Positions 1 to 64,000 of a stretch of DNA of 64,000 bases are shown one piece after another. The notes beneath the pieces are model-generated. The model saw only the letters and a program-made list of their open reading frames with translations. It was not told the origin of the DNA and did no database searches. Position 1 is the stretch's first letter; each line of letters starts with the position of its first letter. This stretch comes from Phaeotremella fagi (Eukaryota; Basidiomycota; Tremellomycetes; Tremellales; Phaeotremellaceae): positions 2,046,001-2,110,000 of the forward strand of contig BCHU01000002.1 in NCBI GenBank assembly GCA_001599715.1. The letters are read 5' to 3'. The translations under genes and the position numbers were made by a program.

Positions 1-98
1 GGGGTTGGGAGATAGAGGTTCGGTGAGGTTAACTGTTGGATTGTATTTAGTTTAGGTTGATTTGAATCGATGGGGCGACGGTGGCTTACTTGACTCAT
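1..98 (-). CDS. possible N-terminus of a gene running off the left edge
   Basis: On the minus strand an ATG at 98 opens a frame that stays open to the window edge (about 32 codons, beginning MSQVSHRRPIDSNQPKLN). It is polar and low in complexity, as N-termini of fungal proteins often are, but nothing in it is recognisable. It could equally be chance open frame: the start context is not strong, and a GTAAGC within the first codons could act as a donor. No function can be proposed. Confidence 0.3.
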   Translation of the reverse strand, partial: MSQVSHRRPIDSNQPKLNTIQQLTSPNLYLPT

Positions 99-641
99 TG
101 AGAAATTTCTCCCCGGTTCTTCTAAATTTCCACGATTCAGACGTGAACTCAACATCTCCCCAGCTTGCGAAACATGATTCGGTCGATTACTTTCAAGTAA
201 ACTTTCACCTCTTCGATTCGAACTGATGATAGTGTTCACGAATTCACGTCCGTGTTGCGCGAACGTTCTTTCGCGTGTTGATGAGGATGGAGATTGGGGT
301 TGGGTTTGTCTGATCGTCCTTGAAGTATGGAGATATCTTATTTTTGATGATAATTTTGACATTTTTGGTTTTTTGGTTTGTTTAAAAGTTGACTTTCAAA
401 TTCTCGAATGTGAGACTCGGTGGTTAAAGGTCGGACCGTATAAGATTATTGACTCTCCTCTATATCCGACTGTGGCACCCCTTTATTTTGGTACAAGTAC
501 GTGCGGTGGCTTTTCGATCGACCTTCAATTAAGCACTGTGACGCTGATACGTCATACCTCCAATCTGCTAGCAGTACATAACCAACAACTCCATCGCCAA
601 CACCTACTTCTTCTTACTTTTCACTCATCACACATAAAAAA
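99..641. other. intergenic region upstream of the MAPEG gene
   Basis: No convincing gene. A 142-codon plus-strand open frame at 226-654 overlaps the MAPEG start in another frame and has no recognisable features. The last 60 bases are C/T-rich and lead into an A-rich start context, as expected of a 5' UTR. Confidence 0.5.
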
Positions 642-1421
642 ATGTCTTTCCTAGGTCTTAACACAGCATCCAATCTCTCCCTCTACGCAATCCCAGCTGC
701 ATGGGTATTAGCGTAAGTCCCCCCCTTTCTCTTCATTTACACTCAAATCTGACCTACGTTGGAAATTCATAGAATCGCACCCCATTTCTACGCTATTAAT
801 TTGTTCAACACTGAGCGTGCTCCTGGTACCAGTCCTTATGATACCTGTGTAAGTCCTAACAATTGAAAAAACGGGTTGACACTGATCACTGAGTAAATCT
901 GTAGATGCCAAAGAAGAACATCGGTTCTGCGAAAGACGCCAAACTTTCACCAGCCGTTGCTGAGAGATTCCAACGTGCTGAAGCTGCCAATGAGAATGCT
1001 TTCATGTGAGTGAATCACTGAATAACATGGACGTGGATCATCCTGACGATCGTTTTTTAGTAACTTACCATTCTTCGGTGTTGCCATTGTAAGTCATTCA
1101 ACGAAATCTGTATACCAAAATGTCCCCTAATCACGTAAAACCCTAGCTCGCTGGTAACTTCGCTAGACTCCCTGCATCAACCCTCAACACCTTCGCAGGA
1201 TTATATTTGATCTCAAGAATCGTTTACACCTTGATTTACATCAACAATTCTCAGCGTAAGTCAAACTTGAGCTTTTTAGGTTGGGTATGAATACTGAACA
1301 TTCGTTAGCCAACTTGATCTCTACTTTACGTACTGGTGCTTTCTTGACTGGTGTTGGAGCTTGTTTCACTTTGTTCATTAAGGCTGGAAACAAACTTTCT
1401 AATGGTTATATCGCTTTGTAA
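642..1421 (+). CDS. MAPEG-family membrane protein
   Basis: Six-exon gene encoding a small integral membrane protein of the MAPEG superfamily (membrane-associated proteins in eicosanoid and glutathione metabolism), which usually sits in the ER or mitochondrial outer membrane and often has glutathione transferase or peroxidase activity. The start is MSFLGLNTASNLSLYAIP. After the second intron comes the family signature, FQRAEAANENAF followed by INLPFFGVAILAGNFARLP, with the conserved Arg/Asn/Pro arrangement at the end of helix 1 and start of helix 2. Hydrophobic segments fit about four helices. All five introns are about 45-60 nt with GT-AG ends (the first begins at 713). The substrate cannot be read from the sequence; fungal members are mostly uncharacterised. 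Confidence 0.85.
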
Positions 1422-1698
1422 TCGAGTTTCCATTTATGACCACAAGAATCTGTTTACAATATATCCGTATTGGAGATAGGCAATATGCAATGATATTCCC
1501 TTCCGTCAATGTGTTCATTTACTGACCAGAAATTAAGACATAACACTAACCTTCATCACTTTCGTTTGCATACCATTACAACTACAAAACAGCACACATT
1601 AACTGAGCCCTACAAATCCCTTCACCCATCCAATACCAAGATTTCACACCTCAATCCACGACCTCAACTCCACCCTAATCTCCAGGATACCCTGGAAG

Positions 1699-2244
1699 CT
1701 AAGAATTCTTAGCTCTGCGAGTATTATCTCGTGTGGACGAGCCTAAAATTGACAACTCTGGTTTTCGATCACCTCTAACCAACTCAGAGAAATCTGGTCG
1801 AGTCGAACCTCTGCGGATGGAACTGGGAGCGTTTCTGAGCAAGAGACGACGATGATTCTGTTTGGCTTCAGAAGGCTCAACTACCTCTCCTGTGATTTGT
1901 TCACCATCAACCCAATAGGTGAATCTACTGTTGTTCTCGTATACCTTAACGGAACGGTCAGTACACTGAGTATTGTATCAAAACAAACGCTTACTTACTT
2001 TAACCTTCTTCTCCAAAATCTCACGAGCGAATTCAAGTGAAATACCTAATTCAATTTTTTCAGTGAGATTCATGTTTGAAGAATCGATATTTGAATAGAG
2101 TTGGGATAAACGAGCGACGTTGGCATCGCTGACTATAACATGACCTTCGTCGTCCCTGTCAAGCAGTGTAGATTGGAGATCGATTAGGATCGAGGTGGTT
2201 ATGCAGTCTGGAACGTAATTGAGAGATCCAGTTGAGGTTGACAT
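1699..2244 (-). CDS. unrecognised small protein, two exons
   Basis: Two-exon gene of about 163 residues starting MSTSTGSLNYVPDCITTSIL. I chose an intron at 1945-1998 (54 nt, GTAAGT donor, TACTGAC branch site) because it keeps the frame open into a second exon encoding VYENNSRFTYWVDGEQITGE and a basic, Ser/Arg-rich tail ending RRAKNS. A 33-nt intron using an earlier acceptor also keeps frame but is shorter than the norm here. The first half looks helical and acidic (LTEKIELGISLEFAREILEKK). I do not recognise a domain. The position close behind MAPEG, convergent, suggests nothing about function. Confidence 0.6.
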
Positions 2245-3025
2245 TTCTTTGTATCAATGATTTATTGGTTGAAGGTTGACTTTGTTGTTAACGAGGGAAT
2301 GAAGGTATTGGAAGGGAAGAACTTTGTTTTTTTTCAATCCCTTGGGATGTACTTGTACAGTATTTCTTGCAGCGGAGTTCGTAAACAAGACTGGTTCAAG
2401 AAAGGATGTTTAATGTTATCCCGAATAACTCATTTGTTTTTAGTCCAACAAGGGACACAGTTGTACGAACAAAGGGGGGAAACATGAATCTATGATATAA
2501 TCCTTAAACCGAAAGCCTTCTTCGCAGAGCCTTCATCCGGAATTGAGGAAATCAGTTTTTCTGTTCGATTCGAAGACCCCATCGGACAATGTTCATTCAA
2601 GCAACGTTGTACTGGTACTATACTGTACTGTATGTGCGCGGTTTTGACCTAGGAAATCAGTGTCATACAGTGCTTTTAGAAATTTTCTTCGTATCAATCG
2701 ACACTTATATATTTAATCGACGTATTTATCATACTTCTTTATCTACATAAGATTATGTACATAGTAATTTCCCTTTCGGACAATCCAAAGTCTTCGTCCG
2801 ACAACACCAAAGCAATTTTTTCCCCGAAGGCTTCTATGACATGACGACAAGCACAAATTGAGGAAGACCCATAAAGGATTTCAGACCCTTTGTGGACAGA
2901 CTGATAAAATTCATGCTGAATTGCTTGTTCTATCCCTCTTTCTCTCTTTCTTCTACAAACTTTCGCCACTCACAATCAAACCATCAATCAAATTCAACAC
3001 AAGTCTTATCATTTACTTAGATATT
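2245..3025. other. intergenic region between a divergent pair
   Basis: No gene is supported. Short open frames on both strands lack start context and codon bias. The final part is the probable promoter and leader of the first array gene and carries TTCGCCACT at 2962-2970. Confidence 0.5.
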
Positions 3026-3469
3026 ATGTCCAATTCCGAGTCAGAAAATAAATACGTAGTCCTCTCCAGTGATGATTTCGAACAAATTCCCGACCGTTTT
3101 ATACAGCGCTGGAAGTTTCCAAACTCAACCAAAACCCTCAACGAACTACAGTTCGGTGCCTTGGATCACAACAAACTTATCCACTTTTATCCAACAGAGA
3201 CCATACTCGATACAGTCACCAATCAGGCCAATCTTCTGGTCCTCGATAAACTCACATTGATTAGAAGTAAGTGTCAAGCTCCAGTCGTCGTTCTTGGTGA
3301 GCTTCATGCCGAGGAGTCACACTGCAATGAGGGTGTTGTAGTTGGTGTTGAAAGAAGCGCTATCAACTTGTACAGTTTGAATTCTTCATTCGGTAGTGTT
3401 ACCCTGTTCGGTGGTATCCAAAGTTTCGGCGGTACAATTGAGAATTTGTGGATGAGCAACCTAGAGTAG
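3026..3469 (+). CDS. array paralog A: unrecognised intronless protein family
   Basis: Single-exon gene of 147 residues, first of four tandem paralogs. I took the ATG at 3026 (MSNSESENKYVVLSSDDF) rather than one in frame at 2858, because all four paralogs begin MS followed by a short polar stretch and then the conserved block. Shared landmarks are W-x-F-P-N-S near residue 30, a HFYP block near 53, N-L-L near 68 and K-C-Q-A-P-V-V-V-L-G near 84. No signal peptide or membrane segment is visible, so the protein is probably cytosolic or nuclear. The C-terminal half alternates short hydrophobic and Gly/Asn/Ser residues (VTLFGGIQSFGGTIENL), compatible with a beta-solenoid; that is inference. I recognise no family. 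Confidence 0.65.
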   Translation: MSNSESENKYVVLSSDDFEQIPDRFIQRWKFPNSTKTLNELQFGALDHNKLIHFYPTETILDTVTNQANLLVLDKLTLIRSKCQAPVVVLGELHAEESHCNEGVVVGVERSAINLYSLNSSFGSVTLFGGIQSFGGTIENLWMSNLE

Positions 3470-4018
3470 TCGAGATATTTGTCTTGTATGGGTCAGTGAT
3501 ATTGGGGAGGAGATAATTGGTATTTGGTATAGTGAAAGTATGCATGATGATGGAGATATCGCTCAGTGTATCCGAAAAACACGCATTGTACTGACCAGAA
3601 GTCCAATGAGAAAATGCTTCCTGAAATTGAATCTCAGCAATACAAACCATTCTCAGTAAGTACCGTAGCAAAGTGATATCTTATCCCTTTTTTTCCCGGA
3701 TTTTCTTTTGGAAACCTAATTCATTCCTACATATCTACGGATGAATGATGTTCTGTACGCTGATCAGATCGAGTATTCTGGTTTAAGAGATCTGATATGC
3801 TTGTGTGGCGGTTTAAAAATTGTCCGTCGTAAGTATCGAGAAAGACCAATCCCAAAGGATTCCACTCTTACATGTTTCAGTCATTGGTATCAATGGATAT
3901 GACATCCGTGTGACGTATTTGGGTTGAGTGGAACGACAGCACAGTACATCCTGACAACAACAAATCTGATATTTATTGGAAGACCGATCGCCGCTCATCA
4001 ACCCAACCTGTCAACAAC
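3470..4018. other. spacer between array paralogs A and B
   Basis: No gene is visible. It contains terminator and promoter sequence for the flanking paralogs and no recognisable repeat. Confidence 0.45.
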
Positions 4019-4570
4019 ATGTCATCTAACCAAGAAAACAATAGATCCAGATTAGTCCGCTTTGACGATATCTATCTTACAGATGACGGATGGAGAATAC
4101 CAGAATCAACTGTAACACTTAATAACGCGCAATACTTTCATTTCGATCACAAAAAACCAATAATCTTCTACCCTAACGCGACCTACATCAGTGAAACCTC
4201 GTTTGAGGGTAACTTACTTGCTTGCAGTGTAGGTGGCAGCAGTCAACTTACACTAGATAGGGTCAATTGTAACGCCCCGGTTCTTGTTTACGGCAAAGTA
4301 TGGAGTTCAGCGTCTAATTACAATAAGAAAGTTTGGGTACAGGGTCCACCTTCTGCAAGAGGTACCACCATCCTCGATGGGGAATGTTCAAATTATTCTG
4401 GAGGTATCAAAACGGTCAATGGTAGTGCAATGATTAGTGGCGGTTCATATGTCAGCTACATAGAAGGGTCTGATGATGCATATGGTGGTGGTTCTGGGGA
4501 TAGATGGGATAAATGGGATCAACAGAAAAAGTGGGATACATGGGATGGATGGAATCAATGGGGTAGATAG
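4019..4570 (+). CDS. array paralog B: family member with Trp/Asp-rich tail
   Basis: Single-exon gene of 183 residues. It shares with its neighbours W-R-I-P-E-S near residue 31, PIIFYPNAT near 47, GNLLAC and N-C-N-A-P-V-L-V-Y-G near 83-93. It extends about 35 residues beyond the others. After a Gly/Ser segment (ISGGSYVSYIEGSDDAYGGG) comes a tail with repeated W-D-x-W units (RWDKWDQQKKWDTWDG), encoded by reiterated TGGGAT hexamers at 4497-4562. The tail looks like a local repeat expansion added to the family core. No signal peptide or transmembrane segment is visible. Function is unknown. Confidence 0.7.
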   Translation: MSSNQENNRSRLVRFDDIYLTDDGWRIPESTVTLNNAQYFHFDHKKPIIFYPNATYISETSFEGNLLACSVGGSSQLTLDRVNCNAPVLVYGKVWSSASNYNKKVWVQGPPSARGTTILDGECSNYSGGIKTVNGSAMISGGSYVSYIEGSDDAYGGGSGDRWDKWDQQKKWDTWDGWNQWGR

Positions 4571-5235
4571 ATGTAAGACTGTACAGGTGAAATATACCGA
4601 GTTTGCTCCCAATGTATTACGCGACGTGCCACTCCTCCGTGCTGAATGGAGATTGTATAGGTGGAATGGAAGCCTTTGTGAAGCAGGTTGAATGGAGCTG
4701 CTTCTTTCATAGAGGATAGAAAGTAGTACTGTACAATACTCGTAGTGCATTTATAGTCCATACCATAGTTGGAACAGTACATTCATGATTTCTGGGTCGC
4801 TAAAAAAATTTCTCTCACCATGGTAATTCAGTGGCAAATCCTCGGAAATGATTGGACAGCAGTAGGATATCATCGGAGCTGCAATTTTAGATTAGAAACT
4901 TTCAGTGAGCGATGTTTTGGGGGGTGGAAAATGTCTGAGACGTGTAGGATCGAGTTACCCCCTTTCTATACACTTGAGGGGTAGAAACCTCGAAGGTTTC
5001 CGCTAGAAACATGTCGCAGCACGACTCTCCATTATCTGTCGGGAAAACTTACGAGTACAATGGATTCGCCGTTGTGAAGGAGAAGACTGTAAATGGAACG
5101 GGATCCTTTATGGAAAGTAGGATAAAAGACTTCGAAAAGTTACTTTCCCCTCTGTGTTTTACATCCATTCGCCACTGTTCAATAAATATCGAATCCAACT
5201 CATTCACGACAAATCCTCGGCAAAAACATTCAACA
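4571..5235. other. spacer between array paralogs B and C
   Basis: No gene is visible before paralog C. An open frame in phase with paralog C starts at 5011, but its first 75 codons do not resemble the other family members. The probable promoter holds TTCGCCACT at 5168-5176, at nearly the same distance from the ATG as in paralog A, and GACTTCGA at 5128-5135. Confidence 0.45.
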
Positions 5236-5664
5236 ATGTCAGAAAAGAAAGACGAAAGCAAACTCACTGTGATACCGTTCGAAGAACTCACTCGCTCGGG
5301 TGATCGTTGGTCAATCCCCAACTCCGTCTACACTCTCACAGACGCTGAGTATAATCACCTCGACAGTAGCCTACCAATCTATTTCTACCCCGAGGCCACT
5401 AAGCTAAAGAAATCAACAACAATCGATGGTAATTTCTTGGGTGTTGGTAAATGGTCAACAAACAAAATCATCTGCGAAGGCCCAGTCCTAATTCTGGGGA
5501 TTTTACATGACAACCAGTCTACGTTCAAGAAGAACGTTTGGGTAGAAGCTGATCATCAAAAATACACCGACAAAGACATCCTCGTTACTTGGAATACAAG
5601 TTTTCGGGGAAGTACCAACACAATTGGAGGTGATTCATGCCATAGGGGGTCCTTGTGGTTCTAG
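5236..5664 (+). CDS. array paralog C: unrecognised intronless protein family
   Basis: Single-exon gene of 142 residues. The ATG at 5236 (MSEKKDESKLTVIPFEEL) was chosen by alignment with the other paralogs; the frame is open upstream to 5011, so an N-terminal extension cannot be excluded. Family landmarks are W-S-I-P-N-S-V, LPIYFYPEAT, GNFLGVG, I-C-E-G-P-V-L-I-L-G and KKNVWVEAD. The C-terminus is the shortest of the four, ending CHRGSLWF, so it may be slightly truncated. No secretion signal or membrane span is visible. Function is unknown. Confidence 0.65.
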   Translation: MSEKKDESKLTVIPFEELTRSGDRWSIPNSVYTLTDAEYNHLDSSLPIYFYPEATKLKKSTTIDGNFLGVGKWSTNKIICEGPVLILGILHDNQSTFKKNVWVEADHQKYTDKDILVTWNTSFRGSTNTIGGDSCHRGSLWF

Positions 5665-5989
5665 ATTGGATACGAAATATGTTGGGAAGTGTTGATTGTT
5701 ATGATTCGATGGTTGGGGGTTGTTTGTAGTGCCTAGCGAAGTCGATATCGAATGAATCGTTGTTGAAGGAGTACATATCGAGCAGTGTTAATCCAAAAGA
5801 CAAGTGGACTGCATAGATGTATCTGACCTGTTCTCTTTCAGAGTCTCTTTAAGTCCCACAGTACCTCCTATGAAAAGAGGACTTTTACTTTTTTCGGAAA
5901 GTCTGACCTATTCGACTAAATTGTTTGTAAGGTGTCTTCGACAAGAAGCCAATAAGCCGATATTGGGACTTCAAAGCAGAAGAGAGATA

Positions 5990-6005
5990 GAAGTCAATAG
6001 ACTTC
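5990..6005. promoter_or_regulatory. palindrome GAAGTC-N4-GACTTC, copy 1
   Basis: Perfect 6-bp inverted repeat with an AATA spacer, about 440 bp upstream of paralog D. The same arrangement recurs at 6327-6342. Such symmetry suits a dimeric DNA-binding protein, but no regulator is identified. Confidence 0.4.
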
Positions 6006-6326
6006 GAGGGTTGCAAGACTCACGTCAGTATGCAGATCTCGGAAGTAAATAGTCATTGCAGAAGTCGAGAGTCAATGCATCGCTGTACTTGTAAGTACTG
6101 TACATATGTTTGCAGTCGTTCAAGTCAGTCGGGACGAAGGAGAGGTTTGCCCTACAATTTTGTGACAGACCTCGATTCAGATTCGCCGTAGAAACTTGTA
6201 AGATGTGTAAGAGAATCCTCAATATGCGCAGACTATGCAATACTACAAAAAAATGATTTTGACTTGATAGTCTTCGACAAGAAGACCGAAAGCACGCATT
6301 TTGCAATTTCAAGACGATAAGGCTAA

Positions 6327-6342
6327 GAAGTCTGCGGACTTC
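6327..6342. promoter_or_regulatory. palindrome GAAGTC-N4-GACTTC, copy 2
   Basis: Second copy of the inverted repeat, with a TGCG spacer, about 105 bp upstream of the paralog D start codon, a typical distance for an activator site. Confidence 0.4.
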
Positions 6343-6447
6343 CAGAGTTAACAGTACTCGGCTTCTTTACTTTTTATCAATTGAAGACTTTCGTGCATAA
6401 AGAAACAATTCTTTCTGTAAAGTACCTTCAATCACCAAATCCAAACA

Positions 6448-6918
6448 ATGTCTTTGCAACCAAGCGGCCAATCCACCAAAGTGATCACACTCAAAGACCT
6501 CGACTACATCGAGGAAACCGATACATACAACATCCCAGATTCGACAGCATCCCTCACCAGAGCTCAATTCTCGATTTTAGTCGAAAACAAACCCATCTTT
6601 GTCGTTTATGAATCAACGACCATCAACGACCAAACAATCGATCAAAACTTTCTCGCACTCCAAAAATTGGATTTACAGCAAGTTCAATGCGAGGGACCAG
6701 TTATTTCCCTAGAAGATCTCACTTGTTCCCATTCATCGTTCAAGGAGAAGGTCATAGTCGGTAGTCGAGATACAGATCTAAAGAATTTAACCAGTGAGAA
6801 ATCTGAGTTCGAGAAGGATCTTCGTATATATGGTAAAGGCGTGTTTGATGTTCAATCAACCAAAGCCAACCTATTTGCTAATAGTATCATATTTCTTAAA
6901 GGTTCCTTTATACTGTAG
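6448..6918 (+). CDS. array paralog D: unrecognised intronless protein family
   Basis: Single-exon gene of 156 residues beginning MSLQPSGQSTKVITLKDLDY. It is the most diverged of the four: the Trp of the W-x-I-P motif is replaced (TYNIPDSTASL) and FYP has become VVYEST. It keeps N-F-L-A-L, V-Q-C-E-G-P-V-I-S-L and F-K-E-K-V-I-V in the same order and spacing. The C-terminal half again alternates hydrophobic and polar residues. No signal peptide, membrane helix or catalytic motif is visible. Its upstream region carries the palindromes described separately. Function is unknown. Confidence 0.65.
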   Translation: MSLQPSGQSTKVITLKDLDYIEETDTYNIPDSTASLTRAQFSILVENKPIFVVYESTTINDQTIDQNFLALQKLDLQQVQCEGPVISLEDLTCSHSSFKEKVIVGSRDTDLKNLTSEKSEFEKDLRIYGKGVFDVQSTKANLFANSIIFLKGSFIL

Positions 6919-7226
6919 TAGGAATGATATGATCAGGAAATCGAAGGAAATTGAGGGCGAGGAGCGGGAATTTTGGAGGAAGGATTTTCAGGAGTAGGAA
7001 CATGCATTGATATTTGTTGCAGTCGATCCTGGGCAGCATGCATGACTCAAGTAGGATAGCTTTTAAGCACCAGGATTCTTCGAGCTGGTGCTAATGTGCC
7101 ACAGTCGGCGTATTCGGTAATACCTTGGTTGATTACAGTATTATCATATTGTCATCGTTGAATATGAACCACCATACATACATACATCTAGTACATCTAA
7201 TCTGCAAGTAAACATTCTCATACAAT
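6919..7226. other. intergenic region upstream of LUC7
   Basis: About 300 bp with no gene visible. It separates the end of the paralog array from LUC7 and should hold the LUC7 promoter. Confidence 0.5.
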
Positions 7227-8788
7227 ATGGGTAAAATGGCTGAAGTGCAGCGAAGGCTGCTAGAGGTAAGTTGGTTGGACAGAAACATATGTCCAGCGTA
7301 TCACTAAACACCCCTCACAGCAAATGATGGGTCCAGAAGCTATGGGTATTCAACCTCTAAACGTAGATTGGTGGTCAGAGAAAGTCTGTAGAAATTTCTT
7401 ATTCGGTAAATGTCCTCATTTGATTTTTGGAAACACTGTGAGTCCATTGTGTACCGAACATCAAAGATGAAGTCTAACCATTTCCTCCCGCGCTGATAGA
7501 AAATGGATATCGGTCCTTGTCCAAGACTTCATTCTGATCGAATCCTCAAACAATTCCAAGAAGCTCAAGCTGCCAATCCCAACGATCCAAGAATAGCAGC
7601 TTTCAAACAAGAACATGAGAATAACTTATACATGTTTATTGAAGATTGTGATAGAAGAATTAGGAATAGTCAGCGTAAACTTGAGAAAACACCTGAGGAG
7701 AATAGAAAGACCGTCGATTTGGTAAGTGGATCAACAGTTTGGTGTATTTTCAAACTTAACTGACTATTTGTAGATGAGAGAAATTGGTGAAATCGAATTA
7801 TCTATTCAAGGAGGAACAGAAGAAATTGAAGCTTTGGGAGAGGCTGGAAAAGTCGAGGAATCGATGGAGAAATTAGCTGCTGTGGATGCTTTGAAGAATT
7901 TGAAGACGGACAAGGAGAAGGAACTGCAGACTTTGAACGAGAACGCTGGTGCATCTGGCCATCAAAAATTGAGAGTTTGTGAAACTTGTGTAAGTCATGT
8001 AACGATTAGTCATGGGTCAATTTGACCATTGATATAGGGTGCCATGTTGTCAGTTTTGGATTCAGATAAACGATTGGCTGATCATTTCGGTGGTAAAGTG
8101 AGTCAATCATCCCCTGTCTGTGATGATTATACTAACCCTCGATCAGATGCATTTGGGTTATCACGAAATCCGTAAACTCTTGGCTGAATTTGCCGAAGAA
8201 CGAATGACAGCCCGTCAAAATCCTGCACCACCTTCCGCACCTGCTGCACCTCGCCAAACCGCCCCACCCTCAGCACCATCTGGACCATCATCTCAGAACC
8301 ATGCCCCACCACCACACACACCATCTCATCCTCGCGTACCACCAGCTGACGAGTTACCGGTTATCGGACATGGTGATAAGGTCAAGAGGGAGGCTGGGGA
8401 ATTGGAAGAAGATGTCAAGGATATCAGGGAGAGGGAACATGAATCGAGATCTGGGAGGGAGGATAGACATCGTGATAAAGACAGGCATTCGGAGAGGGAT
8501 GAGAAGGATCGTCATGATAGACACGAGAGACATGATCGGGAGAGACGGGATGAGAGGTTGGTTTTGGTTCTGACGTTCTGGGGTGTTTGGTGTACTGATA
8601 TTCTCTGTAGGAGTGGTCGATATGATGATCGTGATAGGAGAGACCGTGATAGGGATAGAGACAGGAAGTATGAGTGAGTAGAGAGATTTAGTCTTGTTGT
8701 TTAAGAGATCAACTGATCTCCTTTTAGTGATGACAGAAGTGGTCGAAGAGAGCGATCAAGATCACCAACAAAACGAAGAGTTGTCTAG
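7227..8788 (+). CDS. LUC7: U1 snRNP-associated protein LUC7
   Basis: Luc7 is a U1 snRNP component that helps select 5' splice sites in the nucleus. The multi-exon gene starts MGKMAEVQRRLLE, then QMMGPEAMGI and a CCCH zinc finger (CRNFLFGKCPH with CPRLH in the next exon). A long helical segment follows (MREIGEIELSIQ with charged coiled-coil character), then a second C2H2 finger (CETCGAMLSV with HFGGKMHLGYHEIR). After the fingers come a Pro/Ala-rich linker and an Arg/Asp/Glu/Ser-rich tail ending RSRSPTKRRVV, as in animal LUC7L and other basidiomycete forms, and longer than yeast Luc7. It converges on SelO with only about 100 bp between stops. Identity is secure; the exact tail splicing is less so. 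Confidence 0.93.
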
Positions 8789-8891
8789 GTATCAAGTTTT
8801 CATAGTGTAACATGCAAGCATTTATTCCAATTGACAAGGGATTCGACGAAATGAACGTACATAGATATAAAAGCTACATCTTGAGCGACGC

Positions 8892-11177
<2,286 letters not shown>

Positions 11178-11255
11178 CTATTTTTTATGATTGTTAGTCA
11201 TTGAGATTCTTCAACATCGATGACGAAAACGTCATTCCTGAACAAATAGTCTAAT

Positions 11256-11273
11256 GCCGCAATTCTCCGTGTG
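11256..11273 (+). repeat. solo copy of 18-bp repeat GCCGCAATTCTCCGTGTG
   Basis: Exact match to the motif at 46305-46322 and, over 17 bases, to the inverted copy at 39969-39985. It is preceded by TCTAAT, as is the copy at 39899, so the shared unit is nearer 24 bp. It lies about 80 bp upstream of the SelO start codon. Confidence 0.7.
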
Positions 11274-11471
11274 ACGAGAAAAAGTTGGATGAAAGTTCGA
11301 CTCCCGCCGCGACCTTTCTTCCTTGTTACTGGTTGCTATTTGAGATTCCAGCGTTTACAGCCTCTAGTACGTGATTCACAGGCACATTGTCGTCTCTTTG
11401 GAAAGCGATTGATCTTGCATCGACTGGCGTGAATGTGAGTCGAGTCAAGTTATTTTAATCTGGAAGCTGGA

Positions 11472-11512
11472 CAATTTGCATGCAAATCAATTTTTCATTT
11501 GCATGCAAATTG
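11472..11512. repeat. long inverted repeat built from octamer-like palindromes
   Basis: CAATTTGCATGCAAAT at 11472-11487 and its exact reverse complement at 11497-11512 flank a 9-base loop. Each arm is itself the 14-bp palindrome ATTTGCATGCAAAT, which contains ATGCAAAT, the POU/octamer-type motif. It could form a 16-bp hairpin or act as a cluster of binding sites in the promoter between SelO and RNase T2. Confidence 0.65.
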
Positions 11513-12556
11513 ATAGCAATCATCTTTCTGGGCGACCTTGAAGTTCTCAAACTGCTGCCTGACCATTGTTGTATGGACAGCGTCACATGAATGTCCAATG
11601 AACAATCACCCTCGATCACTGGAATGGTAAATGAACGTCAAAACGATTCGTCATAATTGTCAATAAACTGGCGTTCTCCGCAATTCCCAACACGTTCCAT
11701 AACCATCCAACCATACACGTTTAATCTTTCCCAGATCCCATAAAAGATGTACCCCACGTTTGGTAGAAACGTTTCAGTTATAATTCAAACGCTAGCATAG
11801 CATGATGATTCTGTGGCTTCGTGTTGAATTCCCTGGCTCTTCGTTTTCCCTGCCAAGTGACGATCGGATTCGGTGACCCATGCGGACGATTTATTTTTGG
11901 TTCGGTGATCTATTTTTTGGTTTTTGTACTTGTGTTTGGTGAGATGTTATAGCTCTGACCGGGTCAAGATGGATTGAGAGCTTCCTTGTGTTACATTTGA
12001 TGTATCTCCATGTTATCTCTTCAGGAGAGGATCTCAGGAGATTGTGCTTATCCTGCAACGTATGAGAACTCTCATCGCTGTCTTTCCCATAACTTACGGT
12101 CAGTCGGACCAAAGCCGATATGCGTTCCACTGACATACTGTAATTTAACATTGGTCAAGGTTCAAATGAGATTCTCAGGAGTCCATTACGAGATATCCTG
12201 TTAAACTTTGATGAACAAGTTCCTGATATTCCGAAGGCAAATATCTGGACAACACCCAGAAAGAATTAGTAGGTCAGGGATTAGATATCTATTTCAGGTT
12301 TGAGGCACTTTGATTATAAGTTGTTCAACAACAACGTTCATGGGTATCGGACTAGTTTCATATGTTAACATGTTATTGCGACACTGTGGCTTAAGCTGCA
12401 AATGCCTTGGAAGGAGAGATCGAAAATAGTCTGAATTGATGGTACCCTATTGGGGGTTTCTTGGCGAGTGCCTGTCACAATTGGGGTTGTCAAGATATCG
12501 TTCAACGTCGGCTTTGCATTTGGAAGAAAAACAGATTCGGTCAATTGATAAACAGG

Positions 12557-12564
12557 TATAAATA
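12557..12564 (+). promoter_or_regulatory. TATA box of the RNase T2 gene
   Basis: TATAAATA lies 55 bp before the start codon, which leaves a short leader. Such a clear TATA box fits a strongly regulated secreted-enzyme gene. Confidence 0.55.
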
Positions 12565-12618
12565 CCTTCTAACTACTAGACCAGATAGTCATTCTCCATC
12601 CCCAAAACCTGCTTCAAA

Positions 12619-14916
12619 ATGATCATCGGAACAACCCTCCTCCTCGCACTTTTAGCGTTCACCGATGCTCGTCAAGCTGATACCGGTAAACGATCATCCA
12701 AGAATGGTTTAGCCAACGTTGAGCAACTACTTGCTAAAGGTGTCAAAGATAGCAACGCCCGTCGTCTTTCTCGTGGTCTATCACCACTTAAACCAAAGAA
12801 CCTTTGGACAGCTTCCAAAGATAAAGCTAGACGTGCTGATCCCTCCGGAGGTCCAGCTACTACGACTACGAATTCAGGTACTTTACTTGCTATTCAACCT
12901 ACTATCACTCGAAGACGTGATGTCACCACTGGTTGTATGATCAGTGATGGTACTTGGTATGTTGGTGGTGAGTAGTATTCTTTACTTTGATTGATCGATC
13001 GCGAAGAACTGACAGAAATGATTAGGTACCTGCGCCACTTACACTGAGACCATCACTGGTGATCAAGCTACTTTCACCACCAGCAAAGGTCCATGTCAAG
13101 TCATTAACGGTGTATTCAGTTGTGCCCCTGGTAACACAGCAACTACTTTCACTATTGTAAGTTTGTCGACGAACATATCCTATAGATGACTGATCATCAC
13201 TCAGACTGCTAGTGGCACTTTGTCTTACAACGGTGCCACAGGTTTCTCAGCAGCTCAAGTTCCTGCCGACAACACCCGTCAAACCGTTTACGCCGATTCA
13301 ACTCATGCCGTCCCATTGGTCTTAGGTTTCGTCGTTGGTACCGTCAGTACCGCTCCTTCATCAACTTCATCCACTCCAGTAAGTTATTTCATTGACCTGT
13401 TCATGTCAACTCGCTGACACTTTTCAGTCATCAACTAGTTCAACTGTCTACCCAACTGGTACAGGTTTGACCGTCTGTTCAGCCTACGATCCATCAACCT
13501 TCCAACTTTCTTGTACAGCTGCTGCAGCCGGTGCTAACACCTGTTGTACCGACTCACCAGGTGGACAGTGAGTCTACTTTTTCTAACAGAAATGAACGTC
13601 TGCTAACTCCCTATAGCATTCTTCGTAAGCCTGCCACAAAATAGAAAAATGTTCTTAAACTAATTTTCATTCTTTAGAAACTCAATTCTGGGATACTGGA
13701 TCAACTTCCACTGGTCCAGACAACGCTTGGACTTTACACGGTCTCTGGCCAGATAAGTGAGTCTCTTCTAAACCCCTTCTTGTTGTTCCAATTCTGATTA
13801 TCCCCTAGCTGTGACGGTACATATCAACAATACTGTGCTCCATCAAGAGAAACTACCGACGTTACCGGTGTTTTGACGGCAGCTGGTAAAACCGATCTTT
13901 TGAACTACATGAAGACCTACTGGAAAGATTACCAAGGAAACGACGAATCTTTCTGGGAACATGAATTCAACAAACACGGAACGTGCATGTCTTCATTCGA
14001 TCCAATTTGTTTCAACAACTATCAAACTAATGAAGAAATCCCCGTTTATTTCCAAAGAGCCGTCGAAGCTTACATGCCTTTGACTACTTATGATTGGTTG
14101 GTCGCTGCTGGTATCACACCCTCCCTCACCGCTACTTATACTCTTGCTCAAATTCAAGCTGTCTTGACCGCTCATCATGGTTACTCCGTCAACGTCAACT
14201 GTGCTGGATCAGTTTTCAATGAAGTTTGGTAAGTCACGAGATGACCGTTTTGAATTCCTGCTTCCATCTAACATTGTTTCAGGTACCACTTCGCTTCTCA
14301 AGGTGGTGCAGCTTCAGGTACACTCGTCCCAGCACCTCTTGTTGGATCCCCATCAACTTGTCCAGCAACTGGTATCAAATGGTACCCCAAATACGTCGAT
14401 CTTACCACCGGTGCCACAACTACTGGTTCCCAACCAGCGTCAACTGCCTCATCAACAGCTACAGGTTCATCATCGGCCCCATCAACTTCAGCAACTGGAA
14501 CAACCACATATGCCGTTGGACAAAAATACTCCGTTATCCCAACCTACGCAGATGGCTCTGTAGTTGCTGGTACATGTTTGATTAACGCTGGTGTATGGTT
14601 CACCGGTGGTACATGCGCTTCATACACTCTATCAGCCTCTACCACCTCAGGAGCTCCAGTTGGAACCTATCATCTTGGAACTTCAACAGGTGGTCTCAAA
14701 TACTGTTTGATCACTGCTGCTGGTGCATTGAACTGTGCAACTGGTAACGCACCAGCTGATTTCTTCTTGATGCCAAACGGAACTATTTCATACGCTGGTT
14801 CAACAGATTTCTCATCCGATAAAGTTCCAACTAGTGCAGCTAACTCTATCACCGTTTACCCAAATAACGCCCACGCTGTTCATTACACCTTGAACTTGGC
14901 TGCTCCACCTTCATAG
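12619..14916 (+). CDS. secreted RNase T2 flanked by two copies of an accessory domain
   Basis: Multi-exon gene of about 640 residues. A signal peptide ([17 protein letters not shown]) is followed by a basic, possibly cleaved pro-region with several RR pairs. The RNase T2 core carries ILQTQFWD, active-site block CAS1 (WTLHGLWPD) and CAS2 ([11 protein letters not shown]), whose two His and Glu are the catalytic residues that cut RNA via 2',3'-cyclic phosphates. A Ser/Thr/Ala linker precedes a C-terminal domain ([47 protein letters not shown]), the RNase T2-like C-terminal domain. A related copy stands before the catalytic core ([45 protein letters not shown]). An 8-nt exon encodes part of the GGHILQTQF segment. 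Exported extracellular or vacuolar enzyme. Confidence 0.9.
13617..13624 (+). other. 8-nt microexon in the RNase T2 gene
   Basis: CATTCTTC lies between an acceptor (CTATAG) and a donor (GTAAGC at 13625). Joining GGACA + CATTCTTC + AAACTCAATTCTGG gives GGHILQTQFW, the expected T2 family sequence. Skipping it would shift the frame, since 8 is not a multiple of 3, and would lose the conserved strand. Confidence 0.75.
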
Positions 14917-15485
14917 GCTGAAGTACCGTATAGATGCTTCACATCTTTCTAGACCAAAAAAGTATATATAGTGTATACAATCGTTCCTTCTCATAATGTT
15001 TTTTGGATCACAATATTAGTTTCCATCGCTTTATAATTTATGCATCTATAATCTCGGATTACTCATCAGGTTTGCAAAAGAATCCTCGAGCTGTATAACG
15101 TGAATTTAAGAGTTGAAGATTTCCGATGAAAGGTATTATTCTAGGTACTCAAACTGGCAACGATTGATCCGCAATCATCTTATACAAAATTCGGGGATGT
15201 CATGGGAGAAGGAAAAGAAGATTATTGGTGAATGAGAATTGGCTCATGATAACATGAATGGACTTCTGATGTCTTCAAATCCAAAGGAAAGTGTCAATGT
15301 GGGTATAAAATAATGATTTCACAGCATCAATTGTAATGAGTCGTACGTAGGTTTCAGATCTCAGATCATTCACGTGTCTTTGTCGATCACTTGCTTTTCC
15401 CATCAGATTCAAACTTTATCTTTAATACTCCTTCTCAGACGAACAAATCATTTCTCTGTGTAGCAAAAGTACACATTCCTCCACA
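14917..15485. other. intergenic region between the two secreted-protein genes
   Basis: No gene visible. A TATAAAA sits at 15304-15310, some 180 bp before the next start codon, a possible but distant TATA box. Confidence 0.45.
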
Positions 15486-16976
15486 ATGAGACTTATCACA
15501 GCTCAACGCATCACTATCTTTTTTCTATTTCCTATCACCGTCCAAGGTCTGGTCATGTCAACCCCTTTCACACAGCTACAGCATCTCACCAAACGAATGC
15601 CATGTGCAGCAACACTCGCTCCTCTATTCGTCGTCTGTCCAACAGCCGCGTGTACCAACTGCATCTGCAACTCACCAAGTGATCAATCGTGTCAAGACCA
15701 AGTCAACTGTCAAGCGCAAGCTTCGCTGCTTTACGATCAACTCAATAACGACGACAATGTATGTTGTGGAATCGCTAACGACTGCGATGCTGGTTGTCCA
15801 CCTGTTCCTCCGATCGATAACGTCGCTGCTCAAGAGGCTTGTTTCGAACAATGTAGGAGTCAAGAGGATGATTGTGAGAATACAGCGGCAGATGTTTATT
15901 GCAATGCTTTGGCTCAGCTTCAATGTCCAACTTATCCAAGTTCTTCTCAATCATTACCTTCAACACCTTCTTCCTCTCTCCCTTCAGCACCACAAAAGAG
16001 TGACACTTCTACACCACCGACATGTTCCGGTCAATATATACAAGGCAGTTGTCCAATCAATACTTTCGCTCAACAATGCTCATCGGCCGGTAGTCAACTC
16101 GTTCCAATTGGTGGTAAACCATCCACAAACGGTTGTGGAGCAGCGTCAACATCAGCAGCTGGAGTTTTGTTCAATCAATTCCTAAATTTCTTCGCAGGTG
16201 AATTCATCAGTGCGTGTAACGCCCATGATATATGTTTCGGGACATGTAATGAAGGTGACGATAGTCAATTCGACTTGTGTAACGCCAACCTCTTGACGGA
16301 TATGTTTACGATTTGTCAAAACAATTACGATTCGCTGATTCAACAGAATTTGTATCAATCTTGTTTATCGCAGGCACAGGGAATTTATACTGCTGTTCAT
16401 TATGGTGGTTGCGACGCGTATCTCAGTGCACAAACTGCTGGCTGTGCTTGTGTACCATGTGGAATCGGTGGTAAATCCTCCACAAGTTCATCTTCTGGTA
16501 CAAATCAGTTGATCGACATCAAGAACGGTGCATGTACATCAGCATACGCCGTCAGTTCAGATTGGTCAACATTCAACATCTTGCTTCAAGCAGCAACTGC
16601 CGTAGCTCATCCACAAGATGCCCAAACCCTTTCATATTATGCTTCACAAATCGGTGCAGGTAATCCAACCACTGGTACCAACGTGCTTCAACTACTCCAA
16701 GATTGTCCCACTGCTTTTAGACGTCGGGCAATGGTTGAAAAAGCAGCTAAAAGAGGTTATTCAACACTAACATCTTATTTTACTGGTTTCAACTCCGATT
16801 CAAGCTCTAATTTTGGTTGCGTTTCAGGAGAGACTGATATTTTCTGTGATACTGGACTTGATTTAATGGGGTTAGCTAGAGTTTCTCGTTTGATAGACAT
16901 TTATGTTTCTTACGGATCGTCTTCTTCGTCATCCAGTCCTCAACCAGTCTTTACAAGACGCATTTTGGGTTTATAA
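15486..16976 (+). CDS. secreted Cys-rich protein with phospholipase A2-like HD motif
   Basis: Single-exon gene of 496 residues. A signal peptide (about residues 1-22) is followed by a Cys-rich N-terminal half with several CxxC-like pairs and a Ser/Pro linker near 150-170. The middle holds ISACNAHDICFGTCNEGDDS and DLCNANLL, the Cys-x-x-His-Asp-x-Cys arrangement of secreted phospholipase A2, where His is catalytic and Asp binds calcium; the spacing most resembles group XII enzymes. A Cys-rich segment (GCDAYLSAQTAGCACVPCG) follows, then a tail with no recognised domain. The canonical PLA2 calcium loop is not obvious, so activity is uncertain. It is intronless, unlike most neighbours. An extracellular role is inferred. 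Confidence 0.65.
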   Translation: MRLITAQRITIFFLFPITVQGLVMSTPFTQLQHLTKRMPCAATLAPLFVVCPTAACTNCICNSPSDQSCQDQVNCQAQASLLYDQLNNDDNVCCGIANDCDAGCPPVPPIDNVAAQEACFEQCRSQEDDCENTAADVYCNALAQLQCPTYPSSSQSLPSTPSSSLPSAPQKSDTSTPPTCSGQYIQGSCPINTFAQQCSSAGSQLVPIGGKPSTNGCGAASTSAAGVLFNQFLNFFAGEFISACNAHDICFGTCNEGDDSQFDLCNANLLTDMFTICQNNYDSLIQQNLYQSCLSQAQGIYTAVHYGGCDAYLSAQTAGCACVPCGIGGKSSTSSSSGTNQLIDIKNGACTSAYAVSSDWSTFNILLQAATAVAHPQDAQTLSYYASQIGAGNPTTGTNVLQLLQDCPTAFRRRAMVEKAAKRGYSTLTSYFTGFNSDSSSNFGCVSGETDIFCDTGLDLMGLARVSRLIDIYVSYGSSSSSSSPQPVFTRRILGL

Positions 16977-17406
16977 TTTACGGACAATGATGATTGGGGT
17001 TTACATGGACTTTTTCTCGGTTTATTCATACTGTTCTTATGCATAATGTCATCATTTCATAAGACTGCATCAGTCACATCACTTACGTGGTACCAGTTTA
17101 GGTGATCTTCGATTTCAGCCTAGGACTCGAAAACACCTACGTTCTGATTACCAGAAAGCAATTCCCTTTGGAGCACGACCTATGAACGAGCTAACCATTC
17201 TTGCTAATGCATCTCTCAGTGCGGGTCGTTCTCAATGCTAGCCTGATGAGTAGTTCTTGAAGCCAAATAAACTGCGACTTCTTGCGACAACTGCCACTCC
17301 TTTTTTTGCCACCAAGAAAAAATCTTTATCTGATTAAATTTTTCCCTGACACCAAAACGTCAATTCCATTTCTCAATTCCAACTTTTTTCCAACCAATTT
17401 ATCAAA
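16977..17406. other. intergenic region upstream of DOHH
   Basis: No gene visible; the end is T/C-rich and leads into a typical AAAATG start. Confidence 0.5.
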
Positions 17407-18504
17407 ATGACTGTCCAAATAACCCCGTCCCAACTGCAAACACTCAGCTCGACCCTACTCAACACCACAGGCAACACACCACTCCACGAACGCTTCAGAG
17501 CTCTGTTCATGTTAAAAGCCGTAGGCGGTCCTCAAGTAATAGCAACGATATCCAAAGGACTCGAAGAAGATCCTTCACCTTTACTCAAACATGAACTAGC
17601 CTACGTACTTGGTCAAATGGGTGATCTAGCTGCTGTGAATGTTCTTGAGAAAACTTTGGTTAACGAGGAAGGGAAACATTGTAATATGGTTAGACATGAG
17701 GCTGCGGAAGCTCTTGGTGCGTTGAGTTCGGTTGGGAGTTTGGAGTTACTTAGGAAGTTTATGGGGGATGGGAGTAGAGAGGTTAGAGAGACTTGTGAAG
17801 TTGCTGTGGGGAAGATTGAGTGGGATCAAAGTGAAGAAGGGAAGAAGCGTGTTATGAAGTGAGTAACGTTCCATCTAACAAATACAACAACTGAAACTCT
17901 TTCCAGTCCGGAATTCCCAACAATAGATCCAGCACCAGCAATGAACTCCAGCAGCACCACCTCCATCCCCGAACTCCAATCTGATCTCCTGAACACCAAA
18001 CTCCCCCTCTTCGAAAGATACAGAGCAATGTTCGCTTTACGTGATTACGGATCGAACTCCCGACCCGCCATCCAAGCCCTAGCCAGTGGATTCACCGATG
18101 AATCAGCTCTCTTCAGACATGAAATCGCTTACATCTTCGGTCAACTCTCTTCACCTCATTCTATACCCTCTTTGGTCTCACGTTTAAAAGATGGCGCGGA
18201 GGATGATATGGTTCGTCATGAAGCTGCGGAAGCTCTTGGTGGGATAGCTTCGGATGGAGCTGAAGGGGATGAGGAGGATGAAGCTTTACCTGAAGGTGGT
18301 GTTTTGGCTATTCTTAAGGAATGGAGTGTCAAGGAAGAAGCGCCGTTGGTTGTTAGAGAGAGTTGTCAGGTCGCTATTGATATGTGGGAATATGAACATT
18401 CGACAGATCAGTTTAATCCACTTGATAAATTGGAGGAGAAAAAGTATACCACTGGAATGGAACGTTCGGCTCATGCTGCTGTAACATCTGGTGTTTCCGC
18501 TTAA
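17407..18504 (+). CDS. LIA1: deoxyhypusine hydroxylase
   Basis: DOHH completes hypusine synthesis on eIF5A by hydroxylating deoxyhypusine with a di-iron centre, in the cytosol. The two-exon gene (an intron follows VMN at about 17859) encodes two halves of four HEAT repeats. The first carries ERFRALFMLK, KHELAYVLGQ and VRHEAAEALG; the second carries ERYRAMFALRDYG, RHEIAYIFGQ and VRHEAAEALGGIAS. The four His-Glu pairs are the iron ligands and all are present. The C-terminus ends with a conserved acidic/aromatic segment. Length is about that of other fungal DOHH proteins. Identity is secure. Confidence 0.95.
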
Positions 18505-18630
18505 CAGTGTTATAGACGTAATGTTGATTGTTTTATATCCTCGCAAGCTTTAGATCATACCACGAAAATGCATATATATCATCGTTAAAATACTATCTAG
18601 AAAACATTTTCTGAAGCCTTTTTTTAAATT

Positions 18631-21600
18631 CTAGACGTCAAGACTTTCAATTTCTTTTGCTAAATCTTTCAATCGTTTTTCAGAGGATTGTTTAGATAAA
18701 GTCGAAATTAGGCCTCGAGCTTTCGTTATCGTTCCAACAGATAGACTGCCTTTCACGGAGGTCGAGGATAAGAGATTACCGAGGGCGATAGAGGTTCTGT
18801 ATATCGTTTCGATATCTTCTTTTTCATTTGAGAGGATCTAAATGTGGTTTTAGGATTGGGTTGTAGACGAGTGATGAAGCAAACTTACATGAACTATCAA
18901 TGACAATAATGAATCAGTCTGTACCACAGGGAATTGATTCTCCACAGCTAAAATCGAATAACTATTCCTTGTCAGTTCACTCCAACTCTCGTCACCTACT
19001 TCAAAGCAATCGTCGCTAAAGGTAATCGTCTAACTCCAACTTCAGGCCAGCTTCTTCCATCTTTAAGAATAGGCAACAGATAACCTGCCTCCTCAGCTAA
19101 AGCTCGTCTACCATTCGCTGTGGAAAAGATATTCGCGATAGCCCGTAACGAAAGCAATGTATTCGTTTCTCGTGGTTTAGTTGACGTCCAAGGTTCTGTC
19201 CAGTTACATGCTTCCAACAACCTTTGGGAGACGTTCGGGATCTTGGCGAACGATGGAGATAAATTTGCTAGTAATCTTGCTACATCGATCACTGAGGAAA
19301 AAAATTAATTCTGATTCGCGTAAGTGGGAGGATGGACGTACATGGGAAACGTTGTGCTTCAGGCCAACGTAGAATGATATTCAAAAACACTTGTGGATCA
19401 TATCTTTCCCCTGGATCACTCGAGTTGGGATCAGGTTGAGCGACAGCTGGAGCAGACAACAAAGCGTAAATTTCCGATAGATTTTTCTCGTCATCCGTTG
19501 AAAAAGCCAAATCGGCCTAATCATAATTGTCAGTGACCATCACCTTAAATGGCAGAGGAAACACTCACCGAAGTCGACTTAATTTCACCGTTGAGTTGAG
19601 TGATCTTGGCTTTCGCCGCAGTCACATTCCCCTGTTTGAAATTCAAATACGTCTTAACTGGTAAAACGCCTTTGACGCGGACAGGTGCAGCGGGTGTTGT
19701 ACTGTACGCTGAACCGCCTGTGAACGGATCTCCACCACCGGAATTACTCGTAGAACCCGATGCACCTGTGTAACGCGAAGCACCAGTATAAGGATCGACA
19801 TACGTCGATGAATCCCCTTGACCTAATTTGACACCTTCTGTATTTTTCTGAATGAAGTCTACAACTTGATCTGCGTATGATTGAGGAAGTTCGTTAGCGT
19901 TAAGGAATCTTTGCGCTGCTATCCATGGGTTTTCTGAGTTTTCATCAGTAATTAATGGAAACATTCTCTAGGTCATACTTACCAGAAACGTTATAAGGTA
20001 ATTTCAGTGGTGGCATGCCTTCTGAGACATCAACATCGAAGACGTAATCCCATTCTTTGCCTTCGTAGAGTTGTTTACGACCTGAACCAATGGCTTCGAC
20101 AACTTGTCCGATTTGTTGCCAAGTTTTGTTCGGAGCAGACCACTAAAATGGGTAAGATGATTAGGCTTTAGTCTGGGTAGCTTACCTGGTATGCTTCCAC
20201 AACGTCATTATTCTTGATCATCAAAACTTGACCATCTTTCTTTCCTGATCATTGTATTAGCACGAATTTCAACAACACGCAGAGCACAACATACCTTCAC
20301 GTCCCAAAGCCTCCATACCAGGCAGATCAGAATGCTTTACATCCCCAACCTGACTCTTATCTAATTTCCTAGCTCCAACTTCTTTTTCAAAATCATCACG
20401 TTCTTGGATAGGTGCCGCCAACTCATCTGAACGAGTGAAGAATCTTATTTTTGAATCAGCGGATGAGGAGACGATGTAGTTTCCGGATCCTGTTGGTACT
20501 GGTACAACAGCTGATGACCACAGGGATAGAGATGGATGGGCAATGGTTTGTACTAGATCGGTTTCTGTTTCATGTCAGTCTGCGTCTCTAGCAATATGAG
20601 GTCTGGTAAACGTACCCGACCAGACTCTGAGTGAACCGTCTTCCCCTGAACTGACTGCCCCACTGCCATCAGGGAATGCTGTTATAGAATAGACAAATGA
20701 AGTGTGTCCAGATAGTGACCTAATTGGAGAAGGTTTATCGAAAGAATAGAGATTGACCAAACTGAGAAGGATCAGTTTCTGGAAATCCAAGCGAGGAAAA
20801 TTCTCTCACGCATCATTGGCACAACTCCAGAATCCTTGTCCATCAGATCGTAGACTGAGACCACGGACACAGTCCGAGTGTCCAGTGTATGTTTGCAGCG
20901 GTACGGAGGTACCTCTAGTTACATCTATCGAGTGCAGTGTAATAGTCTTGTCGGCAGATGCTGTTGATCGAATCAGCATTTTTCTGGTACACAATAGCTC
21001 ACCAGTCAAAACTCTATCTTCTCCAACGAATTTCACCGCCCAAACAGCTTGTTCGTGACCTTCAATTTTAATAGCCTTTTTGAAATCTTTCCATATGATT
21101 ACAGACCTTGATTCATGTCAGAATACTCATCTCTTGCGAATTGATCCGACTTACTTATCCCAACTACCTGTAGCAATAAGACCTTGTGGGCTTGTATCCA
21201 TGCAACAGAGGTTCTGACGATGTTCTATCAGAGTATGATATGGTTGTTGGGTACCGTCCAATCCTAAAGATGGTGATGAGGTAGCTGAAGGTAAAACGAA
21301 GGAAGTGAGTACACCAGAAGATGATCCCATCAAAAGATATGCTGAGCAATTGTCAATATGTGTTGTTCAGAGCTTTCCACCCACCTTCCCCATCTGACCT
21401 AACCATCCCGACGCAACTAACGAATCTTTTCTCCAACTCTTCGACTCTCAGTTTAACATCCCATTCTTTGGTAGATTGTGATGGACCCCAGAGGATAGCT
21501 GAACCGTCTCTTGAAGCTGAGAGGAGGAGAGGAACGTTGGAATTTGGACATGATAGATTTCTTACATCAGCTGAATGACCGTGTAAAGTGAAAGCCAGTT

Positions 21601-21634
21601 TGTAGGGTTGTATTGAAGAAGAAGAGGATGACAT
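18631..21634 (-). CDS. DOA1: PLAA/Doa1 (Ufd3) ubiquitin-binding Cdc48 cofactor
   Basis: Doa1/Ufd3 (PLAA in animals) binds ubiquitin and Cdc48/p97 and controls ubiquitin homeostasis and sorting. The many-exon gene starts MSSSSSSIQPYKLAFTLHGH and encodes WD40 repeats (LLLSASRDGSAILWG, GLIATGSWDK, LSLRSDGQGFWSCANDA, SSGEDGSLRVWSG, VSSSADSKIRFF). The PFU domain follows (VMIKNNDVVEAYQW-type block, WQQIGQVVEAIGSG, GKEWDYVFDVDV), and then a PUL/armadillo domain (PVKTYLNFKQGN, RLLEACNWT, RALAEEAGYLLPIL) ending KRLKDLAKEIESLDV. Domain order and length match the family. It is divergent from the hydrolase gene, with about 355 bp between starts. Confidence 0.93.
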
Positions 21635-21989
21635 GGTGATTGCTGGATAAAAGACAGAAGATGAGATGGCAATGGAAATGGTGAATATATATATATGGTG
21701 GACAAATCAACGATGACAAGTCTTGGAATACTGTAGACGCAAGGTGCCACGTGTTTTTATGTGGGGCACCGTCTCGGTGACTCCAATAAACCTACGTTGT
21801 CTTGTTGATTGATTTCTCTCAATTCCACTCCTATTTCACTTGAAATATAGATTAGATTTTATCTATATTTACCTTCATCACCTATCCCATCTGACACAGC
21901 TGGTGGATACACACAAATCCTGATCCATCTATCTTCTCTCCCGACAAAATCACATCAATCCCTATACTCAATCACCCAGCATCCTCTGA
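21635..21989. other. shared promoter region between PLAA and the hydrolase
   Basis: Divergent promoter of about 355 bp containing a TATATATATA run near 21690. No gene is visible. Confidence 0.5.
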
Positions 21990-24900
21990 ATGCCTGACCT
22001 CCTAACCCCTCAAGTCTTGGCAACGGGTCAGTCTTGACAACCCCTTTAATCTTTATCATGCTGATATTAATTCTAAACCAGCTGGACCTCTTGTACTCGA
22101 AACTTTCTTCAAACATTTTCTTGGACCTAAGTCATATAGTGAAAATGATAAAGCCAGAGCAGACGATATCCTTTTCGATGAGGGTAAGTGGAGTTCTTTG
22201 AGGTATGATCGCTGCTAATCATCTCATCACCTTCTAGCCTTTGTATTGATGAAAGTAAGTGAATTCAACTCCATTTTTTGAGCCGTTCTCTTACATGTAT
22301 TTCAGACGTTTCTTGAAATAGCAACAAAGTGAGCTACAGGACAAGGGAATTTGAGATCCAGGAGCTCACACGTTTTAGACATCCGGTTGCTGCCCTACAA
22401 CGTTTCTCTCTAGTAAGAACACCATCACCACCATGGGTAGCTCTCCATCGACTCCTCATCCCCCAAGAATCATTAACCTCAGCAGCAGACTATTTGATAA
22501 AAGGATTCGGAGGTCCAGAGATGGCATATAAAATCGCAGGAGGGACCAAATGGTGGCAAGTTCGTGCTGGGGAGGGTGTCGAAGCTGAATGGATTGTTAT
22601 GAAGAAAGAATGGAAAGAGGGTTTGGATCGTGATAAGGAAAGAGCCGGGAAGAGGGGGGCTAATGGGAAGGGTAAAGATAGTGGATTACCTGATAAACAT
22701 GCTGATGAAGGGATGGTTGGAGAGGATGGCGGAGCGGATGCTAATGGCGATTGTGAGTGATGGTTTTCTGCTTCGAATATAGACTTGTGTCTGAGAGAGA
22801 TCAGTCCGCCCTGAGATGGATCAACTGCGGTGCATGCTATATAGTAAGTGGTCGCCGATGAAATGGAAATTCTTACTAACATAAATCTAGTACATGGAGG
22901 AGCGTGAGTTCATTTGTGGTACAGAGAGACTCTGTTCCTAATCCAGATTCAGATACTACTGGGGATCTATCAACACCCACCGATACACAATCTGGCGATT
23001 CGCCAGGAAAATGCGTGGTAGATGCTTCGCGGTTCAATACAGAAGTAAGTCCAGTTAGCCTACTTACCAGGGTAACTGACATCCCATCAGAGGCTCCCCA
23101 ATACCCGTTCCCTTGCGGTATTCAAGATGTCCTGGCAGCTTACCTGTATTTGACACACCCTCCCAAAGGTGCTAAGCATCATGCGGTCGATCCCAAGAAC
23201 ATCATTCTTGCCGGTGATTCTGCTGGAGGAGGTTTGGTATGGGCTCTGTTACAGATTTTACGAGATACGGAAGGTTTGACGTTACCTGCTGGTGCCGTGT
23301 TGATTAGTCCTGTAAGCTTGATTAATCTTTCACATCAACGTCTTAGAATGAAAGCTTACATTTCCAAGTGGTCGGACCTTACACATAGTTTCCCTAGTCT
23401 ACTCCATAACACCGCAACGGTACGTTTACTTCAAAGTCCGAAGCTGATAATCAGGATATTGTCCCTCCCTATGGGTTCATACATGTGCGATCCCTTTCTT
23501 AATTACTCGTAATTGCCAAATACTAACGTACATCTTAGAAACCTTCGTCACTTTGGCCCCCACCTCCCCCTGCACTAACGGACGAAATGCAGAACCGACT
23601 ACGTTCTCGTGTGCGCGAAGCCATTTCTCGACTCAAACATGACGATCACAAAGCCGAAGAGGCAGCTAGACGAGCTTCCATCTCCTCAAAGAAGGAAGCG
23701 GAAGCCTCCCCAGTCCGCGATCCACAAGAAGTACCTGAAAGTATTCGATCATCTCATCCAGACGGTTTCTTACATGGTAAAGACGAATCAGACCTTCATC
23801 CAATCTCCAAAAAGGCCGATACAGCTGATCAACCCGGTCCAACTGGTGAACCTCACGCTAATCCTTCTCGAGCGTCTCCAGCCAAATTGTTCGAATACCT
23901 CGTCCCAAGAGAACAAAGTTCCTCTGTTCGTGGTACACAACCGACTACATTGGCTCAATGCGATGTCCCTCTCAAGATTCAGGTAGATGACGAGACAGTG
24001 GCTATCGATACTCAGGTCCAATTGTATGCTACGAATGCTCAACTTAATCATCCTTGGGTGTCACCTGTTCTGGGATATCTTGGTGGATTGCCTCCACTCT
24101 ATATTCTGGCGGGTAACAACGAAGTCTTGAGAGATGAAATCATATTTGCGTGAGTTGCTCGGTGCCATGAAACTGCTTTGAAACTGACAACGGTTGTAGC
24201 GCTCACAAGGCAGCTAACCCAGAGAAATTCCCCATTCGAGAAGACGTCAGAGCATTGTTACCGGCTTTGAATGGAATTGAAGAGAAATATGGACCCACAA
24301 ACGTTCATCTTCAAGTGTACGATGGTACGTTATGTTCTATTGAGTTATACTGAAATTAAGGCGCTTGTCACGACCTTACTCTCTTTTCGATGGCCAAATC
24401 CTCTCGTGGTGCTTTCAGAGCCATCGCATCGTTTTCAAGATGGGTTACTCCATCAGCACCGTCGTCGCTGTCAATTTCAAAATCCAATCTATCTCCCTTC
24501 CAATCAATGCAAGCATCACCTGCAAATTCTACACCGAACACACCCCGTATCGATCCAGCGACTCCGACTGTAGATCCACCAATTTCAGCTGATACCGAAG
24601 TGTTTCTCACTCCAGAACAATCAACGACTGACCTCACCCATCCAATTAAATCAGGATCATCGTCCATTCGCGGTGTCCAATTCGAAAATTTACAATTGAC
24701 CGATTCGCCAAATATCACCGCTCATCCTTCGAGAGAAGGGTCTTCTTCATCTAAACTACCTAAATTCTCTCTTTCGAGAAAATCTTCAACTTTATCTTCT
24801 CGTTCTGGGAAAAGTGATTCTGAGACTAAAGAGGAGAGGAAAGATAGTTTGAGACCTAAACATCCGGTTCATCCTGGTCATTCACCTTCTGGCGATGATG

Positions 24901-25952
24901 CTGGACCTCGCTTTGGTGATGATCCTGCGGATCATGATAGTAAAGCTAAACCTGGAAGTGCTGGACATACTGGGATATACCGAGGACCAAATGTGGGTAT
25001 CATTACTTCGGCACAACAAGAACACTTGAATGACCTCTCCCTTTAGCCCTTCACGAACCACATGATTCGAGAACGAGTTGCAACGGATGGAACTTGTCGA
25101 CCACTAGAACCTGAAAGTGAATTATCAGCGATGACGATGCCGTTAGACGAAGTCGGTATGATCAAAGAAGGACCTGCAATAAGGTATCTGACCGGACAAG
25201 CGCTTTGGGACAAGAAGTTCTCGCACGCAATAAAAACAGTGGCTAAACATCGTGAAAAGAATTTAAAACATTCAAGAACGAAGGATTCGGCTAAACTCGT
25301 TAGGATATGGCAGGAACGTGTTAGGAATCATGAAGCTAAACATGGGGAAGGGGTTGATACTGATCAAGAAGATGAGTGGGAGGAGGAACATGGCAATGGA
25401 ATGAGTGGTGGAGATGGGATCGAAGGGGTTGGTAGGAAGGAGAAAGAGAAGCCCAAGAAACCTGATTTACTTTTGGATAAGAGTTGGTCTTGGTCTTGGG
25501 CTCTGACTGGTGAATCACCTCCTCCAAGTTCGATAGTCAGTCGAAGGGATTTCGTGAGTCTTCTCATTATATCTGGAAATTCCACTGACCATTGTCAACT
25601 ATATCAGACGGAAGCTAGGAACCTCGCATTGATGGCTGACAGAATGGAAGATTCCCATCATTCACCACTACACGGTCTATCGATCTGGGTCGGCCTAGCG
25701 TCGTTTTTCTCCAACTCTTCTGAAAGAAGTAAGAAGAAACAAATCGTCGCAGAAGCCAAAAAAGTTACTCAAGCTCAATCTCAAGTTAAGGGGAAAGGCG
25801 ATACAGACGATGGAACAATCGATGTTTCCAGTAGGAACACTTCTAAAGAGAAATTAGGGGTTTCGGAGAGAACGGTAAAAAGGGGTGGGACTTTGAAGAG
25901 GTTCTCTGGGTTTTTGGGGTTAAGGAAGAATACTCTGGATAGTCAGAAATGA
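21990..25952 (+). CDS. hormone-sensitive-lipase-type alpha/beta hydrolase
   Basis: Large multi-exon gene of the HSL (Abhydrolase_3) family, which hydrolyses acyl, steryl or xenobiotic esters. It begins MPDLLTPQVLATAGPLVLET. After a variable acidic/Gly-rich insert the frame gives DQLRCMLYIHGGAFRYYWGS, with the oxyanion HGGA motif, then INTHRYTIWRFARK. The nucleophile elbow is IILAGDSAGGGL. A long insert of charged, low-complexity sequence separates this from PLYILAGNNEVLRDEI (the acid residue region) and VYDGACHDL (catalytic His; the motif is split by an intron). A Ser/Pro-rich extension of about 400 residues follows, ending RFSGFLGLRKNTLDSQK. The complete triad suggests activity; substrate and localisation are unknown. 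Some intron ends were inferred by family match. Confidence 0.82.
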
Positions 25953-26056
25953 TTGGACTTGGTCTTGTGATTATCTTGGATTTCATTTTTCGGTTTTGAT
26001 AGAGATTTCTCAGTTAACTTCTTTTTATGGATATCTCGTTTACTTTTCTTCCCTTT

Positions 26057-27422
26057 CTACTTGTTAAAGACGAATACCGTTTTACCGACTTTATTCTGCT
26101 CGAACAGTGTATAAAACTGAAATCGGAAAACATTAGTTGAACGTATTTTGTTACTTGTATGACTCACTTCCTCTGCCTGTGACAAATCAATTTTGTGTTG
26201 GATGAATTTAGCGAACAGATCGATGTTGTTTTGTAAAAGTTGTAAAGCAAGGGGGAAGAAAGTCCTAACAGAGCATCTACCGAATTGGAAACGGATACTG
26301 CAATAATCAATCAGCAACAAAGCTCCTACAACCGGACTTGCTGAAATCTACCCACTTTTTGTTATACAGCACTGAACCCTCTAAAGCAATGGAATGATTA
26401 TGGACACCACAACTACTGATGACTCCATATGGTCTAACGAGGTCCACGGCAGTAAGGAGAGCAGGTGGATGACCAACAACCTCTAGAACTGCGTCCGCCC
26501 CTCTTCCGTCCGTTTCTTTCTTCACTGCTTCTTTCAATTCATCAATCGGAAGAGCTATAGCCCCATGTTCTTCTGCTTGTTTCAATCTCGTCAATGAGAG
26601 ATCTGTCGCATAAACTTTTTCGAATAACGTCACTGCTGATGAGATAGCACATAATCCAACCTATTCTTCATCAATCACAAATTTCACATATGAAAACAAG
26701 CATGAAAAAAACACTTACAGGTCCACAACCTACGACCACACATACCCCTTTCTTAGGAACGGAACCAGACAAAACATCTTCCATGCCCCAATAACCAGAA
26801 TCGTCAGCTAAACGTCGAGCATTCCAGGCTGTACTGTAACCGGTTGGTAGGATGTCCGTCATGATGATAGCGACTTCTTCAGGTATGTTTGAAGGGATTG
26901 GGAAAAGTGAGGAATCGGCTAGAGGGATCTTGACGTATTCAGCTTGACAACCTTGTAGAGCTGGTTGACCGAAGACTTTGCCCTCTGGACATCGGGACGT
27001 GTGACCTAGTTTACAGTAGAAACATGATCCTATAGACCAGATTCAGAGTTTATTTTTAACAGTATTTGGAAGAGAATTGAAAGAAGAATAGCTTACCGCA
27101 ACTAGTCGAAAATGGTGCCAACACTATTTGACCTAATTCAAAATTCGTCACCCCATCTCCCTTCTCCACAATTTCACCAAGAACTTCATGGCCAAGTATG
27201 AAATCATACGTCTCCGGAGCATCATGTCCACGATAGATATGTAAATCAGAACCTGAAGTTTTAATCACACTATCAGCTTCAGTCGTCCGATTAACTCCTG
27301 GACTTACCACATAAACCTGATTGTCTGACTTTCAAGATGACATCTCGTGGTGTTTCGATTTTTGGGATTGGGACTTCTTCAACTGCTATTTTGTATGGTG
27401 ATTTTAGGACTACGCCTTTCAT
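26057..27422 (-). CDS. zinc-dependent alcohol dehydrogenase (MDR family)
   Basis: Medium-chain dehydrogenase of the formaldehyde/alcohol dehydrogenase-like group. It starts MKGVVLKSPYKIAVEEVPIP. The catalytic zinc ligands are in RQSGLCGSDLHIYRGHD and LGHEVLGEIV. A structural-zinc-type Cys cluster follows (STSCGSCFYCKLGHTSRC). The Rossmann fold starts at KKGVCVVVGCGPV with Asp at YATDLSLTR, which favours NAD. GADAVLEVVGHPPAL and a C-terminal DLFAKFIQHKIDLSQAEE complete the fold. Several short introns were read by frame. It could be a glutathione-independent formaldehyde dehydrogenase or a general alcohol dehydrogenase; the sequence does not settle the substrate. Confidence 0.88.
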
Positions 27423-27934
27423 TGTCTTAGGAAGTTGTTGGCTTGACATTCTGAATGATGACTTGCGTCGTTGTAGTTGTTTAGAACAGATGGATACTTT
27501 TATTCTTTCTCCTGGACTGTTCTTCGTTCGGCATTCAATAACCGACTCTTGAATATAGGACGAAGACGAACTTACGCAGTGCTTATTCGTTCAGTTTCTC
27601 AGTTTGTCTTTCATTTCTTATACCTTCTCTTGCCTGGATATCAGCAACTGTTGCTAGTTGGAACTTGATGTCGGAAGATTGAAGGGGAAAAAAATAGGAA
27701 TCAAATCGATACATTTTCAACAGCTACAATTAATTACTTCTTCGACAACTTTCCTTTCTCGTTCGAAATACAAACAAACAATTGAGCGAACAACCTGTTT
27801 ACGTGGGTTTTTGGATTTTACTACTATTTTACTACTAAAACAAACAGAATATTATAAAACACTACTAAGAAACAAACGGATACTGGAACTAGGCGGTAAC
27901 TGAAAGGTTAACGAGTCCAGGAAAAACAATTTGT
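27423..27934. other. intergenic region between ADH and a secreted-protein gene
   Basis: No gene is supported. Small open frames here have no features. It is A/T-rich, with the ADH promoter on one side and the 3' end of the next minus-strand gene on the other. Confidence 0.5.
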
Positions 27935-28506
27935 TTAGAGGATACCACCTAAGATACCGGTGACTGAGAGGTCGAGGTCGAGGTTGAGTTCGATATCGAG
28001 AACTTCGAGAATTGGTTCCCATGGGTGGCTTTCACAGAACTCAACCTACGATTTGGAAATCAGTATCGATACGATATCATGGTTGTTAAATTCACTTACA
28101 CAGGTTGGGTTACATTGAGTGGTTGGACCGTTGCACCACATGTTGTTGTTGTGGCAGTTGTAACTGAAATACATGTTTTAGTACGAAAATTCAAGAAGAA
28201 TTTCAAAAACCAAAGAACTCACCCAGGAGCTGGGTTACATTGACCAGAACCTTCATTGTATCCGCAACCTTTTGGACATTCGTGCCAGTTCTTCTTGGAA
28301 TCTTGGAACCAATCACAACCGTATTGTGCTGGTGGTCGGCTTTGAGTTGGACCGCATGAAGGTTGGAAACCTTTGGGGTAACATGGGTAGTGAGTTGGAT
28401 CGAAGGATGATCCACCACGAGGAGCTGGGGTCACTGGAGCTGGGACTGGTGAAGCGATAGCAGCTGGGATAGCGAGGAGAGCAAGAACAGCGTAGACTGA
28501 GTACAT
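27935..28506 (-). CDS. small secreted Cys-rich protein
   Basis: Three-exon gene of about 150 residues. The ATG at 28506 (MYSVYAVLALLAIPAAIASP) gives a clear signal peptide; an in-frame upstream ATG at 28638 would bury it, so I rejected it. The mature part is rich in Pro, Gly and Cys (HYPCYPKGFQPSCGP, YGCDWFQDSKKNWHECPKGC), about ten Cys in all. The C-terminal exon ends in an aliphatic tail (LDIELNLDLDLSVTGILGGIL) that could be a membrane or GPI-type tail but lacks an obvious omega site. No known domain is recognised. It looks like a typical fungal small secreted protein, with a TATA box 137 bp upstream. Confidence 0.7.
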
Positions 28507-28642
28507 GGTTATGATTTGTTTGGTTATGGGTTTTAAGTAAGTTTGGTTTTGGTTGTTTGTTTTGGTTGTTTGAGTTTGATTGGATTGTTGAAGTGAAGAA
28601 CTGATGAAGAAAAAGAAAACAATTCGACGAGAAATCATGTCC

Positions 28643-28650
28643 TATTTATA
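28643..28650 (-). promoter_or_regulatory. TATA box of the small secreted-protein gene
   Basis: On the minus strand this reads TATAAATA, about 137 bp before the ATG at 28506. The stretch between is C/A-rich on that strand, like a fungal leader of a highly expressed gene. Confidence 0.45.
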
Positions 28651-30607
28651 TGTCTGAATCCGACCTCTCGGAACCATACAAAACACCTCAAAATCGAAAA
28701 TCGCCATATATTCTCATACATTCGACCAAGAAACGTTCACGATCGAAGCTAACACGTTCATCTGATCAAGAACAAATGAAAATGTAACGATATTGGTTGT
28801 CGATGGAGTGAACTTTCTATCGCTAGCTCAACTCCACCTTACTCGGATACCAAAAATTGTGTAACATCAGGCATCGAGCTAAGCAAGGGAGAGTCATCTT
28901 TTCTTCAAGAACCACAAATTTTGCTGATCGACGACATGGTGCTGAAACGAGGTTGAACGATGGGGTAGACAGAGATTTCGCCAATTGATCACTTGTCGAC
29001 GTTGATTTTTAGTGTCTTTGTGTTTTACGATCTTAGCGATATTAGTGGAGCTTGAATCCACTTGATGAGAACTGACGAGAACGATCGATAACAATTGGAA
29101 ACCCTCCAGGAAAACCCACTTTGAATCTTAATTTGAGCGATTTCAGCTCCTCAACCAATCAAGTTTCCTCGGATGCTGAAGAATACTCTTTATGGAAAAC
29201 CAATGAAATTGGTGCAAGTGGATAACCAAGACTTAGACTGGTTCAGTTTAGGATAATCCTACCGGAAGCGCTTTGACGTCGGCATAGGTACTTCCAGGAG
29301 AGAATGATGAATTGCTGGAAACATCGTCGTGTACCGTAAGAGCTCGGTATTACGATCCCATGTTAGTGGGTTAAAGCATTTTGACAATTAAGTGGGGCGT
29401 AACATGTGTCCGAGAATCTCGCAAACACTGTACTCTGGTATTGTGAACGATTCAAGGTCAATCCTTGCAACAACGGAATGTAAATTGGACAGGATCATCA
29501 TCTACGTACTGCCTGATAGTAGGGAGAAAGAGTCGCATATGAAAACACTTCGCATTTACAAACGTCTTTCAAACTCCGATGCTTCGTTCAGAAATCCGGT
29601 GGGGTCAAGCAAACACAATGATGAAATTTACACAATTCCAATGGAAAGTGTACAACAATAATATCGTAAAGCTCATAAAGTCGGTATAGTATCGATCACA
29701 GTGGTGTAACCATGCCAAGTGGTCCTTCGGAATAACTATCCTATTTCCAACGAGAAACCCCAGGACGAGAAGGTGAAAAATACCAGTTGAAGCGTCGTAC
29801 AAATTCTTCTGCCACATTTAGCAGAATTACCCAATTTCACGCATCTACATACTTCATTTCGTTGGGGTATTTTTGATCATATGCTTTTCCGGTTTATGTC
29901 TCTACCTTTCTTGTTTCGCTCGGTCTTGAACAATAAGATGTACATACTTTGGATTGACTAGTGTAAACAACCATTCGATGTAGTCACGCACGATCTCAGC
30001 CCCAACTTTGGAGTATTTTCAGCACTTCAGGTCAGCTAATTGCCACATTGCAATTTTACTGATTCGAAATAGTTCTGCATCAGTGGAGTCAATATTGTAG
30101 CATTGAACTTTATGTATAAACTAGTTAATGACAACGAATTTATGTCTGCTCTGTCCTAATGAATGCCAAGATTAAGCTGAGCCGATGATCCCCCAACGAT
30201 CATCGGTAATTGTAATATCCTTCATCAAAAGCCATTGACGATGTGGGGAACGAGTACGTTGTCACCAATCTTGAGGGGAACCACAGAAACGTGACGCTTA
30301 AAGATATTACAGTAATAAAGCTACCGAATTCCTACCATCCTTGTGAAGCATAACAATTCTCCTGGTGCTCCTGTTACCAGGTAACCGTAAATACGCTTCT
30401 CGTAACTATTAAACTCTATTAGATCCCGAAGATCCGCAACTAACTAAACAGTATGTCACGGAATAAATACATTCCAGTAGATCCGATCGACATCTCCACG
30501 TAGACCGATGCAGCATGTGACTATTCAACTGTTCCTACGTACGATGGATGCTTTGTTCCCCAATATTCGACTAGAGGAGGGATGGGAGGTCGAAAAACAT
30601 TATCGTC
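28651..30607. other. about 2-kb gene-poor stretch
   Basis: I find no convincing gene on either strand. The longest frames (28894-29094 minus, 29392-29661 plus, 29605-29817 minus) lack domains, signal peptides or plausible spliced extensions. No repeats or tRNA were seen. It could hold a noncoding transcript, a decayed gene or an extended regulatory region. Confidence 0.4.
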
Positions 30608-32778
30608 TCACTTTTTCCCCTTCTTCGTATCTCCTTCACCTTCCTTTATCCATCTTTTAGGGACCCCTCTAGCAACCAAAGCTTCAGTGATAATCTTGAC
30701 TTGGGATCCTTGTACCATGATCTCCTGAAGATTCAATTTGGGTGATGCACCCTGTAGAGGTTGAACTGCGAAAAATCCAGTCAGATATCTCTAACAAATA
30801 GAACCGTCGTTTCTCGACGTACCCGATGCAGATCCTGCACACAACTTCCTCAACTCTTCAGCGAATTCGTCAACATCCACTGAAAAAGTTTCTAATCCAA
30901 CGACATGTGTTACAGTTTTTCTCGCCTGTCTCGTCTTGACAGATAACGTGATAGGCGAGAGTGCTCCCTTCCTGTTTTCAGGTCAGTCTCGTTCCTCCTT
31001 CTTTGTTTAAAACTTACTTCATCACACCACCAACGGAAACGGACCAGGTCACTCCCGATTTCAATTTTTTCAAGACGTCATCTTTAGTCATTCGTTCCCC
31101 TGGTGAAGGTTTTTTAATACCAACAGCCCGACCCAGTTCCTCATCAAGTAAGATATAACGATGATCCTTCGGATCTACAAGGTTGTGCTTCGTGATATAG
31201 TCTTCCATGAGTGATTTCAGAGACGACGAAGGTTGAAGGGATGATTTGCTGGATATGGGATTTAGCATACCGGTGGTACGAGAACGTGATAACTCACTCA
31301 ACACCACATGCCTCCCAGAATGGTATTGCGCCACTACTAGGCTTCCACATTTCCTCAATGACAATTTCTTTCCCTTTCCCCTTGCTCCCACCTAAAGTTT
31401 GACCATCTCCTTGAGCGGCAGCTTCTCTTGCAGCCTTTTTTGCGGCTTTCAACTCTTCTTCAGCCACAGTTACATAAGGCACATGTGAATCCAACGATGG
31501 ATGTGTGTGGTCAAATCTATCATCCGTTGGTTAGTCTTTCTCAAAAAAAAAAAGCAAACCCATACCCAGTCACGACAAATTCCCCTTTCACTTCTTTAAC
31601 CTTCAGTATCCCTTCTTTCCCGGCTTCCTTCATCCATTTTCCTAATTTTTTCCATTCCGATTTAGCGATCACTACATTCTCACGTTGATCTTTCGGTATG
31701 TAGGCTGGTCGATTGGGCAGTACGTGAGCAGAGTAAAGCAACGATGCCGGCATCGGAAATGACAGCGATTGCTGTTTCAACGCTTGCAGTAAGGACAAAG
31801 ATAATAAAGTAGAGATTTCCGTTGGGTCTAGATTATTGGATATCGAACTTGAAGGCGTATTCGATTCGACGGTACTAGGTTCTGACAGAGTCAAATTCTC
31901 TACCGCAGGTAAAGGTGATTTGGGTCGAGATGGTCCAGCTTCAGCTGGAGGTGAAACTAATGGATGAATAGGAGGTGGAAGAGTAAATGTCGGTAACGTA
32001 GGTTTCGAGCCCATTTTCCATAGACTGAAAATATGAGTCAGCGTTCGGTGTTGAACCTTGACTCACTGGTCATCAATGATGCACAAGATATCCGCAAATC
32101 TACCTTCATCTCTATCCACACCAGCATTCACATTCCTGTTGAGAGTATCCCAAGCTCCTTTCATACCACCAGGAGCAACAACTCGACCGACACCTACGTA
32201 GCGGACCTCTGATGATCCGTTATGTTCTGCAACAACAAAGGAGACCAATCCACCTTCTGGTACGTCAGGTAGTAGATGAGGGCGCATTAGATTTCTGACA
32301 GCTGGTAGAAATAGAGGTGCACCTGTGAGTAATGGTGGTGGGAGAGGAAAATGAAGTTGGATGATCGGTAATGGAGGAATAGGTAGTGGTGTTGCCAATA
32401 GATAGACTTTTTTATGTTAATAGACAGAACATATATATTCACTTACGAGTTGGCACAAATTCCTTCGAGTTTCTACCTAAAGTCATCCAAATAGGATCAC
32501 CTTCAGAATTGGTATACAAACTCTGATACATGATCAGCATTGTTTCATATCATTTACCTACTTACACCTTGTACACCACCACTGGTCTCCATGTTTCCAC
32601 TCCTGACTCCCTCGGGAACGATGAGTTTACCAATCTCTTTACTGGAGACCTGAGCATCTTCATTACTGTCCGTATTGAAAGGAGGATATTGCTCTATGAT
32701 AGACGTTATCAGTTGTCGTCTTGCTGATGATCTAAGAGGAGTAGCTGTGCCATGATGAGCTAAAGCTTTCTTGAACAT
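30608..32778 (-). CDS. TMA64: eIF2D (ligatin/Tma64) translation factor
   Basis: eIF2D/Tma64 recycles 40S subunits after termination and can deliver tRNA to the ribosomal P site. It starts MFKKALAHHGTATPLRSSAR, the diagnostic family N-terminus. A PUA domain follows (VYTNSEGDPIWMTLGRNS, LPDVPEGGLVSFVVAEHNG, GVGRVVAPGGMKG), then a Pro/Ser linker, a winged-helix/SWIB-like part (LSLLQALKQQSLSFPMPASL, WKKLGKWMKEAGKEG) and a second SWIB/MDM2-like block (LMEDYITKHNLVDPKDHRYI, LDEELGRAV). The C-terminal SUI1 domain has KTRQARKTVTHVVGLETF and QGSQVKIITEALVARGVPKR. The full domain order is present and the length is typical, with several short introns. Confidence 0.93.
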
Positions 32779-33878
32779 CCTCAAAGATTAAAGATCAATT
32801 TTGGTAGAGCAAAATACATACAAAACATTGCTGTACTCGTAGGTACTCGTAGGTAACATGAAACCTCACAACTTGGAAGCGGTAGTACACGTCATTTCTC
32901 ACGCATGATGCTTTCTTTTCTCTTCCATGCATCAGCTTTTCGATATATCATATGTTTATAACAATCTGGGAACAAATAAGTAACTACATACACGCACTTG
33001 GACATGTAAGCAATCGAAAAATCCAAGACAAAAACCAAAAAAAATCATCGCCGGTGCGAGATTCCCACCGAGACATGGTTACGTTCTACTGAATTGAAGA
33101 ACAATTCATCTGAATCAAATTGTCACTTCTAACAGTATTCGCATCCACCGCGTTAGCAACCTGAATCAAGTCTTATTCACCCTTGTAGGTGACTACTTGC
33201 TCCGAGTATGTTTAACGACATTTACTGCGAGAAAGCGTCGTACGTTCGCGTGCACTGAAATCACAGAAATGCTTCGATTCCGCGATAGATCTCATGAGTA
33301 CGATGTGAGATCAGGATTGGACATATCATTCGAAGATACATGTATGATGGACTTGTATTTTCAGGATCTATGCAGGTGCTAATGAGATGAGAGGAAGACT
33401 ACATTCCAAGACGTGCAAGAGATCTGACCGCTTATGCTTGGCAGTTCGCAGATCTCAACGAAGACCCCCCAAAAAATCGGATTCTCTGAACTTAAGTCCA
33501 GCTGATGAATATTCAGCTTGAAAAAACGAACTACGATCCTTCGCTCAATGTACGCTACCAAGATTCCTGGTATCAATTTGGGCTTGTAGATTCGTAAGCC
33601 ACGAGATCTTGCTTGCATCATCAGTGTGACTGTAAACTCGTACATTAGATTTTCAGGATTTGAGTGGCTTCAAACCAAAGTTGGCGGTCATCGTTGCAAC
33701 CTCAACACAAAAGTCTTCAGTCTAGAACGAAATTCCTCAATCGAGATTCTTCAAGGCTGGTATCTGTCCCACTTGAGTAGACCTACAGTATATATGACCT
33801 TTGATTACAAATTCTGTTCTTCATTCATCTCCATTCTTCAAATTTTTGTTGTGGGGCGACGACTTGGTACAAAGCGAA
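32779..33878. other. 1.1-kb intergenic region before the CPL1-like cluster
   Basis: No gene is supported. Short frames at 33197-33645 lack features. A small tandem repeat (TACTCGTAGG twice near 32835) occurs close to the eIF2D start. A T-arm-like sequence at 33051-33078 was considered and rejected as a tRNA. Confidence 0.45.
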
Positions 33879-35081
33879 ATGACCGTCATGTTCTCCTTCG
33901 CTCTACTGCTCGCTATCTATCTGTCTCAGGTATTCGTTTACGCTGCTTCAGCGTTCGTTGGCTGTGTAGCTATTTATCCTTCTGACAGTGTTATGGCTAC
34001 TTCTCAAAATGGAGGGGAGGCTTGTGCAGTGAGTTTATGCTGTTCATTACCTAATTGCAAGCTGAAGTGAAATGATAGACCGCTTGTAATACACAAAATC
34101 GTCTTTACTCATATTCGACAGTAGGAGCAGGTACTACCTCGTGTTACTGCTCCAACACACCTCCCTCACGGGCATCATATGCTACTGGAACTGGCACAGG
34201 CTCGAACGGTGCGACTTGTGGAGCCGGACAATACAGAGTATGTCCTTTAGTTTGAATGTGATAAGCAATGAAGCTGACAGATTCATTGCAGGCCTACGAC
34301 ACTATGACACAAGAAAGTTTTTCAGGCTGTTATAAATCGATTCAACCATCTAACAATCAAGTAACCAAGCCATCCCAATCATCTATCCTGGGATGTTTTA
34401 TAGCCTGTCAGCAATATAGAGTTACGAGTGTATCAGCCGATACGAGTAGCGCAGGATTCACCTGTACATGTTACGACGCAGCTCTGTCCTCATTGAACGG
34501 ACAGACTACGACATGTGGACCTAATTCTGGCCCGAACGATAAATCGTTTTTCGTTTATTCACATACTCCAGGTACATATGGTAATCAAGCATCTCAACTA
34601 CCTAGAAGACAGTTGAAGGAAAGACTGCTGATTGCTCAAGAGGTGATTAACGCTGATGTGAATAGGGCTCATTGTCCTGAACCGTTGGTTCCTTGTAGAG
34701 TAAATGGTGTCAACGAGTCTTTCGAGGTAAGTCGAGAAGAACAATCTTGAGACCTATTCATTCTTGAGCCATCAACACCGAGCTAATCATAAAACTTGTA
34801 GTGTATTGATCCAATGACAGAACTAGAATCTTGTGGCGGTTGTGTATCAGGGCATTTCAACCTCCAAACAATATCTGAAGGTAGAGAGTAAGTCGCTGAT
34901 GTGAAAAGCTTGCAGAATTTAATTACTGACTATTTACAGCTGTACTGCAATCCCTGGTGTAAAAATGGGTGGTGTAACCTGTACGGCAGGGATATGTGAG
35001 GTTACACAATGTCTGCCAGGTTACATCAAAACCAATAAATCACTTGGGGGAGCTTGTATTCCCCGTCGAAATAGGCGATAA
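33879..35081 (+). CDS. secreted CPL1-like protein, tandem copy 1
   Basis: Multi-exon gene. The signal peptide is MTVMFSFALLLAIYLSQVFV (a start at the second Met, 33888, aligns better with the paralogs). Two Cys-rich WSC-like segments follow (FVGCVAIY to SCYCSNTPP; FSGCYKSIQ to FTCTCYD). Next is a strongly conserved link, SQLPRRQLKERLLIAQE then NADVNRAHCPEPLVPCRV. The CPL1-like domain is CIDPMTELESCGGCVSGHF, DCTAIPGVKMGGVTC, CEVTQC and a basic end (IPRRNRR). The domain is named after the secreted Cryptococcus protein Cpl1 and is common in basidiomycete secretomes; biochemical activity is not established from sequence. Introns interrupt the CPL1 domain at positions shared with copies 2 and 3, which supports tandem duplication. 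Confidence 0.85.
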
Positions 35082-35650
35082 TATGTTGATATGATCATAT
35101 ACCGAACTCCCTTATCTTTCATGGACAATATCTTGTATTTCAATCATTTGTATTTTGGAATTATAATGCACTCACACGTACTGTATGTGGTACTTCTCCC
35201 GAAGTGCGGATAATCAAGGCTCAGGATTCATTTCTACTTGCGCCAAGCCGTTCATAAACTTCAACGCAGTATTGGACTCTCATTGAAGGTTGAAGTATAC
35301 TGAAAAGCAAGTCCTCGGATCATGCCAAGCTTTCAGTCCGGACAATGAACTTAGAGATCTAAGGATGATTCCCAAATTCTGGATCTCGACGGTGGCTATC
35401 CGAGTTTTCATTTAGCTTGGCATCGGAAGCTAAACTGAACAACGTTGATTTAGAGAGGAGACTGTAGTTAGAGAACTCTCTATGACAGTACTTAATCGTT
35501 GATTGGAGGCACAGCACCAGTCGTCCTTGACGTGGGGATTTCAAAGACCGATCTTATATGCTTTGATGAAATAAGACTTTTTTTGTTGCTTCAACATCCA
35601 TATTATCTTGCACATACAGTCCCCAAGTGAAGATCGTATCTTAAAGTACA
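35082..35650. other. spacer between CPL1-like copies 1 and 2
   Basis: No gene visible. A small minus-strand frame at 35359-35544 has no features. Confidence 0.45.
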
Positions 35651-36836
35651 ATGTCATTCTTCATTCTCCTAACATCAATTCTGGCCATTTTGAATCTGGT
35701 TAAAGCCGCTACGGCATACATTGGCTGTGTAAACACTCCCCCTTCACAGTTTATTCCAGCAACTTCTCAAACCAGTTCCGAGAACTGTGCCGTAAGTCCT
35801 TAATTATTGCAGAACATCGAGTTAATCTTGCCTTCAGAATGCTTGCGCTACTTTAGGTCTCCTATACTCCTATTGGCAAACTCCACAAGGTACTAGTGGA
35901 AATTGCTACTGTTCGAATCAGACTCCAAATCCATTTTCTTATGTATCCAGTTTACTCCGTTTGGAGCTTGTTACGTTAACTCATTCTCCGTAAGATCATC
36001 TCTTCGTTTTGCCCCTACCCTTTTCATTCTGACGACATGACCATGAACGAAAAACTGATTTCACTCTTCTGTACTACAGGTCCAGTATACCAAAACTCTC
36101 GAAGTTTTCTCCTCATGTTACAGGCAATTCAACACTCCTACCAGTGAAGGATTTTTTCCACCTCCCCAAGCCTCCCCTTTGGCATGTCTTCGCATATGTG
36201 CATCCTACACTACAACAGTCTTTGAAGTCGATTTGAGAACCGGAGTGTTTCCTTGTCATTGTTTCAACACCCCTCCTACTTCTTTCACCAACGTCTTGTT
36301 CGGCACCTGTGGACCAACAGACAGTTCCTTTGTCTACTCCCATTCACCTGGTACATACTTCGATCAGGCCTCACAATATCCTCGAAGACAATTACGAGAA
36401 AGACTTTTGATAGCTCAAGCTATCGCTGCTGATGTTAATCGTGCATACTGTCCGGAACCCATGATCCCTTGCAGGGTTGAAAATCACTCCGATTCCTTTG
36501 AGGTGCGTAAGATCAAGTACATGTGTGTCAGATCTCGTAACTAAATTGATTCGTAGTGCATCGATCCGATGAGTGAATTGGAATCTTGCGGTGGATGCGT
36601 CTCAGGTCATTTTAATAATGAAACGATCTCACAGGGAAGAGAGTGAGTTTGGAATACAAATCAAATCCCATAGTATCCGGCTGATCATCGATAGTTGTAC
36701 GGCAATGAAAGGCGTGGCATTGAGTGGAGTTACATGTACGCATGGCGTCTGTGAGGTTACTCAATGTAAGAAAGGCTATCAGAGGACTCGTAGGTCAGTA
36801 GGTGGTGGCTGCAGCCTTATTCAGCGCAGACGTTGA
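35651..36836 (+). CDS. secreted CPL1-like protein, tandem copy 2, possibly frameshifted
   Basis: Same architecture as the flanking copies. The signal peptide is MSFFILLTSILAILNLVKAA followed by AYIGC; the WSC-like half has CYCSNQTP; then VQYTKTLEVFSSCYRQF, FPCHCFN, SQYPRRQLRERLLIAQ, ADVNRAYCPEPMIPCRV and CIDPMSELESCGGCVSGHF, ending LIQRRR. The reading frame breaks in exon 2. Translation leaves the family frame after PNPFSY, while the expected FGACYVNSFS lies two frames away, as if 8 bases (GTATCCAG, 35943-35950) had been inserted. Either this is a real frameshift, or the donor at 35943 is used with the acceptor at 36079, which restores frame but drops about 13 residues including a Cys. Coding status is therefore uncertain. 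Confidence 0.6.
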
Positions 36837-38277
36837 TCTGAGAACGATTGTCGTTGGATCTACTACACTATTTAACATCTGTATTTAAGGGTTATAACGA
36901 TGTCTATACGACTACTCATCAAACGAAACCTTGAAACCTTACGGTTTGTGAATTCCCCCAAGCCGAGGAAGGATGTCCAAATGGCTGAATCAGTATCACG
37001 GCCATTACTCGTCCATATAAATGTTAACTCATTGGAAATCCAGGTACTCCGGAAGTATCTCCTCCCTCGTGTAAACCAAAGATCGCAATGACGCAGCTTG
37101 TTATATGCCGTGGTTTTCCAACAATTGAAAATCTTCCAGCGATCCGCTTTCTACAATCGATCGCCGGATGCCACTTACGCACGAACCGGCGTAGACTGGT
37201 ATTTGGGAGCACAAGGTATTCCTACTAGTGTACATTTGGAAATTTTTCATCTTCAGTGGAACGACTAGATCGTACTAGATGGCGTTGTGACGTTACCACA
37301 AAATCGGCTCAAGATTGTAGCCAAGGGGAGTGCGAGGGCATATGTTTCTGAATCAATGTGGTAATTGAGACACACAAAACCTGAGCAAAAAAAAAGTGAT
37401 CTATTCAATGGCTGTTTCTGCTTTATCTCATTGAATGAATGTTCTTTTCCAAACGAGGGTTATTGCGTAAATGTATTCTCACCAGGGTAAAATAAGAAAG
37501 AAAGCTCAAGATCCCCAGCATTGTCTAATGGTGAAGCGATTGAAGCATGAAGACAAAAATTTCTTTCGCAGCAGGGTGGAAAAAAGCAATTGAATGGCTT
37601 CGGAGGATTCACGCTTCCTAAGGTTTAGTTTGAATGGTTTGTGAAAAAAAAATGTCCTTCTGGATCTGTGGCTTAAAAGTCCCTGTTTCGTATAAACTAA
37701 GAATGTGTCGGATATTCTATGGTAGAAACTGATGACAAAATGGAATGTTACTGAAAGAGATTTAGGGGCTTCTTATTAAAAATCCTGATCCCCAGATCTT
37801 TCAAACAAAGTTGTACCTTGGAATCGGAAGTCTTTGAATTTTATTTGTGCGGAACCATCTGTCTCTGATCTCGTGCGTGGTGAAATCGATCATCTCGTTA
37901 TTTCATTTTCATTACATTTTCAGGGTATCACGTAATTAGCTCGCAGTTGACAGATCGGTTCCGACAAAGGTACGATGGTGACATAATTACGGCGGTCAAG
38001 GCACACCGACGGAGTAATCTAAAGAAATGAAAATCCTCCTCTAAGTTAGTACTCAATTTGTCTTGTATCCAGGTTATTACAAGGGGTAGGCTACTGGAGA
38101 CTCTCCTCCGACAGCTGTCTGGGGGGAACGCAGAGGAAAGAAATGTTATCTGGATTAAAAGATATGTATGGCCAAAAGGGAACGCTTTTCATATCTACAA
38201 AAAGTATCCCACATTTCTCTGCTTTTTCCATTTCTTGTTTCTTTACCATCATCTAAATCTATAGTCACAGCTACATA
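36837..38277. other. 1.4-kb spacer between CPL1-like copies 2 and 3
   Basis: No gene or recognisable CPL1-like remnant is seen. It is A/T-rich with several A and T runs. Small frames at 36900-37212 lack features. Confidence 0.45.
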
Positions 38278-39525
38278 ATGTTCAGTTCAGTCTTGATCGT
38301 TGCTCTAATCGCTGGTGCTAAGCTAGCTGAAGCAGCAACTGTTTTTGTCGGATGTGTTAACAATTTACCTACCGGTCTCACCACTGCATCGTCTAGTGGT
38401 AATCTTATCAGTCTCGGATCTTGTTCTGTAGGTCTTTTCGGGAATTCCCGTCTTTGATCTTGCCATGAGATCACACTAGATTGAGAAGAAACTGACCTCT
38501 GTAGACTACTTGTTCGAACCTCAACCTGCTCTACGCATACTACACTGGAACTGGAGCGGGCAAAAGATGTTATTGTTCCAACACAGATCCTGGGACTTCT
38601 TATGCTCAAGGGACGGGTACCGGATCAAATTACGTCTGCACCACTGCTGAATATACTGTGAGTATCACCTATCCTCCTTGGATCGAAAAATAAGGAAAAA
38701 TAGAGAACTGAGCATTTTACAGGTTACCGACACCAATTCTCAAGAGACTTTCGGTGGTTGTTTTACAGGTATCGATCCTCAAGGTCGAACTGGACCTGGT
38801 CGTCCCTACACTGATCTCCCTGTCATACCCAAAGGAACAGTAAATACTGTTCTCACCTGTCTGAGTGCATGTAACGCCTACAGATATGCAACCGCTGAAC
38901 CGATCACCGGGGGATTCGATTGTACATGTTACGACGCATCTGGATTTACAACAGGAAATCTCCAAGTTGGTGGAACGGCAAGTAGTGCCTGTCAAACAAA
39001 CGGTGGTGGTGAACTATACTACGTTCACACTGCTGATAACACCGGTGCTTCTCAATATCCAAGAAGACAAATGAGGGAAAGATTATTGATCGCTCAACAA
39101 GAGATGAACGCCGATGTCAACAGGGCTCACTGTCCTTCACCATTGATCCCATGTAGAGTTGACGGTAACGCAGATTCATTCGAGGTAGGTCTTGACGATT
39201 CACAACACCAAAGTTTGTTTACTGATCACCATCTTTTCATCAGTGTATCGATCCAGACACAGAACTTGAATCATGCGGTGGTTGTGTTAACGGTCACTTC
39301 AACAACGAAACCATTTTCGAGGGTAGAGAGTGAGTAGACCTTCCTCTCGAATTGTATCCTGAGCTGATAACTCGTTATCTCAGCTGTACAGCCATCAAAG
39401 GTGTCTCCCTCGGTGGTGTGACATGCACCCAAGGTATCTGTGAAGTCGTCCAATGTAAAAAAGGCTACAGCCGAACTAGAAGATCAATCGGTGGCGCCTG
39501 TATTCCCCGTGGTTCCAGACGTTAA
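38278..39525 (+). CDS. secreted CPL1-like protein, tandem copy 3
   Basis: Intact copy. The signal peptide is MFSSVLIVALIAGAKLAEAA. WSC-like segment 1 has FVGCVNNLPTG, a short intron, then CYCSNTDPGTSYAQ; segment 2 has TFGGCFTGIDPQG and FDCTCYDASG. The conserved link is SQYPRRQMRERLLIAQQ, then NADVNRAHCPSPLIPCRV. The CPL1-like domain is CIDPDTELESCGGCVNGHF, DCTAIKGVSLGGVTC, CEVVQCKKGY and the C-terminus RSIGGACIPRGSRR. All expected Cys are present and intron positions match copies 1 and 2. Secretion and an extracellular or wall location are inferred from the signal peptide and WSC-like pattern. Confidence 0.87.
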
Positions 39526-39898
39526 ATCAACAACATCAACCAAAAAGATCCCTCTAAACTTTTCTTTTTATCCAGTATAGGGACATTCACGTATATAATA
39601 TATATAGATTCTTTTTTTCCAGAGTTAAATTAAAAGGACATTTGGTTTAAAATACAACCTTTACTTTACTCAATTTGTATCATCTACTGAGCTGTTTGAC
39701 GCTCTTTTATAGTCATTTCTCATTCTTTGGTTTGTGTGTTTTTTTTTGGATTTTTTATAATCGTTATACAAAGTTTTTATGTTTGGACAATCCTTTGTTT
39801 AAAATCAGTAGGCTAGTAGAACCTGTTTAGGCTTATTTGGATGTTAGATGCATATTTGCTATGCTCCGTAACAATTGAGAATGATTTTTTAATCTAAT

Positions 39899-39916
39899 GC
39901 CACTATTCTCCGTGTG
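39899..39916 (+). repeat. left inverted-repeat arm of the U6-derived element
   Basis: GCCACTATTCTCCGTGTG differs at two positions from the solo repeat GCCGCAATTCTCCGTGTG, and is likewise preceded by TCTAAT. Confidence 0.65.
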
Positions 39917-39968
39917 CGCTTTTAGAAGATTAGCATTGCCCCTGCATAAGGATGACACGAAAAACTGT
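39917..39968 (+). pseudogene. U6 snRNA fragment (catalytic core region)
   Basis: AGAAGATTAGCAT, GCCCCTGC and AAGGATGACACG occur in the same order and spacing as in the highly conserved middle of U6 snRNA, with only a few substitutions. The upstream ACAGAGA box, the 5' stem and the 3' U-tail are missing, so this is a fragment rather than a working U6 gene. It lies between inverted copies of an 18-bp repeat. Confidence 0.7.
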
Positions 39969-39985
39969 CACACGGAGAATTGCGG
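39969..39985 (-). repeat. right inverted-repeat arm of the U6-derived element
   Basis: On the minus strand this reads CCGCAATTCTCCGTGTG, identical to the core of the solo copies at 11256 and 46305 and inverted relative to the left arm at 39899. Confidence 0.7.
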
Positions 39986-40194
39986 AAATACAGTATTTTT
40001 ATTGAAGTAACTATCTACCAAATCGTACACTAATGCGCCCATCGCCTTTCTGACATGATCAAGTAATGCATTGTGTCATCTAAAAGTACAAATTATAACC
40101 AAGTAAACAAAATTGAACATGTTACAGGAATAAACAACAAAACAAGGAGAGTCCGACTACCACCTCCCTTCAAAACACAAGAGTTCTAAGTCAA

Positions 40195-43100
40195 TCAATA
40201 ACCCCTTGCATCATAATTAGGACCGTTATATTGTCTATCATCTACCCAAACCCCATTCCCACCAGGACCAGGAACCGATCTCTGTTGATAAACCTGATCC
40301 TGGGGTATCCAAGCCTGTGAAGGATTCTGATAACCGTGTCCATACCCATAACCATGATTCAAATGAGTAGGTAAATTCTGTTGAGGTTGTGGTGGGATCG
40401 GTAGATTCCAAGAATTCCTCTGATCGTATACCTGGTTAGGACTTGGGTTTCTATCTATCACGTTCGTCCTGGTGATTGGATCTATTGAAGTTAAAGAGTC
40501 AGTGTTTCTGGTGGCGATTATCGGTGGTGGTTGAAGATGATTCGTTTGATAGCCTGATTGACGCATTTGTTGTTGCTGGTGGAGTACGGCTGGTCTACGA
40601 CTTGCTGCTCTGTTTTTATCTCTTGTACAGCATCTCCAGATACACCGAGTTATTAGGAATAGGATGATGAGGATGGCGAGTCCGGCAACTATCGTGACGG
40701 GGATAGCTATTTGTAGATTCTGTTGATACCATCCAGCAATGACGGCGTCTGTAGATCCAGCAGCACAGGTTTGGTTGTAACAATGGCCACCGTAACCTGA
40801 GAATGTCAGTGAGGGATCGGTATCATTAAAGAGAGATTGACCTACCACAGGGTGAACCGTCCACAAGTGGAGTTTCCAAAACGACACATTGATTGCTATT
40901 TCGGTTAGCAAAGATAAACTAAAGTCACAAAAGAGAAACATACGAATTCTTTGGATCTCTACATGTAACTATACAAGTAGTATCATCCTTTTGACCACAA
41001 GCAGTAGTCAAATTCATAGAAGAACCAGCCGTTTGACATTGAACTACGTGGGACAATCAGCCAGTCCTCACCACATCAGTAAAGTCGATGACATACGATT
41101 CAAGGAAGTACAAGTTCCAGCTGCACACGACAATCCCGACCCACAAGACGTTCCATCAGCAGTAGTAACATCTTTGGGACAGGTGGCGCTTGATCCAGTA
41201 CAAGTTTCCGCGACGTCACAAACAGAATTAACGGCTGGTCGACAAACTGTACCAGCGCTGGAGAGTTGACAGGAGGAAGTGCAACATGCCGAGTTTGATG
41301 GATCGCAGACAGCGCCTGATCTGAATTTACATGCTGAAAGTGTTAGTTCTGAGATACGGAGTAGACTTACTAGTTGGATCACAACATGTTGATGTAGCGT
41401 TTGATCCTGGATCACATTGTTCACCGGCTTCTAGGATTCCATCTAACATTCATGTCAGTTTCTGTATTCCTAACAGTCACGTAGGAAACTCACTTCCACA
41501 CTGTGCCAAACTGATCACAGTTTGAGCACCAGGAGTTTGGATACAACTATTTGAAACAGCTTTCGAACCGATATTCGAGCCTATCCATTGTAAGTGCAAC
41601 TCCCCTCATCAAGACAAGTAGACCTACAGATGTTTCCAAGTGTACATCCAGAGAAAGAAACTTCCGTAGAAGCAGTAGTTGGATTCATGATGAATTGACC
41701 ATTAGCATTACAAGTCGAAGTTGTCAGTGGACAACAAGATCCGCTGAGGGAACATCCAGAGCCACACTACTAAGATCAGACACTACACTTCGTTAACAAA
41801 CGAAAAACTCACATCATGAATCGCTCCAAAACCATGACCTATCTCATGGGAGATCAAGCTCCATTCAGTTTTCGTAGCGGTCGAAATCGCAGTTCCGGAG
41901 ACGTATGAACCTGATTGAAGAGACGATGATGTTTGACATAGAGTTCCTAACCAAGCCACACCGACTTCTGAATCAGTTGGACAGGCCTAAGACCGAGCAA
42001 ATCAGTTTATGTATGAATATAAAAAGGAACCTTTGACATACACTCATCAAATGCCATAAACCAGCACCATCAGCACCTCTATTCCCCCTCCATTGACTGA
42101 AATCACTGAGGCGTTGATCAAGTGTTATACTAGTACTACAACCGACATTCCATTCAGTACCGGCAACAGCAGTAGTTGGACAAGTAGCATTTTGAACGAC
42201 CAAATCAATGATACCTAGAGAGATGTTGAAAGTTTTCTTATACAACGCTGAAATCATATTCCAGTCGTTCAGTACTTGCGTACGAGCCGCATCGGTCGAT
42301 CCATAGGTCGTAACGTAGTTACAATCAATTGCTACACCCATATAAACGATTTGTTGGGTAGACGGACAACCGGCAGTTGAATTTATCGAATTGATGAAAT
42401 TCGAGGATCCTGTCATTCCTCCTGTATCATCTCTTTTATCAAACGGTGGTGAGACTTGAGTATCGATTGTTGAGTAAGGTGAGAATGAATTTTGCCAGAC
42501 TGGATGAGAGACGTTCGAATTGAAAGATAGGTTTTCGTGATTACATGAATGGGTCTCTTGAATCTGTTGATGATGATACATATCTTTATCTCTGAACACC
42601 ACCAAAGATTCCATTTCATCGTCGATAAGAACGTCTTGACTAGTTTTAACTCGATCATACCGATCCCTAGTAAGGATGTTATAGTTATCACCATGTATAT
42701 CGAAGACACCTTCATAGATACTATCCACCAAATCATCACCAGGATGATGGACCATAATTCTAGCCGAACCAATAACAGCTCTAGCATCAACATTATCCAC
42801 ATCCCCAATCCCTCTGATCTGTTCTTCCCAGATCTTAGAGATCCAATTAGGATGTATCACATCACCAGTATAAACTCTCCAATCTTCTTGTCGAAGTTTT
42901 TCGACTTTACCATCGTCAAAAGTGGTTTTCGCATTTGGATGGAATAGATTTTCCGTGGGTTTCAATAAGAGTTTTACGGTGTGGGGGAGTGAATTTGGGA
43001 GAGAAAGGGTGAGCAGGAAAGTATCTGAATGTGATAATGTCGAATGGTGTGGGGATCTTGGTATTAATCCTCGAGCGTAGGAGACATGTTTCGATCGTCT

Positions 43101-43357
43101 GGGTAGGATTTGGATTGATGAAGATTTTGGATGATGGATTCGACGAAGTGGGGGTGGATGTGGTGATCGCGCTACAGGTGGATATTTAATTTATGTTAAG
43201 TGAAGGATTTAGACGTACCTTCTATGGAATTTGGGGCGATGAACAAAACGAGAAAAACGATTAATGAAATTAAAGACGACACTTTCACCCTAGAATGTGA
43301 TTTTGATATTCGACAAGACCATGATATAGGGGGTGGTTTCCCACCATGAATATTCAT
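40195..43357 (-). CDS. ADAM-type membrane metalloprotease with disintegrin domain
   Basis: Multi-exon gene for a type I membrane zinc protease. The frame starts MNIHGGKPPPISWSCR and has a hydrophobic signal segment (LISLIVFLVLFIAPNSIE). A prodomain leads to the catalytic domain (CPSTQQIVYMGVAIDCNYV, with VGVAWLGTLC in the next exon) with the zinc site SHEIGHGFGAIHD. Cys-rich repeats typical of a disintegrin module follow (GILEAGEQCDPGSN, CKFRSGAVCDPSNSACCTSS, CRPAVNSVCDVAETCTG). A Cys-rich segment, one transmembrane helix (IAIPVTIVAGLAILIILFLI) and a long Gln/Pro/Tyr-rich cytoplasmic tail complete it. Fungal ADAMs are known; they resemble animal sheddases, but substrates are largely unknown. 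Exon joins were read by frame and are approximate. Confidence 0.88.
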
Positions 43358-43976
43358 TCCAGTGAATAGAGAATGTTATTGACAAATGATCGAGACGATG
43401 CGTTGAAGATCCAAGATGACAAAGCTATGATTTGAGCGTATCTAAGGATTGATTGACAAAGGTACTTTGAAACTGAAAATTGGGCCACAAACGCGTCCGT
43501 GGAATGGTATATGACTGGATCGACCTGGATCTCTGTGTTGAAATGATGTTGTATGAATGTATTCACAGATAAATGTTGATGGTGATAAAGATACAAGAGG
43601 ATATCACAAATGAATGAATTATTAAGAAGAGATGGTGATACGAATGAAATTGTCGTCAAGCTGTGCAGTGGCCAGTGGAGGTCACTTGAGTTACTCTTGG
43701 CGGTCGTCCAGGTAACCAATCGAACGGCCAACGGTGCTCAACGCAACTGCCAAATGTTGATAGGTTAGCACTTGGCGTTTATGATGACTGCGAGTGTGGA
43801 GTGGTGTGGAGTAGAGATGAAGTAGGATATGAGTGAAAGAATAGATGGTAGGGTGAATAAGAATAACTGGAAGCCATAGCTTGTTGACCTACGTTTAACG
43901 TTTTACTTCCGGTAAAGTTTCAGTTAAAAACATTCAACTCCACAATCCATCCTCCATTCAAAATAAAAAACCAACA
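43358..43976. other. divergent promoter between the ADAM gene and COX16
   Basis: No gene visible. A 125-codon minus-strand frame at 43354-43731 begins within the ADAM leader and shows no recognisable features. Confidence 0.5.
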
Positions 43977-44511
43977 ATGCCAACATTCACCTCGAAACCC
44001 ACGACCCAATCCACGTTATCCACCCAACTCCGTAAAAAACCATTCATCTATTTCGGTCTCCCCTTCCTAACGATCGTAGTGATTTCTTCGTTCGCACTGG
44101 AAAATTTTACTCAGACGAGATACGATCTTCATGGACAGAAAGTTCAGAGTGTTAGTGTTGAGGAAGGTTTGGGGATGAGTAAAGATAGGAAACGGGTTGA
44201 TATTAAGGAAGAATATTATGTATGTCAAATCGACTTCGAATTCTTGCTTTCTGTTGATGACCATTGTTTAGAGACTTAATTCAATCCAATCTTCAATACC
44301 TGATAAATCACTTGACGCTTCAACATCATCTTCCAATTCATCCACTGAGAAACGTTCGAAATCAAAATTATCATTTACACCAACTTCGCAAGAAGATTAT
44401 GAACCTGTCAGAGTCCCTCGACCTGTTGGTGTACCAGAATGGGGGAGTGGTGGGAAAGCTACAGAAGACGCTCCGTTGAAAGGTCAAAGGAAAACTGATC
44501 GATGGGTTTGA
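43977..44511 (+). CDS. COX16: cytochrome c oxidase assembly protein COX16
   Basis: Cox16 is a small mitochondrial inner-membrane protein needed for cytochrome c oxidase assembly. The two-exon gene (an intron follows DIKEEYY at about 44219) starts MPTFTSKPTTQSTLSTQLRK. The family block is KKPFIYFGLPFLTIVVISSF, a single transmembrane helix, then ALENFTQTRYDLHGQKVQSV and IKEEYYRL. A Ser-rich segment and the C-terminus PVGVPEWGSGGKA ending DRWV follow. The N-terminus is basic, as expected for import. It converges on the oxidoreductase gene with about 125 bp between stops. Confidence 0.93.
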
Positions 44512-44636
44512 GTTCAAGTTCATTGGAACTGGAGAAGACTTTATTTGGGGGGAACATAATTTTACTGCATTCTTATACCTTAGCAACTACATATCCCGTC
44601 ATCCCCGTTGTAACACCATTCCCTGATATAAATCAA

Positions 44637-46136
44637 TCACTTTGGCAAACCATTTTTCAAAACAGTTGATCCACTCTTTCGAACAACGTCGAACCAACCT
44701 TGAACAACCCGACTTTCTTCCCATGGCATACGGTCAGATTCGATTTTACCCTCAGCCAAACAACGGGCTACTTCATCAGCTTCGTAGCCCATTCCACCAC
44801 CTGATTCAGGTGGAACAGGTACATGATGAGTTGTTTTTTCTTTGATGGATCCCTCTCTTCCATCTGGATGAGGGATTACATGGAAAGTATGTGGTTTATA
44901 TGGTGGCCCTGATGCCTTCTTCAGTATTGACTTTTATTGAGATATAAAAGTTACTCACATTCTATAGCGATGTCACCTTCTTCACATTGAATCAACGCAG
45001 TCAATTCTTTAAACCCATTAGTGGTCATATCAGTCATCAAATGACCTTGAGCGAAATCTTTCCATTCAACCAACCAACGTGAATTGGAATCGACTTGTGA
45101 TCGTTCATAAATACTTTGATAACTGGATTTAACAGTTGGATTCTTATCTTTGTTATCAGGATGTTGATGAAGAGCTAGCATAGCCCAGACTGATGGATAG
45201 GGACCCATATCTGAACTTTGCGTCAGTTGTCTGACGACGATGATTGTAACTTTGGACTGACCTAAAAGTGAACCTCCTCCCAGAGCAGGATCAATCATTC
45301 GATGAGAATAATCTTGCTCTGCATATCCATCAGCCCAATCCCCATCTTCGTCAAACAAAAATAAAAAAACGCACGATCAGGTTTAAAATTCATTGAGAAA
45401 TCTGCCGAGAATCTCTTGACTTTTCCTAACTTTCCAGAGAAAAGGACATCCTGAACAGCATAAGCGATAGGATGCCAACGTGTCCAAACAGCCCTATCCG
45501 GAATCAGTATCCACAAGGATTGCTGGTAAAAGCACAAAATCGTAACCTACTCCATCAACAACAATTTCTTTTCTTTAGCAATGGCAATGAGTTCATCTAA
45601 TTCCGCTAGATCCAATGTGAACGGTTTCTCACACAAGACGTTTTTACCAGCTGTCAAAGCGTCTTTTGCGTTTTGGTAATGGAAAGTATGTGGTGTACCG
45701 ATGTAGATTGCGTCGATGTTCTGTCAAGTATCAGTTTCTCTGGTTCATACTTTTAAATATCATGTCAAACCTTACAGGATCGTTGTATACCTCTTCATAA
45801 GATCCATAAGCTTTAACGCCATCTAGATGACCCTGTTGAACACCCCATTTACATGGTTCAGGTAAAGCTTTGAGTTTATCGATAAACGCTTGTGCTGATT
45901 TAGTGGATCTTGATCCAATAGCTGCAATCTTATGGATGACGTCTGATGCATCTCGACTGGGTGTTTTGTTAGGTAAGAGTACTTGACAGTGAGTGGTTCT
46001 AACTTACGTTGCAGGATTAACAAGAAGGTCCTGTAAATGGTCAGCCTTTTGACTACCCAGTTACACTTACACTACAGAATTTTGTTGCGATTCCACCTGT
46101 GGAGATGATACCCCAGCGTACTACTTTTGTGGACAT
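44637..46136 (-). CDS. Gfo/Idh/MocA-family NAD(P)-dependent oxidoreductase
   Basis: The protein starts MSTKVVRWGIISTGGIATKF, a Rossmann Gly-rich motif, followed by KIAAIGSRS, YGSYEEVYNDP and NIDAIYIGTPHTFHYQ. AGKNVLCEKPF is the family's hallmark EKP motif, whose Lys contacts substrate. LFLMEYVWTRWHP resembles dimeric dihydrodiol dehydrogenase and D-xylose dehydrogenase. The C-terminal domain has MIDPALGGGSLLG and DMGPYPSVWAMLAL. The last exon holds PPESGGGMGYEADEVARCL and ends VLKNGLPK. The substrate is most likely a sugar or trans-dihydrodiol; the sequence does not decide. Several introns of about 50 nt interrupt it. Confidence 0.87.
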
Positions 46137-46461
46137 TTCTAGTGAAGATGAGAATGAGATGGTAAGAGTGATTTGGTGGGAAGAATGATCACCATTTATC
46201 TCTCTCCCCTCTCCACTTATGACCTCCACCTGCTAAACCGGCTAATCTCCCACGAGTGCGCCGTATATCTGCCGAATCTACCGAGATACAGATTTAACGC
46301 TATTGCCGCAATTCTCCGTGTGGAATTTGATAGCAGTCTCATCAGCAGGCTGTGGCAAGTTGTAGCGTTCGTTGCATTCGACTGAGTTATCATTCACAGT
46401 AGCATCATTCGTTTGGAATATATCACACGTAAATCTCCTTCCCTCCCTTCCCTACTCCTTC
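46137..46461. other. intergenic region with a solo repeat
   Basis: Promoter of the oxidoreductase gene and 3' flank of the next minus-strand gene. It contains the third dispersed copy of the 18-bp repeat at 46305-46322. No gene visible. Confidence 0.5.
46305..46322 (+). repeat. solo copy of 18-bp repeat GCCGCAATTCTCCGTGTG
   Basis: Identical to the copy at 11256-11273 and to the inverted right arm of the U6-derived element at 39969-39985. No matching inverted copy or U6 sequence is seen beside it. Confidence 0.7.
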
Positions 46462-46926
46462 TTATGACGAGCTCGCATTTCCATGGGCTTCATCAACCTC
46501 CGCCCCATTTGTTTCTGATCCAACCTCCCCACGAGCATCATTAGTACGTTGACGCATAGTTTCATAGACCTTCAAGTAGATGCCATCAATCCTCTTACTC
46601 ATTTGAGAGATGACCTTCGATTTTTGATCCTGAGATAATTCTTTAAAATTCTCCAAAGCTGCTATATGAACCGCGAAACGATTATCTCTTCCAATTCCTG
46701 ATTATCATCCTCATTCTCATGAAAAGATGGAAAAAGAAACGACTTACTGGTTATCGACTTTTATTGAATGAGAACTATATTGGTAATGATAGAGTAATGC
46801 TGAGTCTAGATAGAATGTAGATATCTCCGGAACCGTGTATCTTAATTCGAATAACTTTTTTTGTTGGTCAAAGAATGATTTTTCTTGGGTTTTGATAATT
46901 GATGATAGATATTTTGAGAATGTCAT
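46462..46926 (-). CDS. unrecognised small helical protein
   Basis: Two-exon gene of about 130 residues. I chose the ATG at 46926 (MTFSKYLSSIIKTQEKSFFD) because it has the best start context (AAG before ATG). In-frame ATGs at 47013 and 47169 would give longer, less protein-like N-termini. After an intron (donor GTAAGT following KVDN-CA, acceptor giving QDNRFAVHIAALENF) the protein continues LSQDQKSKVISQMSKRIDGI and ends in an acidic Ser/Ala tail. It looks largely helical, with no signal peptide or membrane span. I recognise no family; a small complex subunit is plausible but speculative. Confidence 0.55.
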
Positions 46927-47418
46927 CTTGTAACTATGACTATGTGTGGAAGTTGGAGGGTTGTTATTAGGGGGTTGAACGTCTTTGATGATATCGTGGA
47001 TAGCTTGAAGCATTCGAAGGTCAACATGAAAGCTAAGACCGAATCGGTGACTTTCAATATCCTTCTTTCTTGACTTCTTTTGGCTCAATTTGTAGAAGGC
47101 TTCTGTATTCAACAATATAACATTTCTATCCTTTCTTTTGTTCGATGCTTTCCTTGTTCGCAATCTCATACCGACAATTGAACTGGTCTGTACTGATACA
47201 GTATGCCACTGTTTCCACCTTGTTTACACCCCCCTTTTACCAGGAGCCAAACAGTGAAATCGCGTCTCAGTCTCAGAAGACAACAACATTAGATTTAGAT
47301 TTATTGATTATTTTCTTGGATTCATCAACACAAACTGCAATGGTATATACAACAAAACAATAACACCATCAACAAGATACCACTCTCATCTGCTCATACT
47401 TACAGCGACCATCTCCAG
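46927..47418. other. divergent promoter region
   Basis: Lies between the small orphan and the low-complexity membrane protein. On the plus strand a tiny upstream frame (ATG at 47340, MVYTTKQ, stop at 47363) precedes the next gene and could be a uORF if included in its leader. Confidence 0.4.
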
Positions 47419-49682
47419 ATGCTCGCCCCCAAACCAACATATTTAAACACACCACCTCCATCAACACCTTCAACGATATTCGAAAACTCACCCCCATCCT
47501 CTTCGTCCTCCCACATGCGCCCACGAAGGGATAGCAACACCCCTTCAACCTCAACCTCAATATTCTCTTCTGAAAGGAATCAATCCCTCGACAAAATCCA
47601 GGATGAATCGATAGTAACCGATGAAGGTGGTAGGGGGACACCACCTTTAATTGATTTTTCGGGGGATGAACAGAAGAATTCTTATAGATCTGAAGAAACT
47701 GTTAGGAGGAGGAATGGTGAGACGCCCGGTGATAGGTTGAGATTGCTTTTACGACAGATGGAGGCGGAAGCTAGATCGGCTGTTCCTGTTAGACCTGAGG
47801 GGAGTGAATCATCTTCAAGAGGTGCTTGGAGAGATCATCGTCGGAGAGGTGAGGGGTCAATTAGGTCTGATAACATCTCTTTACCTTCTTCGCCGGAGGG
47901 TAGATCTTTGGATGAAGAAAGTCCTCCAACTCCACCTCCGAGATTTACGAATCCTTATTCGAGAAGGGTTTCAGGGGATGGTAAGTTTTTATTTTTGTTT
48001 TTGAGGAGATGGTATTGATATTTAGATTTAGGACCTGCAAGAATCCCTTCTAGGGCTGCTGTTCTTCATGCATCCACGTCTTCCTCTAAATCTCCACCTT
48101 CACCGAAATCACCTTCTCAAACTCAACGAACTCCGTTGGAAACTTTCATCGCAACCCATCAAAATGTTACCATTCCCAACACTTCTTTGTCCCGTTCAGA
48201 CCTTTCATCTTCGTCGATGGGTTCAAGGAAAGGGAAAGAAAGGGCGTCATATCCACTTACACCGAGACGAACTACTATCGATGAACCACCTGATGATTCT
48301 GTCATGTTCGAACAGGGATTAGAGGTTACTCGGGATGTCGAATTGGATTTGGAAGATGGTGAAAGTGAAGGTATTCCACCTTGGGATGATGAAACGGAGG
48401 AAAGTCGAGTCACAAATGAAGAGGAATCTTCTGTGAACAAAACTCAGATAGGTCGTTCACCGAGACGTGTATCACCTTCAAAACCTCTGTTATCAACAGT
48501 ATCAACAATAGATCCACTTCCAGCTTTACCTGAACCGGAAACTGAATCAGCTGACGATGAAGAAGAAGTCGAATCTCCTGCTATGAGAAGAAGAAGTTTT
48601 TTCAGATCTCCATCTCGATCAAAGGAAAGTTCACGTAGGAGTATATCACCAACTCCGACACCTGTACCTTCAAGATTCCAATCTGCCAAATCAGTTACAC
48701 CGGAGAAAAAATCATCTTCCCCTTCTGTGCTGGAGAAGCAGAGCTCACCTTTTCGGGTCATACCGTTACGGGATTCTCCTAATACGACGATACCAACGAT
48801 AAATTATACTCCTGTCAAATCAATACTTGGTTCACAAAATCAGACACCGGATAGATCAATTGGGACACCGAAACCACCTGGCGGATGGAGGTTCACCCCT
48901 GTAGCTTTGAACAGTAAAGTGCGATTCTCGAGGGAAGATCAGCAGGAAGATGGTGATGCAGAGGAAGAAGAAGAGATTTCTATTCATCGAGTTAAATCCT
49001 CACCTGCCAAACCTAAACTCAAAAAACCGATAGGTAAATCACCACTCAGTAACATGGTTCAAGACGATTCCGAAATTGGAGATACGAGTTTTACCGGTCG
49101 ACTGAAATCCCTAACGAATATTATTCTACCGAAAAGGAAAATCCCTGAACCTTCGAACACTTTCAACGAAGCTTCTGAAGCTTTGAACAAAGCGTCGAAA
49201 GCTACTGCGATAGCCTCTGAGAAATTGGAATTATCTCAACGACAATGGTTGGATGCGATTTCTTCTTTGAGTTTGTCGAATGATTTGAAGGATCTTGGCA
49301 AGGGGACACTTGTCATTGGTAAAAACGCTTTTGGATGGGGGAATTGGTTTTGTTGGGTTTTCATTGAGATCATCTTGATTTGGAGTGTTTTCAGGTATGT
49401 CAACTGTTCTTGTTATTGATGATCAATTGTGTACTAATTGACCCAAGATTAACGATCGATTATGCAACCTCAACAACCTATCTATCATCTTTCGATCCCT
49501 TCCATCATTCCTCCCAAATCGAGATCAACAAGATCTCACTGATACCGATAAAAGCTTTCGAACTGAATCATCGGAATTCGAATAACCTGTTTGATTTATT
49601 GGAGAGGATTGAAATGTGGAGGAAATTGTCTTTTTTGGGGATGGGTGATGGTGGGAAAAGTTTGATGGGGATTCCTTCTTGA
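47419..49682 (+). CDS. low-complexity protein with C-terminal membrane segment
   Basis: Three-exon gene (introns 47981-48031 and 49395-49447). The N-terminal two thirds are Ser/Pro/Arg-rich and probably disordered, with many possible phosphorylation sites (TPPPRFTNPYSRR, RSPRRVSPSKPLL). A short conserved-looking block, KPPGGWRFTPVALNSKVRFS, resembles a motif seen in fungal nuclear-envelope or spindle-pole-associated proteins, but I cannot name the family. A helical stretch (FNEASEALNKASKATAIASE) precedes the hydrophobic segment WGNWFCWVFIEIILIWSVFR. The tail has SLIPIKAFELNHRN and a second hydrophobic or aromatic patch. One membrane span with the bulk on the cytoplasmic or nuclear side is inferred. 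Confidence 0.65.
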
Positions 49683-50078
49683 TTGGACTTTGTTTTTGTT
49701 TTCTTTGGGTTTGGGGGTGGGGTTTGGATCTTTCTTGGCTTTTTTTTCGAAGTTATAATTGTTGTACGGTATTTTAACTTTTCGATTTTGGGTTGATGGG
49801 AGTGAATGTACCCGACTTTTTTTGCGTAATTTCACTGCTTATGGTATAAGTCTATCACTTGTTGCTAATCAGACAAGAATGGTGTGCAGTCTATGAGTAT
49901 GCATACGTCTTTTGTCCTGCTGTCAAGGAAGTAAGAGTAGATCACAGTGAAGAGGTCAGGTCAGAAATACCACCTCCACTCATGCCACTTTAGTAACCGG
50001 ACCCCCCGAATCAATTTCTTCGTTACAACAACAACAAATGCTATTCATCTAACCTACCAAACAACACCCAAAAAAACA
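49683..50078. other. intergenic region upstream of NAA25
   Basis: No gene visible. It is T/G-rich on the left (3' flank of the previous gene) and C/A-rich towards the NAA25 start. Confidence 0.5.
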
Positions 50079-53000
50079 ATGTCCAAAACTGTAGATTGGT
50101 CAACAGAAGAGAGGAAATTGAGTTCTGTTTATGGTATGTTCCCACTCATCTTCTCGTACAACTTCTAACTAAAAAGGCCATCAGACGACATTCAAGATCA
50201 AAAATATAAAATCGCCGATCAACAGGTAACAAGATGGTTGAAGAAACATCCAAAATCACAACCAGCTTTGGTACGTCCAATCAACCCCATCACTTCTTTC
50301 CTGAACCTATTTTGATGTTTGAATATGTGTTTTCTGATGTACTGTAGGTCCTTCGAATGGTTCTCCAACAAAAACTGGATGATCCAATTTCAACCATCTT
50401 GAGATCATATGATGAAATCAAGAAAACTGGGACGTTGAGTGGGAAATCGGTTTGGTGGATCGTCATGACCTTTAGATCAATCTCTAGATGTACGTCAAGT
50501 CGTCTTTCCTTAATGATCATGGGAGCATTCCATGTACTGATCATTGAATCAAACATTCCATAGTGGACCTGGTCGTCAAACTTTATTCTGAATTATGGGA
50601 CGATCAACCGAACGTTGGTGAATTTGGTGAACAGGTTTATTTGAATTCTGCAGCTGTGGATGACAGACAGAATATGATGATTGTGAGTGACCCCCTTTAT
50701 TGTTTCTTATTGGTTTTGCTTACTCAAAACTGAATTGCCCCACAGAGTTCGAGAAAAATGTTCAATTTGACGAAATCTTCGATTTGGGCTAGAGCCGCTG
50801 CTTATTCTCAATGGTACAGCGTATGTATCTATGCTTCGTAACCCAACTAACCAAATGAAACAGATAGCACCTCAACCAACGACTTCCAAACCATTTCCAG
50901 AGGAAGCACCGCCCAAATCATTAATCATCGCTCAAACTCTACTCAAAACCACTCTCAACGTCCAAACTCCCAAAACACCTGATATCTTTTGGTTACATTT
51001 ACAAATTCTTCTATCTTCTGGACAACATTCTGAGGCTTTGCAGTTGGTAAGAGCAGAAGGGGATAGGGGATCTTTGAGTCGACTTTGGATACGGATGGGT
51101 GCTGTTTTGTGTATTGTTCAGAGGGTGACGGAGGGTGCGGACAAGATTTGGTTGGATGAATGGAATTGGATTGTTGGATTGTTAAGATCTAACGGTGAAG
51201 AGTGAGCTTCATTTCTTTCTTTCGGTCAGGAAATATATCTAATTCTTGATCAGAACGAGAAACTACGCTTTCTATAGACATCTCATTGTCGTCACTCAAA
51301 ATCTAAATTCACCTGAAAACTTTACCAAAACATTGGAGCTTTTACGAGAACTACAGGAAACTATTGGTGGGAAGGAAAGAGCACCTCAACTTGCCATACT
51401 TGAACTTCATGCTCGATTGAGTAAAACTAGACCGGGAAATTCCACTTTGGATGACGACACTTGGTTGTCTGAGATTAACGGGTATTGGGACAAATGGGGA
51501 AGTAAAGGTAGTATTCTTACCGAGTTGGATGGGATTGTCGATGGCGACGAATCAAGATCTCAAATTGTCAGGAAAATATTACAAGAGACAATAGACAAAG
51601 GTCATGTAGGTTAAAACACGACTATATTGTATCCCAAACTAATCTCATATCACAGTCTGATCTGCTATCTTATCAACAACTCGTCAACGCAGATATATAT
51701 CTACTCCGTCAATACGATCACGAATGGAAACCTACAAAAGAAGATGCCGATAGGTTATGGTTGATCTACCAACAGGGATTACAATATGGTTCGTTTCACC
51801 CGACTCATCCAAATTCGATCCTCATTGACACTCAGTAGGGTTGAATCTGCCTAAAACTGATATTCAACCTTCTGATCAAATCGGCTATGCAGCTGTACAA
51901 GTGTCTCTGACTATGTGGTATCAAAATAAAAAAGGTAAGCATCATTGACGTCAAATAGTTGACCAACATTTCAGATCCTACATATCTTGTCCAAGCAATT
52001 TCTTGTCTTCGTGCCATAATCGATAAATCCCCTTCTGCAGCACATGCAAGATTTCTCTTAATATGGCTATACAGGCTGATAGGTAAATTATCCATTGAGC
52101 CTCGCTTGGACTAACGAGATACAGGAGCGTCATCCTTGATATCTCCCCATTTGATTGCTCTCAAACCTTCGGAAATTCAATTGGATAATCTCCAACATGT
52201 CATTTTTGAACAATGTGCTGGGGGTTTATTGTTACCCACGGAGATTTGGGATAATCAATCCTCCGCAGCGAAGAAGATGTATACAAGAACTTCAACTGAT
52301 GTAAGTTCCCTCCCCAATATCGTAACTTCTGTGTTGACAGGATCAAAGTTACCGGAATACTTGAAAGTCGCTTTGGAAAATGAAAGCTATAGTAAAGTAA
52401 ATCCTTTTCTGTCCTGGAGCCGAATTCTTTACTCACTACAGCGAAGGTTCACGGTCTTAGAGAACTCTCCACTTCAATTTCGAATTCATTATCTAAACAG
52501 GTCCTGTTGGTTGAAGAAAGTATATCAGAATTGATACATTCTAAATCAATATCTGCGGTAACAATTTCAAAATTATCAGAGAATTTATCCAAATCTAGTA
52601 ACTACATGATCATTCTTTGTTAGATACAGTACACTGACTACATGACGGTGTTTTAGACTCGTTCGTCGATATTAGGAATTACGAATTGATACCTGAAATT
52701 GGGGGAGGATTGACGAGTGTCAAAGAAATTATTGGATTGGGAGGCATCGACGGTTCTTGGGTCAGAGATATGGGTGGATTATTGGTCACGATTGGGAAAT
52801 TTGTCGAGGGCGATGAGGTGGATTCAAAAACTGTATGTAATCCCTGCGTGAATCTGTTGAGCACACTAAACAATCTCCACCAGCTTGATACACTTCAATC
52901 GGATAATGTAAGTGATCATTTCCATGCTCCGAAACTTCACTGACGAATCTGTGCATAGTATTCGAAAGTCGACAAAGTATTCTTTGAAAGTTGTCTTGAG

Positions 53001-53567
53001 CTTCTAAAGATTGTTATCAAAATCTCTTCAAACCCAACTGAGAACGAAGAAGAAGAAATCTCGCTACCTACTTTTGATGGTATGTGGTAAAAAGCAAGTC
53101 TTCCGGAACTAATAGATTTCTTAGCTTTGATCAATACCACCAACGACCCTTTGGGTGATAGTTTAGGAAATTCATCTTTGGCTGCGGTACTTCAAGTTAG
53201 TTAGAACGTATTCCTCTATCACCGAAAGTGTTTTTGAACAACCGCAGGTTATCCGAATCGTTGACCTATTGATAACCCGTTTGAAAGAGATTAACGTCAT
53301 CAGGAAAGGCAAAAAGTATACACCGAAAGTCAATGAACTGGTTGAAGCTCTCCAAAATCTCAAGATGACGATCACGAAGAAATCCACTGAAATTGTGATC
53401 GATGATAAGTTTAAGTCGGTCGAGTTGATACAGGTTGGTTTTCAACAGTTGACGAAATGAACATGATCTGACTTTGACTTTAGGACCAAGAATTGTTGCA
53501 GGAACTACGTGACAGTGTTGAGATCACCAGAAACAGATTCATGGGGTTGATAAAAGGCAAGAAATAG
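50079..53567 (+). CDS. NAA25: NatB N-acetyltransferase auxiliary subunit NAA25 (Mdm20)
   Basis: Naa25/Mdm20 is the large ribosome-anchoring subunit of NatB, which acetylates N-termini starting Met-Asp/Glu/Asn/Gln; its partner is the catalytic Naa20. The gene has many exons, starting MSKTVDWSTEERKLSSVY. Helical TPR-like repeats follow: YKIADQQVTRWLKKHPKSQP, LRMVLQQKLDDP, LYSELWDDQPNVGEFGEQ and SIWARAAAYSQW. The middle has DIFWLHLQILLSSGQHSEAL and HLIVVTQNLNSPENF; the later part has ADIYLLRQYDHEWKP, ISCLRAIIDKSPSAAHARF and LLIWLYRLIGAS, a stretch characteristic of the family. It ends ITRNRFMGLIKGKK. The number of introns makes individual joins approximate, but the family is clear. The catalytic subunit is not in this window. 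Confidence 0.9.
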
Positions 53568-53690
53568 ACGTTGTTCATAGTTATGCATTGCATGGGACGG
53601 GCTGGCTATGGCAGCAAACATTAGAATTGAGATGTACATTGGAAGAGACGACCGAGATCTGGACACCCCCAAAAAAAAAAAAAAATCAAA

Positions 53691-53782
53691 TGACCACTGG
53701 CGGGGTCGAACCGCCGACCTTGGCGTATAAAGTGCAATATTAACTATTAGCACCACGCTCTAACCAACTGAGCTAAGCGGCC
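53691..53782 (-). tRNA. tRNA-Ile (AAU anticodon) with 18-nt intron
   Basis: On the minus strand the acceptor GGCCGCT pairs with AGTGGTC (two G-U pairs), with discriminator A. The D-arm is GCTCAGTTGGTTAGAGC. The anticodon stem TGGTG/CGCCA encloses CTAATA and a final A, giving anticodon AAT, read as IAU. The T-arm has GGCGGTTCGACCCCGCC. An 18-nt intron starting GTTAATATTG sits after position 37, the standard place. A run of about 15 T follows the 3' end, a very strong Pol III terminator. It lies between NAA25 and U1-C. Confidence 0.95.
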
Positions 53783-53966
53783 GCAGACTTCTTCAGTCCA
53801 ATTTTGACTGGCTATCTTTCTGCAGAAAACATGAATCAATGAATCAATCGTCCCAGTCCTTTTTCGCCTTTACAAGTCGTTTCTTGTTTTTACCATCTAA
53901 TACTTTTTTGGTCACATTCTTATAAATCGATCCCACCACCAAATAAAGAAGCTAAATTTATCCACC

Positions 53967-54847
53967 ATGGGGAAATACTATTGTGAATAAGTATCTTTTC
54001 TTACTTTTGGATGTTGTCGTGAATCCGTTGTTTGATGGAACGAATGCTGACATTGAATTTTCTTTTCTTGATCCTCTACTTATTGCGATATGTGAGTTAT
54101 CAATATCTCCCCAGAGAACATGACTAACATTGGATGAACAGTTATTTGTGAGCATGATTCAACCTCTCACTTGATCGACATCAAGTCGTTATCCTAGATG
54201 TAGAAAGACTCTAGGACTTGTGGAAAGACGCTATCACGATCTTTTACTAACACCTTCCTTCCACTATAGGACGCACGATTCGATGAGTGCAAGAAAAGCT
54301 CATAACACAGGTCGTAATCATATCTCCAACGTACGAGATTATTTCGCTTCGCTAGGTCACGATAAAGCCCAAAGTATCATTGATCAAATTATCCAACAAC
54401 ACGAAGGAGGTGGTAGGAATATGATGATGCAAGCTCCCTCGATGAGATTAGGTGCTGGATTCTTAAATCCAATCCCACCACCAGGTAGTTGTAAGTTTTA
54501 TATCTCTTTCCACGTTAATTTGCATATACATGTGCTAAATAAACGACCTAGCATTTACACCATCGTTCCCACCAAACGGTTTCCCACCTCAAAACGGCGT
54601 TCCACCATTCAGACCACCCTTCCCACCAACCGGCGCACCAGTCAGACCACCTTTCCCACCAACAGGTGCTCCAAACGGCTACCCACCCTTCCCAGCTAAC
54701 GGTGTACCACCGCCTTCAAACTTTTCAGCTCCTCCCGCCGGTGGTCTCGCTGCTATGCCCCCTCCAACTTTCACTCCTGCTCAAGGCGTTCCTACAGGTG
54801 CTGCACCTGGAGTCCATCCGGATCGTCTAAGAATGATGGGTAATTAG
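53967..54847 (+). CDS. YHC1: U1 snRNP protein C (U1-C/Yhc1) with an apparent AT-AC intron
   Basis: U1-C stabilises pairing between U1 snRNA and the 5' splice site. Coding exons are 53967-53986, 54080-54091 (12 nt), 54142-54147 (6 nt), from 54270, and a final exon encoding a Pro/Phe/Gly-rich tail. Joined, they give MGKYYC-D-YCD-IYLTHDS followed by [13 protein letters not shown], the canonical U1-C zinc finger with both Cys and both His, then [17 protein letters not shown] and tail repeats ([18 protein letters not shown]) ending [10 protein letters not shown]. The first intron (93 nt) begins ATAAGT and ends CTAC, with a TGCTGAC branch site. I found no GT-AG choice that keeps the second Cys and frame. 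Unspliced message stops at once (TGT GAA TAA). The identity is secure; the intron ends need RNA confirmation. Confidence 0.92.
53987..54079 (+). other. U2-type AT-AC intron in U1-C
   Basis: The donor ATAAGT and acceptor TAC match the rare U2-type AT-AC class, not the U12 type (ATATCCTT). GAA TAA, an in-frame stop, straddles the donor. No AG precedes the TTATTGCGATAT exon in a usable place, so the ordinary rule fails here. Confidence 0.7.
54142..54147 (+). other. 6-nt microexon in U1-C
   Basis: TTATTT sits between a canonical acceptor (GAACAG, with TGACTAAC branch) and donor (GTGAGC). It completes Ile, adds Tyr and starts Leu in CD-I-Y-L-THDS, matching the YCDxYLTHDS core of U1-C. Confidence 0.72.
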
Positions 54848-54976
54848 GTCAGGTTGGGGTTGAGTCTGGAGTTGGAGTTGGATCAGAAAATCATTTGTCG
54901 TGAGATTGAAACGTATTTTCAATAAATTTGGACAGATAAATGTATACATATAGTCTATCGAATCTACTGTGATAAA

Positions 54977-56572
54977 CTAATCATCCTGTCCCTCCTGTGC
55001 ACCTTGTCCACCTTCCTCAGCTTCCTTCCTTACTCTTCTCCTCTCCGCACCTCCCTCTCTCCATTTCCTATTAGTCTCCTCAGGCGTATCACCATGAGGA
55101 CGATTCTGAACATCATGATATCTCTTAGCAACAGCAACAGTCCCACCTCCAAGTGGATAAACCACAGCAGGACCTTCACCCTCAACACAACCTTCACGAA
55201 AAATCTCACGTAATTTTCGTAAACCACCACCAACCTGCCAAGCTCTCAATTCAGCTTCCTGTCTATCTAATTCTAATTCCCTTTCTAAATTCTCTTTACC
55301 TACTTCAGCGATATGTTTCATTTCATCTCGTTGAGGCAGGGGTAATGACTGGTAGGGACCGTCGTAGGAGCTGTATCTCCAGTCCAAGAGACTTTCTGGA
55401 TATCCACAGGAATGAAGAGTTAGAGGTAACGGATCGCCCATTGAATATGTTGGTTTTGAAGGGTGGAGTTCGGTGTTTAGTAGATCGGAGATTAAGGATG
55501 GTTTTTCTAGCTTTGTACCGATTAAGAACAAGATGGCTATGATGTGTCTGACTTGATGCCATAAGAATGCTGTTCCGACTAGATTAAAAACAACCATACT
55601 AGATTGATTGACTCCACCAGATGATGTCGATAGTGAAGCTTCCTCTTCATCGAACCAAGCTCCAGTGACACATCTTGAATGATTGAGAATCTGTTTACTT
55701 CCATCCAATTTACAAAAATTTCTAAAATCATGTTCACCAATAAGAAGTTTCGCTCCTTGTCTCATGAGATCGATGTCTAAAGGTGATGACGTTGGTGTAG
55801 GTTTGAGATGAAAAGCGTATTTGTAATGTCTCGAGTTACACGAGAATCTTGAACTGAAGGGTTTGTTGGTTGGAATGGGTGACCAAGCTAAAACTCTTAT
55901 TGAGGATGGTAAAACGGCGTTTAATAATCGTGGATAAGGATATTCGTTTGCGGGTGCAGGTTTTGGTTTTGGTTTGATGATCTTCTTGACATCTCCCTCG
56001 GTATCTGGTATCGTCTCTTCGATTGTTGTTGAAATTTTCGGTTCCCTCCATTCAAACATTGATAAATCATTCCCACCGTCATCAAGTTTTCTACTGCTCT
56101 TGATCCACAGATCAACAACTTGTCCATGACCACTAACCCCTCTATCAGTTCTACCACATCTTGAAAATTCGCATCCCTCCCAACCCTTCCCTTCTTCTAT
56201 CAAACGAGTCTTTTCAAGTGCCTTCAACAATTCACCTTCAACAGTTGGATATTTAGTTACAGTTTTTTCACCTTGAATAGCTAAACCTGAATACGGCCAT
56301 CCATGGTATGAGATAAGTAGTGCAACATGTCTCGTTGGGTGTGTCTCGAAATTGAATCGTTTTGGGTTAACTGGTTCAGTCTCTTTTCGGGTTTTACGAG
56401 ATGGTGTGGGATATTTTGATATTTTAGGATTCGATGGACCAGCTTCAACTCCTATTTCAATCGATTCTAATTTAGCTATCAATTGTTCTCGACTGAATTC
56501 AGAGTATTTTGACATTTTCTTTAGTTGAGTGGTGAGTTGACGATGAGATATACCAGGTGATCTGACAGGCAT
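54977..56572 (-). CDS. DEG1: tRNA pseudouridine synthase PUS3/DEG1
   Basis: TruA-family synthase of the Pus3 type, which makes pseudouridine at tRNA positions 38 and 39. Intronless, 531 codons from 56572; a start at 56515 (MSKYSEFSREQLIAKLESIE) has a good context and matches the usual Pus3 N-terminus. Core motifs are ALLISYHGWPYSGLAIQ, FSRCGRTDRGVSGHGQVVDL with the catalytic Asp, SSIRVLAWSPIP, RFSCNSRHYKYAFHL, GEHDFRNFCKLDGS and GTAFLWHQVRHIIAILFLIG. The C-terminal extension is charged (Arg/Glu-rich, ending QGAQEGQDD). It converges on U1-C with about 130 bp between stops. Length and motif order fit the family. Confidence 0.93.
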   Translation of the reverse strand: MPVRSPGISHRQLTTQLKKMSKYSEFSREQLIAKLESIEIGVEAGPSNPKISKYPTPSRKTRKETEPVNPKRFNFETHPTRHVALLISYHGWPYSGLAIQGEKTVTKYPTVEGELLKALEKTRLIEEGKGWEGCEFSRCGRTDRGVSGHGQVVDLWIKSSRKLDDGGNDLSMFEWREPKISTTIEETIPDTEGDVKKIIKPKPKPAPANEYPYPRLLNAVLPSSIRVLAWSPIPTNKPFSSRFSCNSRHYKYAFHLKPTPTSSPLDIDLMRQGAKLLIGEHDFRNFCKLDGSKQILNHSRCVTGAWFDEEEASLSTSSGGVNQSSMVVFNLVGTAFLWHQVRHIIAILFLIGTKLEKPSLISDLLNTELHPSKPTYSMGDPLPLTLHSCGYPESLLDWRYSSYDGPYQSLPLPQRDEMKHIAEVGKENLERELELDRQEAELRAWQVGGGLRKLREIFREGCVEGEGPAVVYPLGGGTVAVAKRYHDVQNRPHGDTPEETNRKWREGGAERRRVRKEAEEGGQGAQEGQDD

Positions 56573-56794
56573 ACGACGAGGTGTAATGCTTTGCTAATCA
56601 AAAACAAGAAAAATAAAGTTTTGAAAAAAAAAATTAAGCAAAAATCAAAAAATCAAATCAAAATTAAAGTTGAACCGAGTAACGAGAAAATGACGTTGCT
56701 CGTGCTTACCTTGTAGAAAGAATATCTAAAAGTAGATAGATAACATTCAACAATTCATCGTTAAGAATCCATCTACTCATAGAGTGGATATCAG

Positions 56795-59700
56795 ATGGTA
56801 TCAGATGGATCCCAAGTTGGGGACAAGAGTCCCAACAACCACATGAAACCGAAATCCAAACAAGTCAAGAAGAGATCGTTCGATCAAGCTAATCCCCAAT
56901 CTTCAAATTGGAAACAATGGTTATGGGTGATTCCAGTTTTCACCATAGTTCCATACCTGTTCACGAAATTACATTATAAACTACCAGAACTACTTCCTCC
57001 ATTGTACGTGTATCTCCCACTTACGTAGATATGTGTCAGAGCTGATACAAGACGTTGTTAGGGATATTAACGGTCGACCTCAACCATCAGAACGACTTAT
57101 TCTTCAGCATATATCAGCATTAGAGCAGATTGGTTATAGAACCGTTGGGACCCGTGAAGCTGTCAATGGGGAGCAATACGTTCTGAGCCAAGTCAAGAAA
57201 CTAGAAGAGAGATGTTTGGAGAATGGGGTGCTGGACTGTAAAGTCTGGCTTCAACAAGGTGATGGCTATCATATGTGCGTACGCAGTCTATTTTCATTTT
57301 TTTTTCATCGTAAAATCTAAACACCAATTTCAGGTTCGATATCATGGATCATGCTGTTCTAAAGATTTATAAAGATATACGAAATGTGGTCCTCCAAATT
57401 ACGGCTAAACAACCACCATCCGGGAAAAACGGGAATATCGAGAAGAACGCTATTCTACTAGGATCCCATATAGATTCTACATTACCCTCGCCTGGTGCTG
57501 CTGAGTAAGTTGAACCTATAGTCCTGAGATTCAGCTTAATCCTGGTTAACCACTTTCAGCGATGGAATGGGAGTTGGGGTGATGTTAGATCTTGCTAGGG
57601 TTATTGTTGATCGAAATGAACCTTTCGATAGTTCTGTCATCTTCTGTAGGTCAATTTTGGATAAGTTTGGTTACTTACTTATGAATCAGTATGGAATAGT
57701 GGAGAAGGTATGCTAAGTCTAGCATAAAACTATACTGATCAATCAGAAACTTTACAGGACGGTTCACATCTCTATTCGACCCAACATGAAACTGCGAAAT
57801 CGTAAGTCGAAAGAAGGAGTGAAACTGAAGATCAGTGTTCGTGCAATGATCAATCTGGAGGGTGAGTTATAAAGTTGCCATTACGAAGCCTGTAGCTGAT
57901 GGCGTCGAAGCTGCTGGAACGACAGGTGGTGCTTTGTTATTCCAAGCAACAAGTCAAGAAATGATAGAAGCTTGCGCCTATGCTCCTCAGTATGTTTTCC
58001 AGTCGACCTCAACTAACCATCCCAGTCCTCGTGGAAGTGTTATCGCTGCAGACGTCTTCTCTTCGGGTATCATTCTCTCAGAGTACACACATCGTTTCTT
58101 CACGAGTTCATAACTGATTATTGAGCAGTACCGATTTCGGTCAATTCGAAACTTACCTCAACGTCTCTGGTTTAGACGTGAGTCAACAATCGTTGACCAT
58201 CAGCTGATAACCTTTCAGATGGCTATTGTCGGTCATAGTTATTTCTATCATACAAGAAAGTAAGTCTTTCGGTGATCGGTTCCCAAACTCATACGACTCC
58301 AGGGATTCAACGAAATACATCGAAAAAGGTTCATCTCAACATTTCGCCAACAACGTCATAGGAATGTTAGACCATCTCTTGTCACCTTCATCTCCACTTT
58401 TAAAAATCGAAGATTGGTCACCACCGAATGTAGTCTACTTATCGATGTACGACAGAATGTTCTTATATTGGTCGATGGAAACTGCAGATAAAATTTATGT
58501 CGGTTTGGCAACTGTTGTCGCGTTGGTTGTTTTGAGTAATATGAATTGGAAACATTTGAAGACTTTCTTTGTGGCTTTTGTTGGTGTACCGCTGGGAACT
58601 ATTTTTGGGTTGATTAGTGCGAATGTCGTTGCTGGTTCAATGCTTTTTTTGGGGAAAGGTCAATCTTGGTATGTCCTCTTCGGTTCCAATGACAAAATAT
58701 CACTAAAACTCTAATCAGGTTCTCACATGAATTTCTGTGTTTGATTCTATACATTCCAGCAGGATATCTAGGAAACCTAACAGCCCAATACTACCTCTCA
58801 ACCTACCTCACACCAGCCGATCGAACGCATCTCGAACAAGCCCATTATTTCGTCCAACTGATCTATTCAACATGGTACATGCTAGTGATGCAAGCTTATC
58901 GAATTCGATCAGCATACGTTTTCGCTCTTATCACTGGTTTACTTTTGGTTGGTTGTTTGTTCAACGAGATCGGGAGATTTGGACGGGATATGAAGTTTAC
59001 TGTTGGATTGAGAAGCGCTTATATCGCTCCGATTGTTGGATTCATTTGTTTGGGTGTTGAGGCTGGTACCACTGTTAGTTTAATGATCATAATCTTTGTG
59101 ATAACTGACATAATTTTGTAGACTTTGGACATCTTCGTCCCATTGACTGGAAGGTGAGTTGTAAATACACTCGAAATCTTGAGTTGAAATTGATGATTTC
59201 TGTAGGATGGGTAAAGACGCTCCAGCAGAATTCATCATTGCCGTCATATCTACCATGACAGGTTTCACATTCCTACCACCTCTCATACCGCTTTTCCATC
59301 GAGCTTCAAGAAAAAATCAAAAGAGAACTATAATAGCTCTGTTGCTTTTTGTGATCTCAGTCATTGGGGTGTTCATTTCACCTTGGTGGAGTCCATATGA
59401 CTTCATGCATCCAAGAAGAGTAGGGGTTCAATACACTTATAACGTAAGTCCACAGCATTCGTTTACTGGAATTTCTTAAATTATTGACCAAAAATACAGC
59501 ATACATCAACAGAAACCACTTGTCATGTTGCATTCATGGATAGCGGTGGTGGAACTCGTGAGATCATTACACAAATCCATGATAGATACGGTTCAATCGA
59601 TCATCCAGTAGTCCCAACGGTGTTAACTGAATACGACAGTGATTGGGATACCCTCTATCCAATATCAGCTTTTTTGGAAACCTATAAATTCCCTCTTCAA

Positions 59701-60259
59701 GTTTCAAGTGTCGATCAACAATTTAATTGGCCAAAGATCAATGTAGATTTGATTGAATCTGAAAGTAAAGGTGATGGGGTCAGACATTTGAAAATGAAGT
59801 TTAATCATGTAAGTTTAGTTCTGCAGTGGCAAATGCCATGGCTGACAGTTCGCAGCCCAACCTTGTTTGGCCTGTTTTAGCGTTCGAAGCTGAGATTATC
59901 GATTGGACGTTCGATTTCCCGCCTCCGAAAGGGAGTACTCGACATCATATCAAGGTAGCAACTTCGATTGATGATCCAACGTTCGAATTAGATATTTCAA
60001 TCAGATCCCATCAAGATGAGAGATTGTTTATTCATTGGTCAGGAATTGGTAAGTTTCATTCACTTGCACTATCAAGTTCAATTGACAAATACTTCATTTA
60101 GACGGGAATCAAATGGTTCCAGGAACTGCTAGTCGTTTAGGACCTCTTATGCCAGCATCAAAATTCTTGTTGGAAATGGACGAATGGATGGAAACAATTT
60201 GGAAAGGTTCAATGGATGTTTTAATGACTGGTGTCGTTGTTGGTATTCTTGAGATTTAG
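56795..60259 (+). CDS. ERMP1-like M28 membrane metallopeptidase
   Basis: Zinc aminopeptidase-like protein of family M28 with a long membrane tail, resembling ER metallopeptidase 1 and vacuolar Pff1. A short cytoplasmic N-terminus and a hydrophobic anchor (LWVIPVFTIVPYLF) precede the luminal domain. The first intron is best read as 57004-57061, giving LPPL-DINGRPQPSERLIL. Zinc and catalytic sites are ILLGSHIDS (His), DDGMGVGVMLDLAR (Asp) and FLWNSGEETLQDGSHLYSTQ (Glu pair; a 39-nt intron splits it). FYHTRKD supplies the late His. Several transmembrane helices (VGLATVVALVVL, AYIAPIVGFICLGVE) and a C-terminal beta-rich segment follow, ending TGVVVGILEI. Substrate is unknown. It has many introns and some joins are approximate. 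Confidence 0.87.
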
Positions 60260-60369
60260 TCTATACCATAACCCATATACTCATGATTGAAAATTTATAA
60301 ATGCATAGTTCATGACATGACATGGCATTCAAATCCCATTAGATCCCGATACAGTATCGTCTAGTTCGT

Positions 60370-61742
60370 CTACTCGTCATCATCGGAATCGTCGTCACCT
60401 GCGACATCCGTGTTGGCCAGTTCGAATTGTTCCATGAGGGCTTTGAGTTCTGCGTCGTCGGTTTCGGAAACTACCTTTGGCTGTAGTGGTGTCAGCAGTG
60501 GCTCGTGTTTAGGACTGCGTTCAAAGGGGTATGTCTAATTGGACAAGTGAAGTGTATTATCGTCTCAACGATGGATCTTCAAGGCGATCTTGTCAAGACC
60601 AGCCCACACACCCAAAATCGCACATAAAAGAAGTAACCAAAACCCACCTTCATCTTTACAACCATGTCACCTTTCTCCTCAGCTATCTTCTCCCCAATAG
60701 CCTCCACAGCCTTCTCCATCAATTCAATAGCGGCAACCTTATCAGTCGAAGTGGTAGTCATGACATAAAGCGGTGGAGCCACTAATCTAACTTTTATCGG
60801 GACCTCCTCTGTCGAAACAGCTTCCCCAGCTCGGAGCGCTGCTTTGATAGCGTCGATACCGTTGTACGCGAAACATTGGACACTGAGATCCGCTCTGACT
60901 TTGACTGGTTTGGGCGTTAATCTTCTGGCTATTGTTGATTTCAGTTCGGCTAGGGTATCGGAATCGATTGATAGGGATCCAAAAACTGCTTCAGGTTCAC
61001 TAATATGGTTATGAGCTTTTGAAGACGATTGAGAATCATAGATCTCTAACCCACCTTATCGATAGTTTAAATGCCTCGAATGAATGTCCGTATTGTTTAT
61101 GCAGTGGCCACGCGACACTCTCGTATAAAGATTCTGTCGATACACCTCTCTTCTTAGCTACTTGAACCATGATCGAATCGACGGCTCTTCCCTTTTCGTA
61201 CTGTTCTTCACACTTTATAACTTCTTCAGCTGAGACACGACGTTTTGATAAATCGATATATCCTGGGGAGTATAAGCGGTAATCCTCATTATTCATCACG
61301 ATTCCAGGAAGCCATCTCTTCGTTCCCTGGATCAGAAAGCATAATCACATCCAATCCATCCTTAATCATCCAAAGGGAGTTCCAACTTGCTTCACAAAAA
61401 TCCAAACAAAACTCACCTTTATCAGGATCAACTCTCATAACAACGACAACCTCATTTCTGCCAACTCTAATCAATTTCTGAACCGAACGAATACGTCTTC
61501 TAGATAATTCAGATAACAAGATCATTCCTTCGATGTTGTCGTATTCGAGCTAAAGTGTTTCCTAGATTAGACCAAGTGGACCACTAAGAGAGATTACGCA
61601 CTAGTTTGACATAAGCTCCCATATCCTCAATCGATTGAACTTGGACCATGACCAGTTGGTCCACCTGGGATGGAGTCAGTTGTGAAATTCGTCTCCATTC
61701 CCAACTCACCTCTGGATATTTGTTCTCGTAATAACGAGGCAT
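60370..61742 (-). CDS. SUI2: translation initiation factor eIF2-alpha
   Basis: Regulatory alpha subunit of eIF2, the GTPase that brings initiator tRNA to the 40S subunit. It starts [20 protein letters not shown]. The S1-type domain has [20 protein letters not shown] followed by [16 protein letters not shown]. The Ser in ELSRRRIRS is the family's phosphorylation site (Ser51 in other species), target of Gcn2-type kinases. The helical domain has [14 protein letters not shown] and [17 protein letters not shown]; the C-terminal domain has [17 protein letters not shown] and [18 protein letters not shown]. It ends in an acidic tail ([11 protein letters not shown]). Complete family length; the exons are separated by short introns and one of about 160 nt. 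Confidence 0.95.
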
Positions 61743-62176
61743 TTTGTGTTGAGTTTTGTGGTTAGTGTAGCTGCACTGAGCTGTTACCGAGGAGAGATCG
61801 ATATGAAGTCGAGTCGAATTGACAAAGATGTAATTAAAGGTTTAGTATCTCTAGATTCCTTCAAGCGGTATAGCTGTTTCTCCTAAGATGGTATCCTTCT
61901 CTGGAGTGGTCTCTTCGATATGTCTGGTGGAGATATTCTTGATGATCTCTAAGAATGAATATCACTTTTATTGATTTGTTTTTGATGTTGAAATTCAAGT
62001 TAATATTTCAGAACAAAGAGATTATGAGAGATCGGTGATATAGGTGATATTACCGATAAACACGTTATGTGGCACTAAGGATAGTAACCGGTTTCACGTT
62101 TAAGCGGTATCCTCATGATCCCTCTCCCATCTCTCTCTTCTTACAGCTTATACACCACCCCCCCCAGCACCATATA
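61743..62176. other. divergent promoter between eIF2-alpha and enoyl-CoA hydratase
   Basis: No gene visible. The end has a C-run (CACCCCCCCC-like) just before the hydratase start. A longer frame open from 62069 is in phase with the hydratase but lacks a targeting signal. Confidence 0.5.
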
Positions 62177-63295
62177 ATGAGCACCATCTCACTCTCACTC
62201 CAAAGACAAGCAATAAGATCACTATCATCAAAGCCATTCACCAGATCAATCATCCTCTCACGTCAAATGTCATCCACCACCACCTCCTTAACCCCTTCAG
62301 AAGATCTAGTCCTAACCTCAAGATCATCTTCCAACAACGTCACCATCCTCACTCTCAACAGACCAAAAGCACTCAACGCCTTATCTTCACCATTGTTCAA
62401 ACGTCTTAACGAGGAACTAGAAAAAGCTGATTCAGATGATTCTATCAGAGCTATCGTTATTACCGGTGGGAAAAAAGCTTTTGCTGCTGGGGCCGATATC
62501 AAGGAGATGAAGGATAAAGAGTGTAGGTTGAGGTTGATCAGCTGAACCAAAACCGAAACGAGCTGATATTTCAAACTCAGTTGCTGACGTTTATAAAAAC
62601 AATTTCCTCGGAACATGGACTAAAATCTCATCAATCAGAAAACCAATCATAGGTGCAGTCTCAGGATACGCAGTAAGTCCCCGCCCCTCCATTTAACCAC
62701 TACCTTCAACCACACCACTTACCCACCCAGCTCGGTGGAGGTTGCGAACTAGCGATGCTCCTAGACATCCTCCTTTGTACCCCCACCGCCACCTTCTCCC
62801 AACCAGAAATCACCCTAGGCATAATCCCAGGATCAGGCGGTACCCAACGTCTAACCCATCTCATCGGTAAAGCCCGAGCGATGGATATGGTTCTAACAGG
62901 TCGAAAGATTGACGGTAAAACCGCTGAGAATTGGGGGTTGGTCAGTAGATGTGTCGAAGAGGGGGAGGACGTTGTTGAGAAAGCTGTCGAGGTTGCTGAG
63001 AGCGTTGCTGGATTCGGCGCTGTTGCTGTTCAGGCTGGTAAGGAAGCTGTTAATGGGGGTAGGTTTGATTTTGGTTGTGGGGTTTGTTTTGGGCTAAATT
63101 TGCTTTTGTAGCCCTTGATCTCCCTCTCGAACAGGGTTTACGTTTGGAAAGACGTCTGTTCCAACAGCTTTTCGCTACCAAGGATCAAAAAGAGGGTAAG
63201 TGGAATGACCGTTGGCTTGATAAAGCTCATCTCTCCATGTCACAGGTATGGCAGCATTCGTTGAAAAACGTAAAGCCACCTGGTCACATCTGTGA
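62177..63295 (+). CDS. mitochondrial enoyl-CoA hydratase
   Basis: Short-chain enoyl-CoA hydratase (ECHS1-type), which adds water to trans-2-enoyl-CoA in beta-oxidation and branched-chain amino-acid breakdown. The N-terminus (MSTISLSLQRQAIRSLSSKP then RSIILSRQM) is Arg/Ser-rich and lacks acids, a clear mitochondrial presequence. Crotonase motifs are TLNRPKALNALSS, IVITGGKKAFAAGADIKEM (oxyanion hole and catalytic Glu region), IIGAVSGYALGGGCELAML (second hallmark), FSQPEITLGIIPGSGGTQRL with the second catalytic Glu, and ALDLPLEQGLRLERRLFQ. The last exon gives EGMAAFVEKRKATWSHL. Length and motifs match. A peroxisomal form is unlikely, as no SKL-type end is present. Confidence 0.93.
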
Positions 63296-63465
63296 GCGCA
63301 GAGGGCTACAGCTTCGCAGAGATGTAGTAGTAAAGGATCGTCTGTAAAAAGAACTTGAATAGGCAGGTATTATTCATGATGTAATGAAGTTGGTTCAATA
63401 CGCGTGTATTCATATACATTCGATCGTATAGCTACATAAAAACTTCTTATTTCATGATCATCACT

Positions 63466-64000
63466 CTACTTCTGATCAACAGGAGTAGTCTCAACTCCAG
63501 CAGCGACAGCCGAAGCCGCGAATTTCTTTCTCAACTCGTTGAGTTTCCCAAAGAACCCGTTTTCACCTGTAGTGTTCTCTTTGCCGTCCCATTGTTCCTC
63601 GTGTCTAAATTTCGAGGTATCAGTATATGTGTTTAGTAGCTTGAAACAGTGAATTCAGACGTAGACGTTGACGTACAGAGTAATCAAGTTAGTTGAAGGA
63701 TCCACATGGAGGGTCACCAATGAATTGACAAGTTTCTCCGTACCTATACCTTTGAATTTATATTTCTGGGAAAGAGATAATTGGACTGAAGGTGGTTTCT
63801 AAAACCCTCTCAGTCAATAAAATCATAACATCAAATGGAAGAATCACAGGAACGCACAACTTGTGGATTATCCAAAACCTTCCAACCCTCTGTGACAGAT
63901 TCAGAAAAGATCTTAGGCATACCGTTGAACTGTGATTTCTAAGTGATAGTCAATTATCAGTATTAAGGACTTGACGGTACTAGGTTGACTGACGATACTG
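63466..64000 (-). CDS. conserved uncharacterised protein, partial (C-terminal part)
   Basis: Runs off the right edge. Exons read from the minus strand give KSQFNGMPKIFSESVTEGWK, then KPPSVQLSLSQKYKFKGIG and NSLVTLHVDPSTNLITL, then HEEQWDGKENTTGENGFFGK and a C-terminus ending VETTPVDQK. The pattern (VTLHVDP-x-T followed after an intron by H-E-E-x-W-D) resembles a family of fungal proteins with an NTF2/SnoaL-like fold and no known function. Two short introns interrupt it. The N-terminus is outside the window, so targeting cannot be judged. Confidence 0.65.

Follow-up and report, generated by a model that had tools for sequence, protein, structure and literature searches.

Organization of the U1-C locus

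The window, the whole stretch of 64,000 nucleotides that was analysed, contains at positions 53967-54847 of the forward strand a complete U1-C gene, whose five exons join to encode a protein of 184 amino acids. The identification as U1-C made in the initial annotation was borne out: the assembled protein scored 72.4 bits against the Pfam profile zf-U1 (PF06220) over positions 1-38 of 38, human U1-C (PDB) matched it with an E value of 2e-16, and the finger spacing C-x2-C-x14-H-x5-H is present at its N-terminus. Of the best 15 protein matches, those that covered at least 99% of the query showed 49-60% identity, and the named ones belong to Tremellomycetes. When the genome was searched with the zf-U1 profile, the single match was to the stretch of this gene in exon 4, and therefore the present copy should be functional. 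The features are as follows.

53967-53986, forward strand: coding part of exon 1 (MGKYYC plus GA), from splice-model enumeration
53987-54079, forward strand: intron 1, AT-AC, 93 nt, the sole boundary pair giving MGKYYCDYCDIYLTHDS in the enumeration
53987-53994, forward strand: AT donor ATAAGTAT, complementary at +2 to +8 to the assumed 5' end of U1
53988-53990, forward strand: in-frame TAA upon retention of intron 1, from translation of the unspliced reading
54047-54051, forward strand: branch-site-like CTGAC, whose A (54050) precedes the final base of the intron by 29 nt
54076-54079, forward strand: CTAC acceptor, closing a 28-nt stretch with 75% pyrimidines
54080-54091, forward strand: exon 2, 12 nt, with the second finger cysteine (C9)
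54092-54141, forward strand: intron 2, GT-AG, 50 nt
54142-54147, forward strand: exon 3, 6 nt
54148-54269, forward strand: intron 3, GT-AG, 122 nt
54270-54490, forward strand: exon 4, the remaining zinc finger
54491-54551, forward strand: intron 4, GT-AG, 61 nt
54552-54847, forward strand: exon 5, the proline-rich tail, with the stop TAG at 54845-54847

Three introns split the first 38 coding bases, leaving a 12-nt exon followed by a 6-nt exon, an arrangement absent from the initial annotation. Just upstream, on the opposite strand (53691-53782), lies a 92-nt tRNA gene that could hold an intron. A tRNA pseudouridine synthase gene, whose best match is 56% identical and comes from Cryptococcus neoformans, is positioned tail-to-tail with U1-C on the other strand. 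Matches to these two proteins formed 16 pairs seemingly on one contig, as judged from contigs equal in bases, including contigs of 4,204, 16,555 (TREMPRED_003147/003148), 19,352, and 28,157 bases; in Cutaneotrichosporon oleaginosum, the two matches are on contigs of unequal size.

Boundaries of intron 1

The letters of exon 1, intron 1, and exon 2 are ATGGGGAAATACTATTGTGA, ATAAGTATC...GATCCTCTAC, and TTATTGCGATAT, respectively, followed by gtgagt, and intron 1 starts with ATAAGTAT and finishes with CTAC. As had been noted before, no AG lies directly upstream of exon 2: the only AG inside the intron is at 53990-53991, within the donor, and the next one, past the exon 2 boundary, is at 54095. 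We enumerated splice models from the 11 ATGs in 53700-54200, with at most three introns of at least 30 nt each and with the frame open into exon 4. Among 973 models restricted to GT/GC-AG introns, none had the finger spacing, and the same was true of 20,511 models when GT-AC was added. Addition of AT-AG gave the spacing in 24 of 21,782 models, and MGKYYCDYCD was found in none of these 24; the GT/GC-AG, GT-AC, and AT-AG models, which never produced this start, were rejected. When AT-AC was added, the spacing appeared in 7 of 95,041 models and MGKYYCDYCD in 156, while the N-terminal MGKYYCDYCDIYLTHDS was obtained in exactly one. The earlier claim that the conserved start needs the ATAAGT donor together with the CTAC acceptor was confirmed by this enumeration. 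A narrower enumeration, with one ATG and the start of exon 4 fixed, gave 0 models. The AT...AC ends of intron 1 are determined by homology of the predicted protein.

The Pfam score alone cannot fix the N-terminus, because two hand-made shortened versions without the second cysteine also exceeded the cut-off of 22, with 39.3 and 36.1 bits. Another transcript path, for example one in which exon 2 is skipped by way of an AT-AG intron and the U1-C lacks C9-D-I, would keep the frame (MGKYYCDYLTHDS). However, such a product loses the second cysteine, a residue that 20 of 21 rows in alignment A1 share (rows chosen for a readable N-terminus; the exception is P0016), and we consider this path very unlikely.

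A single base separates each end of intron 1 from GT-AG, so that a sequencing or assembly error hiding a true GT-AG intron also has to be considered. An error is hard to invoke because both ends would need to be wrong, and two independent errors would have to yield exactly a known exotic pair; this explanation is highly improbable. For gene annotation, the structure carries a warning, since a pipeline limited to GT/GC-AG introns cannot find the N-terminus of the present U1-C, and the exons of 12 and 6 nt add to the difficulty.

Splice signals and spliceosome type

U2-type AT-AC introns have an ATAAGT-like donor. The signals of intron 1 are of this type, as had been proposed: the donor reads AAGTAT at +3 to +8, CTGAC is present, and TCCTTAAC, the U12 branch site, was not found in the intron. 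Between CTGAC and the acceptor the intron contains no AC. The boundaries, the signals, and the coding consequence of intron 1 can be read directly from the DNA.

The AT-AC ends would also fit removal by the minor (U12) spliceosome, and minor snRNA genes have been reported in a tremellomycete, C. oleaginosum, the only fungus with such genes in the available passages of Frey and Pucker (PMC7072748). However, the intron 1 donor is ATAAGT and not ATATCC, TCCTTAAC is missing, and the excerpt of the survey by Larue and colleagues (PMC10639083) gives no convincing minor introns in Basidiomycota. Furthermore, an Rfam search of the genome found U6 and U2 RNA genes, while U12 and U6atac gave no match with the same tool, and a genome profile search with zf-U11-48K had no match. 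The missing U12 and U6atac are weak evidence, because U1 was also missed by the Rfam search. The control genomes gave no match for any of the five RNA families, U6 and U2 included, and are uninformative. Taken with the donor and branch-site letters, removal of intron 1 by the minor spliceosome is extremely improbable.

The U1 5'-end pattern ATACTTAYCTG had 29 genome matches, 11 of them with T, compared with 22 for the reversed control pattern, and such matches can be opposite-strand splice donors. A loose Sm-like motif lies within 300 nt of 5 of the 29, and Rfam recognised no U1 at the 13 loci that were searched, which include 2 of these 5. A wider U1 pattern that included an assumed stem-loop motif had no match in the genome. 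None of the 29 matches was recognised as a dedicated U1 that would place a U opposite A+1 (ATACTTAT), and no U1 was found at all.

Several U6 copies were seen along the way. The window holds a fragment of the U6 3' half at 39923-40000 on the forward strand (39 bits, cut-off 44), with TTTTAG upstream and flanked by the inverted repeat TTCTCCGTGTG/CACACGGAGAA, which is likely a pseudogene. Elsewhere, a good U6 gene of 85 bits is followed 58 bases downstream by a degraded second copy of 24 bits, below the cut-off (L031:1501-1604 and 1663-1758), and a full-length copy of 66 bits on C7 differs in the internal stem region (L032:1501-1610).

Intron 1 is the one occurrence of ATAAGTAT combined with CTRAC and YAC in 353,533 bases (about 1.6% of the genome, both strands). 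A de novo count of coding-flanked introns gave 23 for AT..AC, 10-68 for other pairs, and 114 for GT-AG, and by motif alone AT combined with YAC was counted 16 times, against 10-100 times for the remaining 15 first dinucleotides in the same combination. Neither count indicates that AT-AC introns are frequent in this genome, and these counting methods are blind to a few.

Donor strength

We take the 5' end of U1 to be AUACUUACCUG, in which case the A at -1 and the A at +1 of the intron 1 donor are both opposite C. With this assumed end, the predicted duplex of the donor is -4.4 kcal/mol, and a G at +1 would give -7.5 kcal/mol. The predicted duplexes of introns 2, 3, and 4 are -5.5, -4.4, and -5.4 kcal/mol, respectively, and the median of 441 putative GT donors is -5.4 kcal/mol. 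The A at +1 lowers the predicted pairing with U1, but the total is still ordinary, because 27% of the 441 candidates are weaker. The initial annotation had described the site as weak and poorly handled. One paper describes AT-AC sites of the U2 type as inefficient in general, and an Arabidopsis prp18a mutant splices one of them less (excerpt of PMC5873924). Poor handling of this donor by U1 is not supported, the predicted duplex being the same as that of intron 3.

The A at +1 is expected to act mainly on catalysis and to be offset by the C at the last base. In 1993, Parker and Siliciano, whose study is cited in PMC6726248, reportedly observed that a last-base C compensates for an A at +1.

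The intron 1 site in relatives

The initial annotation had proposed comparing this intron across tremellomycetes, and we deduced intron positions in relatives from protein records only, scans of viral and genome contig sets having turned up no relative. Among 42 proteins, 19 start with MGKYYCDYCD, and MPKYYCDYCD, MGKYYCEYVS, and MGNYLTHDS occur once each; the other 20, including P0030, have no MGKYYCDYCD-like start in their own frame. P0030, which is on 49 contigs and is 100% identical to the U1-C of C. neoformans and C. decagattii over the shared part, continues into apparent intron sequence and was for this reason taken as an unspliced open reading frame. Before the exon it reads RWGNTTATTAIC, and in a shifted frame it is compatible with an unbroken MGKYYCDYCD, as 0 of 20,000 random peptides were, and then with GT at the intron 2 site. 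In P0021, MGKYYCDYCDIYL is followed by intron-like residues. These records, which read through the site unbroken, suggest that intron 1 is missing from the C. neoformans/gattii group (P0030) and from P0021, and hence that it is not class-wide.

P0016 of C. oleaginosum reads MGKYYCEYVSKH, as if an intron begins at the same base. The donor there may be of the GT or the AT type, since the codons GAR TAY GTN permit GTAYGT or ATAYGT. This record and P0026 of Vanrija albida (MGNYLTHDS) are odd U1-C N-termini in public records, perhaps misannotated near tiny exons or a non-canonical intron. As for intron 3, YLTHDS occurs in P0122 and P0030, and P0061, P0075, P0123, P0129, and P0038 diverge immediately ahead of THDS, which would fit the presence of intron 3 in these five. 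Introns 1-3 seem to have been gained or lost independently.

Possible feedback on U1-C

Retention of intron 1 leads to an immediate stop, as had been stated: the unspliced reading is MGKYYCE-stop, seven codons. It is conceivable that the mismatches with U1 at -1 and +1 make the intron unusually dependent on U1-C, so that U1-C activity would set the share of productive mRNA and the gene would sense its own dosage. The two A-C oppositions in the assumed U1 pairing and the stop after seven codons are in favour of such a sensor. In the available passages of Kondo and colleagues (PMC4383343), human U1-C strengthens binding to a number of donors with mismatches, +1C and -1C among them, A+1 not being among those tested. 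Moreover, in human cells U1C favours an unproductive form of U1-70K and controls its splicing (excerpt of PMC3798272), and the inefficiency attributed to U2-type AT-AC sites (PMC5873924, in part) leaves room for regulation.

However, the direction of the response is a difficulty. If A+1 behaves like +1C, low U1-C would cause more retention and less U1-C, because U1-C stabilises mismatched donors. The response would be self-reinforcing and not corrective, and the neat feedback loop of the initial annotation has the wrong sign for homeostasis, since the loss of U1-C would cut its own productive splicing (PMC4383343, the same passages); a corrective loop would require the opposite response, as for human U1C/U1-70K. 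In addition, the predicted U1 duplex equals that of intron 3, P0030 and P0021 apparently lack the intron, and knock-down of human U1-70K leaves the U1C mRNA level and splicing unchanged in the excerpt of PMC3798272. The relatives suggest that feedback based on intron 1 would not be common to the whole class. We consider a dosage-sensing role very unlikely. A version in which the AT-AC intron is selectively sensitive to U1-C and forms a self-reinforcing switch, self-sustaining above a threshold and losing the message below it, is decidedly unlikely; if true, an AT-type donor at the same site in P0016 of C. oleaginosum, a member of another order, would make the gate old. We regard autoregulation of U1-C in the present species as a hypothesis.

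Proposed interpretation

We suggest as probable that intron 1 is a real AT-AC intron of U1-C that is constitutively removed by the major (U2) spliceosome, that it arose from a GT-AG intron by two substitutions, and that its location in U1-C is coincidental. Positions +2 to +8 (UAAGUAU) would base-pair with U1 and CTGAC would serve as the branch site. The A at the first base would be matched by the C at the last base, a combination that would let the major spliceosome tolerate both changes. The two substitutions were most likely G1 to A and the last G to C, the removal is most likely constitutive, and the placement in U1-C is probably a coincidence. The splicing itself, the GT-AG ancestry, and the lack of regulation are what we infer. 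An AT-AC intron on whose removal a core splicing protein depends would offer a natural means of testing how the major spliceosome copes with the paired change of the first and last bases.

Comparison with known AT-AC introns and splicing feedback

Intron 1 belongs to a rare type, and its host gene is an apt one. Wu and Krainer are said to have described U2-type AT-AC introns (subclass II) in 1997; intron 1 resembles them in its ATAAGT-like donor, YAC acceptor, ordinary branch site, and presumed use of the major spliceosome, and differs in its fungal host and in its location within a U1 protein gene. AT-AC accounts for 0.019% of splice pairs in annotated fungal genomes (excerpt of PMC7072748) and for 69 of 14,305 junctions (0.5%) in Trichoderma RNA-seq (PMC4324775). 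Among the matches listed, and in the titles, beginnings of abstracts, and passages of the open-access literature, there was no description of an AT-AC intron in U1-C, and "AT-AC" is missing from the main text of three C. neoformans splicing or transcriptome papers.

According to excerpts of PMC6726248, only GT-AG was spliced more efficiently than AT-AC when the ends of a yeast intron were mutated, and AT-AC is not normally used by any of the standard introns of yeast. The SUT635 protointron described there, from Saccharomyces, a fungus without the minor spliceosome, resembles intron 1 in its AT-AC ends and fungal host, but it is part of a noncoding RNA and GT-AG is used there as an alternative, whereas removal of intron 1 is required for the protein. 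Caenorhabditis elegans, with about 42 likely AT-AC introns and seemingly without U11, U12, and U4atac (excerpt of PMC3033335), offers a parallel as a species that has AT-AC introns and apparently no minor snRNAs, the difference being that it is an animal.

With regard to feedback, the human U1C/U1-70K cross-regulation shares with the proposed loop a U1 protein level tied to splicing, but its target is the U1-70K pre-mRNA, it acts through a U1C-dependent 3' splice site, and it is negative (PMC3798272, in the available passages). Similarly, in the feedback on U11-48K and U11/U12-65K, genes for snRNP proteins are under the control of their own snRNP, but that loop uses a conserved enhancer and is negative (excerpt of PMC5473595).
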